Below are positions 1 through 64,000 of a stretch of DNA of 64,000 nt, piece after piece. The stretch comes from Kriegella aquimaris (GTDB taxonomy: Bacteria > Bacteroidota > Bacteroidia > Flavobacteriales > Flavobacteriaceae). How positions within the stretch are numbered: position 1 is the first letter of the stretch; the number at the start of each line of letters is the position of its first letter. The position numbers were made by a program, and so were the translations under genes. Where the stretch lies: the NCBI RefSeq assembly GCF_900103215.1, contig NZ_FNGV01000003.1:186001-250000 (forward strand). Reading direction: 5' to 3'. The notes beneath the pieces are model-generated. The model was not told the DNA's origin and did not search any database. It saw nothing but the letters and a program-made list of their open reading frames with translations.

Positions 1-126
1 AGTGTTGACATGAAGCGCTGCTTTTGAACAATCGGGAGAGATAATCAAAGAAAAGCATTGATGGAAACATATAAAATACGGGAATACACGTATTTTTCTT
101 TATCTTAAGGGTAATAAACTGAAAAA

Positions 127-849
127 ATGGATGGAAAAGATTATTTTCTAAACCAATTGAGTAATCTCAAAGCTGATTTGCATTCCATGAACGCTCAGGC
201 CATTAAGAAAAAGTTTTCTTTATTTCCCAATCAAGCAGTTTCTATATATGATTACAACACCTTTGAATTAAAGTATGTAGATGGTTTCCAAATGTTTGGA
301 ATGAAAAATGATGAAATTACGATGGTCGACGTATTTAATACCGCGGTACCTGAACATCGAGAAGTTTGTGGGGAATTGAGCGGAAAGATTCTTCAATTTG
401 CTAAAGACCGTCTAATTAAAAAAGACTCACATGTACTCAATATGACATATGCCGGGCTTCACAAAGACGGAACCCGTATGCACATCATGTTCCAAGCAAA
501 AATTTTTGAAACTACCTCAGACGAAATTATCAAATCGGCCTGCACGATGATGACCCACCTTCCTCATCTAAAACCACCAAATATTGTTAGTTGGAGTGTT
601 CATGGCCCTTCTTTTGATCATGTATATAAATTACTTGACAAAAGTATTGTAAGCCCAAATCACATTAGGTCTCGGGAACAAGAAATATTACAACTAATGT
701 CGGGGGGATTAACGATGCATGAAATGGCCGATAATTTATGTATATCTAATCGTACAGTAGAAAAGCATTTAGAAAACCTAAGACATCGATTCAATTGCCA
801 GAATTCCATTCAGCTAGTCGCTTTTGCTAAGGATATGGAATTGTTATAA
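127..849 (+). CDS. LuxR-type transcriptional regulator with PAS-like N-terminus
   Basis: A 240-residue cytosolic regulator. The last ~60 residues form a clear LuxR/GerE helix-turn-helix: SREQEIL, then a recognition region with SNRTVEKHL. The first ~150 residues look like a PAS-type sensor fold, starting near SIYDYNTFELKYVDG. There is no receiver domain, no signal peptide and no membrane segment, so it probably binds a ligand or partner rather than being phosphorylated. PAS-LuxR regulators of this layout are common in Flavobacteriaceae. The start is the ATG after an A-rich stretch (gaaaaa). It stands alone at the window's left edge, and its targets cannot be inferred. The HTH assignment is firm; the PAS assignment is moderate. 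Confidence 0.85.
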   Translation: MDGKDYFLNQLSNLKADLHSMNAQAIKKKFSLFPNQAVSIYDYNTFELKYVDGFQMFGMKNDEITMVDVFNTAVPEHREVCGELSGKILQFAKDRLIKKDSHVLNMTYAGLHKDGTRMHIMFQAKIFETTSDEIIKSACTMMTHLPHLKPPNIVSWSVHGPSFDHVYKLLDKSIVSPNHIRSREQEILQLMSGGLTMHEMADNLCISNRTVEKHLENLRHRFNCQNSIQLVAFAKDMELL

Positions 850-896
850 CATATTCATTGAATGACCGATTGGAAAGAAGGTCGACTGAAATGTAC

Positions 897-1124
897 TTAA
901 ATTCCCGAATTGGGTCTTCCTTTTAATCGAATATCAATTCTTTTTTTCTTAGCGGTCAACCGCTTCATGACATCCATTAGGTTTGCATCTTGTGTTTTCT
1001 TATAAATCTCATTGATTTCTAAAATAAGTCGTTTAGCCTCTCTTGAAGCTGTCACTCTATCACTCGTAGACATATGAGTCATCTTAGTCTCTTCAAAAAT
1101 CGTTGCCTCTTCTAAAATATCCAT
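897..1124 (-). CDS. Small hypothetical cytosolic protein
   Basis: A 75-residue, Lys/Glu/Arg-rich, probably all-helical protein without signal peptide or membrane segment. It faces the LuxR gene (convergent). No family was recognised. Heptad-like spacing around residues 20-60 (REAKRLILEINEIY, then a basic tail with KKKRIDIRLKG) suggests a helical hairpin, possibly nucleic-acid binding; this is inference from composition. The ATG at 1124 is preceded by an AT-rich spacer. An internal Met at about residue 15 or 18 is an alternative start. Confidence 0.6.
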   Translation of the reverse strand: MDILEEATIFEETKMTHMSTSDRVTASREAKRLILEINEIYKKTQDANLMDVMKRLTAKKKRIDIRLKGRPNSGI

Positions 1125-1656
1125 TATTGTGTTTTGTCTGATATTATATAAATATAATTAAACAGGAAATATTTAGCAAGTGTTAAATACCGTTTATTAT
1201 TATTTTAACAAAACTAAACTGAATTAAGTAAATTTCGAAATATTAAATTCGAAATAAATCAACAAAATGCTTCCTATTAAAATGTGCTTAAAGCGGTCAT
1301 TTATTCAATGAATATTTAAAAGCCTAATGAAATTTATTTGAATCAAAAGCATGTCTAACCATTTCACATTCAATTATATACCAGAATTTAAAAATTAACA
1401 GTATAAACGCTGATTGTTTATGCCGGTTATTTTATTAGGCAATCGCAATTCATATATAGAGACCATGATAATTGAAGCATGTATAAATTAACTACATATC
1501 TGAACGCTGAAGTGAAGTTAAGGCACTTGATGAACAGCTTGGTTGGAAAATAGTCATTACTTAAAGATCGGTCATTTTTTGACAGGAACTTTGCCAAAAA
1601 AACTAAATTTAGGCTTAATCAATAAATTGATTTTTTTAACACACTTAATTTCACGC
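1125..1656. other. Long AT-rich intergenic region
   Basis: About 530 bases between the small minus-strand gene and the glycosidase-like gene. It is very AT-rich, with scattered short inverted repeats and no convincing ORF or strong terminator. It must carry the promoters for both flanking genes, since they diverge from here. An upstream in-frame ATG at 1543 would add 38 residues to the downstream gene, but the signal peptide begins at 1657. Confidence 0.4.
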
Positions 1657-3510
1657 ATGACCACTACAAATACTTCCTTAAGAACACGCATCATTTCGGG
1701 ATTGATGATAGCGGCATCCATATTCGGTTTTTCTCAAACAAGGGAACAAATAGATGACAATTTCCGTTTTGCCAAACAACATCAAGATGATTTGAAGCTG
1801 AGTGTATACATCACAGCGCATTCTGTTGAGCGTTTACTTTCAACCCCTGAAGGAAGAAGAGAGGCTATTTCACTCATGATGGCAAATGGAATTACCAAAG
1901 TTTATGTAGAGGTGTACCGCAACGGGTTGGTGGTTTCACCGCATTTATTGGCCGAGGTTACAGAATATTTTAACCAAAATGGATTTGAAGTTGTTGGAGG
2001 AATTGCCACGGTACCCGGGGGTGATATTGGAGTAAAAGGTGAGGGAGATCTTGGTGGCTGGTTCAATTGGCAGAACCCAAAGACCCAACAAGACATGAAG
2101 AAAGTCATGGTAGACGTAGCGCCAATTTTTGATACTTTTATCGTTGATGATTTTTTATGTACCGAAGATACCAGCCCAGAATCTATTGCCGCAAAGGGAG
2201 ACCGCAGCTGGTCTGAATACAGAAGACAATTGCTAACAGATTTAGCAACATCAATTTTCATAGAACCAGCCAAGTCTGTTAACCCTGATATCGACATGAT
2301 CATTAAATATCCACAGTGGTACGATCGTTTTCATATGTTTGGTTATGATGTGGAAAGTGGTTCGAAATTATTTGACGAAGTTTGGGTAGGAACGGAAACA
2401 AGGGGGCAATACACACAGCGGTTCGGGTTTGTGCAGCCCTACGAAGGCTTTGTAAATTATAGTTGGATAAAATCCATAGCTGGGAAGAAAATCGGGGGAG
2501 CTTGGTTTGATCATGGTGATTGTGATGCTTTAGATTTTGTAGAGCAGGCTTATCAATCGGTACTTGCAGGTGCTAACGAATTAGTTATTTTCAATTATGG
2601 AAGCTTTGTAAATGGCCATCCTGGTCATCATTTATTGCGGATGGATTTTGAAAAATTAGCAAGGCTCGCCAAAGCTATAAAAACCGCTCCAATCCATGGA
2701 ATAGCTGGGTACAAACCACCGAGTAGTGATGCGGGAGGTGATTTATATATTATGGATTTTATAGGCATGTTTGGGATTCCTTTAATGCCCACGGCACATT
2801 ATCCCGAAAGTGCTGAAACTATTTTTCTGCCAACACAAGCTGCCGCCGATCCCGAAATTGTAGGTAAAGTAGTGGCATCGCACAAACAAGGTAAACGAAT
2901 TATTATGACTGCGGGATTTTTGGCAAACGTAGATGATAAAGGAAAACTCGCAAAATTGGCTGGTATCGTAAAGCCAGAGATTGAGGCGATAAATACGGAG
3001 AAAATAATCTTAGATGGAAGTGAAACTACTTTGGAAAGGCCACTAGATTTAGAGGCAGCATTGGAAATTAAAAAAGCAATAGTGATTCTGGAAGCCAAAT
3101 CAGGCAGTCGCATCATTCCATTCTTGACTAAAAGCAAAGACGGGCAGCTATATGTATTGAATTCCCATACGTTTTCAGAGGCTGACTTCAAAGCTGTCGG
3201 AGAGGTTTTACTGAGTCCACGACCACTAGGTTTGCTCGAATTGCCAACTTCTTGGGCCAATGAAATTCGTAATGTTTTCAATAAAAATTTACAAATAGAA
3301 CTTTACGCGCCCACCAGAATTACCATGCAACCCATGGAAAACGGTGACATTATTTTGCACAATTACAATAAGGAAGAAGTAGAGATTCAATTAAACGGAT
3401 TACAAGATTATGAAGTATTGGATGCTTTTACCGGTCAAAAAGTAGATGTGACATCAGGAACTATGAAAATGAAGCCTAGGTCGAGGATTTGGCTTGGTAA
3501 TAAGCATTAG
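1657..3510 (+). CDS. Secreted glycosidase-like TIM-barrel protein
   Basis: About 617 residues from the ATG at 1657, chosen because a good signal peptide follows directly (IISGLMIAASIFGFSQ, cleavage likely after FSQ). The mature N-terminal half alternates beta and alpha elements and has acidic pocket-type motifs (VDDFLCTED, GAWFDHGDCD), as in (beta/alpha)8 glycoside hydrolases. The next ~150 residues (IIMTAGFLANVDD region) resemble the Rossmann-like trimerisation domain of GH42-like enzymes, and a short beta domain ends the protein. It faces another predicted carbohydrate-active protein at 3760-5919. No specific GH family or substrate can be named. Fold confidence is moderate; activity is inferred. 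Confidence 0.6.
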   Translation: MTTTNTSLRTRIISGLMIAASIFGFSQTREQIDDNFRFAKQHQDDLKLSVYITAHSVERLLSTPEGRREAISLMMANGITKVYVEVYRNGLVVSPHLLAEVTEYFNQNGFEVVGGIATVPGGDIGVKGEGDLGGWFNWQNPKTQQDMKKVMVDVAPIFDTFIVDDFLCTEDTSPESIAAKGDRSWSEYRRQLLTDLATSIFIEPAKSVNPDIDMIIKYPQWYDRFHMFGYDVESGSKLFDEVWVGTETRGQYTQRFGFVQPYEGFVNYSWIKSIAGKKIGGAWFDHGDCDALDFVEQAYQSVLAGANELVIFNYGSFVNGHPGHHLLRMDFEKLARLAKAIKTAPIHGIAGYKPPSSDAGGDLYIMDFIGMFGIPLMPTAHYPESAETIFLPTQAAADPEIVGKVVASHKQGKRIIMTAGFLANVDDKGKLAKLAGIVKPEIEAINTEKIILDGSETTLERPLDLEAALEIKKAIVILEAKSGSRIIPFLTKSKDGQLYVLNSHTFSEADFKAVGEVLLSPRPLGLLELPTSWANEIRNVFNKNLQIELYAPTRITMQPMENGDIILHNYNKEEVEIQLNGLQDYEVLDAFTGQKVDVTSGTMKMKPRSRIWLGNKH

Positions 3511-3731
3511 TTAGAAACTTATCGATTAGTCTTTGATACCGTGTAATGCATTTGTATTGCTCGTGCTAGCTTGTTGAACACCGTCGAAAATAAGAAGGTG
3601 ACCTTAGAATGTGTCGTCTTTATTTTGGCTGTAATAAGTGGATTTTGGGTTTATAGTCAGGGCCATCCGTGAAAATAATATCATAGAAAAACCCGACCTA
3701 CTCCCGGTAAACCGGAAGTTTAAAAAGTAGC

Positions 3732-3758
3732 ATAATACAGTAGTCAAAACTGTATTAT
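3732..3758. terminator. Bidirectional terminator-like hairpin
   Basis: A perfect 10-bp inverted repeat (ATAATACAGT / ACTGTATTAT) with a 7-base loop, lying between two convergent genes and ending one base before the minus-strand stop codon. AT-rich stem, so moderate strength. Confidence 0.5.
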
Positions 3759-3759
3759 T

Positions 3760-5919
3760 CTAAAGCCCTGGTAGCATGGTCGCCTTCAAATGCTCAAAAT
3801 CCGTTCCGACACTTGAATTCTTGGTCTTGTCCCAATAGCTGGTCTGCTCTAATTTCAAAGCCAAAGTAGTTGTGATAAAGCTTTGGGTCCATCCCGTAAG
3901 TGTGCCCCAAGCACCCCAACCATGATCGGCGTTAGACCCATAATATTCCCAATTTTCGTAATCGAAGGCTCTAAACCAGGCTCCGTCTAGATCAGATCTT
4001 CCCGAAGACGTACTCTGAATACGTACCAAAAAGTCTGAAAGCTTATCAACAGCTTTTAGATATTTCACTTCTTGTGTTACTTGGGCCGCCTCGTTCAGTG
4101 AAAAAAGTGCAAAATTGGTTGTATACAACATATCGGCAATAGGGTCACCGTTTGAAAATATAACCGGTGCTTCAGAAGTGCCGTAAGCCTCGTTACTCTT
4201 AGATGCACCGTATTTTCCCTGTTTTTGATCGCCCAAAACCTCTCGAAGTGCTCCAGAGCTGACTTGATATTCTAATAGATCGTCGCAGAGCTTCGTTAGC
4301 CATTGCCTATGCTGTTCCGTATTTTCAACACGAACCAACCACGCCAATGGCAAAATCATTCGGGCCCTTTCTTGTTGTAGTCCATTCGTCCATATCCACT
4401 CATTCGGGTATGCATCCATCGTTATTGTTATCGCCCTTTTGGCTTTTTCCAATAAGGGTTTGTATCCCGTTTTGTCATACAACCATATGTAGGTCGCCCA
4501 CAACCACGATTCGTAGTGAGGGGCAGGGTTTATCAGTTGACCTTCGCTCAGCTTTCGCCATCCTAGCGGTGCTATTTTATTTCCGTTCAGGGCATTCCCC
4601 CTAAAGCCGGTTTCCCCTGCAGTTCTAAAATTTGCCAGAATTAACCTTTCCAACGATTGATCCCATTTTTTGTTTCCTAGAAGCTGAGCCGCCAAAAGAC
4701 CACCCAAAATCACCCGGGCATTATCATCACCATAGTATTTATGCGGAGCCGTATCAGCCCAACCGATAAGGCCGTATGACGTTCCATCCGGATTTTTACT
4801 ATCATCGGTCATGAATGTGTCCGTGTTAAAAAGAAAATCCATTAAATTCTCAGCCTTTTGCAAATGCCCTTCACGTTTTTGAACAGAATTGGCCATGGCC
4901 ATGGTCATTGCGGTCTCCGCCACACAATCGGCTCTTAACCAATAACGGTACGGCTGGCTTCCATCGGGATTTATATATGAATAATGCCCCTCCATAACAC
5001 CTAACGAACCATCGCCCGAAGGCCGGTCAAGATCCATGGGCGGTCCCACAGGAAGTGCCAAAGTATCTATGGCTTGCCAATGGTTCTTCCATTCAGGGTG
5101 AATCAAAAATCGCCCTTTGTCATACCATTGGCTTCCGCGATCAACGGCAAGTCGATACGCATTCTCGGGCAGCTCCTGTTTTTTAGAATATGCCGGTTTG
5201 ACTGAGGGAGTCCATTCAACTGTATCCGTATCAAAATCGTCTATCAAAAATGAAAGTATATGACCGATGACGATGTTCCATTCCTTTATCGGTGAATACC
5301 TGCCCTGAATAATATTGCTCAACTTAGTGGTAGCCACCAGTACATCACCCTGCTTAAATAGTATGGGAAAATGGTCGGTTTCGTTTAAACCATAAACCGC
5401 AGATTTAAAACCCGCTACTTTTGCTCCTTGTAAAATTGCCGCTCTACCGGGAATCGACACATAAGAAAATATACCTGCATCTAAAATACTCATCTGGGGC
5501 AAATGCGCTCCAAATGCATCTGAGGTTACCACAAGTCGTTCTTTTTTTGTTGCGATGATATCGCCCGTATCCCCTGCATTCAAAAGATTCGGAAACTCTA
5601 CATACACTTTTAGATTCTTAGCTTTTGCCCTTTCATAGAAATCCGGAGGAAGTACTGTTTTTTGTTGGGGATAATTAAGTGCAAGTACAATTAACTTTCC
5701 ATTCTCGGAAACACTCTTCAAAGCCTTGTCCACGTCTTCATATCGAGTATAGGTGTACGGTGTTTTTGACAGCACCTCAAAAAGGTCATTGTTTTGGTCT
5801 GCCACAATATGCAGGGTCGTTGAAGTGTTCGATGTTGTACAACCAAAACTTAACATCCCTATTGCCACAAAAAGAGTTACCATTATCTTTACATGGTCGA
5901 TGTGTTTCACATATTTCAT
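3760..5919 (-). CDS. Lipoprotein with (alpha/alpha)6 glycosidase-like domain
   Basis: A 719-residue protein with a lipoprotein signal (hydrophobic MVTLFVAIGMLSFGC, lipobox FGC), so probably anchored in the outer membrane. Residues ~30-240 look like a Rossmann-type or ThuA/GATase-like domain. Residues ~250-700 are helix-rich with repeated aromatic/acidic patches (WLRADCVAETAM, HYESWLWATYIWLYDK, DHGWGAWGTLTGW), typical of six-hairpin glycosidases and polysaccharide lyases. It is convergent with the secreted TIM-barrel protein, and the two may act on one glycan. No exact family was recognised, so the enzymatic role is inference. Confidence 0.6.
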   Translation of the reverse strand: MKYVKHIDHVKIMVTLFVAIGMLSFGCTTSNTSTTLHIVADQNNDLFEVLSKTPYTYTRYEDVDKALKSVSENGKLIVLALNYPQQKTVLPPDFYERAKAKNLKVYVEFPNLLNAGDTGDIIATKKERLVVTSDAFGAHLPQMSILDAGIFSYVSIPGRAAILQGAKVAGFKSAVYGLNETDHFPILFKQGDVLVATTKLSNIIQGRYSPIKEWNIVIGHILSFLIDDFDTDTVEWTPSVKPAYSKKQELPENAYRLAVDRGSQWYDKGRFLIHPEWKNHWQAIDTLALPVGPPMDLDRPSGDGSLGVMEGHYSYINPDGSQPYRYWLRADCVAETAMTMAMANSVQKREGHLQKAENLMDFLFNTDTFMTDDSKNPDGTSYGLIGWADTAPHKYYGDDNARVILGGLLAAQLLGNKKWDQSLERLILANFRTAGETGFRGNALNGNKIAPLGWRKLSEGQLINPAPHYESWLWATYIWLYDKTGYKPLLEKAKRAITITMDAYPNEWIWTNGLQQERARMILPLAWLVRVENTEQHRQWLTKLCDDLLEYQVSSGALREVLGDQKQGKYGASKSNEAYGTSEAPVIFSNGDPIADMLYTTNFALFSLNEAAQVTQEVKYLKAVDKLSDFLVRIQSTSSGRSDLDGAWFRAFDYENWEYYGSNADHGWGAWGTLTGWTQSFITTTLALKLEQTSYWDKTKNSSVGTDFEHLKATMLPGL

Positions 5920-6058
5920 TAGCGTAAATTAAAGTCACGTAAATTAGTAGATTTTATAGCAGGAAAGAAATTAAAAAGTCATCAATATTTTCAAAGGGTC
6001 CTTTTTTTCCGGGCTTCAATTTTTTACAAATAAAAAACTATCATTTGTTCAGATATTC

Positions 6059-6066
6059 TAATTTTG
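6059..6066 (+). promoter_or_regulatory. Possible -7 box (TAnnTTTG) for the M20 peptidase gene
   Basis: TAATTTTG matches the Bacteroidota -7 consensus TAnnTTTG and lies ~58 bases before the ATG at 6124, inside a divergent intergenic region. No convincing -33 TTG at the right distance was seen, so this is tentative. Confidence 0.3.
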
Positions 6067-6123
6067 ATTAGGGCCAAATTGCAAAGGTGTACCTACCGCC
6101 AACAACTTAAAAGTTATTAAATA

Positions 6124-7593
6124 ATGAAAAGACTAAAAAAACCCATTCTTTCCCTAACGGCATTACTGGTGATTTTCATAGCTTATCTGCTCTTTAACGC
6201 TTTTAGCTTCAAATCGGTACAAATTAAGGCCGATCCGGTAGCTAAGCTTGAAATTGACGCTATGTCAATAGAAAATTTCTCCAATGCTATAAAAATAAAA
6301 ACGGTATCACCTGAAAATGAAATTGATTTCGACTCGATCCAATTTCATGATTTCAATACGTTCTTGAAACGAACCTATCCTTTGGCAGATTCTATTTTGG
6401 AAAAGAAAACCTTCAATTCGTTTAGCTTTCTTTACAAATGGAATGGTTCTGACACTTCTTTAAAACCCATTGTTTTAATGGCACATCTTGATGTGGTACC
6501 CGTAATTGAAGAAAATTTACCCGATTGGAAACACAACCCATTTGGTGGGGAAATTATAAACGACACTATTTGGGGTCGAGGAACAATCGATGACAAAATT
6601 GGGGTAATCGGAATAATAGAGTCAATTGAGTTGTTACTAAAGCAGCACTTTAAACCGCAACGCAGTATCTATGTCGTTCTTGGCCATGATGAAGAAATCG
6701 GGGGCTTGAGAGGTGCCAAAACTATGGGTGAGTTTTTAAAGGAAGAAAAAGTAAAAGCGGAATTTGTAATTGATGAAGGAGGAAGTATCGTGCAACAAAT
6801 GGTACCCGGTATCGACAAAGATGTGGCGCTCATAGGTATTGCAGAAAAGGGATTTGTTTCTTTAAAACTTTCGGTAAAATTAGAAGGAGGTCATTCTTCG
6901 ATGCCAGAAAAAGAAACAGCCATAGATGTGCTATCCGATGCCATAGTTAAACTAAAAAAAACACCTTTCCCTGCAACAATTTCTCCTCCAATAGAAGGTT
7001 TTATCAAGTATTTGGGTCCTGAGATGCCTTTTGTAAACAAATTAGTTTTTGCCAATAAATCAATTTTCAGTTCAGTTATCACTTCTATTTACGAAAAAAG
7101 CGCCTCTGGAAACGCGCTTGTGCGAACGACCACCTCACCTACCGTGTTTAATAGCGGTGTGAAAGATAATATAATACCGCAATCGGCAAATGCTACCGTA
7201 AATTTCAGGATTATTCCCGGGGAAACTATTGCGACAGTAACCGCTCGTGTCAAACAACTTGTCAGTGATGACCGTATTTCAATCTCAACAGGTGAATTTA
7301 CTTCTGAACCCTCAAAGGTATCTCGCACCGACTCATTTGGTTTTGAAACCCTGCACAAGACGATTTCAGAAATTTTCCCAGAAGTATTGGTGACGCCATA
7401 TTTAGTCGTCGGGGCTACCGATTCTCGGCATCTGAATGATATCTCTGATAATATTTATCGATTTTCGGCCACAACCCTAAATAAGGGGAACATCAAATCT
7501 TTTCACGGTTTAAACGAAAGACTGCCGGTAAGCGATTTCAAAAACTCCATTCGCTTTTATCATCAGTTGATAAAAAATAGTACTTCGAAGTAA
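6124..7593 (+). CDS. M20 family metallopeptidase (carboxypeptidase S-like)
   Basis: A 489-residue protein with an N-terminal membrane anchor (ILSLTALLVIFIAYLLF), so the catalytic domain is probably periplasmic. M20 motifs are clear: AHLDVVPV carries the first metal His and catalytic Asp, GRGTIDDKIG the bridging Asp, and GHDEEIGG the catalytic Glu and a metal ligand. GATDSRHL and FHGLNERLPV near the end match the C-terminal metal-ligand region. M20 carboxypeptidases of this length remove C-terminal residues from dipeptides or N-acylated amino acids. It ends 7 bases from the convergent SCO1-like gene. The substrate is unknown. Confidence 0.9.
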   Translation: MKRLKKPILSLTALLVIFIAYLLFNAFSFKSVQIKADPVAKLEIDAMSIENFSNAIKIKTVSPENEIDFDSIQFHDFNTFLKRTYPLADSILEKKTFNSFSFLYKWNGSDTSLKPIVLMAHLDVVPVIEENLPDWKHNPFGGEIINDTIWGRGTIDDKIGVIGIIESIELLLKQHFKPQRSIYVVLGHDEEIGGLRGAKTMGEFLKEEKVKAEFVIDEGGSIVQQMVPGIDKDVALIGIAEKGFVSLKLSVKLEGGHSSMPEKETAIDVLSDAIVKLKKTPFPATISPPIEGFIKYLGPEMPFVNKLVFANKSIFSSVITSIYEKSASGNALVRTTTSPTVFNSGVKDNIIPQSANATVNFRIIPGETIATVTARVKQLVSDDRISISTGEFTSEPSKVSRTDSFGFETLHKTISEIFPEVLVTPYLVVGATDSRHLNDISDNIYRFSATTLNKGNIKSFHGLNERLPVSDFKNSIRFYHQLIKNSTSK

Positions 7594-7600
7594 GGTCAAG

Positions 7601-8299
7601 CTAATTTAATTCTGATTTCAACAGTTTAACGTCAGTGATCAATTGTGCTATCGAAGCCCTATTGAGGCCGTTATAGATGCCCCGAATGTGTTTATTCTTA
7701 TCTATGAGCAAGAAGTTTTCTGTATGTAGAAAGTCATTTACGTCTTTAGGAATTCCTAAATCATTCTCCACAAAGTATTGATTTCTTCCCAGATTATAAA
7801 TTTCTGTTTTATCACCGGTAACCAAATGCCATTTGCTATCAATAATCCCGTTTTTATCGGCATACGTTTTAAGTACCGAAACGGAATCTATGGATGGGGT
7901 CACCGAATGTGACAGCAGTAAAATATTGGAATCATCTATAAACTCTTCCTGTATTTTTTGCATATTTCCTGTCATTTTCAGGCAAATGCCCGGACAAGTG
8001 GTAAAGAAAAAATCAGTGATATATATCTTGTTATCGAAGGTCTTTTGCGAAACGGTATCTCCTAGCTGATTTACCAATTTAAAATCTGGGATTTTATGAA
8101 ACGCTTTCTCCTCTTCACTATCAGGGGTTAACCAATGTGGCGTAAATGATTCATCATTATAATAAGGCAAGTGCACTACCCTGCCGGTTTTCATCACTTG
8201 AATATCTTCTTTCTTTGTCTCTTCTTTGCAACCCGTAAAGATTCCCGACAAAAGAACAAAAAGAAGACTATATTTTTTTATCCCTAATAACAACTTCAT
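7601..8299 (-). CDS. SCO1/SenC family copper-binding thioredoxin-fold lipoprotein
   Basis: A 232-residue lipoprotein (lipobox around GIFTGC). The SCO copper site is complete: CPGIC (Cys-x3-Cys) plus a distal His in the HTENF region, with conserved TFFTTCPG-type context. SCO proteins bind Cu and help assemble the CuA centre of cytochrome c oxidase, or act as thiol oxidoreductases. Its start lies 32 bases inside the upstream MORN-repeat gene, so the two are probably translationally coupled. It is the last of four minus-strand genes (EF-hand, YHYH, MORN, SCO) that look like one metal/redox-related transcript. Confidence 0.88.
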   Translation of the reverse strand: MKLLLGIKKYSLLFVLLSGIFTGCKEETKKEDIQVMKTGRVVHLPYYNDESFTPHWLTPDSEEEKAFHKIPDFKLVNQLGDTVSQKTFDNKIYITDFFFTTCPGICLKMTGNMQKIQEEFIDDSNILLLSHSVTPSIDSVSVLKTYADKNGIIDSKWHLVTGDKTEIYNLGRNQYFVENDLGIPKDVNDFLHTENFLLIDKNKHIRGIYNGLNRASIAQLITDVKLLKSELN

Positions 8300-8876
8300 T
8301 CTCTAGTTTATAACATGAATTCGCTCTTCGCATACCGTAAATACGTCCGTTTTTGGCTTCATAATTAACATAAAGCTTTCCATTTTGCAACCAAGCTTTT
8401 TGTAAACCTTCTTCTTTACCATCAACCAATTGCCTCATCTTGGCCAATTCACCTGTAGAATACCACTTTTTTTCAACTCCATTAAGAACGCCCTCAGAAT
8501 ATTGGGACTCTTGGGCCAATACGCCATTTTCCCACCAGCTTTTATAGCTTCCTACTAAGCGATTTTGTTTGTAATTCGACTCTATGCGAAGTACACCGTT
8601 CTCTGACCATCTTCTGGCAACACCCTCCCTTTTACCGTTGAAATAACCCAGCTTCTCTGCCAAAGTCCCATTTTCATGGAGTTTCAAGGAATAGCCATTA
8701 AAGGGCTGACCTTCGTAGTACCATTTACCTTCAACCTGATTGACTACAAGATCGTCTTTTGGCATCTCTAAGCTATCAATGGTGATAACTCCATTAGATA
8801 CATCTTCGATAACAGGGCTTTCTTTACATTGTATAAAAGAAAACACAAGCGGTATAATGAATAGGAAGCGTCTCAT
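8268..8876 (-). CDS. MORN-repeat lipoprotein (YwqK-like)
   Basis: A 202-residue lipoprotein with a short signal ending FSFIQC. From about residue 50 it is built of ~20-residue MORN-type units (GKWYYEGQPFNGYSL, NGTLAEKLGYFNGKREG, NGVLRIESNYKQNRLVG and so on), at least five copies. The family is often labelled 'YwqK antitoxin', but there is no partner toxin here and a lipoprotein is an unlikely antitoxin. It overlaps the SCO1-like gene by 32 bases and follows the YHYH gene by 9 bases. The role is unknown; context suggests envelope metal handling. Confidence 0.8.
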   Translation of the reverse strand: MRRFLFIIPLVFSFIQCKESPVIEDVSNGVITIDSLEMPKDDLVVNQVEGKWYYEGQPFNGYSLKLHENGTLAEKLGYFNGKREGVARRWSENGVLRIESNYKQNRLVGSYKSWWENGVLAQESQYSEGVLNGVEKKWYSTGELAKMRQLVDGKEEGLQKAWLQNGKLYVNYEAKNGRIYGMRRANSCYKLENEVVIRDKKI

Positions 8877-8885
8877 TTTTATGAA

Positions 8886-9656
8886 TTAATAACCTTGATA
8901 TGGACCAGCAAAAGCTAGATATGAGCCTGTTGTCGAATACAATTCGTTTATAATATGATAGTGATATTCTTCCTCTCCATCGGTGTATTGCGTTGTAGCT
9001 GTATGCCCCCCAGAACTATCCAAATCTGTAGGATACGCTCCTGTTGCGTTACACTTTCTTCCATAAAGAAAAACACCGTCCAATAAAATTCCTACTAATT
9101 TATCATCATCATTCGTGAAAGCCTTAGGCTCTAGATGATAGTGATATACACCAGGTCCAATATGGGCACCTGTCCAATCTAAACTAGCCGCAGCTTGATC
9201 CAAGGCACCATTACCCTCTTGATCATTGAATATAGAAGCTCCACTAACGGCTATACCTATCGTGTTTAACTCTGTAGATACCGTATTGCCTGTTAAATTA
9301 GGGGTTGCGTCGACCGTAATGGTTGTTGCGTTATTGTTGCTAGACATAATACTCGGCGTAGTGGCAACATTAGACTCTTCTCTATAGAGGCTGTTGCCCT
9401 CGCCCCAATAAACCGTTTCATGATCCGGCAGACCAGTAGTTTCTATCACCACGTTCGACCCGTCTAGAAAAATGGTCGTGGCATCAGTATTAAACGCAGA
9501 AAAAGCAGCATGAAGTTCGGTAGGAATTGTTTCCTCACTCTCTTCTTCCAAAGTCTCATCGGCACTATCGGTACTGCAGGACAAAAAAGCCATACTTACC
9601 ATCGCGGTTAACGTCGCTAAAGGAATACGTTTTAAGGTGATTCTATTTTTATTCAT
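8886..9656 (-). CDS. YHYH-domain lipoprotein
   Basis: A 256-residue lipoprotein (AMVSMAFLSC lipobox). The acidic linker after the anchor (~residues 35-45) is typical of surface-exposed Bacteroidota lipoproteins. The second half carries two histidine-rich motifs that name the YHYH family: GVYHYHLEP and EEYHYHIIN. The family has no settled biochemical role, but the clustered His residues suggest metal binding. The position between EF-hand and MORN/SCO1 genes supports a metal-related function, which is inference. The start ATG at 9656 is followed by a basic then hydrophobic signal. Confidence 0.82.
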   Translation of the reverse strand: MNKNRITLKRIPLATLTAMVSMAFLSCSTDSADETLEEESEETIPTELHAAFSAFNTDATTIFLDGSNVVIETTGLPDHETVYWGEGNSLYREESNVATTPSIMSSNNNATTITVDATPNLTGNTVSTELNTIGIAVSGASIFNDQEGNGALDQAAASLDWTGAHIGPGVYHYHLEPKAFTNDDDKLVGILLDGVFLYGRKCNATGAYPTDLDSSGGHTATTQYTDGEEEYHYHIINELYSTTGSYLAFAGPYQGY

Positions 9657-9684
9657 AATTGTTGTTTTTATTTAATGGATGCTT

Positions 9685-9984
9685 TTATTTACCTCGCGGA
9701 GATGATTTCGGTCCCTTGGGTTTTGGTGCTTTTGAAACTTCTTCTTTAGAAAGAAAACCATCTTCGTTGCTATCGATTTTTACAAAGCTGTTCTTTAGTG
9801 GTCCTTTTAATTCTTTTTTTGAGAGTTTACCATCTTCATCCTTATCGATTTGTTTGAAGATTTCCTCGACCGATGGAGGTTCTTGATTTCCTTTTCCATC
9901 TTGAGGTGGTTGTGCGAAGCTCAATGCTGAAACAAACAACGTACATATAGCTGCAAAAATTGTTTTAATTGGGTTCATCTTCAT
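9685..9984 (-). CDS. Secreted EF-hand protein
   Basis: A 99-residue exported protein. The signal peptide (TIFAAICTLFVSALSFAQ) is followed by two calcium-binding EF-hand loops: DKDEDGKLSKKEL and DSNEDGFLSKEEV, each with acidic residues at positions 1, 3, 5 and 12. The tail is Pro/Lys-rich. It probably binds Ca2+ in the periplasm or outside the cell. It is the first gene of the minus-strand EF-hand/YHYH/MORN/SCO1 cluster, 28 bases upstream of the YHYH gene. Confidence 0.85.
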   Translation of the reverse strand: MKMNPIKTIFAAICTLFVSALSFAQPPQDGKGNQEPPSVEEIFKQIDKDEDGKLSKKELKGPLKNSFVKIDSNEDGFLSKEEVSKAPKPKGPKSSPRGK

Positions 9985-10387
9985 TATTCTATTATTTAAT
10001 AATTCATCGTTATGACAGCAAAGATTGGCAATGTTTTAATGCGACCGGAACCCCTTCAGTGAATGGCAAGAAGTTTTCAGCGAATCAAGGAGAAGAAACA
10101 GTAAAGAAATCAGCGTCTTTGTAAAATGACGAACATATGCCCTACAGAATAGTCATGTATATGGTCGTTTTCCAGTTTTTACCTCAGTAAGAAAAACAAC
10201 GAAAATGTGTCATGCTTTTTTGCAGAAATAGGCTAGACCTAATTTTAAAACTTTGAGGTGATTGTAGCTGTCGAAAAGGGAATTTAGAAATCCGAAGCTG
10301 TTTCAAGGCGTTTTTAAGACCCGAAGAAATATGAATAGAAATTAAACGAACAGTTGATAAAAAGCATTGATCCGTTCTTGGGAACGG
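9985..10387. other. Intergenic region, no gene seen
   Basis: About 400 bases between two minus-strand genes. No supported ORF. It should hold the promoter of the EF-hand cluster (near 9985-10050). A small perfect inverted repeat CCGTTC/GAACGG (10372-10387) sits just after the esterase stop but lacks a U-tract, so it is at best a weak terminator. Confidence 0.35.
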
Positions 10388-11206
10388 TTACTCATTAAAA
10401 AAATCATCAAAAAATAACATTTGGTATTTTATGGCATTGTCCCAATAGTTCCAATCGTGCTTTCCGGGGCGTTGGGTATAATCGTGTGGAATATTTCTTT
10501 CCAATAATTTTTCATGCAACCTTTGGTTTCCATCATAGAAAAAATCATCTACGCCACATTCAAAAACTAATTTCAGGCTCTTGCTATTTATAAGGTGAAC
10601 CATATTTATTACCGTATTGGTCTCCCAAACTTCTTTGTTTTCGGCATAGCTGCCCAAGCGTTCTGGAATATCCCAGTTTTTGGGGAAAGGTCTAAAATCA
10701 ACGCCTCCACTCATACTACCAGCGGCTCCCCAGATATTTGAATGTTTAAAAGCTAAATAAAAAGCACCATGCCCGCCCATACTTAAACCAGTAATTGCGC
10801 GACCTTTTTTTGTGGTTTTGGTATTGTATTTTTTATCCATTGCAGGAACAAGCTCTTGACTCATATATGTCTCATATTGCATTTTGGGGTCTATCGGACT
10901 ATCAAAATACCAACTGGTTTTACTTCCATCGGGACATACTATAATAACATTGTAGATATCGGCATATCGTTTAATATCAGGCACCTTTCCCAGCCAATCC
11001 CTATGATTTCCTCCAGCACCATGCAGTAAATATACCACGGAATAGTCCTGGCCCGAGGAAGTATATGAATCAGGTTTAATAATTACATTTTTCACTTCTT
11101 TATTCATTGCTTTACTGAAAACCACCAGTGTATCTACACTCGATGCGTTAACGTTAAGGGCAATACAGAAAAACAATATAAAACCTATTCGTATTTTCAT
11201 ATTCAC
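10388..11206 (-). CDS. Secreted esterase D-type alpha/beta hydrolase
   Basis: A 272-residue protein with a signal peptide (IGFILFFCIALNVNAS). It has the esterase D/feruloyl-esterase-like fold: VVYLLHGAGGNHRDW (oxyanion strand), nucleophile elbow GLSMGGHGAF, acid near CGVDDFFYDGN, and the catalytic His in PGKHDWNYW. Members of this family hydrolyse acyl esters such as feruloyl or acetyl groups on polysaccharides, or trehalose mycolates in other phyla. Export suggests a role on an external glycan ester. It stands alone, with long gaps on both sides. Confidence 0.85.
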   Translation of the reverse strand: MNMKIRIGFILFFCIALNVNASSVDTLVVFSKAMNKEVKNVIIKPDSYTSSGQDYSVVYLLHGAGGNHRDWLGKVPDIKRYADIYNVIIVCPDGSKTSWYFDSPIDPKMQYETYMSQELVPAMDKKYNTKTTKKGRAITGLSMGGHGAFYLAFKHSNIWGAAGSMSGGVDFRPFPKNWDIPERLGSYAENKEVWETNTVINMVHLINSKSLKLVFECGVDDFFYDGNQRLHEKLLERNIPHDYTQRPGKHDWNYWDNAIKYQMLFFDDFFNE

Positions 11207-11603
11207 TTTATTATATACTTTGTAGTTGCACGTATTGATAAGTTCGACTCGCTTGAAAATTTATTTTTTATTTTTTCGAAGGGAAAAGTACAAGTTTTAA
11301 ATGAAGTTTCATAAATACTTCCTTTGTCTGCTATTTAATAAATAGACCTTCCCCGTATCCCGTTTGAATAGCTTGGAATTAATAATTAAGAAATCTAATA
11401 GGGCCAACTTTTCACAATAGTGAAACAAGTTTAACAAATTACAGGCAATTACGAGCATCAAATATGTTGATCACAATAATTTGGGGACGATAATGAAGAT
11501 AAGCTCCCTGTAAACCAGGCTATTTGATTTTGTTAATAATTTCTAAGTCCATCTTAGTTTCAAAACTATGTGCAGCCGTTATTTTTGTAAACTTTTGAAC
11601 CTT
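11207..11603. other. Divergent intergenic region
   Basis: About 400 AT-rich bases separating the esterase (minus) from a small plus-strand gene. No gene was seen. It should contain both promoters. An in-frame ATG at 11568 would extend the downstream protein by 12 residues (Cys-rich MCSRYFCKLL), but the conserved-looking protein starts at 11604. Confidence 0.3.
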
Positions 11604-11960
11604 ATGGAGAAACTTAAAATTGGGGATAAAGTGTATAATGCGAGGCAAAATGGATTTGCAGATTTTATTCGTTATACCTTTTCCGAAGTCGTAGAAACCA
11701 CGAAGACCTTAGCCATTTTGAAAGATGGAACCCGATTAATAAATATACCGAAAATCTCCTATATTACAGAAGATATCGGGTATTCGGTCTCTAGAAAAAA
11801 AGGAGTCCATTGGCATTTGGTTTCTTTACAGGCCATACGCAACGCCCAAATCGAAAATCAAAAAATTGCCGCTAGCGATTGGTTTGATACCAAGGAGTTT
11901 TCATTGGCAGAAAAACAGTGGATTTATAAATTGTTCAAGGAACGTACTGAAACGGAGTAA
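11604..11960 (+). CDS. Small hypothetical cytosolic protein
   Basis: A 118-residue soluble protein read from the ATG at 11604 (MEKLKIGDKVYN). The first ~60 residues are beta-rich and read like a small SH3/KOW-like barrel (KIGDKVYNARQNG, TLAILKDGTRLINIP); the C-terminal half is helical. No family was recognised with certainty. There is no signal peptide. It is followed by ~290 bases and a bidirectional hairpin at 12089. Confidence 0.55.
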   Translation: MEKLKIGDKVYNARQNGFADFIRYTFSEVVETTKTLAILKDGTRLINIPKISYITEDIGYSVSRKKGVHWHLVSLQAIRNAQIENQKIAASDWFDTKEFSLAEKQWIYKLFKERTETE

Positions 11961-12088
11961 AAGCTTACCCTTTCAAGTTTTCTATGTAATAATAGTTAGC
12001 ACTACCCTATTAGCTTTCGAAAGCGCAAGGTATAAACGTACTATTTAAGTGCAGTAATGAACTCATCAAACGGCATTCTTAATACAAA

Positions 12089-12111
12089 AACCCATAACTA
12101 GGTTATGGGTT
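12089..12111. terminator. Bidirectional terminator
   Basis: A perfect 10-bp stem AACCCATAAC/GTTATGGGTT with a 3-base loop. Read on the minus strand it is followed by a T-run (TTTTTG), so it best serves the response-regulator gene at 12254-12883. It can also serve the plus-strand small gene. Confidence 0.65.
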
Positions 12112-12253
12112 CTTGTTGGCAAAGGAGGAAATAATTACCAAATAATGGCAAATCCTTAGATAATCGGTATCTGTGTCGGAATATTTCCCTTAATGTTTTT
12201 AAGATTATTACATTGGGAAAATCATTACACAAATCGATTTTCATTTACTTCTT

Positions 12254-12883
12254 CTATGCATATTCCAATTGCTGCAACTTCGTAATAGCCTCGGCCTTAG
12301 AATTCACATTCAATTTTAAGTAGATATTCTGAATATGAAAATTTATGGCACTAGTGGTCACAAAGAGTTTGTCGGCAATCATTTTGTAGGTTGCGCCTTG
12401 GCATAGATAATCAATGATTTGGTTCTCCCTTTCGGAAAAAGATTTGTATGATTTTCTTTGAAACATGGAGATTACCTTTTTGGCAATATCATTACTCATG
12501 GCAGCGCCCTCATGTCGAATCGAATCTAGCGCATTGTATAATCTTTTACCGTTTATAGGTTTGGTCATATAACCGTTCGCTCCATTTTTAAAGGCGTTTT
12601 TAATGAAATCAAAATCAGATTCGTCACTGACCATAATGATTTTTACATTGGGGTCTTTTTTACGAAAAAGACGAATACCTTCGATACCAGTAATCTCCGG
12701 CATATTAACTTCCGATACAATGATATCAGGTTTAATAGTATCATAATTTTTAAGGGCCTCTTTTACAGAGGAATAAATTCCATCTAAAGAATAATCTGAA
12801 AACGTTTCAAAATAATGTTGGTAAACAACGTGTGATACCGCGTCGTTATCAATAACAATGATTTTTAGGGTGTCTGACTCCAT
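12254..12883 (-). CDS. NarL/FixJ-type response regulator with Glu at the phospho-acceptor site
   Basis: A 209-residue two-domain regulator: receiver (residues ~6-125) and LuxR-type HTH (~145-209, SFSERENQIIDYL ... TTSAINFHIQNIYLKL). The receiver keeps the acidic pair (D12, D14) and the conserved Lys in TKPI. The usual phospho-acceptor Asp (PDIVLMDxxMP) is Glu58 in PDIIVSEVNMP. Glu can mimic phospho-Asp, so the protein may be constitutively active or phosphorylation-independent. No histidine kinase is nearby. It lies downstream of the PorP/SprF and PD40 genes on the same strand, but a 1-kb repeat-bearing gap separates them. Confidence 0.88.
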   Translation of the reverse strand: MESDTLKIIVIDNDAVSHVVYQHYFETFSDYSLDGIYSSVKEALKNYDTIKPDIIVSEVNMPEITGIEGIRLFRKKDPNVKIIMVSDESDFDFIKNAFKNGANGYMTKPINGKRLYNALDSIRHEGAAMSNDIAKKVISMFQRKSYKSFSERENQIIDYLCQGATYKMIADKLFVTTSAINFHIQNIYLKLNVNSKAEAITKLQQLEYA

Positions 12884-13572
12884 AGCTCATAGCATTTTAG
12901 TCGGTACTCAAACTTTCGGGGGAAAGAATAAATACCAAATGTTAAATTGAAAAAATTTGGGGGTAACAATCACCAGTAAGACAGTCTAAATGTTTCAAAC
13001 AAAACAATAAAAGCTTTTGACGATATGAATCGACATGGCAGAAGGGCACAAAATCATCTTGATACTAAAACAAATAATGTTCAAGTCGAGACACAGATTT
13101 GCAGCATAGGCTAGCCCTGTATGTTTTATTTAAAAAATAGAAACTCGCTAAAGTGAAAGCTAAAGTCTAAATATGGGGTGAAGTTTACTCCATAATCATG
13201 AATATTCCAATATAGGTATATCGGAATCGTAGTTGAATTTTAAATCAACATTTGTCTTGCCCTTTGGGCCACTCTTGAGGTTAAGATTTAAACTCATAAT
13301 CTTGGGGGGATTTGGGTTAAACGTAATGTAGGTTAAATTATAATGTAAATATACAAAACCAATAGAGCTGTGAATAGTTTTAATAAGAGTATTCGTTCAA
13401 ATACACTAGAGATTATTATATTATCAAAGAAAAAGGCGGTTTATTCAGCATCTTTCAAGAGTAATGCGAAATTCATTATGTTATATGGAGTGTTACTCGG
13501 CATTTCTAGAGAACTCTCCCCTTTGTAAAGGATGGGTTGTATTAAAATAGTACTCGGAACATCGTATTAACG
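12884..13572. other. Long intergenic region with one small ORF
   Basis: About 690 bases upstream of the response regulator. It contains the 33-codon ORF at 13196-13297 (listed separately), whose leader resembles the PorP/SprF leader. The rest is AT-rich without an evident gene. It ends at the 110-bp tandem repeat. Confidence 0.4.
13196..13297 (-). CDS. Possible 33-residue small protein
   Basis: A short ORF encoding MSLNLNLKSG...IPILEYS (33 residues; alternating polar/hydrophobic, beta-like). The 12 bases before its ATG (AATCCCCCCAAG) nearly repeat those before the PorP/SprF start at 15602 (AATCCCCCCAAA), which suggests a genuine or decayed expression unit. No family was recognised. Length alone gives little coding evidence, so confidence is low. 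Confidence 0.3.
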   Translation of the reverse strand: MSLNLNLKSGPKGKTNVDLKFNYDSDIPILEYS

Positions 13573-13856
13573 AAAAGGAGGGGCTGATATCCCCCCGGAT
13601 AGCCCCTCCTTTTTTTCAGACACATTTATTTTTAATTGGTGGTCAAGCAGTTTTTATTTCTATGAGCTTGCGCTCCGCTGGAATAAGGAGGGGGTGATAT
13701 CCCCCCGGACGGCCCCTCCTTTTTTTCAGACACATTTATTTTCAATTGGTGGTCAAGCAGTTTTTATTTCTATGAGCTTGCGCTCCGCTGGAATAAGGAG
13801 GGGGTGATATCCCCCCGGATGGCCCCTCCTTTTTTTCAGACACATTTATTTTTAAT
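13573..13856. repeat. 110-bp tandem repeat (2.6 copies) of terminator-like hairpins
   Basis: Three near-identical units with an exact 110-base period; the AAGGAG cores are at 13575, 13685 and 13795. Each begins with a hairpin: stem AAGGAGGGG(C/G)/..CCCCTCCTT, with loop sequence GATATCCCCCCGGAT, followed by a T7 run. After copies 1 and 2 comes a 66-base spacer containing a second mini-hairpin GAGC-TTGC-GCTC. The stem of copy 1 is a perfect 13 bp (13573-13585 with 13601-13613). It lies downstream of the minus-strand PorP/SprF gene, where it could terminate transcription, though the T-runs face the plus strand. It could equally be a REP-like element. Confidence 0.85.
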
Positions 13857-13916
13857 CTTATTTAAGTACATCTTTTGAAAACAGAACGATATAAGCCCCA
13901 TTCGTAACATCCTTAT

Positions 13917-15602
13917 TTAATCTTCATAGATATTGGCAGCAGTAGCCATTGAATTGTCAACTTGCATAATCCACTTTTCATCTCTATACTTTCCATTTAA
14001 ATTTGACACAAAAGCAGTTTCAGCATCTTCTTTGAAATTAAAATCAGCCAAATACACATAATAAAGTCCGTTCTCTTTGTTATAAAATTGTTTGGCATCT
14101 AGGCCTTGCTCGTTTAAGGAATGCATAAAGGCATCTAAATACTTCTTGTTCTTGTACACATTCGCTATTACATAATATCCTGATTCAACACCAATAATGT
14201 CAGATTGATTTAGAACCTTTATTGGAAGTTTCACGTATGGCTTTTGATCTGATATTGATGAACTCACTTCTTTTACCGGAGCTGTTTCCGTTTGTGCCAA
14301 TACCGTATTTTCTGAAACCTTATAGTTTTCCGTAGCGGCTTTAAAATTTTCCTTTATATCTTTTCTTAAGATTTCAACGATTGCCTCAAACCCTTCTGCC
14401 AATTCTTTTTTCCTTGCAGACTCAATGGAATCTTGTCTTAAGATCAACTCGTCTAAAATCATTCGATTTTGATAAGCAAGCGAATTTGCGTCGTATTCAA
14501 CTTCTTTTTCTTCTTCGACCATTCGTTCTACTTCTTTCTTACCTTTATTGTCATCCCTTTTATTCTTTTCCTCCATCAAGTTCAAAATCTGTTCTTCGTA
14601 GTTTCTTACAATACGATCAATTTTGTCATCATCGGAAGTTGCGGCAAATGCGCCTACTCCACTATTGTCTTTAAAAGTATATGCCAAAGTCAATTCATGG
14701 TTCCAACCAAGGTCAACATCGCCTTGTGACAGATCTTTCTCCATCAAATAACCTAAAGACATTTTTTTGCTTAGATTAAAACCGAAACCTGCAGACATTC
14801 CAAATTTATCATCAAGAGTTGTCTGTACCCATCCGTATTTCGGCAAATCTAATAGTAATGCCCCAACATAAGACAAAGAGCTATCTTCATTTCTGCCTAT
14901 TTGAACAAGTGGCATTAATCTCGCATTTGAGAACAAACCTCGAGTTGCCATAAATGAATGGGTGTACTGAACCGAAGCTTTAATACTTTTATCATTGAAA
15001 GATGTCGTAAAATCATCGGTAGATTGATTGTATTTAAATAGGTCTTGGGCATACAATCCAAAATCAAATTTACCTGTTGACAAAGTGATACCTGGCTGAA
15101 TCGCAAGTTTACTTTCTTTAGTTGATTCTTGAATTGTAGGATCGTTTTCTGCTCCAGTCACACGATTTTTATCAAGACCTTCATTAAAGTAAGTTACATT
15201 TGTTCCGAATGTCAACTTACTCTTTTCACTTAATTTTACCGAAGTCGCGTAATTGGCATTAAAACCAAATTGTTGTATCACTCCAGACCATTGGCTATAA
15301 ACACCAATACCTACAGCCGTATGATCATTCAGTTTATTACTGAAACCGATATAATAATTCTGGTAATTATCTTCGAATGTAGCATATTGGTTTCTGTTAA
15401 GAATATTCAAATACGATTTATTTTCTCTTACTAAAGAGAATGTCGGGTTAATCAAAAATCTATTAAAAAACAATTGATTGTGATACGAATTGCTCGTACT
15501 TGGGGCAGGATTCGCTTCTTGACCATAAGTCGTATGTATGCAAATGGCTACATAGAAGAAAAGCAGCAGGCATTTTTTTGTTTTAATTTTATTAAAGTTC
15601 AT
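13917..15602 (-). CDS. PorP/SprF family type IX secretion protein with SPOR-like C-terminus
   Basis: A 561-residue exported protein (signal KCLLLFFYVAICIHTTYGQ). Residues ~30-310 are a PorP/SprF outer-membrane beta-barrel: YHNQLFFNRFLINPTFS, repeated amphipathic strands, then ELTLAYTF. These proteins work with type IX secretion and gliding adhesins. Beyond the barrel are a charged coiled-coil (~residues 330-420) and a C-terminal ~85-residue SPOR-like segment (YYVIANVYKNKKYLDAF ... NGLYYVYLADF), which in other proteins binds denuded peptidoglycan. The usual PorP/SprF is ~300-350 residues, so this is an extended form that could tie the barrel to the cell wall. It pairs with the PD40 gene 119 bases upstream. 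Confidence 0.85.
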   Translation of the reverse strand: MNFNKIKTKKCLLLFFYVAICIHTTYGQEANPAPSTSNSYHNQLFFNRFLINPTFSLVRENKSYLNILNRNQYATFEDNYQNYYIGFSNKLNDHTAVGIGVYSQWSGVIQQFGFNANYATSVKLSEKSKLTFGTNVTYFNEGLDKNRVTGAENDPTIQESTKESKLAIQPGITLSTGKFDFGLYAQDLFKYNQSTDDFTTSFNDKSIKASVQYTHSFMATRGLFSNARLMPLVQIGRNEDSSLSYVGALLLDLPKYGWVQTTLDDKFGMSAGFGFNLSKKMSLGYLMEKDLSQGDVDLGWNHELTLAYTFKDNSGVGAFAATSDDDKIDRIVRNYEEQILNLMEEKNKRDDNKGKKEVERMVEEEKEVEYDANSLAYQNRMILDELILRQDSIESARKKELAEGFEAIVEILRKDIKENFKAATENYKVSENTVLAQTETAPVKEVSSSISDQKPYVKLPIKVLNQSDIIGVESGYYVIANVYKNKKYLDAFMHSLNEQGLDAKQFYNKENGLYYVYLADFNFKEDAETAFVSNLNGKYRDEKWIMQVDNSMATAANIYED

Positions 15603-15721
15603 AATTTGGGGGGATTAACGTTATACTATGGGTAATCTTTAAATATGTGCTTATTTATTAACAGGGGCATTCAAGCATCGTAAGCCAAACAATTTTTACC
15701 TACGACACTTCGCCAGGCGTC

Positions 15722-16984
15722 TTATTCATCTTCGAATACAGATGAGGAGTAATCAACATTTAGATCGTCGTTCAAAGAAGCCAAAAAATTACTGCTCAGC
15801 TTTTCTTCAGACTTGATATTAGTTTTGTCTCCATAAGAGAAGGCCACACGGTGCACTGTATCTTTATTTTGGCCACGGTTCGACATTACATAGCCCATAT
15901 CTTTTTCCGTCAATAGAAAAATAGAAAAATCATCTTTATCACTATTGATGGGGTCGCCTAGGTTGACGGCCAAGCCCACTTTTCTCTGGTCTACCTGTGC
16001 CATATAAACATCAAGTCCGCCATGGCCTTTTCGTCCTTCAGACGCAAAAAAGAGTGTGTTCACCCCTACAATATTAGGGTAGAGATCATTCTTCTTAGTA
16101 TTCACCTTTTGGCCTAAGTTTTTTGCTACACCATAGGTTCCGTCACTTTTGATGTTGGATACGTAGATATCGTATTCTCCAAAAGTACCTGGCATATCAG
16201 ATGCAAAAAACAATCGTTTTCCATCATTGGACACAGCAGGGTGCATCGCTGAGAAATTCTTGGGGCATAGGGCCACTTCTTCTACATTACCCCATTTATC
16301 ACCTAATTTGTCAGCCTTGTATATTTTATGAACCAATTCCTTTTTAGAAAAAAGTCCATATAAAGGCTTTTCATATACAGCTTTGGTAAAGTAGGCCGTC
16401 TTTCCGTCGGCAGTCAATGCTATTGGTGATTTATAGATATTCTCACCTTCTGACGTTCCTGTATTTAAGTTTTCCAGACCATTCACTTCCTCTAGTTGAG
16501 ATTGCACCAATTCGTTTAGTGATTGAGGAGTTTCTCTACTTGTAAAATCCAATTCTTTGAATTTTCCGGAATTTCTAGAGACTTTGGTCCCTACCTTATA
16601 ATCCGCTTCGATTTGACCAAGCCAATCTTTTTGTTTGTCGTTTGAAGCAACCCTATTACCCGATTTGGCAAGGGCGTACTCGTAACGCTCATTATAACTA
16701 GAACCGAGTGTACCTTCTTTACTAATATTTATTAGTTTTGAGTACCAAAATACTGCGGTTTCATAGTTTTTAGTCAAGAAGTTGGCGTTTCCGAGATCCT
16801 CAAAAATTTCCTTGTCGGTGTATCCTGAATTTTTAAGTTGCTGATAGTTTTCTTGCCTTTTTACATGCTCATAAGAACTTGTTTTTTCAGAACTTGAATT
16901 TTTCAAATTCTGTGCGGACATCGAATAACAAAAAAAAGTTACAAAACATCCGAAGGCTACTCTGTAGGTTAAAGTTTTCTTCAT
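15722..16984 (-). CDS. Secreted PD40/WD40-like beta-propeller protein (PorE-like, without OmpA domain)
   Basis: A 420-residue exported protein (signal VAFGCFVTFFCYSMSAQ). Residues ~45-110 resemble a TPR-like helical segment (YTDKEIFEDLGNANFLTKNYETAVFWY). Residues ~170-390 hold PD40/TolB-like propeller repeats: SPIALTADGKTAYFTK, HPAVSNDGKRLFFASDM, DLYPNIVGVNTLFFASEGRKGHGGLDVY. Type IX proteins such as PorE add an OmpA-type peptidoglycan-binding domain; this one lacks it, and the neighbouring PorP/SprF protein supplies a SPOR-like domain instead. The pair probably forms one envelope complex, which is inference. Confidence 0.8.
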   Translation of the reverse strand: MKKTLTYRVAFGCFVTFFCYSMSAQNLKNSSSEKTSSYEHVKRQENYQQLKNSGYTDKEIFEDLGNANFLTKNYETAVFWYSKLINISKEGTLGSSYNERYEYALAKSGNRVASNDKQKDWLGQIEADYKVGTKVSRNSGKFKELDFTSRETPQSLNELVQSQLEEVNGLENLNTGTSEGENIYKSPIALTADGKTAYFTKAVYEKPLYGLFSKKELVHKIYKADKLGDKWGNVEEVALCPKNFSAMHPAVSNDGKRLFFASDMPGTFGEYDIYVSNIKSDGTYGVAKNLGQKVNTKKNDLYPNIVGVNTLFFASEGRKGHGGLDVYMAQVDQRKVGLAVNLGDPINSDKDDFSIFLLTEKDMGYVMSNRGQNKDTVHRVAFSYGDKTNIKSEEKLSSNFLASLNDDLNVDYSSSVFEDE

Positions 16985-17344
16985 TGGGATATCATTTTAA
17001 ATTATTTCAAGGACAAAGGTTAAAAATTGTTGGCGACCTTTTATTAGTAATAATTCATAGGTTTTCAATTTTTTTGGCATTTTTTTCCCAAAAATCTACC
17101 GTTCATCGAATATTTACACCATTTATCTTAGAAATTAGGAAAATAATTCATAGTATGAATAACTATTCAAATCAAAAAATCAAGCTGATTTTCGTTTTCT
17201 TATACTTACAATAAACTCTTTTATTTGACTGATTCTGATTCCCCGAAAATCAAATAGCGTATAAAATGCTTTAAATTCTCGCCCCCAATACCCGAAATAG
17301 AACTTTCTGTTTTGTGAGGCTTTTATCTTTTTTTACTTTGCAAC
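16985..17344. other. Divergent promoter region
   Basis: About 360 AT-rich bases between the minus-strand PD40 gene and the plus-strand glycosyltransferase gene. No credible gene. Both promoters should be here; no exact TAnnTTTG box was identified with confidence. Confidence 0.35.
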
Positions 17345-18352
17345 ATGCAAAAACCCTTAGTCAGTATTCTGATTCCTTTTAAAGACACTGAAGCTTTTCT
17401 TACAGAGTGCTTACTGTCTATTACAAATCAAACTTATGAGCATTATGAGGTTTTGGCCGTTAATGATCGCTCAACAGACACTAGTAAGGTCGTTGTCGAG
17501 ACCTTTGGGAAGCAAGATTCGCGTGTTAAGGTTTTCGACAATAACGGCCATGGAATCATTGACGCCCTTGAAACTGCTTATGAGTTTAGCAACGGACAAT
17601 ACATTACCAGAATGGACTCCGATGATATCATGCCCCCAAACAAGCTGCAGGTTATGGTCGATGCACTTCTAGAAAATGGAACTGGGCATTTAGCCCTAGG
17701 CCAGGTGCACTATTTTTCTGATCGCGGTATAAGTAATGGTTACGCCCGCTATGAGGAATGGCTGAACAGATTAACAGAGAAAGGAGCTAACTACTCGGAG
17801 ATATATAAAGAGTGTGTTATTCCCTCCCCTTGCTGGATGGTACACAAGGAAGACTTGGAAAGATGTGGTGCTTTTGAACCAAACCGTTATCCTGAAGATT
17901 ACGACTTGGCATTTCGTTTTTATGAAAAGGGATTAAAATGCATTCCGTGCGATCAAGTATTACATTTATGGCGTGATTATGACACTCGAACATCACGAAC
18001 CAGCGAGCATTACGCCCAAAATTATTTTTTAGACATCAAACTACACTATTTTCTCAAACTCGATTGGGATGATTCTCGCCCCCTAGTTGTCTGGGGTGCT
18101 GGAAAAAAGGGGAAAGCGATAGCCACAAAATTACAAGAACAGTCCGTCGATTTTGTTTGGCTTTGTGACAATCCTAAAAAAATAGGAAAGGATATCTATG
18201 GTGTAAGAATGCAGCATTTTTCTGTATTGGATAAATTAAATAATCCGCAGAGCATAATTACGGTAGCCAATGAGCAGGCGCAGACTGTAATTCTTGACTA
18301 TTTTTCAAAAAAGGGCCAAAATAGCTCGACAGACTATTTTTTCTTTTGTTAA
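17345..18352 (+). CDS. Family 2 glycosyltransferase with C-terminal Rossmann-like domain
   Basis: A 335-residue cytosolic enzyme. Residues 1-210 are a GT-A fold: SILIPFKDTEAFL, NDRSTDT, the DxD-type motif MDSDDIMPP, and PEDYDLAFRF as the acceptor/catalytic region. Residues ~240-335 contain a nucleotide-binding pattern (PLVVWGAGKKGKAIATKL), which suggests an appended NAD(P)- or sugar-nucleotide-binding domain. It likely transfers a sugar to a surface glycan or glycoprotein. It is alone, upstream of the BatA-type gene with a separate promoter between. Confidence 0.85.
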   Translation: MQKPLVSILIPFKDTEAFLTECLLSITNQTYEHYEVLAVNDRSTDTSKVVVETFGKQDSRVKVFDNNGHGIIDALETAYEFSNGQYITRMDSDDIMPPNKLQVMVDALLENGTGHLALGQVHYFSDRGISNGYARYEEWLNRLTEKGANYSEIYKECVIPSPCWMVHKEDLERCGAFEPNRYPEDYDLAFRFYEKGLKCIPCDQVLHLWRDYDTRTSRTSEHYAQNYFLDIKLHYFLKLDWDDSRPLVVWGAGKKGKAIATKLQEQSVDFVWLCDNPKKIGKDIYGVRMQHFSVLDKLNNPQSIITVANEQAQTVILDYFSKKGQNSSTDYFFFC

Positions 18353-18423
18353 CTTTCTGCCTAACAGTTATCGTGTAGGCTTGAACCGATCAATTGACTT
18401 ACGGCTAAATTTTGCTCCAATAC

Positions 18424-18457
18424 TTTGAACTTTTGAACCTCGAATTAAGTATATTTG
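18424..18457 (+). promoter_or_regulatory. Bacteroidota promoter for the BatA-type gene
   Basis: A TATATTTG box (18450-18457) fits the -7 consensus TAnnTTTG, and TTTG at 18424-18427 fits the -33 element with a 22-base spacer. The predicted transcript would start ~12 bases before the ATG at 18476, which is normal for flavobacteria. Confidence 0.5.
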
Positions 18458-18475
18458 CCAAATCTTATTCAGTAA

Positions 18476-20398
18476 ATGCAGTTTAAACATCCGGAATTAC
18501 TTTGGGGACTATTGCTACTACTGATTCCTGTTTTAATACATCTCTTTCAACTTCGCAGATTTAAGAAAACGCCATTTACCAATGTAAAACTCTTGCAGAA
18601 AGTCCAAGCGGCTTCAAGGCGTAGCAAAACTTTAAAAAAGTGGTTGCTCTTAATCACAAGGCTTTCATTATTTGCTGCTTTGGTTCTTGCATTTGCCCAA
18701 CCATTTTTTGCCACTAGTTCGGCGCTACAAGAGAAGGAAACCGTCATATATCTTGACGATTCTTTTAGTATGCAGGCCAAAATGGACGATGAAACACTAT
18801 TACAGCATGCCGTTCAAGAGTTGGCCAAGCAAATACCCAAAGATCAAGTCTTTAATCTATTCACCAATACAAAGGTTTTTAGAGACGTAACACTGAACGC
18901 GATTCAAAACGACTTGCTGTCCCTCTCTTTTACTGCTGATCAATTGCAGTTAAATGAGATATATCTTAAAGCAGGCACATTTTTAACCGGTTCTAAAAAT
19001 TCGGTAAAGAATTTGATCTTAATTTCAGATTTTCAAGATAGACACCCATCATCGATTACCGATTCAATTCTAATAAGTTCATCGCATTATGTGAAGCTTG
19101 TTCCTGACAATTCTACCAATGTCTCGATAGATTCTGTTTTCTTGGCTCCTACGTCTACAGAAAACATGGAAGTCAATGCCTTGCTTTCAAAAGTAGGCGA
19201 CATCGAAAATATTGCAGTATCACTTTTTAATGGAGATAAGTTGATAGCCAAGACCTCGGCCGCTTTTAATGCCGGAGATAAAGCCGAAGTTACTTTCACC
19301 CTTCCTAAGAACGAGCCTATAAAAGGAAAAATAGAAATTTCAGATGCAGGCTTGACTTATGACAATCAGTTCTATTTTAATATAGATGAAAAAGAAAAAA
19401 TAAAAGTTCTTGCCATCGGGGCATCAGACAATAATTACCTCAATCGTATATTTTCAGAAGATGAGTTTGCTTTTTCATCCTACACTTTAAAAAATTTAAA
19501 CTACCGGGATTTACCACTTCAAAACTTGATCGTCATCAATGAACTGGAAACCATACCCACTTCATTGCTGACCAGCATACATTCATTTACCGATGACGGC
19601 GGAAGTCTGATCATAGTACCTCATTCAGAAATGGATATAACCGCATACAATCAACTAATATCCCCGTATTTCTCATCTTCATTTGTGAAAAAAAATCTTC
19701 TAGAGAGAAATATTACGGGCATTATTTTTTCACATCCTCTTTACCAAAATGTATTTGAAAAAAATGTAAGTAATTTTCAATACCCAAAAGTTTCAAGCTA
19801 CTATAGTATAAAATCTTTTTTGCCGACCGCCCTATCATATGATAACGGAGATCCTTTTTTAGTTGGCAACACTAGTATCTACATTTTTACAGCACCGCTA
19901 TCAAATCAAAATTCAAACTTTCAAAATTCGCCTTTGATTGTACCGAGCTTCTATAATATTGGGCAAAATAGTCTCAAAGTAAACCAGCTGTACTATACTT
20001 TGGGCAGTTCGGCAGAAATAGATATTATAACACAACTGACGAAAGATAATATCCTTAGTGTTTCAAAGGGAGCGACAGAATTTATTCCAAAGCAACGATC
20101 TATGGCCAACAAAGTTCGATTGTCTTTCGACGACCTCCCTTACGAAGATGGTATATATGAGGTTGCCCATAAAGAGATTATTTTCAAAGGTTTAAGTTTC
20201 AATTACCCAAGAAACGAGAGCAAAGTCGACTATTTGGATTTAGCGGATATCAGTTCTGAAACTCGACAGGAATCGGTTGCATCTGTATTTCAAGAAATGC
20301 AGAACGACAATCGAATACAGGAGCTTTGGAAATGGTTTATTATTTTAGCCATAGTTTTTATCTTGATGGAGGTTCTCATCCAAAGGTTTTTGAAATGA
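18476..20398 (+). CDS. BatA-domain/VWA membrane protein
   Basis: A 640-residue inner-membrane protein. It has the BatA-type N-terminus: two membrane segments (LLWGLLLLLIPVLIHLF and LLLITRLSLFAALVLAF) separated by the RRFKKTPFTNVKLL linker. A von Willebrand A-like domain follows, with a MIDAS-like DDSFSMQ (DxSxS) near residue 100. The long periplasmic middle region is beta-rich, and a C-terminal membrane helix (WFIILAIVFILMEVLI) ends the protein. Bat/BatA proteins belong to the aerotolerance gene family, whose molecular role is uncertain; standalone versions are common in flavobacteria. It is probably co-transcribed with the downstream genes up to 22727. Confidence 0.85.
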   Translation: MQFKHPELLWGLLLLLIPVLIHLFQLRRFKKTPFTNVKLLQKVQAASRRSKTLKKWLLLITRLSLFAALVLAFAQPFFATSSALQEKETVIYLDDSFSMQAKMDDETLLQHAVQELAKQIPKDQVFNLFTNTKVFRDVTLNAIQNDLLSLSFTADQLQLNEIYLKAGTFLTGSKNSVKNLILISDFQDRHPSSITDSILISSSHYVKLVPDNSTNVSIDSVFLAPTSTENMEVNALLSKVGDIENIAVSLFNGDKLIAKTSAAFNAGDKAEVTFTLPKNEPIKGKIEISDAGLTYDNQFYFNIDEKEKIKVLAIGASDNNYLNRIFSEDEFAFSSYTLKNLNYRDLPLQNLIVINELETIPTSLLTSIHSFTDDGGSLIIVPHSEMDITAYNQLISPYFSSSFVKKNLLERNITGIIFSHPLYQNVFEKNVSNFQYPKVSSYYSIKSFLPTALSYDNGDPFLVGNTSIYIFTAPLSNQNSNFQNSPLIVPSFYNIGQNSLKVNQLYYTLGSSAEIDIITQLTKDNILSVSKGATEFIPKQRSMANKVRLSFDDLPYEDGIYEVAHKEIIFKGLSFNYPRNESKVDYLDLADISSETRQESVASVFQEMQNDNRIQELWKWFIILAIVFILMEVLIQRFLK

Positions 20399-20474
20399 GT
20401 TTAGGGAAATAAAATAGAACCTAATTCGATTTAGGATTTTTATAAAAGAAAATGATTAGTCACATCTGAGCGAA

Positions 20475-21734
20475 ATGGATATACTTTTAAAATCAGCCAA
20501 AATTATTGATGCCGGAAACAAGGAATATCACCTAAAAAAAAGGGATATCCTTATTAAGAATGGCGTCATCGAGAACATAGCGCCAAAGATAGAAGGAACA
20601 GGTAAAGTAAAAATTATCGACTATAAAAATCTGCACGTTTCCATAGGATGGTTCGATAGTGGTGTAAGTTTTGGTGAGCCAGGTTACGAAGAGCGGGAAA
20701 CCATAGCAAACGGACTTCGAACCGCTGCGAAGAGCGGCTTTACAGATGTCATTTTAAACCCAAACACCAATCCAGTGCCCGACGGCAGCGGGGCTATCGT
20801 TTTTCTTAAAAATGCTGCAAAGGGTCAGGTCACTAGTTTATATCCCATTGGAACTTTAACAAAGGGAGGTGCGGGCGAGGTACTCGCCGAATTGTACGAC
20901 ATGAAAAATTCGGGCGCAGTGGCGTTCTACGATTTTAAATGTCCTCTAAAAAATTCAAACCTGGTGAAAATAGCGCTGCAGTATGCCCAGAATTTTGATG
21001 GATTTATATATTCATTTCCTCAAGATTCAAAAATTGCGGGAAAGGGAATTGTCAACGAAGGCGTGGTTTCGACACGGTTAGGCTTGAAGGGAATTCCCGC
21101 ACTCGCAGAAGAGCTTCAAATTTCTCGCGATTTATTTATTCTCGGGTATACGGGTGGAAAACTACACATTCCCACCATTTCTACTGCCAATTCGGTAAAG
21201 TTGATTTCCGATGCAAAGAAAAAGGGTTTAAACGTTAGTTGTAGTGTAGCAATACACAATCTTTTCCTGACCGACGAAGCATTGGAAGAATACAATTCTC
21301 TTTTCAAGGTAATGCCTCCGCTTCGAACGAAAAGCGATGCGAAGGCCCTTCTAAAAGGTCTTACAGATGGCGTCATTGATTTTGTGACTTCAGATCATAA
21401 TCCCATGAATATCGAACAAAAGCATGTCGAATTTGATAATGCAGCGTTTGGCACCCTAGGGCTGGAAAGTGCTTTTGGAGCGCTAAATCAACTTTTGGAT
21501 ATTGAAAAATGTATCGAAATTTTAACAAAGGGCAGAGAACGCTATGGTTTGGCAACACCAATACTAAAACAAGGATACAAAGCTTGTTTGACTCTTTTTA
21601 ATCCTGATAAGACCTATACCTTTACAGAGAAACAGCTTTTCTCTACCTCTAAAAATAGTATGTTCTTGGAAAGTACTTTAAAAGGCTCGGTTTATGGCAC
21701 GATTAACAATAACAGAATAAGTTTAAACGATTGA
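20475..21734 (+). CDS. Dihydroorotase-family protein lacking the HxH metal motif
   Basis: A 419-residue amidohydrolase-superfamily protein with the dihydroorotase layout: GYEERETIANGLRTAAKSGFTDV and NPNTNPVPD match the substrate-proximal loop, and TSDHNPMN matches the late Asp region. The metal-binding DxHxH of active enzymes is D61-S-G-V-S65 here, so both histidines are missing. It may be a PyrC'-type non-catalytic partner that assembles with aspartate transcarbamoylase, or an enzyme that changed function. A genuine pyrC should exist elsewhere. It lies between the BatA-type gene and a small membrane protein on one likely transcript. Confidence 0.8.
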   Translation: MDILLKSAKIIDAGNKEYHLKKRDILIKNGVIENIAPKIEGTGKVKIIDYKNLHVSIGWFDSGVSFGEPGYEERETIANGLRTAAKSGFTDVILNPNTNPVPDGSGAIVFLKNAAKGQVTSLYPIGTLTKGGAGEVLAELYDMKNSGAVAFYDFKCPLKNSNLVKIALQYAQNFDGFIYSFPQDSKIAGKGIVNEGVVSTRLGLKGIPALAEELQISRDLFILGYTGGKLHIPTISTANSVKLISDAKKKGLNVSCSVAIHNLFLTDEALEEYNSLFKVMPPLRTKSDAKALLKGLTDGVIDFVTSDHNPMNIEQKHVEFDNAAFGTLGLESAFGALNQLLDIEKCIEILTKGRERYGLATPILKQGYKACLTLFNPDKTYTFTEKQLFSTSKNSMFLESTLKGSVYGTINNNRISLND

Positions 21735-21736
21735 AA

Positions 21737-22066
21737 ATGAGTATAAATACAATCAAAGAAGGAAAGACAAGTGCCATCGTCGCTTATATGACAATGATTG
21801 GCGCCCTGATTGCCATTAGTATGAACTCAGAATCAGAGAATGAATTTGCCCGGTTTCATATTCGTCAAGCCTTTGGTCTTCATCTTATTTTTTTAGGTGT
21901 TGCCATCTTTTTGAGTGTTTGGTTCAACGAATATGCCTGGTACGGACTTTATATTTTTTACATCGTTCTTTGGTTCTATGGTTTTTTAGGCGCATTAAAC
22001 GAAAAAAAACAGTCTGTACCCGTACTCGGTCCCTATTTTCAAAAATGGTTTACTTTTATTAGATAA
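21737..22066 (+). CDS. Small DUF4870-like membrane protein
   Basis: About 109 residues from the ATG at 21737, with three likely membrane helices (IVAYMTMIGALIAISM, LIFLGVAIFLSVWF, GLYIFYIVLWFYGFLGAL). The motif NEFARFHIRQAFGLHL matches the DUF4870/YtxH-like 'FARFHxRQA' signature. It begins 2 bases after the dihydroorotase-like stop codon, so translation is probably coupled; a TTG at 21731 overlapping that stop is a less likely start. Function unknown. Confidence 0.75.
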   Translation: MSINTIKEGKTSAIVAYMTMIGALIAISMNSESENEFARFHIRQAFGLHLIFLGVAIFLSVWFNEYAWYGLYIFYIVLWFYGFLGALNEKKQSVPVLGPYFQKWFTFIR

Positions 22067-22067
22067 C

Positions 22068-22727
22068 ATGACAACAGCCCCCCTATCCCTCGAACATCTC
22101 ATTAGGCCATCTTCTTTGGAAGAAGGAAAACCACCCGTTCTTTTTATGTTTCATGGTTACGGAAGCAATGAGGAAGACCTATTTTCCTTTGCCCCTGAAC
22201 TACCAAAAACCCTTTGTGTTATTTCGGTTCGTGCACCCTACCCGCTAGAACCCTTCGGTTATGCATGGTACGCCATTAATTTTGATGCCGAACAAGGAAA
22301 ATGGAGCGATGACGAGCAGGCTAAAGTTTCTAGGGACAAAATTGCCGCTTTTATTGACGAAGCTTGCACCACCTACAATCTTGATTCAAAAAATATTTCA
22401 CTTCTAGGGTTTAGCCAAGGCACAATTCTGAGCTATGCCGTAGCACTCTCCTATCCTGAGAAAATTAATAATGTAATCGCCCTTAGCGGTTATATCAATA
22501 AGAATATCTTAGTTGATGGCTATGCTGAAAAGAACCATAAAAACTTGCAGATCTATGCTTCCCATGGGCAAGTAGATCAGGTGATTCCTCCTGAATGGGC
22601 GCAAAAGGCACCTGACATTTTAACGAAATTAGGGATTGCCAATACGTACGAAGAGTTTCCTGTGGGTCACGGAGTTTCTCCGCAAAATTTCCGCTCTTTT
22701 AATCAATGGCTTATAGAAAGGATCTAA
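22068..22727 (+). CDS. Phospholipase/carboxylesterase family alpha/beta hydrolase
   Basis: A 219-residue cytosolic serine hydrolase. MFHGYGSNEEDLFSF is the oxyanion region and GFSQGTILSYA carries the nucleophile Ser. SHGQVDQVIPP supplies the Asp and VGHGVSPQNF the His. The family (YpfH/carboxylesterase 2-like) cleaves short acyl esters or lysophospholipids. It starts 1 base after the upstream membrane protein stop (ATAACATG context), so it is part of the same operon. The physiological ester is unknown. Confidence 0.85.
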   Translation: MTTAPLSLEHLIRPSSLEEGKPPVLFMFHGYGSNEEDLFSFAPELPKTLCVISVRAPYPLEPFGYAWYAINFDAEQGKWSDDEQAKVSRDKIAAFIDEACTTYNLDSKNISLLGFSQGTILSYAVALSYPEKINNVIALSGYINKNILVDGYAEKNHKNLQIYASHGQVDQVIPPEWAQKAPDILTKLGIANTYEEFPVGHGVSPQNFRSFNQWLIERI

Positions 22728-22792
22728 ATTTTTTAATGAATATAATTCTGAGGTACCCATGAATTATGTCAAAATCGGTTTTACTCACAAAA

Positions 22793-23287
22793 CTATTGGC
22801 TTCTTGTATATAATAAATGATCTATCAAGGTGAAATCAACACCTAAGTCATCTTTAAGTTCATATTTTAAAAGGAGTTCGCCCCAATATTTTCCATCGGA
22901 AAAATCGGCAATAATCCACTTATGATTTAGAATTTTTATTTTATTGATTTTAAAGTCACTTTCCATTCCCTCATACGGAATCAATGGATTGTCTCCTTTC
23001 TGTTCATTGGTCTCAAGCAGCTTATCGGCGATATAACGTGAAGGATCATCCAATTGCAGATGCTCATAATAAACAAGGGCATCATCATTATTTTCCAGAG
23101 AAAAATACTGCATATCGAGCACTTTCAACTGGGTTTGTTGTACCGAATCTTGCAGGTTTTCGATTTTATTATGCAACCTCTCTAGTTGGGCATCTTTGGC
23201 TTCTATAATTTTATTACTGCTCACAAAGAGATATAGGGCAATTAAAGCCATGAAGAAAAATAGATACAAGAATATTTTACTTCTCAT
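22793..23287 (-). CDS. Membrane-anchored hypothetical protein
   Basis: A 164-residue protein with one N-terminal membrane helix (IFLYLFFFMALIALYLFV), then a short coiled coil (AKDAQLERLHNKIENLQDSVQQ), then a soluble alpha/beta domain of ~100 residues with KWIIADFSDGKYWGELL. No family name is certain; similar proteins occur next to the MBL-fold gene in flavobacteria. It starts 11 bases after the MBL hydrolase stop and is probably co-transcribed with it. Domain location is periplasmic by topology inference. Confidence 0.65.
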   Translation of the reverse strand: MRSKIFLYLFFFMALIALYLFVSSNKIIEAKDAQLERLHNKIENLQDSVQQTQLKVLDMQYFSLENNDDALVYYEHLQLDDPSRYIADKLLETNEQKGDNPLIPYEGMESDFKINKIKILNHKWIIADFSDGKYWGELLLKYELKDDLGVDFTLIDHLLYTRSQ

Positions 23288-23298
23288 TTTTTGTTAAA

Positions 23299-24084
23299 TT
23301 ATAATTCAATAACCAAATTATCAAAGGCCAAATGTACGTTTTTTGGTAATTTTTTTTCAACGTCGGCGTGAAAACCTAACAAATGACTTATATGTGTCAA
23401 ATAAGCAGTTTCCGGTTCCATTTTTTTTACAAATGCCAAAGCCTCTTCTAGATTGAAATGAGAATGATGGGGTTCTTCGCGCAGGGCATTGACCACAAGT
23501 ACTTTACTTCCCTTGATTTTTTCCTGTTCCACTTCACTTACAGTCTTCGCATCGGTGAGATACGTAAAGTCATCAACACGAAAACCAAAGACTTTCAACC
23601 TGTTATGATCTGCCTCAATAGGAACGACGGTCTTGTTTCCAATTTTAAAAGGTTGGTTACTCCCAATTGTATTTATCATTACCGATGGCGCCCCAGGGTA
23701 TCTATTCTCTGTGGCGAAAATGTAATCGAATCGCTTTCGAAGTGAAGCCACCACTCGTTCATGTGCATATATGGGGATATCTCCTTGCCTAAAAAAATAA
23801 GGACGAATATCATCTATTCCCGCAGTATGATCAGAATGCTCATGCGTAAACAATATGCCATCTAGCCGGTTTACATGGTTAGTCAACATTTGTTGTCTGA
23901 AGTCAGGCCCGCAATCAATAACATAGTTGTAGTTGTCCCACGAAATCAATACCGATACCCGAAGTCTTTTATCTCTACTGTCGGTACTAAGACAAACTGG
24001 GTGAGTACTTCCAATTACAGGCACTCCTTGAGATGTTCCAGTGCCTAAAAAAGTAATTTTTAATCCTTTTTTCATTAATTTCAA
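23299..24084 (-). CDS. MBL-fold metallohydrolase (PhnP-like)
   Basis: A 261-residue cytosolic metallo-beta-lactamase-fold enzyme. Motifs: GTGTSQGVPVIG at the N-terminus, the metal-binding THEHSDHTAGIDDIRP (HxHxDH), EADHNRLKVFG, and YLTHISHLLG near the end. This layout matches the PhnP/cyclic phosphodiesterase-like branch rather than lactamases. The cysteine near residue 31 (HPVCLSTDSRDKRLR) fits PhnP-type proteins. Its substrate is unknown. It diverges from the gene at 24157, with a 72-base promoter region between. The ATG at 24075 is an equally good start. Confidence 0.82.
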   Translation of the reverse strand: MKLMKKGLKITFLGTGTSQGVPVIGSTHPVCLSTDSRDKRLRVSVLISWDNYNYVIDCGPDFRQQMLTNHVNRLDGILFTHEHSDHTAGIDDIRPYFFRQGDIPIYAHERVVASLRKRFDYIFATENRYPGAPSVMINTIGSNQPFKIGNKTVVPIEADHNRLKVFGFRVDDFTYLTDAKTVSEVEQEKIKGSKVLVVNALREEPHHSHFNLEEALAFVKKMEPETAYLTHISHLLGFHADVEKKLPKNVHLAFDNLVIEL

Positions 24085-24123
24085 ATTTATAACTAATTAG
24101 TTTAATAGCTTCATCGTTCTTAG

Positions 24124-24131
24124 TAACTTTG
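24124..24131 (+). promoter_or_regulatory. -7 box (TAACTTTG) for the gene at 24157
   Basis: TAACTTTG matches TAnnTTTG exactly and lies 25 bases before the ATG. No clear -33 TTG was found, so this is moderate. Confidence 0.4.
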
Positions 24132-24156
24132 TTAAAAGAAAAATCTAGCTAAGAAA

Positions 24157-25617
24157 ATGACATCAGTCCTAAAAAGGGAAGCCGCATTTGAGAACATTCC
24201 CTCTCTAAAGGCCAAAACCCTACGAATAAATCTGAATCCTGATATTTACGGAACTTTCGCAGAAATCGGTGCAGGTCAAGAGACGGCCAGACATTTTTTC
24301 AGGTCTGGAGGCGCATCAGGCACCATTGCCAAAGCTATGAGTGCTTATGATAAAGACTTTAGCGATGCCATATATGGTACCGAAAAAGATGGTAGGTATG
24401 TAAGTCAGCCCCGATTAAAAAAAATGTTGGAGCATGAAATGCGTCTGATGGAAGAACGAATTAGCAGAAAGACCCATCCAGAAAGGTTGTTTTTCTCTTA
24501 CGCCAATACCGTTGCAACCATTGATTTCTCTAAACGGTACAAAGGTCATGGGTGGCTGGGCATCCGGTATCAATTGGATCCAAATCAAAAGGAATATGAT
24601 GAAATAATACTGCATATCCGATTTAAACAAAATGAGGCCCGTTTACAACAGGAAACACTTGGAACCGTGGGTGTTAACCTTATTTATGGAGCTTTCTACA
24701 AATACCATAAACCTCGCAAACTTCTAAAATATTTATACGATCATATCGATAAGGATACCATTGAAATAGATATGGTTAATTTTTCCGGTCCGAATTTCAA
24801 GGATGTCGACAATAGGCTGATGAGCCTGCAGCTTATTAAGAACGATATGACCGATGCCATTATGTTCGGTCCCGATGGCAATAATTTGCTCCCCGCAACA
24901 ATGCTTTATAAAAAGAACATCTTAGCACTGCGCGGAAGTTTCAGGCCTGTGACCAAGGTAAATATGGATATGTTTGAAAAATCATATGATATTTTCATTA
25001 GGGATCCAGCAGTCGATGAGGAGAAAACGGTTGTCATTTTCGAAATAACGCTATCGAATCTAAAAGCTTCCGGTGAAATCGACGAGCACGATTTCATGGA
25101 CAGAGCAGAGTTGCTATGCACCTTGGGTCACACCGTACTTATTTCAAAATTTCAGGAATATTATAAGTTGGTGGAGTATTTCAACAATTATACAAAAGCC
25201 AAAATAGGATTGACCATGGGAGTCAATAACCTTGTTGACATTTTCGACGAAAAATACTATCGCCATCTAAGCGGTGGTATACTTGAAGCCTTTGGGAAAT
25301 TATTTTTCAAAGAGTTACAGGTATACTTATATCCAATGAAAAACCCTGATACAGGGCAAATCATGACCAGCAATAATATTAAGGTACATCCTAGAATGAA
25401 AGAATTGTATAAATTCTTCAAGTACAATGGCAAAGTGATGGACATCATCGATTACGACCCCGAAATCATGCATATTTTTTCAAGAGATGTCTTGAAAAAG
25501 CTGATCAATGGCGAAGATGGATGGGAAGAAATGTTGCCTGATGGGTTACCTGAATTAATTAAAGAGAAGAAACTATTCACTCGAAAACTTGTCAAGCAAC
25601 AAGAGGATAAAATTTAG
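24157..25617 (+). CDS. Large conserved cytosolic protein of unknown function
   Basis: A 486-residue soluble protein, evidently conserved (balanced composition, GTFAEIGAGQETARHFFR near the start, NLVDIFDEKYYRHLSGGILEAFGKLF late). It has no signal peptide and no membrane segment, so a 'TonB-dependent receptor' label, sometimes given to relatives in databases, would be wrong. Other relatives carry nicotinate-nucleotide adenylyltransferase labels, but no HxGH nucleotidyltransferase motif is visible. A strong terminator follows directly, so it is a single-gene unit. Function left open. Confidence 0.7.
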   Translation: MTSVLKREAAFENIPSLKAKTLRINLNPDIYGTFAEIGAGQETARHFFRSGGASGTIAKAMSAYDKDFSDAIYGTEKDGRYVSQPRLKKMLEHEMRLMEERISRKTHPERLFFSYANTVATIDFSKRYKGHGWLGIRYQLDPNQKEYDEIILHIRFKQNEARLQQETLGTVGVNLIYGAFYKYHKPRKLLKYLYDHIDKDTIEIDMVNFSGPNFKDVDNRLMSLQLIKNDMTDAIMFGPDGNNLLPATMLYKKNILALRGSFRPVTKVNMDMFEKSYDIFIRDPAVDEEKTVVIFEITLSNLKASGEIDEHDFMDRAELLCTLGHTVLISKFQEYYKLVEYFNNYTKAKIGLTMGVNNLVDIFDEKYYRHLSGGILEAFGKLFFKELQVYLYPMKNPDTGQIMTSNNIKVHPRMKELYKFFKYNGKVMDIIDYDPEIMHIFSRDVLKKLINGEDGWEEMLPDGLPELIKEKKLFTRKLVKQQEDKI

Positions 25618-25623
25618 GCATAG

Positions 25624-25678
25624 AAAATCCCTATTAAACCTAGAGAGATTTTACGTCTCGAATATTAATAGGGATTTT
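25624..25678 (+). terminator. Strong terminator after the 24157 gene
   Basis: A perfect 14-bp stem AAAATCCCTATTAA / TTAATAGGGATTTT with a 27-base loop that itself has a small GAGA/TCTC stem. It begins 7 bases after the stop codon. It can work in both directions, the convergent bcp gene being just beyond. Confidence 0.8.
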
Positions 25679-25727
25679 GTTTGAAATCTTAGTTTTCTAT
25701 AGAAAGACTCCATGAAACTTAACAGCG

Positions 25728-26180
25728 CTATTCTAGTAATTGTGCGGCGTGGTTCTTTGTCTTAACTTTTGAAATCACTTTGGTGACGACGCCTGTTTCA
25801 TCAATTACAAAGGTGGTTCTGTGAATTCCATCGAACACTCTTCCCATAAACTTTTTTGGTCCCCAAACTCCAAAAGTATTGATTACCGAATGATCTTCAT
25901 CGGCCAATAGAGGAAATGGCAAATTGTATTTTTTCTTAAAATTACCTTGTTTTTTTTCAGAATCGGCGCTCACACCTAATAACTCAAAACCGCGAGACTG
26001 CAATTCAGAGTAATTATCCCTTAAGTTACAGGCCTCTAAAGTACATCCGGGCGTGTTCGCCCGTGGATAGAAAAAAACAATCAGTTTTTTTCCCTTATAA
26101 TCTGTTAAATTGATACTATTGCCATCTTGATCAGTACTAGAAAACTCAGGTACCTTATCTCCTTCTTTCAATGTTGTCAT
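25728..26180 (-). CDS. bcp: Bcp-type peroxiredoxin (thioredoxin-dependent thiol peroxidase)
   Basis: A 150-residue cytosolic peroxiredoxin. The peroxidatic Cys is in TPGCTLEACNLRD, with the resolving Cys five residues later, as in the PrxQ/Bcp subfamily; YPRANTPGCT and DEDHSVINTFGVW are also conserved. It reduces H2O2 and organic peroxides with thioredoxin. It is divergent from endonuclease III, 54 bases apart, pairing an antioxidant with an oxidative-damage repair enzyme. The start is the first ATG, following a normal A/T-rich leader. Confidence 0.93.
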   Translation of the reverse strand: MTTLKEGDKVPEFSSTDQDGNSINLTDYKGKKLIVFFYPRANTPGCTLEACNLRDNYSELQSRGFELLGVSADSEKKQGNFKKKYNLPFPLLADEDHSVINTFGVWGPKKFMGRVFDGIHRTTFVIDETGVVTKVISKVKTKNHAAQLLE

Positions 26181-26234
26181 TCCTTAAATTTATTTAAATT
26201 CGTTCTTTAAACTGTACAGCGAAACTACACAAAA

Positions 26235-26900
26235 ATGACAAAAGCCGAAAAGGTTGACTTTGCAATAAAAACACTTCAAGAACTATATCCAACCATTCCT
26301 GTGCCCCTTGAGCATAAAGATCCATATACCTTATTAATAGCCGTACTACTTTCTGCGCAAAGTACCGATGTTCGTGTGAACCTGATTACCCCGCTTTTGT
26401 TTGAAAAAGCTGATAACCCTTTCGACATGATAAAATTATCGGTAGCTGAAATCAGGGAAATCATTAAGCCTGTTGGTTTATCTCCTATGAAATCAAAAGG
26501 CATTTATGGGTTATCAAAAATTCTAATAGAGAAATATGGAGGTGAAGTTCCGAAAGACATTGCCTTGTTGGAAGAACTACCTTCGGTAGGCCATAAGACC
26601 GCTAGCGTAGTGGTATCACAGGCCTTTGGCATACCTGCATTTCCTGTGGATACACATATACACCGCTTAATGTACCGATGGGGATTTTCCAATGGTAAAA
26701 ATGTTACTCAAACGGAAAAAGATGCTAAAAGGTTGTTTTCAAAAGAGTTATGGAACGACTTGCACTTACAGATAATCTGGTACGGACGTCAATATTCCCC
26801 AGCAAGAGGCTGGGATTTGGAAAAAGATATTATAACCAAAACCATAGGAAGAAAGAAGGTTCTGGATGAATATTTTAAAAACAAAAAGACCCGAAAATAA
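26235..26900 (+). CDS. nth: Endonuclease III without the Fe-S cluster cysteines
   Basis: A 221-residue DNA glycosylase/AP lyase of the HhH-GPD family for oxidised pyrimidines. The helix-hairpin-helix LPSVGHKTASVV carries the catalytic Lys121, and FPVDTHIHR carries Asp139. Canonical Nth has a C-terminal Cys-x6-Cys-x2-Cys-x5-Cys loop holding [4Fe-4S]; here the region reads GRQYSPARGWDLEKD with no cysteine at all. Catalytic residues are intact, so activity is likely, but the cluster is lost. The stop codon lies in the loop of a terminator hairpin. It is divergent from bcp. Confidence 0.9.
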   Translation: MTKAEKVDFAIKTLQELYPTIPVPLEHKDPYTLLIAVLLSAQSTDVRVNLITPLLFEKADNPFDMIKLSVAEIREIIKPVGLSPMKSKGIYGLSKILIEKYGGEVPKDIALLEELPSVGHKTASVVVSQAFGIPAFPVDTHIHRLMYRWGFSNGKNVTQTEKDAKRLFSKELWNDLHLQIIWYGRQYSPARGWDLEKDIITKTIGRKKVLDEYFKNKKTRK

Positions 26901-26910
26901 TCGGGTCTTT
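26885..26910. terminator. Terminator overlapping the nth stop codon
   Basis: A perfect 10-bp stem AAAGACCCGA/TCGGGTCTTT; the loop AAATAA contains the nth stop. The inverted repeat works on both strands, and the minus-strand sigma/small-ORF unit ends at 26913, so it probably terminates both. Confidence 0.8.
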
Positions 26911-26912
26911 AT

Positions 26913-27056
26913 CTAATTCAAAATATTTTCGAATTTAAAATTTTTGTGCTCTACAATGTGCAAAGATTTTGAATAATTCAATAAAAATTGAATAGTTTCT
27001 GTCCTCGTTGCCACAAGTTGACACCTATTTTCGTGTTGAGAGTAGATTTTTTCCAT
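26913..27056 (-). CDS. 47-residue small protein downstream of sigma factor (copy A)
   Basis: An ORF of 47 residues, too short for most gene callers, starting MEKIYSQHENRC and containing TETIQFLLNYSKSLHI. It has exactly the length and the same core (TETIQFLLNYSKSL, 14 identical residues) as the ORF at 28224-28367, which lies in the same place behind the paralogous sigma factor. It also shares the start MEx-IY and the end F(E)xxLN. Conservation across two diverged paralogous cassettes argues for real translation. It lies 73 bases after the sigma stop. Probably an amphipathic helix; role unknown. Confidence 0.65.
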   Translation of the reverse strand: MEKIYSQHENRCQLVATRTETIQFLLNYSKSLHIVEHKNFKFENILN

Positions 27057-27129
27057 AATTATAGTATTGTTATGTATTAGATAACGCAACTAAAATTAAA
27101 ATATTGTCTACTCTTTAAAAGACCAACTT

Positions 27130-27711
27130 TTAATTGGTCAGTACGATGCTATTTTTATCTATAATCTTTCTAAGATTAATAAGGGCATATCTCATTCTTC
27201 CAAGTGCCGTGTTAATGCTAACACCTGTGTTTTCCGAAATTTCTTTGAAACTCATATCCTTGTAGATACGCATAACCAATACTTCTTTTTGATCTTCTGG
27301 CAATTCTTCGATAAGGTGCTTAAGATCTTCTGTAATTTGGTCCTTTATAATTTGCTTTTCGGCATTCAACTTATCATCACCTATAACTGAAAAGATATTA
27401 AAATCGTCACTTCCCTCGAATTTGGGCATTCTTTTGTTTCTTCTGAAATGATCGATTATAAGATTGTGCGCAATTCGCATTACCCAAGGTAGAAATTTAC
27501 CTTCTTCACTATAAGTACCTTTTTTTAGCGTTTTGATAACTTTAATAAAAGTATCCTGGAAAATATCTTCCGTAACATCCCTATCCAAAACTTTTGAGTA
27601 TATAAAGCTTGTAATTCGTTGGTTATGACGGTTGATCAGAATTTCAAGAGATTTTTCGTCTCCACTGATATAATCTCTTACTAATACTGAGTCTTCAATT
27701 TGTAGTTCCAT
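27130..27711 (-). CDS. ECF sigma-70 family factor (copy A)
   Basis: A 193-residue sigma factor. Region 2 spans residues ~20-90 (YISGDEKSLEILINRHNQRI, DIFQDTFIKVIKTL, FLPWVMRIAHNLIIDHFRR). Region 4 spans ~130-185 (LPEDQKEVLVMRIYKDMSFKEISENTGVSINTALGRMRYAL). It is about 75% identical by eye to the sigma factor at 28444-29025 and the two clearly arose by duplication. No FecR-type anti-sigma gene is adjacent. The 47-residue ORF downstream is the only companion. A 7-bp perfect hairpin (27743-27760) lies ~32 bases upstream of the start. Confidence 0.92.
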   Translation of the reverse strand: MELQIEDSVLVRDYISGDEKSLEILINRHNQRITSFIYSKVLDRDVTEDIFQDTFIKVIKTLKKGTYSEEGKFLPWVMRIAHNLIIDHFRRNKRMPKFEGSDDFNIFSVIGDDKLNAEKQIIKDQITEDLKHLIEELPEDQKEVLVMRIYKDMSFKEISENTGVSINTALGRMRYALINLRKIIDKNSIVLTN

Positions 27712-28223
27712 GCCGATTACTTTTTTTTTGGTTAAGATTAAGGCTTACTTTTTAGTAAGCTGATTTAAGTTGTTAGATTTATTTTTAAGCGATTAATTAG
27801 CTTTGTTTTCTTAATTATGATCTAAAACTAGATAAAAGGGGGTGACAGAAAAAAAGTATGTTGTCAAACAGCTACTTTTTGATGTGAAACCATCATTTTC
27901 CATTTTTGTCAACAATAAATCAAGTTTTTATGTGTTGCAGTTCAAATTTGATGTGATAAAGAAGCAAACCTCCTTTATTAATTGATAAGTAGCGTGATTT
28001 TCAAAATTCATTAAAGAGCACAAAAACTGGAGCACCTGTGATTATAGCAGAATTTTTAGTATTTATATTGTAAGGTTTTACCAATAAATGAAAGTAGGGC
28101 AACTAAAAAGAAGAGAAGAAAAGACCCTAAAAGGTTTGCAACCTGCCCACAATACACTCCATTAAAACAAAAAACCTCAAAATACCAATGATTTTGAGGC
28201 TATATTAAAAGAACTGGGTTTAA
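27712..28223. other. Intergenic promoter region between the two sigma cassettes
   Basis: About 510 bases. It holds a hairpin GCTTACT-TTTT-AGTAAGC (27743-27760) in the leader of sigma copy A, and a 10-base direct repeat TTTGATGTGA at 27878 and 27947. The terminator of the second cassette (28175-28199) is at the far end. No ORF beyond chance was seen. The length and repeats suggest regulated expression of sigma copy A. Confidence 0.4.
28175..28199 (-). terminator. Terminator of the second sigma cassette
   Basis: A perfect 9-bp stem CCTCAAAAT/ATTTTGAGG with a 7-base loop. Read on the minus strand it is followed by TTTTTTG, directly after the small ORF ending at 28224. Confidence 0.8.
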
Positions 28224-28367
28224 CTAATTCAAATTACTTTCGAACTTGTGTCCTTTTATTTGCGTTATTTTTAAAGACTTTGAATAGTTCAATAAAAATT
28301 GAATGGTTTCAGACTTGGTCTTAATAAGTTCATTTTTTTCTGAATTCTTAATGTAAATTTCTTCCAT
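28224..28367 (-). CDS. 47-residue small protein downstream of sigma factor (copy B)
   Basis: A paralogue of the ORF at 26913-27056: same length, starting MEEIYIKNSEKN and sharing the core TETIQFLLNYSKSL, ending FESNLN. The shared region predicts one helix with hydrophobic positions I-F-L-L-Y. It lies 76 bases after the sigma stop and just before a terminator, so it ends the transcript. It could be an anti-sigma peptide, a translation-coupled regulator, or an unrelated small protein; nothing in the sequence decides this. Confidence 0.65.
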   Translation of the reverse strand: MEEIYIKNSEKNELIKTKSETIQFLLNYSKSLKITQIKGHKFESNLN

Positions 28368-28443
28368 AATAATTAGTTCAGTGTTGTTTGGCTAAATAAC
28401 GCCACTAAAGCAGAAGAAGTCAATACGTTCGGTATACCGTCAA

Positions 28444-29025
28444 TTAATTCGTTAAAACAATATTATTTTGATCAATTATCTTTCTGAGGTTGATTAGTGC
28501 ATAACGCATCCTACCCAGCGCCGTATTAATGCTGACCCCTGTATTTTCTGAAATTTCCTTAAAACTCATATCTCTATAGATCCGCATCATTAGAACATCT
28601 TTCTGATCTTGGGGAAGTTCTGCAATCAGCACACCCAAGTCAGTATCAATTTGATTTTTTATAATTTGTCCTTCAACATTCAATTGCTCGTCACTCATAA
28701 TAGAAAAAATATTAAAGCTTTCGTTTCCATGAAACATAGGCATTCTATTACTTTTTCTAAAGTGATCTATAATTAGGTTATGGGCTATGCGCATTACCCA
28801 AGGAAGAAACTTACCTTCTTCACTATATGTTCCCCTTTTTAAAGTTCGAATGACTTTAATAAAGGTATCTTGAAAAATATCTTCTGTAATGGTTCGATCA
28901 TTGACTTTAGAATAGATAAAACAACTTATTCGCTGATTATGCCGCTCAATCAATGTTTCCAGAGCCTTTTCGTCTCCGTTAATATATTTCTTAATAAGTA
29001 AGGAATCGTCTACCTGTGCTTCCAT
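28444..29025 (-). CDS. ECF sigma-70 family factor (copy B)
   Basis: A 193-residue paralogue of sigma copy A with identical length. Region 2 includes DIFQDTFIKVIRTLKRG and FLPWVMRIAHNLIIDHFR; region 4 includes LPQDQKDVLMMRIYRDMSFKEISENTGVSINTALG. Region 4 recognition helices are essentially identical between copies, so both should bind similar -35 elements, while residues ~95-135 differ. The leader carries a 6-bp perfect hairpin CTGATA-GT-TATCAG (29064-29077), about 39 bases from the start. It is divergent from uvrA. Confidence 0.92.
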   Translation of the reverse strand: MEAQVDDSLLIKKYINGDEKALETLIERHNQRISCFIYSKVNDRTITEDIFQDTFIKVIRTLKRGTYSEEGKFLPWVMRIAHNLIIDHFRKSNRMPMFHGNESFNIFSIMSDEQLNVEGQIIKNQIDTDLGVLIAELPQDQKDVLMMRIYRDMSFKEISENTGVSINTALGRMRYALINLRKIIDQNNIVLTN

Positions 29026-29264
29026 ATCAATTACTTTTTGGTTAAAACTAGTGTTCTCTTATCCTGATAGTTATCAGAAGTAGAGGTTCTTGGGGTTAAA
29101 ATCTAATTTTTAAAAAGTAATTGTATATGCTATAGGCCTTTAGGATTTAGTGTTTAATAGAATTCAAATATAGAAAAAATTAAATGGTATCAAAAAAATT
29201 GTGATGCCATACACACAATATTAATGCCATCTATACATTTTTCGTTATTGAAATGTACATATTG

Positions 29265-29272
29265 TATCTTTG
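29265..29272 (+). promoter_or_regulatory. -7 box (TATCTTTG) of uvrA
   Basis: TATCTTTG matches TAnnTTTG exactly, 18 bases before the ATG at 29290, implying a very short leader. A TTG lies at 29248-29250, closer than the usual spacer. This also argues against the upstream in-frame ATG at 29224. Confidence 0.5.
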
Positions 29273-29289
29273 CCAACTTAAATACGAGT

Positions 29290-32076
29290 ATGTCGACGAT
29301 TCTAGATGTTAACCCCAAAGAAAATATTATTATCAAAGGTGCCAATCTGCACAATTTGAAGAATATAGACGTGGTTATTCCGCGAAATAAGCTTGTTGTA
29401 ATTACCGGACTTTCGGGTTCGGGTAAGTCTAGTCTTGCTTTTGACACATTATACGCAGAAGGACAACGAAGGTATGTTGAGAGCTTATCATCATACGCAA
29501 GACAGTTTTTGGGGAAACTCGACAAACCAAAGGTTGACTATATTAAAGGTATAGCTCCCGCCATTGCCATAGAACAAAAAGTAAATTCGACCAATCCTCG
29601 CTCTACAGTAGGCACCACAACCGAAATTTACGACTACTTAAAACTTCTTTATGCCCGTATCGGAAAGACAATTAGCCCGATTTCAGGTGAAGAGGTGAAG
29701 AAGCATACCGTAACCGACGTTATAAATTATATCAAAACCTACGATCAGGAAACTAAATTATTGCTGTTGGCGCCTATTATCGTCAAGAAAGAAAGAGATC
29801 CCTTCAAAACCTTGCAGTTATTCTCTAAACAAGGATACGCCAGAATAAAATATAAAGGAGAGGTGTTGCGTATCGATGCTGCTCCAGAAAATATAGGTAG
29901 GGAGTTTTATCTCGTAGTCGATCGGATTATTACAAAAAACGATGAAGACTTTTATAATAGGTTGGCCAATGCGGTGGATACTGCTTTCTTTGAGGGCAAA
30001 GGTGAATGTATTATTGAGGATTTGAAAACCGAAAAACAGGTGCCTTTTAGTAATAATTTCGAGTTGGATGGAATGCAATTCCTTGAACCGAATGTTCATT
30101 TATTCAGCTTTAATAATCCCTATGGGGCATGTCCTAAATGTGAAGGGTACGGAGATGTCATAGGTATCGACGAAGACCTTGTCATACCAAATACTGCACT
30201 TTCTGTTTATGAGAACGCCGTATTTCCATGGCGGGGCGAAAGTATGGGTTGGTACAGGGACCAACTCGTGAATTCGGCTTACAAATTTGATTTTCCGATT
30301 CACAAACCTTGGTTTGAGCTTTCAGATGCACAAAAACAATTGGTTTGGGAAGGTAATGATCACTTTATTGGGTTGCACAATTTCTTTGGAATGCTCGAAG
30401 AGAAAAGTTACAAAATACAGAACAGGGTAATGCTTTCCCGATATCGCGGAAAGACTAAATGTAATGTATGTAAAGGCAAACGTTTACGAAAAGAAACCGA
30501 TTATGTAAAGGTTGGGGGTGAATCGATTTCTGGTCTCGTCGAACTTCCTATTTCCGATCTCACTACTTTCTTTAATGCACTCGTTCTAGAGAAACATGAC
30601 GGGCAAATAGCCTCTCGTCTACTTAAGGAAATTATAACCCGCTTAGGGTTCTTAAACAATGTAGGGTTAAATTACCTCACACTGAACAGAAAATCAAATA
30701 CCTTGTCCGGGGGTGAAAGTCAACGTATCAATTTAGCCACTTCTTTGGGCAGTAGCCTTGTTGGTTCGATGTATATACTTGACGAACCCAGTATAGGTTT
30801 GCATCCAAAAGACACCGAAAACCTCATCGAAGTATTAAAATCACTTCGCGATTTGGGAAATACGGTAATTGTGGTTGAACACGACGAAGATATTATGAAA
30901 GCTGCCGATGAAGTAATAGACATTGGCCCTGAGGCCGGCACCCATGGCGGTGAAGTCGTTGCACACGGTACCCTTGACGAAATCTTATTGTCTTCTTCAT
31001 TGACTGCCAGTTATTTGAATGGCACTAAAGAAATTGAAATACCAAAAAAACGCCGTACTTCACAACAATTTATTGAAATAAAAGGAGCACGAGAAAATAA
31101 CCTCAAAAATATTGATGTCACTTTTCCCTTAAATATGCTCACTGTTGTCACTGGAGTTTCGGGGAGTGGAAAAAGCACCCTGGTAAAAAAATTGTTATAT
31201 CCTATCATTCTTAAAAAAGTTGGAGGTTACGGTGAAAAAGCTGGGCAATATACTTCTGTAGAAGGAAAATATCAGTCTATCAAACATGTTGAATTTGTTG
31301 ACCAAAATCCTATTGGACGGTCATCACGATCGAACCCTGTCACTTATATCAAGGCCTATGACGACATTCGGAATTTGTTTGCTTCACAAAAGCTAAGTAA
31401 AATCAGGGGCTATCAGGCTAAGCATTTTTCTTTTAATGTGGATGGGGGTCGCTGTGAAAAATGTAAAGGAGAAGGCGAAATAACGGTGGAAATGCAGTTC
31501 ATGGCCGACGTTCATCTTGAATGTGAAACATGCGGAGGTAAACGTTTTAAGAAAGAAGTACTTGAGGTAAAGTTTGAAGATGCATCTATCGACAATGTGC
31601 TCAACATGACCATAGACGATGCTATTGCCTTCTTTGAATTGCATAGTCAAACCAGAATTACCAACAAATTGAAGCCATTACAAGATGTCGGTTTGGGCTA
31701 TGTCACTTTAGGGCAGTCATCCTCTACCCTATCGGGCGGCGAAGCGCAACGTATCAAGTTGGCTTCCTTCTTGGTCAAAGGCACCACTAAGGATAAAGCT
31801 TTGTTCATTTTTGATGAACCTACAACGGGACTCCATTTTCACGATATCAAAAAATTATTAAAGTCGTTCGATGCCCTTATTTCAAAAGGACATTCAATTG
31901 TCGTGATCGAGCATAATATAGAACTTATTAAATGTGCCGATTATATTATCGACCTTGGTCTCGAAGGAGGAGCGACTGGTGGGCAGCTTATTGTTCAAGG
32001 CACTCCAGAAGAAATAATAAAGAATAAAATTTCACATACTGCACGCTATTTAAAGGAAAAATTATTGGCCCGCTAG
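29290..32076 (+). CDS. uvrA: UvrA, excinuclease ABC subunit A
   Basis: A 928-residue damage-recognition ATPase of nucleotide excision repair. Two ABC-type ATPase halves: Walker [10 protein letters not shown] near residue 44 and GVSGSGKST later. ABC signatures are LSGGESQR and LSGGEAQR, and Walker B motifs are [11 protein letters not shown] and [11 protein letters not shown]. Zinc-finger cysteines are at [16 protein letters not shown] and [17 protein letters not shown]. The length is the family norm (~940). The start at 29290 ([12 protein letters not shown]) was chosen because homologues begin near there and a promoter box precedes it by 18 bases. Single-gene unit. Confidence 0.97.
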
Positions 32077-32251
32077 GGCTTATTGTTTTTAACCGTATAG
32101 GAATTTATCCGATAAAAAGTAATAGTAATTTTTGACTTTAGCAAGGTGGATTTCACTACTACCAAAGGATAAACTACATCTTCTGGAAACTCAATGCTTC
32201 CTTAAAATAATTTATATTTAATTGAATATCAGTATATTATAATATTATTTA

Positions 32252-32259
32252 TATTTTTG
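32252..32259 (+). promoter_or_regulatory. Possible -7 box (TATTTTTG) of the Ser/Arg-rich protein gene
   Basis: TATTTTTG matches TAnnTTTG, 66 bases before the ATG at 32326, in a very AT-rich region; no well-spaced -33 TTG. Confidence 0.3.
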
Positions 32260-32325
32260 GCACGCTGTTTGGTATATACTTCACGAATGTAAATAGTTGC
32301 ATTCAGGAACATAAAACCTTATATC

Positions 32326-33609
32326 ATGAGAAATTTAATACTCCTCTTTACAGCGCTAGTTTTTGGTACCGCAAGTACCATGGCCGTAAATACTGAAGAT
32401 AAGGCTGCGGAACGCAATACTTATAGATATAATAACAACGCTTTCATTTTTATTGAGAATGATGTAACATTTTCCGTATTTCCTGACGGTGAGTTTGACT
32501 TCTATATCGACAACTACATAAATGGTCGTCGCAACAAAATTACATTCAATTCAGGTTTTGATTATAGTCCTTATGCGCAATATGATGATTATGGCGCGGT
32601 AATCCAGGTAGAGAATATCCCGGTTTATTATGACTATTATGGACGCGTATCACAAATCGGTGAAGTTCAAATATCATATCGAAATGGAAGAGTCTTTCGA
32701 TTGGGCGGTATGCATGTCTTTTATAATCATAACGGCATTTATGACCACCATACAGGATATATAAATGTATATAATAGACATTATGTTTATAGACCATTTC
32801 ATAGGTTTTTCTTAAGACCGGCTTTAGGTTTCTCACTTGTATTCAACAGCCCTTACAGAAGATATTACAGCCCGGTAAGATATACCTATTACCAGCCCTA
32901 TAGGCATAATTATAGGAAGGCTTACGCCAAAGTAGGTAAAATACATAAATACAATAGTCCTCGTCGTGAAAGAACCTCAATATATCGCAATGATAAAAGA
33001 GTAACGACACGTAGCAATGGAGTGCGCAGCAATAGAGCCGTTACTCAACGAAGCACTGTAAAAAATTCAAATAGGAATGTAGTGCGTAACAATGCCAAAA
33101 CTTCTGATTTGAGAAGCAGAACAAGTAGGAGTACAAACCAGTCGGGAAGAACAGTACGCAGCAGTACCATTCGAAAGTCGAATACCCCTTCGGGCAGAAC
33201 GATTACAAAAAGAGAAGTAAGTAATTCTTCTCCTAAAGGAAGAACGGTAACAAGAAGTACGACTACTATAAAAAGACCTGTAAATAATAACTCGGTAAGA
33301 AGTGCATCAAGAAAGCCACGAACGGTCTCGAAGACCCCTAGTTCAAGAACAACAAGAAGCAATGCTGTTTCAAGTAGAAGTTCTGATAGACGATTTGTAA
33401 GTAATACGCCAAAACAAAATCGTAGCGTTTTTACAAAAAGTTCGTCTTCAAGAGGTTCATCGGCAAAAAGTTCAGTAAGCCGGGCTCCTAGCAGAAGTAA
33501 AAGTATATCAACAAGAAGTACTTCAAGGAATTCAGTAAGCAAGGCCCCGGCAAGAAGTAGTAGAAGTTCAAGTAGCACATCGGTTGCTAGAAGTTCTAGA
33601 AGAAATTAA
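32326..33609 (+). CDS. Secreted protein with Tyr-rich N-half and Ser/Arg/Thr-rich tail
   Basis: A 427-residue exported protein (signal LILLFTALVFGTASTMA). Residues ~30-210 are rich in Tyr, Asn and His with repeated beta-hairpin-like segments (YYDYYGRVSQIGEV, YNHNGIYDHHTGY, RYYSPVRYTYYQPYR). Residues ~215-427 are low-complexity, built of Ser, Arg, Thr and Lys (for example RSSRSSSSTSVARSSRRN), with very high positive charge and no acidic stretches. No family was recognised for the tail. It could bind polyanions such as surface polysaccharide or DNA, or be a disordered matrix protein. A terminator follows 31 bases after the stop. Confidence 0.75.
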   Translation: MRNLILLFTALVFGTASTMAVNTEDKAAERNTYRYNNNAFIFIENDVTFSVFPDGEFDFYIDNYINGRRNKITFNSGFDYSPYAQYDDYGAVIQVENIPVYYDYYGRVSQIGEVQISYRNGRVFRLGGMHVFYNHNGIYDHHTGYINVYNRHYVYRPFHRFFLRPALGFSLVFNSPYRRYYSPVRYTYYQPYRHNYRKAYAKVGKIHKYNSPRRERTSIYRNDKRVTTRSNGVRSNRAVTQRSTVKNSNRNVVRNNAKTSDLRSRTSRSTNQSGRTVRSSTIRKSNTPSGRTITKREVSNSSPKGRTVTRSTTTIKRPVNNNSVRSASRKPRTVSKTPSSRTTRSNAVSSRSSDRRFVSNTPKQNRSVFTKSSSSRGSSAKSSVSRAPSRSKSISTRSTSRNSVSKAPARSSRSSSSTSVARSSRRN

Positions 33610-33639
33610 AAATAGTTTTTAGGTTGGTTAGTTGTTTAG

Positions 33640-33667
33640 CCCCGTAGTGGATTCGTCTACTGCGGGG
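33640..33667 (+). terminator. Terminator after the Ser/Arg-rich gene
   Basis: An 11-bp stem with two G-T pairs (CCCCGTAGTGG/CTACTGCGGGG) and a 6-base loop, followed by TTTTAACTTTT. Confidence 0.8.
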
Positions 33668-33926
33668 TTTTAACTTTTGTAGTAAAAGGTATTAAACATA
33701 AGTGCACATTGCTCCCAACGTATTAATAATTAAAGCACGGGTCTTAGTCCGTCTTTCACATATGAAATGTTTCAATTCCCCTAAAAACTTTTGACATTAA
33801 CGATTTTTCTTAATAAAATGTTAACCAAAATGGCGTTTCAGCGAATATTCTGTTAATAAGGAATATCAAGATAGAGTACATGCCGACGTTTTGCGTACTT
33901 ATCTAAACCCTAAATTTTTACAGAAA
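33668..33926. other. Upstream region of the beta-propeller lipoprotein
   Basis: About 260 AT-rich bases with no gene. An ATG at 33891 is in frame, but the lipoprotein signal begins at 33927. Confidence 0.3.
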
Positions 33927-35267
33927 ATGAAAAGAACAACACTACTGGTGGCATTGCTATTGCCACTATTCGCATTTAATGGCTGTGTGAATGATTTGGT
34001 CAATGAAAAACCGAAAGAAGAATCCGTTATAGAAGAAAATTCCAATGATGATGATGATGGTACAGAAACTGAAAACCCAGACGATGAAGACACTTCGGAA
34101 CCCGTCGATATCTCTGAAGAACTTGTTGCTAATGATCTAGCTCCGCATCCTATGCAAGATGTTGCAAAACCAGCTTACCTCGATACCATCATCGACCCTT
34201 CGTTCGGCACCGTCATCAGAAGAATTTCTGATGCTGGCAATGGTAATATCATAAAGCCCATGTACAGTACCATTCAAGCTTGGAATGCCGATGAAAGCTA
34301 TATGATTCTTTATGATCAATCGAACGGGGTACACCAACTATTGAACGGGATGGATTACACCTTCATACGCAATCTTGAAGATGTGGTTCCTGATGATATC
34401 GAACAGATTTTCTGGGATTTTAATGATCCCGACATTTTCTTTTATTTAGATAGAGTTACTGCAGACCTAATCAAATATGCTGTTAGTACTAAAAATAAAG
34501 ACATTCTCACGAACATTAAAGCATTGACAGGATGTAATGGAAATTTGGGCTCGGGAAATGATGTACAAATGATGTCGTGGGATTCAGATGTAATTGGGCT
34601 TCGCTGCGACAATGACACTGTATATTATTATCGAATCTCAACCAATGAAATTACAGAATTCGATATTTCCGAGGTTGACTACACAGCCCCTATGCCTGCC
34701 CCTAGCGGCGAACGTTTTTACCATAGTCAAAGTGTTTACAGTACCGATGGCAAGAAAGTTCTTGATCTTAATGAGAAAAAAACCGAACACTCTTGCTTGG
34801 GTAAATTTGTTGACGGCACAGATGCTCATTTTACCGTAGCCTTCGGCGAAGGACCTCAGGGCGGTTGCTTGGGAAATATCATTGCCCATGATTTAGTTAC
34901 TGGTGAATGTTTTCCCATAATTAGCGAAGCCCAAGGTTATGATTACCCGAAAACCGGGACACACATTTCCGCGGTGTCGCATAAAAATCCCGGTTGGGTG
35001 GCTGCCTCAATGGTAGGCTATGAAGAAGATGGACATAAACTTTTGGATCAAGAACTGGTTTTAGCCCGGGTGGAAAAAGGTAATACCGAAGTCTATAGAA
35101 TCGGTCACCATAGGGCCGACGAAAATGAATTCCCTTATTGGGGCGAGCCTCATGCAGTAATTAGCCCCTCTGCGACCAGAGTACTTTTTGGATCAGACTG
35201 GAGCGGTTCAGATGATGGTAAATCAGTAGATTCATATGTGGTTGAATTACCTTCCTTCAATAAATAA
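33927..35267 (+). CDS. Beta-propeller lipoprotein (oligogalacturonate-lyase-like fold)
   Basis: About 446 residues from the ATG at 33927 (MKRTTLLVALLLPLFAFNGC), with a lipobox FNGC and then a strongly acidic linker (EENSNDDDDGTETENPDDEDTS shortened here) typical of surface lipoproteins. The remainder is beta-propeller-like: QAWNADESYMILYDQ, QIFWDFNDPDIFFYLD, and a late GEPHAVISPSATRVLFGSDW. That last pattern (a His-bearing SP..R.LF.SDW blade) is seen in PL22-like oligogalacturonate lyases and related PUL proteins. It is convergent with susD and probably serves the same locus. Activity is not certain. Confidence 0.65.
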   Translation: MKRTTLLVALLLPLFAFNGCVNDLVNEKPKEESVIEENSNDDDDGTETENPDDEDTSEPVDISEELVANDLAPHPMQDVAKPAYLDTIIDPSFGTVIRRISDAGNGNIIKPMYSTIQAWNADESYMILYDQSNGVHQLLNGMDYTFIRNLEDVVPDDIEQIFWDFNDPDIFFYLDRVTADLIKYAVSTKNKDILTNIKALTGCNGNLGSGNDVQMMSWDSDVIGLRCDNDTVYYYRISTNEITEFDISEVDYTAPMPAPSGERFYHSQSVYSTDGKKVLDLNEKKTEHSCLGKFVDGTDAHFTVAFGEGPQGGCLGNIIAHDLVTGECFPIISEAQGYDYPKTGTHISAVSHKNPGWVAASMVGYEEDGHKLLDQELVLARVEKGNTEVYRIGHHRADENEFPYWGEPHAVISPSATRVLFGSDWSGSDDGKSVDSYVVELPSFNK

Positions 35268-35298
35268 AGACATCCCTAAATTTTCCATGCTATGGGGT

Positions 35299-35327
35299 AA
35301 TGGGTCGGACGATATGTGCGGCCCATT
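35299..35327 (+). terminator. Terminator after the beta-propeller lipoprotein gene
   Basis: An 8-bp stem AATGGGTC/GGCCCATT (one G-T pair), 13-base loop, followed by ATTTTTTTT. Confidence 0.75.
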
Positions 35328-35420
35328 ATTTTTTTACAATACTATTTTCTTTATTTACAATGTCTTATAAGCTCGTGTTTAAATTGAATTTCCTAAACGC
35401 ATTAAAGAAACTTTAAAATA

Positions 35421-35450
35421 AAAGACTCCGACCAATAGGTCGGAGTCTTT
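35421..35450. terminator. Strong bidirectional terminator below susD
   Basis: A perfect 13-bp stem AAAGACTCCGACC/GGTCGGAGTCTTT with a 4-base loop AATA. It sits 37 bases after the SusD stop on the minus strand, and backs up the plus-strand terminator at 35299. Confidence 0.88.
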
Positions 35451-35486
35451 GTTATCCAAACAAACTCAAAAACCAGTATTTATTAA

Positions 35487-37172
35487 TTAATACCCCGGAT
35501 TTTGAACCAAGTAACCATCAAGAATCGAGGCGCCATCAACCGCACTTTGAGGAATTGGGAAAACGCGTTTCTGGGGATCGGAATTCGTTTTTTCGGTATA
35601 AGAATCCTCAAACTTTCCAAATCGGATCATATCGGTCCGTCTTTGAAATTCCCAATAAAATTCAAAGCCACGCTCGCGGTATAATATATCAAGATCCATA
35701 GCATCAAGCGCGGGGGCAGTATGTCTTGCCGTTCTTGAAGCTCTGACGAAATTTACATCGGTGAGAGCAGCACCGGCATCTCCTTTTCTAAGCATTGCTT
35801 CTGCACGCATAAGGTACATGTCGGCAAAACGAAGCACGACCAAGTCGGCCTGCCCTTTATTTCTTCCCGAATCGGATGTTTTACTGAATTCATATTTCTC
35901 AACCCTATATCCGCTACTGTGCGAACTATTGGCCGTAAAATCGACTTCCAAAGAGTGAAACACCGGGTCACCTACCTCAGATCTACGGTTTGTTACCAAG
36001 TCCACTACATACTTATCGCCCTCACAGCGCTCAAAGGGATCTCCTCCTTGATCGTGCTGCAGGCCATATAAAAATCCTCTATAAATACCCCGGTCAATTT
36101 CAAAATCCTCTGCACTCACACATCCAGGCTCATTGATTAAATTGTCTTTATGGAATCTAGGGTCGGCATCTGCCGGATCTACATCGCCATAGGCGTCTAC
36201 CCATGTTTGATAAAAATCAGATGTAATTGCCGCGGCATCTGTTCCATTGGCACTAGGAAATTCAGGAAGCGGGTAAAAGTCTCCTGACATTGAGAAATAA
36301 GCCATACGGTTATGACCATCTAAATCTTCACGCTGATCGATGGCAAATATCAACTCAGTGTTGGTATGGTTTTCATCATCGAATATTTCAAAATATTCAG
36401 CAGAAAGGGCATGTTCCCCTGAATTGATGACTTGATTTGTGTATTGTATAACGGCATCCATATCTGCATTACTGAAATCAGGTGTTCCGTAAGGATCACG
36501 ATAAACGGGTGCATTTAGATGCAGCCTTGCCAACAATGCCCAAACACCTGTTTTTGTCATTCTACCCGGGCCCACAGCGGTCGTAGTGGACAAATCGGGT
36601 TCAACGGCCAATAACTCACTGATCAAATAATCAACCGCTTCGCTTCCCCTAAGTATTACCGATTGATCATCAATATTATCTTTAACGAACACCAACCCAA
36701 AGGCATCCAATAAGATATGGTTATAAAGGGCTCTCATTGCTCGTGCTTCCGCCAAATAAACAACGGCCTGAGGGTTCGTTTCGGTCAATGGGGTTAGCGC
36801 ATTAATAGCACTTACCGCTCTTGCGATATGCTTTGTGGTTCCTTCCCAAACATCTTTCATGATAGCATTACCTGGCGTCATGGCGTGCAGGTATAAATCT
36901 GAAAATTTCCCGCCATCTCCCCAATCCGTACCACCTCTATACGGCAGAATGGCTTCATCAGTAGAAATCTCTTGCATGGCAAAGTATTTGGTATGTCGCC
37001 ATATATTGTTATTTGCATTTGCATAAACAGGAGCCAAAGCTGCCACGGCCTCATCAATTCCTTCGGTACTGGGATTTAAAGATTCATCTAAAACGTTCTC
37101 TTCAAGATCTGTACAATTCCAACTTAATAACATGCCGCTGAACAACAATGCTAATTTTATCTTGCTTTTCAT
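35487..37172 (-). CDS. SusD/RagB family nutrient-binding lipoprotein
   Basis: A 561-residue surface lipoprotein (lipobox LSWNC). The TPR-like helical region follows the anchor (GIDEAVAALAPVYANANNNIWR, ALYNHILLDAFG). The C-terminal family motifs are present: LRFADMYLMRAEAMLRKGDAGAAL with DVNFVRASR, then YRERGFEFYWEFQRRTDMIRFGKF and PQKRVFPIPQSAVD. SusD proteins capture a glycan or peptide ligand and lid the SusC barrel. It lies 18 bases behind the SusC gene. No degradative enzyme is next to it to reveal the substrate. Confidence 0.93.
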   Translation of the reverse strand: MKSKIKLALLFSGMLLSWNCTDLEENVLDESLNPSTEGIDEAVAALAPVYANANNNIWRHTKYFAMQEISTDEAILPYRGGTDWGDGGKFSDLYLHAMTPGNAIMKDVWEGTTKHIARAVSAINALTPLTETNPQAVVYLAEARAMRALYNHILLDAFGLVFVKDNIDDQSVILRGSEAVDYLISELLAVEPDLSTTTAVGPGRMTKTGVWALLARLHLNAPVYRDPYGTPDFSNADMDAVIQYTNQVINSGEHALSAEYFEIFDDENHTNTELIFAIDQREDLDGHNRMAYFSMSGDFYPLPEFPSANGTDAAAITSDFYQTWVDAYGDVDPADADPRFHKDNLINEPGCVSAEDFEIDRGIYRGFLYGLQHDQGGDPFERCEGDKYVVDLVTNRRSEVGDPVFHSLEVDFTANSSHSSGYRVEKYEFSKTSDSGRNKGQADLVVLRFADMYLMRAEAMLRKGDAGAALTDVNFVRASRTARHTAPALDAMDLDILYRERGFEFYWEFQRRTDMIRFGKFEDSYTEKTNSDPQKRVFPIPQSAVDGASILDGYLVQNPGY

Positions 37173-37190
37173 ATTTATTTTTATTTTTTA

Positions 37191-40139
37191 TTAAAAGGAA
37201 ACATTTACACCGAATACAAATGTTTTCGCTTTTGGATATGCGAATTTATCTATACCGAAGGATTGAATTCCATTCGTTGAACTGTCTTGATTTACTTCAG
37301 GATCATATCCATCATAATCAGTAATTACAAATAGATTTTGACCTGTAAAACTCAATCGTAATTCTTGAAGCCAGTTTGAAGCCCACGCCATAGCTTTTGT
37401 ATCAAACGAATACCCTAACGTCAAGTTACTTAGCCTTAAGTATGAACCATCTTTTAAATAACGTGTTGAAACCGCCGCTGAATTTATAATACTTTCTTCA
37501 GGATATTGTATCGCTATAGCTGTTGTATTATTTGATTTACTTAAAAGGGTCTTGTAAAAACTACCCATGGCCGTATGATCATAAATCTCATTTCCGCTAA
37601 CCCCATTAAAATTGATATTTAAATCTAATCGCTTATAACTAAAATTGGTGTAAAAACTATAGGTCATATCCGGTAGGGCACTTCCAACGACAGTTCTATC
37701 ATTTTCGGTAATATCACCGTCACCATCGCTATCGACAAATTGAGAACGGCCATCTGAATTGATTCCCGTAAATGTCTGCATATAAAAAGAGCCTATTGGC
37801 TCACCGCTTACAAACCCGTTAATGGTCGCATCAGTAAGTCCTTGACCAGAAGCAGATCCCGTAGTAACGATTGTAAAAGGAGAATCTTCTACCACATTAT
37901 CAATAAAAGTGGCGTTTCCTCCAATTGCATAGGAAAAACCTTCGTAGTTCCGTTTGGCATAATCCAAGGCAATCTCAAATCCCTTGTTGGTAATGGTCAT
38001 GTCAGGAACATTGGTCCAATATGTCGGAGCAGGAACAATAGGATCTACCGGAACAACCTCCAATAAAATATTATCGGATACTTTATTGAAATAATCAACA
38101 GTTCCCGTCAGACTACCATCGAAGAGTCCAAAATCAAGACCGACATTAGATTGTGTTGAAACTTCCCATTGAATATCAGGATTCGCGAAACGGGTATACT
38201 CCGATCCAACAGGATAAGCTCCATTTTGATCAATCGGATAACTGACACTACTGGAGTTACTCACTGAAAAAGATTCTTTTGTAATTTTATTCGGAATTTC
38301 TTGATTTCCTGTTTGGCCCCAACCTGCTCTTAATTTTAGATCGCTAAAGATCGACCCATCCATAAAGTCTTCTTCTATAATTCTCCAAGACCCCGCAAAA
38401 GATGAGAAAACACCATATTTATTGTTCTCTCCAAATTTAGAGGAACCATCTGCTCTTACTGTTGCGGTAAACAGGTATCGGTCTTTGAAGCTCCAATTCG
38501 CCCTGCCAAAGAAAGATTGCAATTCATTTTCCCAAGTACTTCCTGTGGGGCGATTATCCGTTAAATTAAGATCACCACCCAAGCCCGGGTTATTACGGGG
38601 TTCGATGTCGGTATCGGCAGGAAACTCATCTATAGACCAATTGCTACTTCGAGAAAAGGTTTTTTGATAAGAGTGTCCTCCTAAAATACTTAAATTGTGT
38701 TCGCCCACATCGAACGTATAGGTCAAGTAGTTTTCAATTAAGGTATTTCTGTATTTCCCAAAACCTTGACTCAAACTACCTAAATCATTGCGTTCTGTAT
38801 TCGCAATTGTTTGTTGGTCACTATCGGAAGAGTTATTCTCGTAACCAAAATTGAGTTTGTAAACCAACCCATCCAAAATTTCAAAAGAAGGCGATACATT
38901 GAACAAAATTCTTCGAGATTCTGAAAAATCGCCGTTGTATTTATTACTTAACAGAGGGTTGTTCCAATTCAATGGGTTGTTAATCTCTCCATCAGGTGTA
39001 TATGCATCAAATGTGGGGTTTGTAGTATACCCTAAATTATTGTTTCTAGATTGTTCCGTGATCGTGGTATTTAAATTGTAATCAATTCTTAAACGATCTT
39101 CTAATAATTTTTGAGTTACATTGATTCTGGCACTTGTTCTTTTTAAATCGGAATTATATACAATGCCTTCTTGATCTTGTAAACCTAAAGAAGCATAATA
39201 GTTCAATTTTTCAGTTCCGCCCGATAAAACAAGGTTATAGTTTTGTGTAATCGCGGCCCTAGTCAATTCTTCTTGCCAGTCTGTACTGCCACCTCCATCT
39301 ATCAATTCACTATCAGGAATAGCGGCTACTTCTCAACGGAATTCATCGGCATTGAACACATCTAATTTACGTGTCAGGGTAGAGACCCCTAAACTAGAAG
39401 ACAGCGATACTCTTGAAACACCGGCCTTTCCTTTTTTAGTGGTAATAATAATCACACCGTTGGCCCCTCTTGAACCATAGATAGCCGTTGCAGAAGCATC
39501 TTTTAGAACATCGATAGATTCAATGTCATCTGAATTGATAAAATTCAAAGGACTTCCACCAGATCCAGTCCCCGCCAATCCAAGTGGAAATCCGTCCAAA
39601 ACAAACAGGGGTCCAGAACCTTGACGGATAGTCCCTTGTCCACGTATCACAATACGCTGACCGCTACCAGGTTCACCGCTTGATGAGGTGACATTTACCC
39701 CTGCAGCCTTTCCTTGAATAAGCTGGCCCGCATTATTCACGACCCCCTTGTTAAAGTCTTCACTGGTAACGCGCTTAACCGCACCGGTTACATCTTTGAT
39801 CTTTTGCGTTCCATACCCCACAACGACAACCTCATCTAATTGTGAAGCGTCATCTTGAAGCTGAACGTTAATAGTGTTTTGGTTATTGGTAGGCACTTCA
39901 AGCGTCGCGTAGCCCAAATAGGAAACTACTAAAACGGCTTCCCCATCCGAGACTTCCAAGGTAAAATTACCATCAAAATCTGTGGTTGTGCCATTCAATG
40001 TACCTTTCTCAAGAACTGTTGCCCCGGGCAAAGGAACGTTCTGTACGTCGGAAATCGTTCCGGTCACCGCAGTTTGTGCCCATGAAACGGTAGCGAAACC
40101 GATCATGAAGGCACACATCAAAAATTTCAGTTTTTTCAT
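37191..40139 (-). pseudogene. SusC/RagA TonB-dependent receptor interrupted by one in-frame TGA
   Basis: Together ~982 codons in one frame. The signal (KFLMCAFMIGFATVSWAQ) is followed by a carboxypeptidase-D-like domain (~25-105), a TonB box-like region and plug (VVVGYGTQKIKDVTGAV, GAAGVNV-type, IRGQGTIRQGSGPLFVLDGFP), then a ~700-residue barrel ending FVFGVNVSF. Codon 269 is TGA (39333-39335) in the context DEFR-stop-EVAAIPDSELIDGG. Reading frame and homology continue without shift on both sides, so this is a single nonsense change, not an indel. Without readthrough, only plug and leader are made and the barrel is lost. It could be a natural pseudogene, a phase-variable or mixed site, or a base-call error. 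Confidence 0.85.
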
Positions 40140-40540
40140 AGTGTTGGAGTTAGTTAATAAAAAAATGTTTGAGTTAATTAATAAAAAAGTTCAAAGAACG
40201 TAGTACTAGTGTAAATAAAACTTAAATCTGTGTAAACGAATTGCTATGTTTTCAGCAATATAATTATGATATCTTTACGAATTATTTACAATAATTATAT
40301 TTTTTTTACAATTTAGTAATTTAAATCACACTTAAAAATAAAATCTTGCACAGCGCAAGACCCCCTTTTACTGGTATGGAAGTCAGAATGGTTTATCACA
40401 TCCTATTCCTAAAGCCAGAATCAGATTAATTAAATCGGTTATTTTGATGTCTTATATTTGCTCATTGACAAATTACGATGCCTATAAATAACTGGAAACC
40501 ATAACTGTTCAATTAAGTTTACAATTTTAATTTTTCCACA
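40140..40540. other. Divergent promoter region of susC and the phosphatase fusion
   Basis: About 400 AT-rich bases. It must hold the susCD promoter (minus) and that of the phosphatase gene (plus). No gene seen. Confidence 0.4.
40453..40460 (+). promoter_or_regulatory. -7 box (TATATTTG) for the phosphatase fusion gene
   Basis: An exact TAnnTTTG match, 80 bases before the ATG at 40541, leaving a ~75-base leader. No clear -33 TTG. Confidence 0.35.
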
Positions 40541-42313
40541 ATGAAGCACATTTTTATCCTATTTCTCGTATTGGGCCAAACAATCGCAGCCCAAGACTTA
40601 ACCCAATATCGAGTTCACTCACATAATGATTATTATCGCAACATTCCGTTTTGGAATGCTTTAGCATCAGGTGCAACATCAATTGAAGCGGATGTCTTTT
40701 TAAAAGACGGGGGACTTTTCGTAGCACACTCGGCAGATGAAATTCAGAAAGATCGAAGCCTTGAATCGCTTTATATCAAACCGCTACAGCAAAGTATTTC
40801 GTTGGGCTCTATGGCTGACGTTAAATTGCAATTGCTTATCGATATAAAATCGGAAGCTTATTCCACTTTAGATGCCATAACCAACCTTTTAAAAAAATAC
40901 CCGCTGCTCACACAACAGAATAATATCTCTTTTGTCATCTCTGGAAATCGCCCTACCCCTGAAGAATATATGAACTATCCAGCGTTTATCTCATTCGATT
41001 ACCAAAGTTTAGACCCCATCAATGATGAACGAATAACTAACAAAATTGCCCTAGTAAGTTTAAGTTTCGGAAAATTCTCAAAATGGAACGGACTCGGGCG
41101 ATTGACCAAGAACGACAGCACTTTAGTAGTTAACACAATCAAAAAAGGTCATGCCTTAAAAAAACCTTTTCGCTTTTGGGGAACGCCAGATACCAAAACG
41201 GCGTGGCAGGCATTCGCAAGTATGGGTATCGATTTTATCAATACCGATAAACCTTTTGAATGTTACAATTATCTAAAAACCCTGGCTGATCGAACTTTCA
41301 GCATCAGCAAAGACTATTCAACGGTGTATACGCCAACTTTTGTGTCTGATGGAAAGCAAAAACCGGTTGAGAACGTAATCCTTTTGATTGGAGATGGTAA
41401 CGGACTTTCCCAAATAACAGCTACCCAACAGGCAAACAAAGGCTCCTTATCAGTGACCCAACTAAAAAGTATAGGTCTTATAAAAACCCAATCGGCTGAT
41501 GATTTCACGACGGATTCGGCTGCAGGTGCGACGGCCATGTCAACCGGACAAAAAACCAACAACAGGGCAATAGGCACTGATAAAAAAGGAAAAAAAATAG
41601 CCAACCTTACCGAGATACTTTCTAAAAAAGGTTTTTCAACGGGAATCATAACCACCGATAATGTGACAGGAGCCACCCCTAGTTCTTTCTATGCGCATCA
41701 AATCGATCGGTCACAGTCTGAAGACATCTTAAAAGACCTTTTTAAGAGCTCCCTAAATTTAGTTATGGGCAAAGGTGATTATAAGGAAGAGAATAACGGC
41801 TTTTTTAAAATTGCGGCAGCTCCTTCTCAAATAGGCAATATGCCAATCAATCGTACCGCTTTTTTCTATGCCGACGAAACAGAATCAATAGATTTTCTTG
41901 CATCGTTGACCGAGGAAGGTCTTACCCATCTAAATCAAGAAAAGAAGCCATTTTTCTTGATGGTCGAAGGCGCTAACATTGACTCTTACGGTCATAAAAA
42001 TTCGGTAGAGGGCATCGTTACTGAGGGTATTTCTTTCGATAAGGCCATCAGTGAAGCACTGAAATTTGCTGATGAAAACCAAAATACACTTGTCATAATA
42101 ACCGCGGATCACGAAACTTCAGGTTTTAGCTTGCCACATGGTTCAATTAGCGATAATTCTATAGAAGGTGACTTCGCTTCGACAGACCATTCAGCCGTTA
42201 TGGTACCACTTTTTGCTTACGGGCCTCAATCAAATGAATTCACAGGAGTTTATGACAACCATATGATTTTCCAAAAGATAATAAAGGTATTGAAGGTAAG
42301 CCTAGATGAATAG
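40541..42313 (+). CDS. Phosphodiesterase-like domain fused to PhoA-type alkaline phosphatase
   Basis: A 590-residue exported protein (signal IFILFLVLGQTIAAQ). Residues ~20-250 look like a PI-PLC/GDPD-type TIM barrel: VHSHNDYYRNIPFWNAL, SIEADVFLKDGGLFVAHS, LQLLIDIKSE, FWGTPDTKTAWQ. Residues ~275-590 are an alkaline phosphatase: metal Asp285 in LIGDGNG, nucleophile Ser326 in TDSAAGATAMSTG, TTDNVTGATPSSF, FLMVEGANIDSYGHKN, ITADHETSG, and STDHSAVMVPLFAYGP. The enzyme could release phosphate from phosphodiesters in two steps. It diverges from susCD, so a joint role in phosphate-containing polymer use is possible but unproven. Confidence 0.85.
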   Translation: MKHIFILFLVLGQTIAAQDLTQYRVHSHNDYYRNIPFWNALASGATSIEADVFLKDGGLFVAHSADEIQKDRSLESLYIKPLQQSISLGSMADVKLQLLIDIKSEAYSTLDAITNLLKKYPLLTQQNNISFVISGNRPTPEEYMNYPAFISFDYQSLDPINDERITNKIALVSLSFGKFSKWNGLGRLTKNDSTLVVNTIKKGHALKKPFRFWGTPDTKTAWQAFASMGIDFINTDKPFECYNYLKTLADRTFSISKDYSTVYTPTFVSDGKQKPVENVILLIGDGNGLSQITATQQANKGSLSVTQLKSIGLIKTQSADDFTTDSAAGATAMSTGQKTNNRAIGTDKKGKKIANLTEILSKKGFSTGIITTDNVTGATPSSFYAHQIDRSQSEDILKDLFKSSLNLVMGKGDYKEENNGFFKIAAAPSQIGNMPINRTAFFYADETESIDFLASLTEEGLTHLNQEKKPFFLMVEGANIDSYGHKNSVEGIVTEGISFDKAISEALKFADENQNTLVIITADHETSGFSLPHGSISDNSIEGDFASTDHSAVMVPLFAYGPQSNEFTGVYDNHMIFQKIIKVLKVSLDE

Positions 42314-42378
42314 TGTTTTACTTTTATAGGTATTGGGAGAATATTTAGGCAAAAAACTGGAATACCTTTTGTCCGTTT

Positions 42379-42858
42379 CTAACCCTTTTTAATGACTCTG
42401 CTAATCGCAGCACCAATGGACAAGAGGTCAGTGCTTTCTTCATCGGTGAAATCATAAGGAACCGGCTTTGCTATACCCAAAACACCAAATAAGGTATCAT
42501 CAAGCAGCATCGGAACGGCAATCGAACCTTCTACCTTGGTTTCTTTGGCAGCTGGTCTTGCGACCCCTGAACTATCGGTTTGTAGATTACACATTTCGAC
42601 TGGTTCGCGACGTTCGGCAGCGATACCAGCCATTCCCTTTCCAATTGGAATTATAGCTAATTTGGGAAGTAAGAATTCGGGAATACCTTGATGTGCCTGT
42701 AATTTTAAAAGTTGTGTGCCACCCTCAAGAAAATGAATTGTACCCGTAGTACAATCAAAACTAGCAATAACTTCCGCCAGAACTGACTGCCAGTTCACTG
42801 GTTTCTCTTCCAATAGGGAAAAAATAGCGTCTTGATTTGATTTCGCTGTTCTATTCAT
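42379..42858 (-). CDS. GAF-domain protein
   Basis: A 159-residue cytosolic protein that is essentially one GAF domain: FDCTTGTIHFLEGGTQLLKLQAHQGI, IPIGKGMAGIAAERREPV, KVEGSIAVPMLLDDTLFGVLGIAKP, and a final TDEESTDLLSIGAAISRVIK. There is no output domain. Single GAF proteins may bind a small ligand or act as free sensory subunits (the fRMsr type has Cys residues in the pocket; here one Cys lies in the EMCNLQTD segment, so that reading is not excluded). It starts a run of leaderless genes. Confidence 0.85.
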   Translation of the reverse strand: MNRTAKSNQDAIFSLLEEKPVNWQSVLAEVIASFDCTTGTIHFLEGGTQLLKLQAHQGIPEFLLPKLAIIPIGKGMAGIAAERREPVEMCNLQTDSSGVARPAAKETKVEGSIAVPMLLDDTLFGVLGIAKPVPYDFTDEESTDLLSIGAAISRVIKKG

Positions 42859-42924
42859 AAATACTCCTTTTAAATCTTTATCAAATTTATCAACATTTAC
42901 TTTTCGAATGTCCTAAATAAAATT

Positions 42925-43722
42925 TCATTCATTACAATCAACATAAAGCTCAATATCGAAACAATTAGGAATGTTTCGTCTCGGCATTTTTTCACCATCT
43001 GCTTTATTTTCTTCAAATAACATTACACCCTCATTAGATGCCACTTTGAAATAAACCCCGGGGCCAGGAATTGGAGAAAAAGGGGTCTCCACATTAACCA
43101 AAGGTGATAAGAATGTTTTTTTAAAATCGACACTGCTATAATCAATTCGAAAATATCCTGAGCTATCGGTAGAAACAGTCCCTAAAAAATCATCTTTTAT
43201 CCAATCGGAATCATAAGCAGAAACTTTTGCTCCAGCAATGGGTATTCTATGATCTGAAGCCGATTTTACGTAACCACAAATCATCCATGCGTCGAACGCT
43301 GTACGTATGCTAGCCCAAAACTTAAAGGGCAAACAATAATGCCAATTGTAATATGATTCACCGCCGCCCTCTTTCCAAACGGGTTGTAAAGTAGTAAGTG
43401 TAAACTGAATTTTCTTGGATATTTTAGCTTTCTGGCGTGGCACCTCGGTTACTTCAATGTCAAATGCTACGGGACCTCCGTTATACTGATCTGACAGTTT
43501 TATTTCGTAATTTCCTAAAGCATCCGTTTTCCCAATACCTATAAGGAACTTGATTTTTTTTAGAACTGTCTCCTCTTTCAATATTCCGAAAGTATATTTT
43601 GTTCTGCTGTTTTCGGTAGTTGGTTCTTCAGGAAGATAGACTTTAACAACAACATTACTCAAAGGCTCATGAAAATTACGACAGAGGGAACCACAAAAAT
43701 TGCCTTTAATATAAAAACCCAT
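42925..43722 (-). CDS. Two-domain beta-sandwich protein (transthyretin/carboxypeptidase-regulatory-like)
   Basis: A 265-residue soluble protein without a recognisable signal peptide. Two repeats of a carboxypeptidase-D regulatory/transthyretin-like fold: residues ~5-110 (GNFCGSLCRNFHEPLSNVVVKVY ... GKTDALGNYEIKL) and ~145-265 (GYVKSASDHRIPIAGAKVSAYD ... TVSTDSSGYFRIDY). The 'D..G.Y.I' signature occurs in both. Cysteines cluster in the N-terminus (CGSLCR). The role is unknown. Similar leaderless beta-sandwich proteins are reported as injection-system cargo or as capsid-like decoration, but no such apparatus is in the window. Confidence 0.65.
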   Translation of the reverse strand: MGFYIKGNFCGSLCRNFHEPLSNVVVKVYLPEEPTTENSRTKYTFGILKEETVLKKIKFLIGIGKTDALGNYEIKLSDQYNGGPVAFDIEVTEVPRQKAKISKKIQFTLTTLQPVWKEGGGESYYNWHYCLPFKFWASIRTAFDAWMICGYVKSASDHRIPIAGAKVSAYDSDWIKDDFLGTVSTDSSGYFRIDYSSVDFKKTFLSPLVNVETPFSPIPGPGVYFKVASNEGVMLFEENKADGEKMPRRNIPNCFDIELYVDCNE

Positions 43723-44533
43723 ACATTATAATATGCTGATAAAGTTAACATAAAATATTATGGATAAAGAAAAAAATCAAATCAAGAACCAATTATACAG
43801 CACTAAGGGCACTGAATTCAAAAGCTTCATTACAAAAATTCACGCAATTTTTTTCTTGGTTAGATATGAATAATAAGAAAAACAATTCATAAAAGCATAT
43901 GGATTAATCAGAAAAGTCGAGCACAGTGCTTAAGGAAAATTTATTCAAAACTCTACCATTTATACATAATTACCTACAATTCACACATTTTTTCTGTCAA
44001 AAAATCAAGAATAAGACTAAATTACGCGCGCAATAACTTTATGGTCGACACTTCTCCCTAAAGGTCGATGTAATGCTATCGTAGAAGCCCCAAAAGTTCC
44101 CTAAATAAAGCGTATGTGAATATGTAAGTGCCTATATGCGCATACATTCCCTTATTGAAAGTCTTGAAAAAGATGAATTCAAATGGCACTCATAAATTTC
44201 GATGTAAACTATTGTTTAACCTAAAAACATCGTGCGTATGAGGAGACAAAAAAACTTAGAAATAGGTAAGCCCCCGATTTCCTAACAACTTCTTAATATT
44301 ACAAAATTAGCATAGTTGCAGCTACCGGTCTAACTAAAATAGTTATTTGATTTTAGCAGGAACTTGTGTCAGAGAACTTCCATATCCATAATTTCCTTCT
44401 ATAAAAACTCTGAAAGCCGCTACTCTAGATGTCACTATTGAGATGGAATGAATTACTATCGGCATAAAGCATTAGCTCGGTAGGTAAAACAATATCTGTA
44501 CTTCTTAATCCCATTAATTAAAAATCAAAAAGA
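43723..44533. other. 811-base intergenic region
   Basis: Very AT-rich with no supported gene; the longest short ORF is 37 codons (43760-43873) with no coding support. It separates divergent genes and should hold both promoters. The size is unusual for this window and it lies next to the Met-rich/matrixin pair. Confidence 0.4.
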
Positions 44534-44959
44534 ATGAACAATAATATGATTAATTCAGAAAACGAAATGCCTGGATTCGAAATGCCATCGGGAAGCATGA
44601 ATGATAGTCAAATGCCATCAGCAGAGGGAGAAATGCCCACAGGTAGTATGGATGACAATCCTCAAAATTTTAGCGGAGAGATGACGGCGTCAGTCACCGA
44701 TATGCCCTCGGGTAATATGAATGACATGCAAGATAATTCTAGCGGACAGATGTCTTCTACCAATAGTGAAATGCCCCTAGGAAACATGGAGAATGGTATC
44801 AAACCAGCCCTTTTTGCATCTCAAAACCTCGATACTCATGACGAAATGCCTATCGGTAGCATGAACGATGAATCGGCTGCCGTCACAACTGAACAAAGTA
44901 ACTTAAAGACTATTGATATTCCAGGTTCGTGGAAGCTTCAGTTGACACATTCATCTTAA
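44534..44959 (+). CDS. Met-rich repeat protein ([DE]MPxG[SN]M)
   Basis: A 141-residue hydrophilic, acidic protein with no signal peptide. It has five copies of a 9-residue motif: EMPSGSMND, EMPTGSMDD, DMPSGNMND, EMPLGNMEN, EMPIGSMND, spaced by Asn/Ser/Gln-rich linkers. About 12% of residues are Met and there is no Cys. Composition suggests disorder, and Met/Asp clusters could bind Cu(I) or Ca2+, or be a target for oxidation or ester-type crosslinking. It precedes the matrixin gene by 3 bases, so they share a transcript. It may be the protease's partner or substrate, or a secreted precursor; none of this is proven. Confidence 0.7.
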   Translation: MNNNMINSENEMPGFEMPSGSMNDSQMPSAEGEMPTGSMDDNPQNFSGEMTASVTDMPSGNMNDMQDNSSGQMSSTNSEMPLGNMENGIKPALFASQNLDTHDEMPIGSMNDESAAVTTEQSNLKTIDIPGSWKLQLTHSS

Positions 44960-44962
44960 AAA

Positions 44963-46648
44963 ATGAGAAATCATAAACATAAAAAAATGAAAAAACAGGA
45001 AAATATTTCGGTTCAGCAAGCGGTGTTAGAAACCGCAACGAAGTCATATGTACCTCAAACAGGTAATTTAAAAAAAGGGTCTAAAGGTGTAAATGTTGAA
45101 CGCTTACACCAATATCTTGCAAAGTTTGGCTACTTTGAAGATAAAATCAATGCAGAGTTTTCAGGGGTGAACTTGAAAACAGATTTGCCATCTTCTCCAA
45201 AAAACAAAGAACAGTTTGATCAAAACACAGAGCGCGCGCTTCAGAAGTTTCAAGAATTGAACGGATTGGATGTTACCGGAGAATTAGATAAACCCACCTT
45301 AGAACTCATGAAGAAACCGCGTTGTGGGTTTACCGACACGGCGGAATTTGTAGCTCAAGGGAATAAATGGCCTACTAACGCGCTCACCTATGGTTTTCAA
45401 AACTTTTCTTCGGATTTGACACAAGGTCAAGTGAGAACGGCAATTGCTGAAGCCTTGGGCTTGTGGAGTGCCGTAACTCCCCTAACCTTCACGGAAATTC
45501 CTTTCTCGAGCAACCCTCATATAAAGATTCGCTTTGTTAGCGGATCCCATGGAGATGGAAGTACTTTTGATGGTCCGGGTGGTGTTTTGGCACATGCCTA
45601 TTATCCACCACCAAATGGAGGTGATATTGCAGGTGATGCACATTTTGATGAAGCAGAAACGTGGTCGGTTAACTTACCAGCGTCGGGCATCGATTTGGTG
45701 ACGGTGGCCGCCCACGAATTCGGGCACTCCCTAGGGTTGGCCCATTCAACAATTTCAGGAGCCTTGATGTATCCGTATTACGGCGGACCCCACAGAAATC
45801 TTGAAGCCGATGATGTTGCCGGAATACAATCAATTTATGGAGCGGCTACCCGATGGTCTGGCTGGGAAAAATTGGGCGGGGTATTGACTTCAGGCGCCGC
45901 TGCCTGTTCTTGGGCCCCAGGCAGATTGGATACTTTTGTCCGAGGAACAGATAGCGCATTATGGCACAAGTGGTATAGCGGTGGATGGTCTGGCTGGGAA
46001 AGATTGGGCGGGGTGATTACCGCAGACCCAGCTGCCGTATCGTGGAGTAATGGAAGAATAGATACTTTTGTGCGTGGTACAGATATGGCCTTATGGCATA
46101 AATGGTATAGCGGTGGATGGTCTGGCTGGGAGAGGCTAGGCGGCGGTCTTTCTTCCGGGCCCGCAGTTTGTTCATGGTCTACAGGCAGATTAGACGTTTT
46201 TGTTAGAGGCAATGATATGGCACTATGGCATAAATGGTATAGTGGTGGATGGTCTGGTTGGGAAAGATTAGGTGGTGTTCTGACTTCCGATCCTGCGGCC
46301 GTATCATGGAGCAATGGAAGAATAGATGTTTTTGTCAGGGGCAGCGATAACGCTCTATGGCATAAATGGTATAGCAGTGGATGGTCTGGCTGGGAAAGGT
46401 TAGGCGGCGGTCTTTCTTCCGGGCCCGCAGTTTGTTCATGGTCCGCAGGCAGATTAGATGTTTTTGTCAGAGGTAATGACATGGCTTTATGGCATAAATG
46501 GTATGATGGCGGATGGTCCGGTTGGGAACGATTGGGCGGCACATTATCTTCAGACCCCGAGGCCGTTTCTTGGGGCAATGGAAGAATAGATGTTTTTGCA
46601 AAAGGCACCGACAATGCACTATGGCATAAATGGTATCCCACCTCATAA
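44963..46648 (+). CDS. Matrixin-type metalloprotease zymogen with six-repeat PLL-like propeller
   Basis: A 561-residue protein with no signal peptide (a start at 44987, MKKQENI, is equally possible). Order: peptidoglycan-binding-like helical domain (residues ~33-118, [19 protein letters not shown]); cysteine switch KPRCGFTD with Cys121; matrixin catalytic domain with [11 protein letters not shown] (His251, Glu252, His255, His261) and Met-turn ALMYP (Met272). Then come six 44-residue repeats (45854-46645), each WSGWERLGG...CSW or VSW..GR(L/I)D.F(V/A)(R/K)G.D.ALWHKW. Those repeats match the DUF346/PLL-type lectin propeller. The layout prodomain-switch-catalytic-propeller parallels animal MMPs with their hemopexin propeller. 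A terminator follows. Confidence 0.88.
45854..46645 (+). repeat. Six 132-bp coding repeats in the matrixin gene
   Basis: Exactly 6 x 132 bases with high nucleotide identity. Repeats 1, 3 and 5 share CSW..GRLD, and repeats 2, 4 and 6 share VSW.NGRID, so the array looks like a 264-bp unit amplified in pairs. The last repeat is most diverged at its end. Confidence 0.9.
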
Positions 46649-46680
46649 AACAGCTATTTATCAGCTAATTCTTATCTGAA

Positions 46681-46720
46681 ATTGAAAACTAAGTGCAGAT
46701 AGCTCCACTTAGTTTTCAAT
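46681..46720 (+). terminator. Terminator after the matrixin gene
   Basis: A perfect 15-bp stem ATTGAAAACTAAGTG/CACTTAGTTTTCAAT with a 10-base loop, then TTTC. Confidence 0.75.
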
Positions 46721-46811
46721 TTTCAAAGAAAGCATACAAATCTACCCCTGTAAGGGTTGACTTTTGATTTTAAAATATAAATTACCATATATTACATTAT
46801 AAAAGAAAGCC

Positions 46812-47246
46812 ATGGCGACCCATTCACCCCTGAGTACTGCAGAACTATCGGAATTAAAAGTAAATGTGCTCAATTCTGTTCTAAATGACCTTGTGTTTCC
46901 GGGAAGCAATTTTACATTACGATTCGCCGATTTACCTTTTGTATTGACCCAACCCGATATTTATTTGGTAGATAAAAAGCTAAAGAGTAGCATTCAAATA
47001 GAAAGATTAAATAGGCCTGTTCAAATAGTTTCCAAAAATTTTATTAAAGAAAAAAGTGGAAAAACTATTTATTTAGAATTTCAGTCTGAAGAACAGGATA
47101 GAAATATTCTTTTACTCACCCTGAATGCAAATATCTTTTCTTCCCCTGAAAACCGAACTATAAACTTAAGCAGCTTAAAAATAAAATTCAAAAAAGAAAG
47201 AAATGATTGGACTATCATGGAGTCACCAACATCACTATCGGCTTAA
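46812..47246 (+). CDS. Hypothetical soluble protein
   Basis: A 144-residue cytosolic protein. The first 30 residues are helical (STAELSELKVNVLNSVLND); the rest is beta-rich with YLVDKKLKSSIQI and repeated hydrophobic strands ending KERNDWTIMES. No signal peptide, no family recognised. It follows the matrixin terminator by 92 bases and completes the run of leaderless proteins at 42-47 kb. The ATG at 46812 is preceded by an A-rich stretch. Confidence 0.55.
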   Translation: MATHSPLSTAELSELKVNVLNSVLNDLVFPGSNFTLRFADLPFVLTQPDIYLVDKKLKSSIQIERLNRPVQIVSKNFIKEKSGKTIYLEFQSEEQDRNILLLTLNANIFSSPENRTINLSSLKIKFKKERNDWTIMESPTSLSA

Positions 47247-47402
47247 ACCCCTGTCTACACGTTAAAAATCTTAATTTGGTAGTAAGACATAAGGCAATTC
47301 GCTTAAGACCTTCTAGCATATAATATTCAATAATTAAAGTTTATAGACGTAGCCGTTGTCAATAAATTGCCAAACTGTTTAACATCAAAGATTAAAACTC
47401 CT

Positions 47403-48857
47403 TTATTTTCTTAAAAACTTGGAAAGTATTCCAAAAACATCTTCCGAGATTTTAAATCGGTATAAAACACCAATATAAATGGCAATCATCAAGATACTCT
47501 TTAGCGCTATATTTACTATTGGATGGAAAGAAAAGTGTATAAAATAAAAGGAGCCTCCTACTAAAATCATTAATGCTATGACCTTATAAGTTTCCGAAGT
47601 AAAGGGTAGCATGTTAAATTTAAATTTCACAAAGACCAATTTTGCCGTGTTATAGATAAAAAAAGCGGAAAAACTGGCTATGGCCGCTCCATTAAGTCCG
47701 TATTTTGGGATAAGCCATAAATTGAAAAGAATCGTCATAATGGCCAATAGCACTCCCATAATTAAAACCGCACGATAGTATTCTGAATTGTATAAAATGG
47801 AATTGTTATTTCCTAGAACCGCATCATAGAGTTTGGCAAGCCCTATCCAAAGTACAATCATAAAACCGTTACGATACGCCACAGGAAGCATATCATATAA
47901 ATCGTTCAGGTTCAGTAATATCAACAAGAATAAAAGTCCTGATACGATAAATAACGTCAACGAGCTTTTTTGATATAGCTTTTTAAGCCCAACTGCATCT
48001 TTGCTATTCAGCAGTTCCGCAGTCAAGGGGTATGTTATCTGATGCATCGCACGTGAGGGCACAGCAATCACCGTAGCAATAAACCCCGCCACGCTATAAT
48101 AGGCCACATTTTCAATTTCAATGAATTGGTTGATCATTACCTTATCAATTTCTAAAAGTACAACAGCCGCAGATCCACCTAAGATAATCAAAGCGCTGTA
48201 CACGATAATCTCACTACTGTTCGGCGGAAATTTAAAGACCAACTTAGGCCATCTTAAGGAATAGGCGTATAACTTCATGATAACCGTTCGCAAAAAATAG
48301 AGTGCGACCAGGGCTTTTAGAAAAAATAGGACGGAAATAACATCAAAATAGACCAGAACCAAAAGCAACGTTACCCCTACCCTAGAGAAAACTTCCTTCA
48401 TGAAATTTCCGAAAACGGATTTCATTCGTATTCTTGCCCATGCATAAAACACTTCAAAATACGCCATGGCCATTCCGATCAGAAAAATATACCAAACATA
48501 CTCTTTAACCAGTGTATTTTCGCGTGCTAAAAAATTACCAATAGCGTCGTTGGCCAAATAAGCAATGATCGCTATTGGCAGTATCAAGGCAAGGGGTAAT
48601 AAAAGCATCATGGTTAGAAAGCCATCGGAAGTTCTCCCGTCTTGAAAACTACTGTAATATTTGACAAGGGTATTGGGGACTCCAAATGCTAAAAGTGGCA
48701 TCATAACGGTAGCGGCAGATAAAATCACATTGACCAATCCATAATATTCATCGGTCAAAAAATTCGTATATAAAAACAACACGTTAACGGCCCCGATACC
48801 AAAACCAAGGTATGTTACCAATGTATTTTTAAGCGATTGTTTTAAAACGATTCCCAT
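47403..48857 (-). CDS. Polysaccharide flippase (MOP/Wzx-like)
   Basis: A 484-residue multi-spanning membrane protein with ~12-14 hydrophobic segments and the MOP-family pattern of polysaccharide export: TYLGFGIGAVNVLFLYTNFL at the start, and RAMHQITYPLTAELLNSKD and AVLGNNNSILYNSEYYRAVLIMG in the middle. It probably flips lipid-linked glycan or O-antigen units across the inner membrane. It is the last gene of the DUF4834-YfhO-glycosyltransferase-flippase operon, 6 bases after the glycosyltransferase. Confidence 0.85.
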   Translation of the reverse strand: MGIVLKQSLKNTLVTYLGFGIGAVNVLFLYTNFLTDEYYGLVNVILSAATVMMPLLAFGVPNTLVKYYSSFQDGRTSDGFLTMMLLLPLALILPIAIIAYLANDAIGNFLARENTLVKEYVWYIFLIGMAMAYFEVFYAWARIRMKSVFGNFMKEVFSRVGVTLLLVLVYFDVISVLFFLKALVALYFLRTVIMKLYAYSLRWPKLVFKFPPNSSEIIVYSALIILGGSAAVVLLEIDKVMINQFIEIENVAYYSVAGFIATVIAVPSRAMHQITYPLTAELLNSKDAVGLKKLYQKSSLTLFIVSGLLFLLILLNLNDLYDMLPVAYRNGFMIVLWIGLAKLYDAVLGNNNSILYNSEYYRAVLIMGVLLAIMTILFNLWLIPKYGLNGAAIASFSAFFIYNTAKLVFVKFKFNMLPFTSETYKVIALMILVGGSFYFIHFSFHPIVNIALKSILMIAIYIGVLYRFKISEDVFGILSKFLRK

Positions 48858-48863
48858 AAAAGC

Positions 48864-50135
48864 CTAAAGATTTTGGGCCAATTTGCGGGTGAGCTCCTTT
48901 CTACTGTATTTTTCGATATTCTTCGAGTTAACAGTTAACGCTCCTTTCTTATATGCTTTGAACCAATCTAAAAGTACATTTTTTAATTGGGTTGTCGATT
49001 TATAATCAAACACCTCTCCCGTTTGGGTTTCATTAATCAGATTACGAACCTCCCAGTTCTTTGGGCCTATAGCCAAAATAGGGCGTTTGGCGGCCATATA
49101 CTCGAAAATTTTTCCTGGAATGATTCCCGCTGTCTCCTCAGAATCAATTTCAACCAAAAGTAGCACTTGGGCACCCTGCTGTCTGCGAACGGCCTGAGCA
49201 TGTGAAACATATCCTTTCAATTTCACATAAGGCATTAATTCATAGCGATTTAGACTCTCCATAACATCTTGGCTCACTACTCCTAAAAAATCCAGTTGTA
49301 GTTCATTCCTGAAAACTGCATTTTCAGAGGCGAGTTGTGAAAGTGCCCTCCATAGATTTTCAGGGTTTCTCCCCGTAAGCAGAGAGCCTACGTGTGCAAT
49401 GGTAAAACTTTTATCGATATCTACCTTCCCTTTAAACCCGGTATCATAGCCATTTGTAATTACGGCTATGGGTTTGTTCGTGATTTGTTCGAATTCTTTT
49501 TTGGTGGTCTCGCTAGTCACTATAAGTTGGTCGGCTGCATTCAATACCGAGCGTTCCAATTTCTTGTGCTTTTTCTGAGAAACTGCGGACAACCGCAATT
49601 TTTTATGGTACCCAATGGATGTCCATGGGTCACGAAAATCAGTCACCCATTTCACATTATGTTTTTCTTTCAATTGCTGACCAATCAGATGGACACTATG
49701 TGGTGGCCCTGTGGTAATAATGGTTTCAATCTGTTCCTTTACAATCAATTCCGACAAAAACTTTACCGAAGGGCCCACCCAAAATTTACGGGCGTCGGGA
49801 ATAAAAAAATTGCCGCGAATCCAAAGCATAGCCTTTTCGAGTACCGAGGGATCCTTGGTTTTAATGATTCCTGAGCTGATGCGTTTCGTTTTTTTGGAAG
49901 ATAATAGTCCCGCAAGACGATATGGCTCAAAAATCTTATATTTATATATTGGAACCCCCTGTGGAATTTCGGCCATCAAGGATGTATCTTGAATAGGGTA
50001 ATGTGGATTTTCAGGAATATATACGATGGGTTCGACATCAAATTCAGGAAGGTACTTTACAAATTTCAACCATCGCTGTACCCCGGGTCCACCCGCAGGC
50101 GGCCAATAGTAGGTGATGATCAGCACCTTTTTCAT
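48864..50135 (-). CDS. GT4-type glycosyltransferase
   Basis: A 423-residue GT-B enzyme. N-terminus: VLIITYYWPPAGGPGVQRW; NH2-domain acceptor region TTGPPHSVHLIGQQL and VTDFRDPW. C-domain nucleotide-sugar site: HVGSLLTGRNPENLW, then EETAGIIPGKIFEYMAAKRPILAIG with the EX7E-type pattern. It elongates a surface polysaccharide or lipid-linked oligosaccharide. Its ATG shares one base with the YfhO stop (TAATG), so translation is coupled. It precedes the flippase. Confidence 0.85.
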   Translation of the reverse strand: MKKVLIITYYWPPAGGPGVQRWLKFVKYLPEFDVEPIVYIPENPHYPIQDTSLMAEIPQGVPIYKYKIFEPYRLAGLLSSKKTKRISSGIIKTKDPSVLEKAMLWIRGNFFIPDARKFWVGPSVKFLSELIVKEQIETIITTGPPHSVHLIGQQLKEKHNVKWVTDFRDPWTSIGYHKKLRLSAVSQKKHKKLERSVLNAADQLIVTSETTKKEFEQITNKPIAVITNGYDTGFKGKVDIDKSFTIAHVGSLLTGRNPENLWRALSQLASENAVFRNELQLDFLGVVSQDVMESLNRYELMPYVKLKGYVSHAQAVRRQQGAQVLLLVEIDSEETAGIIPGKIFEYMAAKRPILAIGPKNWEVRNLINETQTGEVFDYKSTTQLKNVLLDWFKAYKKGALTVNSKNIEKYSRKELTRKLAQNL

Positions 50136-52576
50136 TAAGAATCCGTTTTTTCTTCCCTACGGGAACGCCACAATGTAAATCCGATACCACCAAGTATAAT
50201 CAGCCCCAATATAAGGGAACTCGCCAGAGCTATCTTGCTACCTTTAGCCACAATTTCAGGTTCGAATTTAAACTCGATCGTGTGTTTTCCTTCTGGAACT
50301 TTAAGTGCTCGAAGTACATAATCAACCTTGAAATGGTCTGTAATCTGACCATCGATATAAACATTCCATCCATGGGCATAATACATTTCTGAAAACACGG
50401 CAACTCCCGTATTAGGGTTGCTAGATTCATAAGTCAGGTGATTCGGCTCATAATGCTGAAGAATAATCGAGGCAGTGGAATCGACCTTAAAATCAAAAGC
50501 CCTAATATTTGAGAAATTACGCGTATTAAAGACCGCCTCCTTTTTAGTGTCTAAACTTCCCAAGGCCTTTATTTCCTCATCGGCACTGGTTACCGGTATC
50601 AGTTTTTGAACAAACCATGCATTACCATTGGCATCGGGGTTTATTGCAGGGTAACTATTACCTTCTTCGTCTTGTTGTATAACATACTTTACGTTGAGCA
50701 TATTCAAAATCCCCACGTTTCCTTGATAAATATAAAAATCAAATAGATCTTGAAGACCAGCAGGTTTGGCAGCATGATAACCACCAATAGATTTATGATA
50801 GTATGAGGTGCGGGCGCCATTTACACCTTCCGATGGATCAAAAACCCTATAAACACCATCATCTTTTAGAATTTGTTGGTCCATAGCCGTTTCAGGAAAG
50901 GGTTGCGTCATTTTTCGTTTCGCAACAAAATCTTCTTCGTTAACGTAGCGCCGATCTACTCCTACCAAATCAAAAACTATCAGTATACCCAACGCTATAA
51001 TCGCAAAGGTTTCCTTTAGTTTCCCCTTGAGATAGAACCAAATGACCAATGTAGTCAGAAGTACATAAATCAAGGATCGAAAAAGGTCACTGTTATACAC
51101 AGCCTTTCTATCCAATTGTATCAATGAAACCACTTCATCGCCAAAATTCCTTTTGTAAATTGGGTCGCTTGCTCCAACAAAGTCGAATTGTCCCTTAAAA
51201 ATTAATAACAAAGCTCCCAATCCGAGTGCACCAAATAACGAATATTTGAGTGCATTGATTTTGTCATTCTTTTCCACTTCGGAATTGAACAATTCCCGCA
51301 ATGCCAATATAGCCAGTACCGGAGCACAAAGTTCTAAAATCACTTGAATGGAAGAAACGGCTCGAAATTTATCGTAAAGCGGAAAGTAATCGATCATAAA
51401 ATCGGTCAATATTCCGAAATTCTTGCCCCATGAAAGTACCAGCGACATGATAAAACCACCCAAAAGCCACCACTTGGCCTTATTTTTCACCAAGAGCAGA
51501 CCAAGTAGGAAAAGAAAGAGAATAATAGCACCTACATAAGCGGGCGCAGCAACCCCGGGCTGTGCACCCCAATACAAAGGAAGTTGACTTGAAAATTGAA
51601 GTGCCTGCCGCACGGAAACTCCTTGATCTATAAGAAAACTATAGGTTTTGGAGTTTTCTCCCAGATTTTCATAATTGCCACCTCCGAATAACCTCGGCAC
51701 AAAAATATTCAACGATTCGGCGATACCATAACTGTATTGCGTAATGTACTCCTTATCCAATCCACCGGAATTTTCTTTGATGTTACCTTCTGGATCGATA
51801 GTTAGCTCCGATTTTCCCCGCGTGCTCCAATCAGCGTATTCTTTCGTAGCCATGAGCCCGGTGGCATTGGCTCCTACCCCCAAGATAACGGCACCGAGAA
51901 GAACGACGACCGCTATTGAGAAATGTTTTAGTTCTTTATTTTTGATGGCATCTATTAAATAAACTACGCCCATTATCAAAATCAACAACATACAGTAATA
52001 GGTCATTTGATAATGATTGGCACCTACCTCTAGGGCCATTGCAATAGCCGTCAAAACAAATCCCCATAAATATTTTCCTCGAAAGGCTAATATTATTCCA
52101 CCCAATAGCATGGGCAAGTAGGCTATGGCATGGGCTTTCGCATTATGGCCTACACCTAAAATAATAATCATATAGGTAGAAAAACCAAAAGCCAGCGCCC
52201 CTATTGCCGCCAACCGATAATCAACTTTCAAACAGCATAGCAAAATATAAAACCCAATAAAATAGAGAAATAAATAATCTGCAGGGCGTGGAAGAAAGCG
52301 AATCAAGCGATCCAATTTTTTCACATAGTCGTGCGGGTAGTAAGCTCCCAATTGATAAGTGGGCATCCCGCCAAAGGCACTATTGGTCCAGTAGGGTTCT
52401 TCCCCTGTTTTCTTTCTGAAATCATTCTGCTCTTTGGCCATTCCCGTAAACTGTCGTATATCTGACTGTTCAATTACTTTACCCTGAAGTACGGGATGGA
52501 AATATGCCAAGGCGGCAATTACAAAAAAGACAGCAACAAAAAAATGGGCAAAAAATACTTTAAGACCTATTTTCAT
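50135..52576 (-). CDS. YfhO family membrane protein
   Basis: An 813-residue inner-membrane protein with ~12 hydrophobic segments in the first 520 residues and a C-terminal extracytoplasmic domain. The N-terminus has the family pattern VIAALAYFHPVLQGKVIEQSDI, with QNDFRKKTGEEPYWTNSAFGGMPTYQ conserved in the first loop. The C-terminal beta-domain includes YSEMYYAHGWNVYIDGQ, typical of YfhO. In Firmicutes YfhO glycosylates lipoteichoic acid; in Bacteroidota it is a putative lipid-linked sugar transferase. It is coupled to the downstream glycosyltransferase. Confidence 0.85.
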   Translation of the reverse strand: MKIGLKVFFAHFFVAVFFVIAALAYFHPVLQGKVIEQSDIRQFTGMAKEQNDFRKKTGEEPYWTNSAFGGMPTYQLGAYYPHDYVKKLDRLIRFLPRPADYLFLYFIGFYILLCCLKVDYRLAAIGALAFGFSTYMIIILGVGHNAKAHAIAYLPMLLGGIILAFRGKYLWGFVLTAIAMALEVGANHYQMTYYCMLLILIMGVVYLIDAIKNKELKHFSIAVVVLLGAVILGVGANATGLMATKEYADWSTRGKSELTIDPEGNIKENSGGLDKEYITQYSYGIAESLNIFVPRLFGGGNYENLGENSKTYSFLIDQGVSVRQALQFSSQLPLYWGAQPGVAAPAYVGAIILFLFLLGLLLVKNKAKWWLLGGFIMSLVLSWGKNFGILTDFMIDYFPLYDKFRAVSSIQVILELCAPVLAILALRELFNSEVEKNDKINALKYSLFGALGLGALLLIFKGQFDFVGASDPIYKRNFGDEVVSLIQLDRKAVYNSDLFRSLIYVLLTTLVIWFYLKGKLKETFAIIALGILIVFDLVGVDRRYVNEEDFVAKRKMTQPFPETAMDQQILKDDGVYRVFDPSEGVNGARTSYYHKSIGGYHAAKPAGLQDLFDFYIYQGNVGILNMLNVKYVIQQDEEGNSYPAINPDANGNAWFVQKLIPVTSADEEIKALGSLDTKKEAVFNTRNFSNIRAFDFKVDSTASIILQHYEPNHLTYESSNPNTGVAVFSEMYYAHGWNVYIDGQITDHFKVDYVLRALKVPEGKHTIEFKFEPEIVAKGSKIALASSLILGLIILGGIGFTLWRSRREEKTDS

Positions 52577-52609
52577 GAATAATTTTGGTGGTTGGAAGTG
52601 CTAAAATAC

Positions 52610-52873
52610 TTAATCTACTTCTTCAAAATCGATGTATTCACCAACTTTTTTTGAGGAATTGCTTTTCTGAGCAGATTTTTTATCAATGATTACGTCTCCT
52701 ATTTGTTCCTCTTCAGTTTTATTTTGATTCGCAAATTGGCCAAATTTTTCATTAAAATGGGCTTCTGTCTTTTTAGCGGCATAACTGAACAATTTTGGTC
52801 CAAACCATTTTGCTACCGTCTTGAAGAGGTAATATACCAATAAGATAATTAATATCGTCTTTAAAAAAGCCAT
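52610..52873 (-). CDS. DUF4834-type small membrane protein
   Basis: 87 residues from the ATG at 52873 (MAFLKTILIILLVYYLFKTVAKWF), with one membrane helix and a polar tail (KKVGEYIDFEEVD) typical of DUF4834, a flavobacterial family. An upstream in-frame start at 52912 would add 13 residues not expected in the family. It heads the envelope-glycan operon, 33 bases before yfhO. Function unknown. Confidence 0.75.
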   Translation of the reverse strand: MAFLKTILIILLVYYLFKTVAKWFGPKLFSYAAKKTEAHFNEKFGQFANQNKTEEEQIGDVIIDKKSAQKSNSSKKVGEYIDFEEVD

Positions 52874-53136
52874 ATTATTTTGAATTATATATATCAAAAA
52901 TACAATTCTCACGTTGTATTATCAGGGCAAAAGTCCTAAAATAATATTAAAACGCATTTTTTAAAATTGTTAAGTAATGTTTTACTAAGTACGACTCACG
53001 TGCAAATCAGATTTCAGCATTCTATTTTTTGCCCCGAAGCTTGTACAGGTTAGTAAAACAAAATGAATAGGAAGGTGCGCATAAATATCACTAAATCTTA
53101 TAACCACTCATGAACTTTTTCCTAAGTGATTCTAAA

Positions 53137-54186
53137 ATGAAAAACATTCTTTATGCCATCTGTCTGGTTATCCCCAGTCTTGGTTTTTCACAATATACCG
53201 ATGTTATAAATTCCAATCGTCCAGGTTTATCCGTAGGAGCTTATGCCGTCGGCAAGAACGTTCTGCAACTGGAAGCCGGTGCTTTTTTTGAACAACAGGA
53301 CCATGTATTATTAAATACCCAATCGAACATTTGGGGTGGAGATATCTCTTTGAGATACGGTCTTTTATTAGAACAATTAGAAATCAATTACGAGGGTACA
53401 TATCAGAATCAAAATATCGATTTTATGAATACGGCCACCGAGGCCACTTACACAGATTTTTCTAGAAACAGATTAGGACTCAAATATTTGATATATGACC
53501 GTTACAAAGATCCCGAGCGAAGCAAACCCAATTTGTATAGTTGGAAAGCGAATTACGGTTTTAAGTTTAAGAACTTGATACCCTCCGTTGCACTTTATGG
53601 CGGGGCTACCTTTAATCTAGGAGACAACCCGTATTACGTCGGAGACCCGACCGTTTCATATCGCGGAATGGTCGCTACTCAGAGTAAACTTACACCCCGG
53701 TTTGTATTGATTTCTAATATCGCCTACGACAGGATAGGAACGGATTTCCCCGAGCTAAGTTATATGATTTCTTTATCACACGCCTTTAGAAATCCGAAGT
53801 GGAGTGCTTTTGTAGAGCATCAAGGCATCGATAGTGATAGATATTCCGACGTATTGTTACGCGGAGGTATTGCCCATTTGCTAAACGAAGAACTTCAAGT
53901 TGATGTAAATATGGGTGCAAGTTTCAAAAATACGCCCTCACGGGTTTTCATAAGCATGGGTGCCTCATATCGTTTCGATTTTCATCAAGATGCACCTAAA
54001 GCCATTGAAGATCAAAATGCCGGCGAAAATGGCGGACCCATTCAAAAAAACGCCATGAAAAAGAAGGAAAAGGTCAAAAAAGGTTCGGGTGCCGAGGATA
54101 TTGAGTTAGGGCCATCAAAAAAGCAGCTACGCGAATTAAAGAAAAAAGAGAAAAAGAAAAAAGATAACGGCACTATCGATTTTTAA
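53137..54186 (+). CDS. Outer-membrane beta-barrel protein (transporter-like)
   Basis: About 349 residues from the ATG at 53137 (signal LYAICLVIPSLGFSQ). NSNRPGLSVGAYAVGKNVLQLEAG matches the N-terminus of 'phenol-degradation meta-pathway' type outer-membrane barrels, and amphipathic strands run to ~residue 290 (FISMGASYRF). A highly charged Lys/Glu tail (~residues 300-349, KKKEKVKKGSG, LRELKKKEKKKK) follows the barrel and probably lies in the periplasm. It diverges from the DUF4834 operon. The transported solute is unknown. Confidence 0.75.
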   Translation: MKNILYAICLVIPSLGFSQYTDVINSNRPGLSVGAYAVGKNVLQLEAGAFFEQQDHVLLNTQSNIWGGDISLRYGLLLEQLEINYEGTYQNQNIDFMNTATEATYTDFSRNRLGLKYLIYDRYKDPERSKPNLYSWKANYGFKFKNLIPSVALYGGATFNLGDNPYYVGDPTVSYRGMVATQSKLTPRFVLISNIAYDRIGTDFPELSYMISLSHAFRNPKWSAFVEHQGIDSDRYSDVLLRGGIAHLLNEELQVDVNMGASFKNTPSRVFISMGASYRFDFHQDAPKAIEDQNAGENGGPIQKNAMKKKEKVKKGSGAEDIELGPSKKQLRELKKKEKKKKDNGTIDF

Positions 54187-54276
54187 TAGCTCATCCAAAA
54201 GGCATTAATAATTTTGCTTATAACAATTTTAAATACTGATTAATATTCCTAATATTGGCCTTACAAATCGTATGGT

Positions 54277-55398
54277 ATGGTCACCCTCAAAGAAGCAGTC
54301 ACCAAGGCTGATTTCAAACAATTCGTAAAATTCCCTTTTTCGCTTTACAAAGGCTCTCCCTATTGGGTTCCTCCTATCATCAAAGATGAATTGGAAACCT
54401 TTGACAAAAGCAAAAATCCGGCATTTAAAAATGCCCGGGCTTGGTTTTACATGGCTTTCAAAGACAATAGGCTGGTCGGCCGCGTGGTCGTAATTATTAA
54501 TGATCTAGAAGTCAATCAACAAAAAATTCCGAAAGTACGTTTTGGTTGGTTTGATTTTATCGACGACCTCGAGGTTTCCCAGACCTTATTCGATAAAGTG
54601 GCAGAAATCGGAAAAGAGCATCAATTAAAATTTATGGAAGGGCCAGTTGGCTTTTCCAATTTAGACAAAGTAGGCGTTCTTACTGAAGGTTTTGATCATA
54701 TCGGCACCATGATTACTTGGTATAATCATGCTTACTATGTAAAACATTACGAGCATGCCGGTCTGACTAAAGAAAAAGGATATCTTGAAAACAAATTTCT
54801 AGCCAGTAGTGCAGATCCGGCCTTATTTACAAAATTGCAAGCAATTGTAAAAAAGCGCTACGGACTTCGGGAAATAAATTTCACAAGAACCGAAGAGGTT
54901 CTTCCCATGGCCGATAAGATGTTCGACCTCTTCAATGAGACTTATTCGAAACTTTCATCATTTGTTCCCATTACTGAAGTTCAGAAAGCCTATTTCAAAA
55001 AGAAATATATTAGCTTTATCAATCCCGAGTATATTAAATTTATCGTGGATAAGGAAGATAATCTAATCGCCTTTGCGATTGTTATGCCTTCTTTTTCGAA
55101 GGCTTTACAAAAGGCGAACGGAAAACTGTTCCCATTTGGAATTTTTCATTTATTAAAGGCTAAAAAGCGCAGCAAAGATGTTATTTTTTATCTGATAGGA
55201 ATACATCCTGAATATCAAAACAAAGGGGTTACAGCGGTCATTTTCAATGAATACTACAAGACTTTTAGCGAAAAGGGAATCGTAAACTGTATTCGAACCC
55301 CCGAACTTGAAGAAAACATTGCCATTCGACAAATGTGGAAACATTTTAACCCAGTGGTTTATAAGCGCAGGGCTACTTTCCGTAAAGACTTACTATAG
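54277..55398 (+). CDS. GNAT-fold acetyltransferase-like protein
   Basis: A 373-residue cytosolic protein. The C-terminal half resembles an N-acetyltransferase: FIVDKEDNLIAFAIVMPSF and the acyl-CoA-binding-like IGIHPEYQNKGVTAVIFNEYYKTF. The N-terminal half (PFSLYKGSPYWVPPIIKDEL) is typical of a flavobacterial family often mislabelled GTP cyclohydrolase. Substrate unknown. It follows the barrel gene by 90 bases, and the GTG/ATG choice at 54277 is unambiguous (ATG). Confidence 0.7.
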   Translation: MVTLKEAVTKADFKQFVKFPFSLYKGSPYWVPPIIKDELETFDKSKNPAFKNARAWFYMAFKDNRLVGRVVVIINDLEVNQQKIPKVRFGWFDFIDDLEVSQTLFDKVAEIGKEHQLKFMEGPVGFSNLDKVGVLTEGFDHIGTMITWYNHAYYVKHYEHAGLTKEKGYLENKFLASSADPALFTKLQAIVKKRYGLREINFTRTEEVLPMADKMFDLFNETYSKLSSFVPITEVQKAYFKKKYISFINPEYIKFIVDKEDNLIAFAIVMPSFSKALQKANGKLFPFGIFHLLKAKKRSKDVIFYLIGIHPEYQNKGVTAVIFNEYYKTFSEKGIVNCIRTPELEENIAIRQMWKHFNPVVYKRRATFRKDLL

Positions 55399-55500
55399 CG
55401 ATTATGTGCTATTCGTCTATGCGATTAAGCGTAATGGGAAAGTAAAGCACTTAACTAATAACTTGACTTCCCCTTTTTTTGAAAAATATTTGAATTTTTG

Positions 55501-56760
55501 TTATTCGCCCATGGCGGCAGCAACAGCGGCCGATAACTTTTTGTAAGTACCATTCTCCAAGCGTTCTCGAATCGATGAAAAAGCTACCAAAGTCTTTTCG
55601 ATATCATCAAGAGTGTGCGTTGCTGTTGGTATCATTCGCAACAAAATCAATCCTTTCGGTATAACCGGATAGACTACGATAGAACAGAAAATTCCGTGAT
55701 TCTCACGCAGGTCTTTCACCAAAGCCATAGCCTCAGGGATACTTCCATTAAGATAGACTGGCGTTACACAAGTGTTGGTACTACCAATATTGAAACCCTT
55801 GTTTTTAAGTCCGTTTTGAAGTGCGTTTACATTCTCCCAAAGTTTTGCTTTAAGTTCAGGTTGGGTACGCAACATATCGAGACGTTTCAGAGCACCTTTC
55901 ACATAAATCATGGGAAGGGACTTGGCAAACATCTGAGAACGTAAATTGTATTTTAAATAATCAATAATTTCTTTATCGGCAGCCAAGAATGCTCCGATAC
56001 CAGCCATAGATTTAGCGAAGGTTGCGAAGTAAACATCAATATCATCTTGCACGCCTTGCTCCTCTCCTGCTCCAGCACCTGTTTTTCCTAAGGTTCCAAA
56101 ACCGTGGGCATCATCGACCAATAGCCGGAAATTGAACCTTTTCTTAAGTGCTATTATTTCTTTTAGCCTGCCCTGTTCGCCACGCATTCCAAAAACACCT
56201 TCAGTAATCACTAGAATGCCTCCCCCAGTATGTTCTGCAAGTTTTGTAGCTCTCTCTAGATTCTTTTCTAAACTTTCAACATCATTGTGCTTAAAAGTAA
56301 ATCGTTTGCCCATGTGCAAACGTACCCCATCAATAATACAGGCATGTGAATCTACATCATAAACAATAATATCATCTTTTGATACCAAGGCGTCAATGGC
56401 AGAAACCATCCCTTGATAGCCGAAATTCAATAAATACGCGGATTCCTTATTAACAAAAGCAGCCAATTCTTGCTCTAATTGTTCATGAAAATCGGTATGA
56501 CCGCTCATCATTCTTGCCCCCATAGGGTAAGCAGAACCATATTCTGCGGCAGCAGCAGCGTCTACGGCTTTGACCTCGGGCAGATTTGCCAAGCCCAAAT
56601 AATCGTTGATACTCCAAGTAATAACTTCCTTTCCTTGAAATTTCATTCGATTGGAAATTTCGCCTTCCAACTTAGGAAAAACAAAATAACCTTCTGCCTG
56701 TGACGCCCATTTTCCTAAAGGGCCTTTGTTTTCTATTATTCTATCAAATAAGTCTCTCAT
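55501..56760 (-). CDS. Alpha-oxoamine synthase family PLP enzyme (possible cysteate/serine acyltransferase)
   Basis: 419 residues from the ATG at 56760 (MRDLFDRII). AOS-family motifs: WSINDYLGLANLP, SGHTDFHEQLE, YDVDSHACIIDG, VDDAHGFGTLGKTGAGAG, and FAKSMAGIGAF with the PLP-binding Lys. AOS enzymes condense an amino acid with an acyl-CoA or acyl-ACP: serine palmitoyltransferase makes sphingoid bases, and the cysteate acyltransferase makes the capnine base of gliding Bacteroidota. The neighbour is a cysteine-synthase-like enzyme that could make cysteate, which favours the capnine reading; the sequence alone cannot separate the two. Confidence 0.8.
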   Translation of the reverse strand: MRDLFDRIIENKGPLGKWASQAEGYFVFPKLEGEISNRMKFQGKEVITWSINDYLGLANLPEVKAVDAAAAAEYGSAYPMGARMMSGHTDFHEQLEQELAAFVNKESAYLLNFGYQGMVSAIDALVSKDDIIVYDVDSHACIIDGVRLHMGKRFTFKHNDVESLEKNLERATKLAEHTGGGILVITEGVFGMRGEQGRLKEIIALKKRFNFRLLVDDAHGFGTLGKTGAGAGEEQGVQDDIDVYFATFAKSMAGIGAFLAADKEIIDYLKYNLRSQMFAKSLPMIYVKGALKRLDMLRTQPELKAKLWENVNALQNGLKNKGFNIGSTNTCVTPVYLNGSIPEAMALVKDLRENHGIFCSIVVYPVIPKGLILLRMIPTATHTLDDIEKTLVAFSSIRERLENGTYKKLSAAVAAAMGE

Positions 56761-56836
56761 GTAACTTGGGTTGCTTCGTGCTGCAAAAATATAGATTTTT
56801 GACAAGCATTCATAATATTATTTGTAACGTACAAAA

Positions 56837-56865
56837 AAAGCAATGACTCTTTTCAGCATTGCTTT
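56837..56865 (-). terminator. Terminator between the two PLP genes
   Basis: A 9-bp perfect stem AAAGCAATG/CATTGCTTT with an 11-base loop, followed on the minus strand by a seven-T run. It terminates the cysteine-synthase-like gene, so the AOS gene may need its own promoter or rely on readthrough. Confidence 0.75.
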
Positions 56866-56892
56866 CTTACTAAATAGGATATCTTCAAATAC

Positions 56893-57933
56893 TTATTTTA
56901 CAAATTGTACCTGTTGGGTTTCCTCAACTCTATTGCTATCAAAGAATCCTTGGTCTTCCATCCAGGCATCGCTATATATCTTACTCATATAACGCGATCC
57001 GTGATCCGGAAAAATAACCACAACATTACTGTTTTTGTTGAATTCACCTAGCTCGTTCAATTGCTTGATAGCTTGCATGACCGCTCCACTGGTATATCCA
57101 ACGAACATTCCTTCTTCTTTGGCAATCTCTCTTGCCGTATGGGCACTCTCTTCATCAGTAACCTTGATAAACTCGTCGATAACATCGAAATCTGTCGCAC
57201 CAGGGATTAAATTTTTACCCAACCCTTCTATTCGGTAGGGGTATATTTCCTTAGAATCGAACTCTCCAGTTTCGTGATATTTTTTTAAGACCGAACCAAA
57301 TGCATCGACCCCGATAACCCGAACATTCGGATTTTTCTCCTTTAAAAAACGTGCAGTACCTGAAATTGTACCACCTGTTCCACTGCAGGCTACAAGGTGT
57401 GTAATGTTCCCATTGGTCTGCTCCCATATTTCAGGACCTGTAGACCTATAGTGTGCATCAATATTCAATTCATTGAAATACTGATTGATATAGATCGATC
57501 CTTTGGTTTCCTCATGAAGCCTTTTAGCAACCTGATAGTACGAACGTGGGTCATCGGCGCTCACGTGGGCCGGACAAACATAAACCTTTGCCCCCATTGT
57601 ACGAAGCATATCTATTTTGTCTTTTGATGATTTTGAACTTACGGCCAAAATACAATCGTAGCCCTTAATAATACTAACCATTGCAATACTAAAACCCGTA
57701 TTGCCAGAAGTTGTTTCGATTATAGTACTGCCCTCTACCAAAATGCCCTTACGCTCAGCTTCCTCAATTATATAGGATGCCACACGATCTTTCGAAGAAT
57801 GTCCGGGGTTAAATGCCTCAACCTTGGCATAGAAGTTTCCCGTTAATTTCGAAGCTATTCTGTTTAGTTTGACGAGGGGAGTATTGCCTATGAGTTCTAG
57901 GATATTGTTATAAGCATTGATCTTATGTTCCAT
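56893..57933 (-). CDS. PLP-dependent cysteine-synthase family enzyme
   Basis: A 346-residue fold-type II PLP enzyme. [14 protein letters not shown] has the PLP Lys in SSKDR (the usual CysK motif is SVKDR). ETTSGNTG binds the substrate carboxylate, and [11 protein letters not shown] holds the PLP phosphate. The C-terminus [22 protein letters not shown] is typical of a Bacteroidota branch lacking the CBS domain. It could make cysteine, cystathionine, or cysteate (from phosphoserine and sulfite). Being next to the alpha-oxoamine synthase makes cysteate for sulfonolipids an attractive but unproven option. Confidence 0.85.
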
Positions 57934-58011
57934 AAAAGCTGTCTAGGTTTTGAAAACTGCCTAGCTGAGAACTAGACCAAATTCAGGTACAAAATTAATC
58001 TTTTTTTTTTA

Positions 58012-60066
58012 TTACTCGATTTTTTCCTCCAAATTCAACAAAAAGGCATATTCCTTAGCCACCTCCTTTAGGGCCTCAAAACGCCCGGAAGCACCGCCAT
58101 GACCCGCATCCATGTTGATATCGAACAGCAATAAATTTGTATCTGTTTTTAGCTCTCGCAATTTAGCAACCCATTTAGCCGGTTCAAAATACTGTACCTG
58201 AGAATCGTGCAAGCCAGAAGTAACCAACATATTCGGATATTTTTGGGGCTTTACGTTATCATAGGGCGAGTACGATTTCATATATTCATAGTACTTTTTA
58301 TCATTGGGGTCGCCCCATTCATCATATTCACCCGTTGTCAGAGGTATAGAGTCATCTAACATGGTGGTCACCACGTCAACAAAAGGTACTGCAGCGATAA
58401 TACCATTATATAGCTCAGGCGCCATATTCACCACCGCTCCCATGAGCAACCCACCTGCAGAGCCACCCATGGCATACAGATGAGCCGGACTCGTATATTT
58501 TTTTTTGATTAAAAATTTTGAACAATCAATGAAATCAGTAAAGGTGTTCTTCTTCTTCAAAAGTTTTCCATCTTCGTACCATTTTCTACCCAAATACTGT
58601 CCTCCCCTTATATGTGTTAAGGCATAAACAAAACCACGGTCTAGAAGACTCAAGCGAACGGAAGAAAAATAAGGGTCTATAGTTGCCCCGTACGAACCAT
58701 ACGCGTATTGCAGTACAGGGGTATTAACATTTAAGGCCGTGTCTTTATGATATACTATCGATATGGGAACCTTAACCCCATCACTAGCTGTAGCCCAAAT
58801 TCTTTCAGAAATATAATTTTCTTTTTTGAACTTGCCCCCGAGCACCTCTTGCTCCTTTTTAACCTCCTTTGTTTGGGTTCGCATATTAAAGTCGATTACC
58901 GAACTTGGAGTAGTCATTGAATTGTAGGCATACCGCAATGTATCTGTATCAAAATCGGGATTACGTCCTACATGCGCGGTATAGGTTTCACTTTCGAAAG
59001 GAAGGTAATAGCTTTCGGTATCGTCCCAACGGTTGATCTTAATTTGATTCAATCCGTTCTCACGCTCTGAAATCACATAATATTCTTTAAAAATATCAAT
59101 GTCTTCCAAAAGCACATCTTCTCGATGCGGAATGAACTCTTCCCAATACTTAGAAGCCGTAGTATCTTCGCCGACTTTCATCAATTTGAAATTGGTGGCC
59201 TTATCCTTATTGGTCAGCACATAAAATGAATCGTCGAAATGGGAAATGGAATATTCCAAGCCACGTTTTCTTTTTGAAAACATTTTAAATTCGCCATCAG
59301 GATTATCTGATTCGAGTATCTGATATTCAGATGTCAATGTGCTGTAGGAACCGATTATTATGTATTTTTTTGACTTGGTCTTGTACACATAGGTACCGAA
59401 AGTATCATCTTTTTCATGAAAAACGACTTCGTCAAAACTTTCGGCAGTACCCAATTTATGTTTTTTGATTTTGTCGGAACGTAGCGTTACCGTATCATTT
59501 TTGACGTAAAACAAGGTTTTATTGTCTTTTGCCCAAACCGCGCCACCGGTAGTGTCTTCTATTTTGTCGCCATAGATTTCACCTGTTTCGAGATTTTTAA
59601 ATTGAATGGTGTATTGCCTTCGCGATACGGTATCGACTCCAAAGGCAGCCAATTTATTATCAGGACTGATGGCAATGCCACCGATACTAAAATATTCATG
59701 TCCTTCGGCCATTTCGTTACCATTGAAAAGTATTTCCTCAGGAGCATCCATAGTACCTTTGTGTCTACTATAAATAGGATATTCCTTGCCCGTTTCGTAA
59801 CGAGAAACGTACCAATACCCGTTGTGCTTATAGGGGACGGATGAGTCATCTTCCTTTATCCGCGATTTCATTTCCGAGAAGAGCTCCTTTTCAAAGTTTT
59901 TTGTGGCAGCGGTCAGTTCTTCATAATAGGCCTTCTCCGACTCCAAGTAAGCCAACACTTCCTTATCTTCCCTTTCATTCAGCCAATAATAATCGTCGAC
60001 ACGTTCGTCATCGTGTACAATCAACTTCTTTGGTTTCTTTTTCGCAATTGGAGGTATTACTTTCAT
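58012..60066 (-). CDS. S9 family oligopeptidase B-type serine peptidase
   Basis: A 684-residue prolyl-oligopeptidase-family enzyme. An N-terminal beta-propeller (residues ~70-420) shields a C-terminal alpha/beta-hydrolase. Catalytic residues read as Ser536 in GGSAGGLL, Asp621 in GLHDSQVQY and His656 in [22 protein letters not shown] near the start is a family signature. Oligopeptidase B cleaves short peptides after basic residues. No signal peptide, so cytosolic. It ends 78 bases before the cysteine-synthase-like gene and diverges from ybaB. Confidence 0.9.
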
Positions 60067-60176
60067 AGTATCGCTATTTCGATTTTGGCAAGAATCAGCA
60101 AAAGTAATATTAAAAAGAAAGATTACTGCCTTTTGCCAAAGTGCATTTCAGAAATGGATTTATCACTACAATTTAG

Positions 60177-60184
60177 TAATTTTG
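60177..60184 (+). promoter_or_regulatory. Possible -7 box (TAATTTTG) of ybaB
   Basis: An exact TAnnTTTG match 27 bases before the ATG at 60211; no matching -33 element was identified. Confidence 0.35.
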
Positions 60185-60210
60185 AAGAGCACAATTTTAA
60201 AATCAAGAAT

Positions 60211-60537
60211 ATGTTCGGAGATATGATGGGAATGATGGGGAAACTCAAAGAAACCCAACAAAAGGTAGCGGAAACAAAAAAGAGAATGGACACCGTAACG
60301 TTGGAGGAAAGTTCCGCCGACCAATTGGTGAAGGTTACCATTACTGCAAATAGGGAAATCAAACAAATTGAGATTGACGATAGCCTTCTACAAGATAAAG
60401 ATCAACTGGAAGACTTTTTGATACTGACGTTGAACAAAGCCATACAAAAAGCCACACAGGTAAATGAAACAGAGCTTGCAGCAGTCGCCAAGGAAGGCAT
60501 GCCAAATATTCCAGGGATGGATTCATTATTTAAATAA
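60211..60537 (+). CDS. ybaB: YbaB/EbfC family nucleoid-associated protein
   Basis: 108 residues from the ATG at 60211 ([27 protein letters not shown]). EbfC/YbaB proteins are small dimers, with an N-terminal helix, a beta-sheet ([21 protein letters not shown]) and a C-terminal helix ([13 protein letters not shown]). They bind DNA and shape the nucleoid. An open frame extends upstream to 60013, but it runs through the opposite gene and is not conserved. The next gene, a secreted thioredoxin-like protein, follows by 38 bases. Confidence 0.9.
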
Positions 60538-60575
60538 ATCGGCGCGATTGTTGCGGTTATCAAAAAAATTAAAAA

Positions 60576-61037
60576 ATGAAATTTACTCTGTTTTTAATTC
60601 TATTACCATTTGCCATAATGGCCCAAGCCGATTTATCTTCGGTTGCGGGCACTGATTGGGGCACCAATTACGATAAGGCAATGGAGGCGGCAAAAAAGGA
60701 GAATAAAAATGTATTGGTCTATTTTACCGGAAGTGATTGGTGTCATCCCTGTAAGATGTTAAAGAAAGATTTGTTCAGCACCTCGGATTTTAAAACTATG
60801 GCCTCCGATTATATCCTTTTATATATTGACCTGCCTAGAAACAAAAAGCTGCTTACCCCCGAGCAATTACAACATAACAAAGAATTATTACCCAAACTCA
60901 ATAAAAGGGGGATATTTCCTCTTTTTAAAATTCTAGATTCACAAGGAGATGAATTGGATGAGCACTCTGGTTATAGTATGAACGGGGAGATAAGCAAACA
61001 TCTGGCGCTACTTGACAAGTACCGGAAAAAAAGTTGA
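60576..61037 (+). CDS. Secreted thioredoxin-family protein
   Basis: A 153-residue exported protein (signal LFLILLPFAIMAQA). The active site is SDWCHPCKML (CxxC, C-H-P-C), with IDLPRNKKLL and KRGIFPLFKILD placing the cis-Pro after it. Thioredoxin_7-like, probably a periplasmic thiol reductant or disulfide isomerase. It may be co-transcribed with ybaB; a terminator follows 22 bases after the stop. Confidence 0.85.
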   Translation: MKFTLFLILLPFAIMAQADLSSVAGTDWGTNYDKAMEAAKKENKNVLVYFTGSDWCHPCKMLKKDLFSTSDFKTMASDYILLYIDLPRNKKLLTPEQLQHNKELLPKLNKRGIFPLFKILDSQGDELDEHSGYSMNGEISKHLALLDKYRKKS

Positions 61038-61059
61038 TATTCAAAAAAGGGAACGTACG

Positions 61060-61090
61060 GGGTTTGTCTTAATAGAGAAACCCTTTTTTT
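61060..61090 (+). terminator. Terminator after the thioredoxin-like gene
   Basis: A GGGTTT/AAACCC stem with a 12-base loop and a seven-T tail. An outer A6-G3 / C3-T7 pairing is an alternative. Confidence 0.8.
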
Positions 61091-61197
61091 AAGCTTCTTT
61101 CACAAAAATCAGGTCGATTTACCTGATATTATAAAAAGAGGCCTGACTATTGATTAAGAAATCAATAAACAATATCTTTAGAAAAAGCTTTTCGCAA

Positions 61198-61521
61198 ATG
61201 ATAGAACTAACAAAAGAAAATAATAGCGGATACAGGTTTCGGATAACATCGGAAAGCGGCCATGTATTGCTTAATAGTATACTGTTTATTGATGAAAATA
61301 AGGCAAAGAATAGCGCCCGAGAATTGCCTAAAATTACTTCTGCTCAAAACGTCTTCGAACGGAAAACCAACCATGAAGGTAAATTTCTATTCAACCTAAA
61401 GAACACTAAGGGCGAATTAATCGGGCAAAGTCAATTGTATTCCTCAGAAGCGGGAATGGAGAACGGCATTAAAAACCTAAAAAACCGCATTGCCACAATT
61501 GACACCTTAAAAGAATTATAA
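61198..61521 (+). CDS. DUF1508-type protein (YegP-like, two repeats)
   Basis: 107 residues from the ATG at 61198 (MIELTKENNSGYRFRI). Two DUF1508 repeats: SGYRFRITSESGHVLLNSILF and GKFLFNLKNTKGELIGQSQLYSSEAGMENGI. Family members such as YegP are small beta-alpha proteins with an unclear role. A TTG-initiated extension to 61150 is not favoured. It converges with threonine aldolase; the two stop codons overlap in the palindrome TTATAA (61516-61521). Confidence 0.85.
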   Translation: MIELTKENNSGYRFRITSESGHVLLNSILFIDENKAKNSARELPKITSAQNVFERKTNHEGKFLFNLKNTKGELIGQSQLYSSEAGMENGIKNLKNRIATIDTLKEL

Positions 61522-62538
61522 TCCTTTTAAAAATGACAAAAGTGCATCATGCATGGTTTCGGTATAATCTAAATGTGTGACCATTCTGAGTTTCCCTTCT
61601 CCCATTCCAATAATATGAATATCCTTTTCATTTAATTTCTGAAGAAATTTATCGACGCTCATAACCGCCTCATCAATTTCGAAAATAACAATATTGGTTT
61701 CAATAGGTTCCACTTTTTTAACAAAGACCAACTCCTTTAACACAGCTCCTATTTCTGATGCGCGCCGATGATCTTCGGTAAGTCGATGAATATTATTGTC
61801 CAAAGCATAAATTCCGGCTGCAGCCAAATACCCTGCTTGACGCATCCCTCCTCCCAATACTTTTCGTATTCTTAGCGCTTTCTCCATCATCATTTTAGAC
61901 CCCACCAAGACAGAACCTACAGGGCAACCCAATCCCTTACTTAAACAGACACTTATGGTGTCGAATAAAGCCCCATACTGCTCTGGAGATTCATTTTTTG
62001 CGACCAACGCATTCCATAACCGGGCGCCATCTAAATGATAGGCCAGTTTATACTTTGAACAAACCGCTTTGATTTGAGTTAGCGTTTGCCGGTCCCAACA
62101 AGCCCCTCCTCCTTTATTGGTGGTATTTTCAATACAGACCAAAGAAGTCAGTGGGCTATGATAAAAATCGGGAGGGTTGATAGCGGCCTCTACTTGCTCG
62201 GATGTCATCATTCCACGGTACCCATCGACCAATTTGCAAGAAACACCACTATTAAAACTTACACCCCCACCCTCATAATTGTAGACATGTGCGTATTTAT
62301 CGCAGACCAACTGTTCCCCTGGTTGGGTATGCAATTTAATCGCCGTTTGGTTAGCCATCGTTCCGGAAGGAAAGAAGAGCGCCGCCTCCTTATTGAATAA
62401 GGCAGCCATTTTCTCTTCCAAAGTGTTTACTGATGGGTCTTCCTTAAAGACATCGTCACCAACTTTCGCCATCATCATGGCCTCTAACATGGGTTGTGAC
62501 GGGCGGGTCACCGTATCGCTGATCACGTTTATTTTCAA
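61516..62538 (-). CDS. ltaE: Low-specificity threonine aldolase
   Basis: A 340-residue fold-type I PLP enzyme that splits threonine or allo-threonine to glycine and acetaldehyde. Motifs: NVISDTVTRPSQPMLEAMM and VGDDVFKEDPSVNTLEEKMA at the start, FFPSGTMANQTAIKLHTQPG, and HLDGARLWNALVA. The PLP Lys is in SVCLSKGLGCPVGSVLVG. Full family length. It converges with the DUF1508 gene and is divergent from the ATP-grasp gene. Confidence 0.93.
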   Translation of the reverse strand: MKINVISDTVTRPSQPMLEAMMMAKVGDDVFKEDPSVNTLEEKMAALFNKEAALFFPSGTMANQTAIKLHTQPGEQLVCDKYAHVYNYEGGGVSFNSGVSCKLVDGYRGMMTSEQVEAAINPPDFYHSPLTSLVCIENTTNKGGGACWDRQTLTQIKAVCSKYKLAYHLDGARLWNALVAKNESPEQYGALFDTISVCLSKGLGCPVGSVLVGSKMMMEKALRIRKVLGGGMRQAGYLAAAGIYALDNNIHRLTEDHRRASEIGAVLKELVFVKKVEPIETNIVIFEIDEAVMSVDKFLQKLNEKDIHIIGMGEGKLRMVTHLDYTETMHDALLSFLKGL

Positions 62539-62766
62539 TTGTAGATTTTTTTAGTCCTAAACTTCTATTTAACACAACTTGTTAATCGCCTAAATTAGAT
62601 AAAACCTACGAAATATCACATCAATCATGTCTTAAGAATGAAACATCGTAATCGATAATATCGAGCTTTTATTTTTACGTTAAACCCCGAAAACAAGGTA
62701 TTTTATTAAAGAATATTCAGTGCAAAAGTCACCAAAAACCAGTATCTTTTGTGAAAAGAAATAAAG

Positions 62767-64000
62767 ATGAAACACGATGATACCACAATCTTTTCTTCTT
62801 ACGAAAGAAACCCATCTTTGTATGATGAGATTTTTGATGAAAATGGAAACGTACAAAAAACGTATGAAACACTTTTTGATCTTTATGGAAAACACTCCAT
62901 TGAAGATTATGTAAACTTAAATTCGAAGGCCAAGGCGTCATTTTTTAATCAAGGCATCACCTTTCAAGTTTACAATGAAAAGAAGACACAGGAGAAAATT
63001 TTTCCTTTTGACCTTTTTCCAAGAATAATCCACCCCGAGGAATGGGACATTATTGAGCGCGGGGCGATTCAGCGCAGCAAGGCCTTGAATCTATTTCTTT
63101 GGGATATTTATCATGAAAAAAAAATTATACGACAAGGAATAATTCCGATGGAGCTCATTAGTTCTTCGGCCAATTACCTACACCAGATGATCGATGTAGA
63201 TCCACCAGGCGGAATTTACAACCATATTTCCGGAACCGATATTATTAAACACAACGATGGTGCTTATTACGTGCTCGAAGATAATATACGCTGTCCTTCG
63301 GGGGTTAGTTATGTCATTTCGAACAGAACAGCGTTAAAAAGAGCATTGTTTGGTGTATTTAATCATTATCAAGCATATTCCGTTACCAATTATGCCGAAA
63401 ACCTTTTAGACTTATTAGAAAGCACCAAGCCCAAGGGAGTCGATATCCCGAACTGTGTGGTCATCACCCCCGGTATGTACAATTCTGCTTTTTTTGAGCA
63501 TTCCTATCTAGCCAAAACCATGGGGGTAGAACTTGTAGAAGGACGCGATCTTTTTGTTGAAAAAGATTTTGTATACATGAAAACGATTCACGGCCCAGAA
63601 AAAGTTGATGTAATCTACAGAAGGATAGATGATCAGTTTCTCGACCCTCTTGAATTCCGTGCTGATTCAACATTGGGAGTCCCAGGCCTGTTCGCAGCCT
63701 ATAAAAAAGGTAATGTTACGCTTGCCAATGCTCCAGGAACGGGAGTAGCCGATGATAAAGCCGTATATACATATATGCCGGAAATCATTAAGTATTATCT
63801 CGATGAGGAACCTATATTAAACAATGTACTGACATACCATTGCAGTAGACCTGATGAATTGAATTACGTTCTCGAAAATATCGATAAACTGGTCATCAAA
63901 CCTGTAGATGAAGCAGGTGGCTATGGAATTTCAATCGGCAACAGATTGACAAAAAAAGAAATAGAGGTAGTAAAAATACAAGTGAAGGAAAATCCTCGAA
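62767..64000 (+). CDS. Circularly permuted type 2 ATP-grasp protein (3' truncated by window edge)
   Basis: A partial CDS read by direct translation from the ATG at 62767; it stays open to base 64000 (about 411 codons visible). Family features: LFDLYGKHSIEDYV and AFPFDLFPRIIHPEEWDIIERG-type start (KIFPFDLFPRIIHPEEW here), IYNHISGTDI, YYVLEDNIRCPSGVSY, YRRIDDQFLDP, FAAYKKGNVTLANAPGTGVADDKAVY, and KPVDEAGGYGI. Circularly permuted ATP-grasp proteins form a ligase-like family often paired with alpha-E and transglutaminase genes. Substrate unknown. Confidence 0.85.
   Translation, partial: MKHDDTTIFSSYERNPSLYDEIFDENGNVQKTYETLFDLYGKHSIEDYVNLNSKAKASFFNQGITFQVYNEKKTQEKIFPFDLFPRIIHPEEWDIIERGAIQRSKALNLFLWDIYHEKKIIRQGIIPMELISSSANYLHQMIDVDPPGGIYNHISGTDIIKHNDGAYYVLEDNIRCPSGVSYVISNRTALKRALFGVFNHYQAYSVTNYAENLLDLLESTKPKGVDIPNCVVITPGMYNSAFFEHSYLAKTMGVELVEGRDLFVEKDFVYMKTIHGPEKVDVIYRRIDDQFLDPLEFRADSTLGVPGLFAAYKKGNVTLANAPGTGVADDKAVYTYMPEIIKYYLDEEPILNNVLTYHCSRPDELNYVLENIDKLVIKPVDEAGGYGISIGNRLTKKEIEVVKIQVKENPR

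Follow-up and report, generated by a model that had tools for sequence, protein, structure and literature searches.

SigP is an ECF sigma factor that drives type IX secretion genes in Porphyromonas gingivalis (PMC4800418, PMC7712824). In this organism, the response regulator PorX binds SigP and, without PorX, the SigP protein is barely detectable, 40% of its mRNA being left (PMC4800418). Candidate anti-sigma genes located downstream have been named for four other P. gingivalis ECF sigma factors, and none for SigP in the accessible part of the report concerned (PMC7712824). Moreover, neither an anti-sigma factor nor another small partner of SigP figures in the accessible parts of papers dealing with the PorXY-SigP system (PMC5607195, PMC4800418, PMC8265659, PMC7712824, PMC7323717, PMC10951265).

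Anti-sigma factors have been compared across phyla. In class I anti-sigma domains, helices 1-3 bind sigma4 and helix 4 binds regions 2.1/2.2 of sigma2, the latter contact being likely to block core binding (PMC7406223). A domain of this class is found nearby for only 6% of Bacteroidetes ECF sigma factors versus 32% over all phyla (PMC7406223). Smaller arrangements are also described. The class II factor CnrY is a two-helix minimal anti-sigma factor whose last helix binds sigma2 (PMC7406223). In the alphaproteobacterial PhyR-NepR-EcfG system, a small anti-sigma factor and a response regulator act on an ECF sigma factor (PMC4814048).

Here, we describe small genes that follow many SigP-type sigma genes of a bacterial class, starting from two cassettes of Kriegella aquimaris. 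In the open-access literature, as far as its text is accessible, no description of such a small protein was found; subscription papers and preprints lay outside the scope of the search.

Two SigP-type cassettes in Kriegella aquimaris

The window analysed is a stretch of 64,000 nucleotides of K. aquimaris (contig NZ_FNGV01000003.1, positions 186,001 to 250,000). A first-pass annotation of its sequence had described two sigma paralogues of 193 residues, each followed on the minus strand by a 47-codon ORF 73 or 76 nt downstream, and each cassette closing with a hairpin. The coordinates confirm this layout (Table 1), the gap between sigma gene and small ORF being 76 nt in the first cassette and 73 nt in the second, and a consensus scan places a terminator-like hairpin with a T-rich tail at the end of both. 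The same scan lists no such hairpin between either sigma gene and its small ORF; it uses a simple consensus and gives 5 sites in 3.4 kb, compared with 2.0 (sd 2.0) in shuffles. With a hairpin after each small ORF and none between the ORF and the sigma gene, one transcript per cassette is plausible.

Table 1. Features of the two cassettes and their neighbours (window coordinates).
Feature	Coordinates	Strand	Basis
SigP-type ECF sigma factor, first (upstream) copy, 193 aa	28444..29025	(-)	Pfam Sigma70_r2 and Sigma70_r4
Small protein, first copy, 47 aa	28224..28367 (stop codon included)	(-)	Family profile, dN/dS, C-terminal Asn
Terminator-like hairpin closing the first cassette, 22 nt past the small ORF	28173..28201	(-)	Consensus scan only
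SigP-type ECF sigma factor, second (downstream) copy, 193 aa	27130..27711	(-)	Pfam domains, tandem clade
Small protein, second copy, 47 aa	26913..27056 (stop codon included)	(-)	As for the first copy
Terminator-like hairpin closing the second cassette, 2 nt past the small ORF	26885..26910	(-)	Consensus scan only
Neighbouring UvrA-like gene	29224-32076	(+)	Name from sequence reading
Neighbouring endonuclease III-like gene	26235-26900	(+)	Name from sequence reading

Both window sigma proteins consist of a region 2 and a region 4 domain and carry no long additional domain. They are identical at 148 of 193 residues, and at 32 of the 33 residues of the helix-turn-helix (150-182), so that the two copies probably read the same -35 element. 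The two small proteins are identical at 26 of 47 positions over their full length. Their unbroken common core, ETIQFLLNYSKSL, spans 13 residues; since the preceding residue is T in copy 1 and S in copy 2, the 14 shared residues initially claimed were off by one.

Close orthologues of the window sigma factor (E<=1e-40) occur in 103 of 119 genomes of the class. Among 60 relatives, 58 match at E<=0.001, and 35 of the 37 members of the family taken for Flavobacteriaceae (f1) do so at E<=1e-40. The primers used for P. gingivalis sigP give the protein ends MSSFHKLTD and MGMSA (PMC8265659). An exact search of the named genomes gave no match, and a degenerate search pointed to one locus only, which belongs to Porphyromonas gulae DSM 15663 and encodes a sigma factor of 193 residues with exactly these ends. 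A gene that reads as PFK-like lies 146 nt upstream of it, the corresponding distance in P. gingivalis being 149 nt (PMC8265659). P. gulae SigP is 43% identical to the first window copy over 185 columns. Its best match is the locus studied here in 20 genomes out of 20 (E 1.4e-39 to 1.7e-55), and the next ECF sigma factor of these genomes comes at 1.4e-18; in genome G000, the two best matches are the two window copies. By sequence comparison, then, the window sigma factors are two co-orthologues of Porphyromonas SigP. For F. johnsoniae, a single SigP homologue is mentioned (PMC10951265).

The tandem pair is present in six of the 37 f1 genomes. Its 12 sigma copies form one clade (support 100/97) and, within it, five of the six upstream copies group together (100/97), the exception being genome G026. 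In five tandem genomes, chosen by hand and leaving out G026 because its upstream sigma factor groups apart, the small proteins occupying the same position are closest to each other in 10 of 10 genome pairs. The small proteins thus track the position of the sigma genes. Judging from these sequences, sigma gene and small gene would most simply have been duplicated as a unit and stayed paired. This duplication is local, whereas the association between SigP-type sigma genes and small ORFs extends much further.

As in the PorXY-SigP system of P. gingivalis, a sigma factor of the SigP group coexists in K. aquimaris with a PglZ protein, encoded by an open frame of 514 aa. A PglZ match (PF08665) was used as a proxy for PorX in 100 genomes counted by hand. 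Such a match is present in every one of the 76 genomes that have a close orthologue of SigP, 12 class genomes having been hand-picked as SigP positives in this set, and in 14 of the 24 genomes without one (Fisher p 1e-7, uncorrected for relatedness). Of the 10 genomes devoid of both, six are smaller than 2 Mb and another has a completeness of 80%. One of the matching proteins, taken in full, reads as a response regulator fused to PglZ (516 aa). The translocon gene sprA was found in 28 of 30 genomes. One genome (G134) has SigP and PglZ without sprA, and another (G023) has sprA with neither SigP nor PglZ, which indicates that the SigP-PorX module and type IX secretion do not strictly go together.

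A small-protein family behind SigP-type sigma genes

Neither Pfam nor NCBIfam holds a model matching the 47-residue proteins of the window (P0001 and P0002). With an iterated profile, family members were found at E<0.005 behind 98 of 168 SigP-type sigma genes across the class, a count that is partly circular because ORFs of this kind went into the training of the profile, and from which two loci (L001 and L150) were omitted as doubles. The opposite strand of the same downstream stretches gave no family-profile match. The 168 genes lie on 161 loci, chosen by tblastn at E<1e-25 to three SigP-type queries. The sample includes 29 new loci (L051-L079) and 40 more from a class search with 103 matching genomes, and the best 30 loci from a further search, also with 103 matching genomes. 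Behind the 70 sigma genes where the cut-off was missed, some loci carry diverged long forms or Bacteroidales forms, some carry nothing recognisable, and a few lie near the end of a contig or locus.

A search with P0001 alone, which escapes this circularity, gave a match at E<=0.1 in 20 of 60 genomes, its own included; the position is known for all but eight genomes, and two of the weakest matches (G055 and G058) lie away from the sigma locus. A genome-wide scan of the 60 relatives, using a profile that contains many of the matched rows, gave 50 matches in 43 genomes, 48 of them at the SigP locus. The other two are a genuine-looking member in G055 and a weak match in G025 (E 0.0021). By both searches, the K. 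aquimaris genome has two family members in all. In G055, the SigP gene (locus L049) lacks a neighbour of this kind, and a family member ending in -IHLN is encoded on another contig, which argues for a product acting in trans.

In f1, a family match is present in 31 of the 35 genomes that have a SigP orthologue (E<=1e-40) and in neither of the two genomes without one. These small ORFs are on the same strand as the sigma gene and mostly 45-50 codons long. One f1 genome (G020) has a diverged form, and in three (G004, G016, G035) no family ORF was found behind the sigma gene. Outside f1, many loci of the class, but not all, carry a form whose length is mostly 44-90 codons. The 98 family proteins measure 39-93 aa (median 53.5) and their ORFs start 11-374 nt past the sigma gene (median 71). 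Since the first in-frame ATG was taken, the extreme values may reflect wrong starts; for instance, the L104 protein has 39 aa from the first ATG and 77 aa from an upstream ATG overlapping the sigma gene. An A at position -3 precedes 24 of 40 family ORFs, and 30 of 98 overall. Gene neighbours downstream of the small ORF vary between lineages.

In relatives tentatively assigned to Bacteroidales, the orthologous sigma gene is followed by a variant, TLDFLRxFARxY...LN. Downstream of P. gulae sigP, 97 nt away, an ORF of 46 aa matches the Bacteroidales profile over 12 residues (10 bits), as one of four ORFs tested, and is missed by the wider family profile. On this short match, the 46 aa ORF is a weak and tentative candidate for a small partner of P. 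gulae SigP.

The small ORFs bear marks of coding selection. Between the window copies dN/dS is 0.19, at a dS of 1.85 that comes close to saturating the synonymous sites. Over 18 hand-picked pairs, four of them saturated at synonymous sites, the pooled value is 0.21, single pairs reaching 0.62. For equal-length pairs, the ratio is 0.21 in the ORFs' own frame, 1.03 in frame +1 and 1.59 in frame +2. The purifying selection suspected in the first-pass annotation is thereby upheld: the frame is conserved and a synonymous bias is present, two features whose absence, according to that annotation, would have marked the ORFs as chance. Moreover, the last residue is Asn in 91 of the 98 family members, encoded by AAT in 50 and AAC in 41 and followed by any of the three stop codons, against 4 of 43 among window ORFs of 150 aa or more. 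It is thus well supported that the 47-residue proteins belong to a real family of small proteins paired with SigP-type sigma factors.

Longer relatives and anti-sigma domains

At 12 loci, the ORF occupying the same place encodes 74-90 aa and displays a front pattern FTxxDLIRYxYxE...L..D..L...Y. At L118, it encodes a form of 194 aa with a hydrophobic stretch read as membrane-spanning. These 13 long forms, picked by eye, were aligned; 10 of them do not end in Asn. The L036 protein (88 aa) combines the long front with the end of the short forms, including -ILN, and so connects the two kinds. It matches the family profile at 1.5e-16, an iterated profile that may contain L036, and at 3.3e-10 when the A2 profile is used, whose 55 hand-chosen rows include it.

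Profile searches of the long forms gave the following. With NCBIfam anti-sigma models, all matches are below the curated cut-offs (L118, 1.9e-4; L036, 0.0033 and 0.13; L104, 0.022). As for other long forms, the sole NCBIfam match of L101 (0.036) is to a resistance enzyme unrelated to anti-sigma factors, and there is none for L109 and L089. With Pfam, L112 matches zf-HC2 (0.022) and MarR_2 (0.08); of ten long forms searched, seven have no match, and L104 and L108 have one unrelated weak match each. The long-form profile found no anti-sigma factor among PDB sequences, its 13 matches being de novo helical barrels, lactate dehydrogenases and other unrelated proteins.

The AlphaFold2 model of L036, built from the 13-row alignment, has helices at 7-14, 20-32, 34-52 and 59-87 (pLDDT 84.7, pTM 0.55). 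In a Foldseek search with this model, the 15 top-ranked matches are without exception ECF anti-sigma domains (RslA, RskA, ChrR, MucA, RsiW), with probabilities of 0.21-0.96 and E-values of at least 0.25. VIA Z scores are 7.0 for RslA, 6.4 for MucA, 6.2 for RsiW and 6.2 for a second MucA entry. Structure scores of this size (E>=0.25, Z<=7) are suggestive only, since chance can produce them between helical bundles. The 47-residue protein is modelled with one helix at 3-7, another at 19-31 and a tail resembling a hairpin (pLDDT 77.5, pTM 0.41); the small proteins thus have two predicted helices, at modest confidence, and not the four of an anti-sigma domain. Among the best 50 of 92 Foldseek rows obtained with this model, there was no anti-sigma factor and nothing informative. 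Finally, in a mutual-information scan between sigma factor and small protein, the top 25 pairs fall in the linker (10), the N-terminus (6), region 4 (5) and region 2 (4) of the sigma factor; these pairs exceed shuffled pairings, relatedness not being removed, and region 2 is not singled out.

The resemblance of the longer relatives to anti-sigma domains strengthens an anti-sigma reading of the small proteins. Homology of the small family to anti-sigma domains is probable, being suggested rather than proven. The role of missing regulator that the first-pass annotation considered for the small protein is plausible.

Possible roles of the small protein

The explanation that we favour, and consider fairly likely, is that each cassette encodes an ECF sigma factor of the SigP group and its cognate minimal anti-sigma factor, a shrunken form of the class I type, which would inhibit it. 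The 47-residue protein would be what is left of a class I type domain after loss of helices 1-3. It would have retained a conserved start with the pattern M-x-K-x-[YF]-[ST] and, of the four helices, the last one, which is amphipathic and reads ETIxFLLNYSKAL; a short tail, mostly ending in Leu-Asn, comes after it. This helix may bind sigma region 2.1/2.2, with which the sigma factor grips the clamp of RNA polymerase, and the bound protein would keep the sigma factor off the core polymerase. A signal would then displace it, possibly via the PorX response regulator, for which binding to SigP is described in P. gingivalis (PMC4800418).

Several described systems are close to such an arrangement. 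As for the class I domains of RseA, RskA, RslA, MucA, RsiW and ChrR, the small gene is adjacent to, and just downstream of, its ECF sigma gene. The longer relative L036 is predicted to have the four-helix order of these domains, which are its best structure matches, though at E-values of 0.25 or more. Unlike them, the 47-residue proteins lack helices 1-3 in the model and have no Pfam or NCBIfam match. CnrY, a membrane-anchored protein, differs from the 47-residue proteins, which have, by eye, no hydrophobic segment long enough for a membrane span. NepR is a small protein as well, of about 60 aa. Pfam holds a NepR model, and at E<=1 neither NepR nor any other Pfam family was matched by P0001 or P0002. 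The response regulator PhyR carries a sigma-like domain. PorX differs from it in carrying a PglZ domain (PMC7712824). In the system of PhyR (PMC4814048), as in the one proposed here, a small anti-sigma factor and a response regulator converge on an ECF sigma factor. The part kept in the 47-residue proteins would correspond to the sigma2-binding helix 4 of class I domains (PMC7406223), and as two-helix minimal anti-sigma factors the proteins would resemble CnrY.

A more specific form of the anti-sigma reading, which we put forward as tentative, is that the PorX-SigP system has a third component so far missed, namely the class-wide family of the 47-residue proteins. Such a protein would be a minimal anti-sigma factor with a sigma2-blocking helix, and its conserved terminal Asn would be read by a protease or by PorX, SigP being thereby freed or protected. 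The co-occurrence of SigP and PglZ across the 100 genomes speaks in favour of this form.

Alternatively, the small protein may be a proteolysis adaptor or tag that binds the sigma factor and offers its C-terminal -Leu-Asn to a protease, the sigma factor being degraded unless PorX shields it. The strong preference for a final Asn (91 of 98, with both codons and all three stops, against a window background of 4 of 43) would suit this function, as would the near absence of P. gingivalis SigP without PorX despite 40% of the mRNA, and the binding of PorX to SigP (PMC4800418). However, seven of the 98 family members end differently, as do 10 of the 13 long forms, and the conserved end might instead serve folding or binding, the model drawing the tail as a hairpin. 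We regard the adaptor function as unlikely. It is distinctly improbable that the small protein is a positive partner of the sigma factor, a stabiliser or activator, with no inhibitor involved: the conservation and pairing data suit any dedicated sigma partner, but the resemblance that stands out in the structure searches is to anti-sigma domains.

A leader peptide or a structured 3' UTR element making no functional protein would agree with the small size and with the position just ahead of a terminator-like hairpin. This reading is very improbable, and was rejected as far as sequence allows, in view of protein-level selection in one frame only, downstream neighbours that differ by lineage, the G055 member encoded on another contig away from SigP, and the absence of any Rfam match in the window. 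Chance ORFs, for which 47 codons is short enough, other ORFs of 30-60 codons being abundant, are a practically untenable explanation given conservation behind 98 of 168 sigma genes, a low dN/dS in a single frame and the conserved Asn end.

The small gene described here follows SigP-type sigma genes over much of the class, and neither Pfam nor NCBIfam has a model for it. In P. gingivalis, a bacterium of gum disease, SigP controls type IX secretion, and the accessible parts of the literature name no anti-sigma factor for it. If the anti-sigma reading is true, the SigP group would be served by a very small anti-sigma factor, with longer relatives surviving in sister lineages. The position of the small gene behind SigP makes the anti-sigma question directly testable in harmless model flavobacteria.

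Sigma copies and the stretch 5′ of the small ORFs

Among the six genomes with tandem cassettes, the upstream sigma copy of G026 (locus L006) groups apart from the other five upstream copies, a placement that may reflect gene conversion or a separate duplication. It was also observed that a AACAATACT-like stretch recurs about 10-20 nt 5′ of the small-ORF ATG in the tandem genomes.

Variant, candidate and non-adjacent small proteins

Over a short segment (KQILDKLKLMAR), the candidate ORF of Porphyromonas gulae resembles the small proteins that related genomes encode. The long protein of locus L118 has an anti-sigma-like front and a hydrophobic stretch, and may represent an ancestral, membrane-bound state. 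In genome G055, no sigma gene adjoins the family member, and SigP is without a small-ORF neighbour.

Location of the features (L-numbers, fetched loci)
Feature	Location	Strand
AACAATACT-like stretch	window, upstream of 27056 and 28367; also L002-L005	- (window)
46 aa ORF, 97 nt 3′ of P. gulae sigP	L186:3158-3298	+
194 aa protein in small-ORF place	L118:894-1475	-
Family member, end LLNYSKSAKAVAIGGERWLIHLN	L190:3212-3457 (G055 contig 2)	-

Regulators and type IX secretion

The single-contig genome G023 has the translocon gene sprA but lacks both a close SigP and PglZ (the PorX proxy); G134 has SigP and PglZ and lacks sprA. Type IX secretion can thus be separated from the SigP/PglZ regulators.
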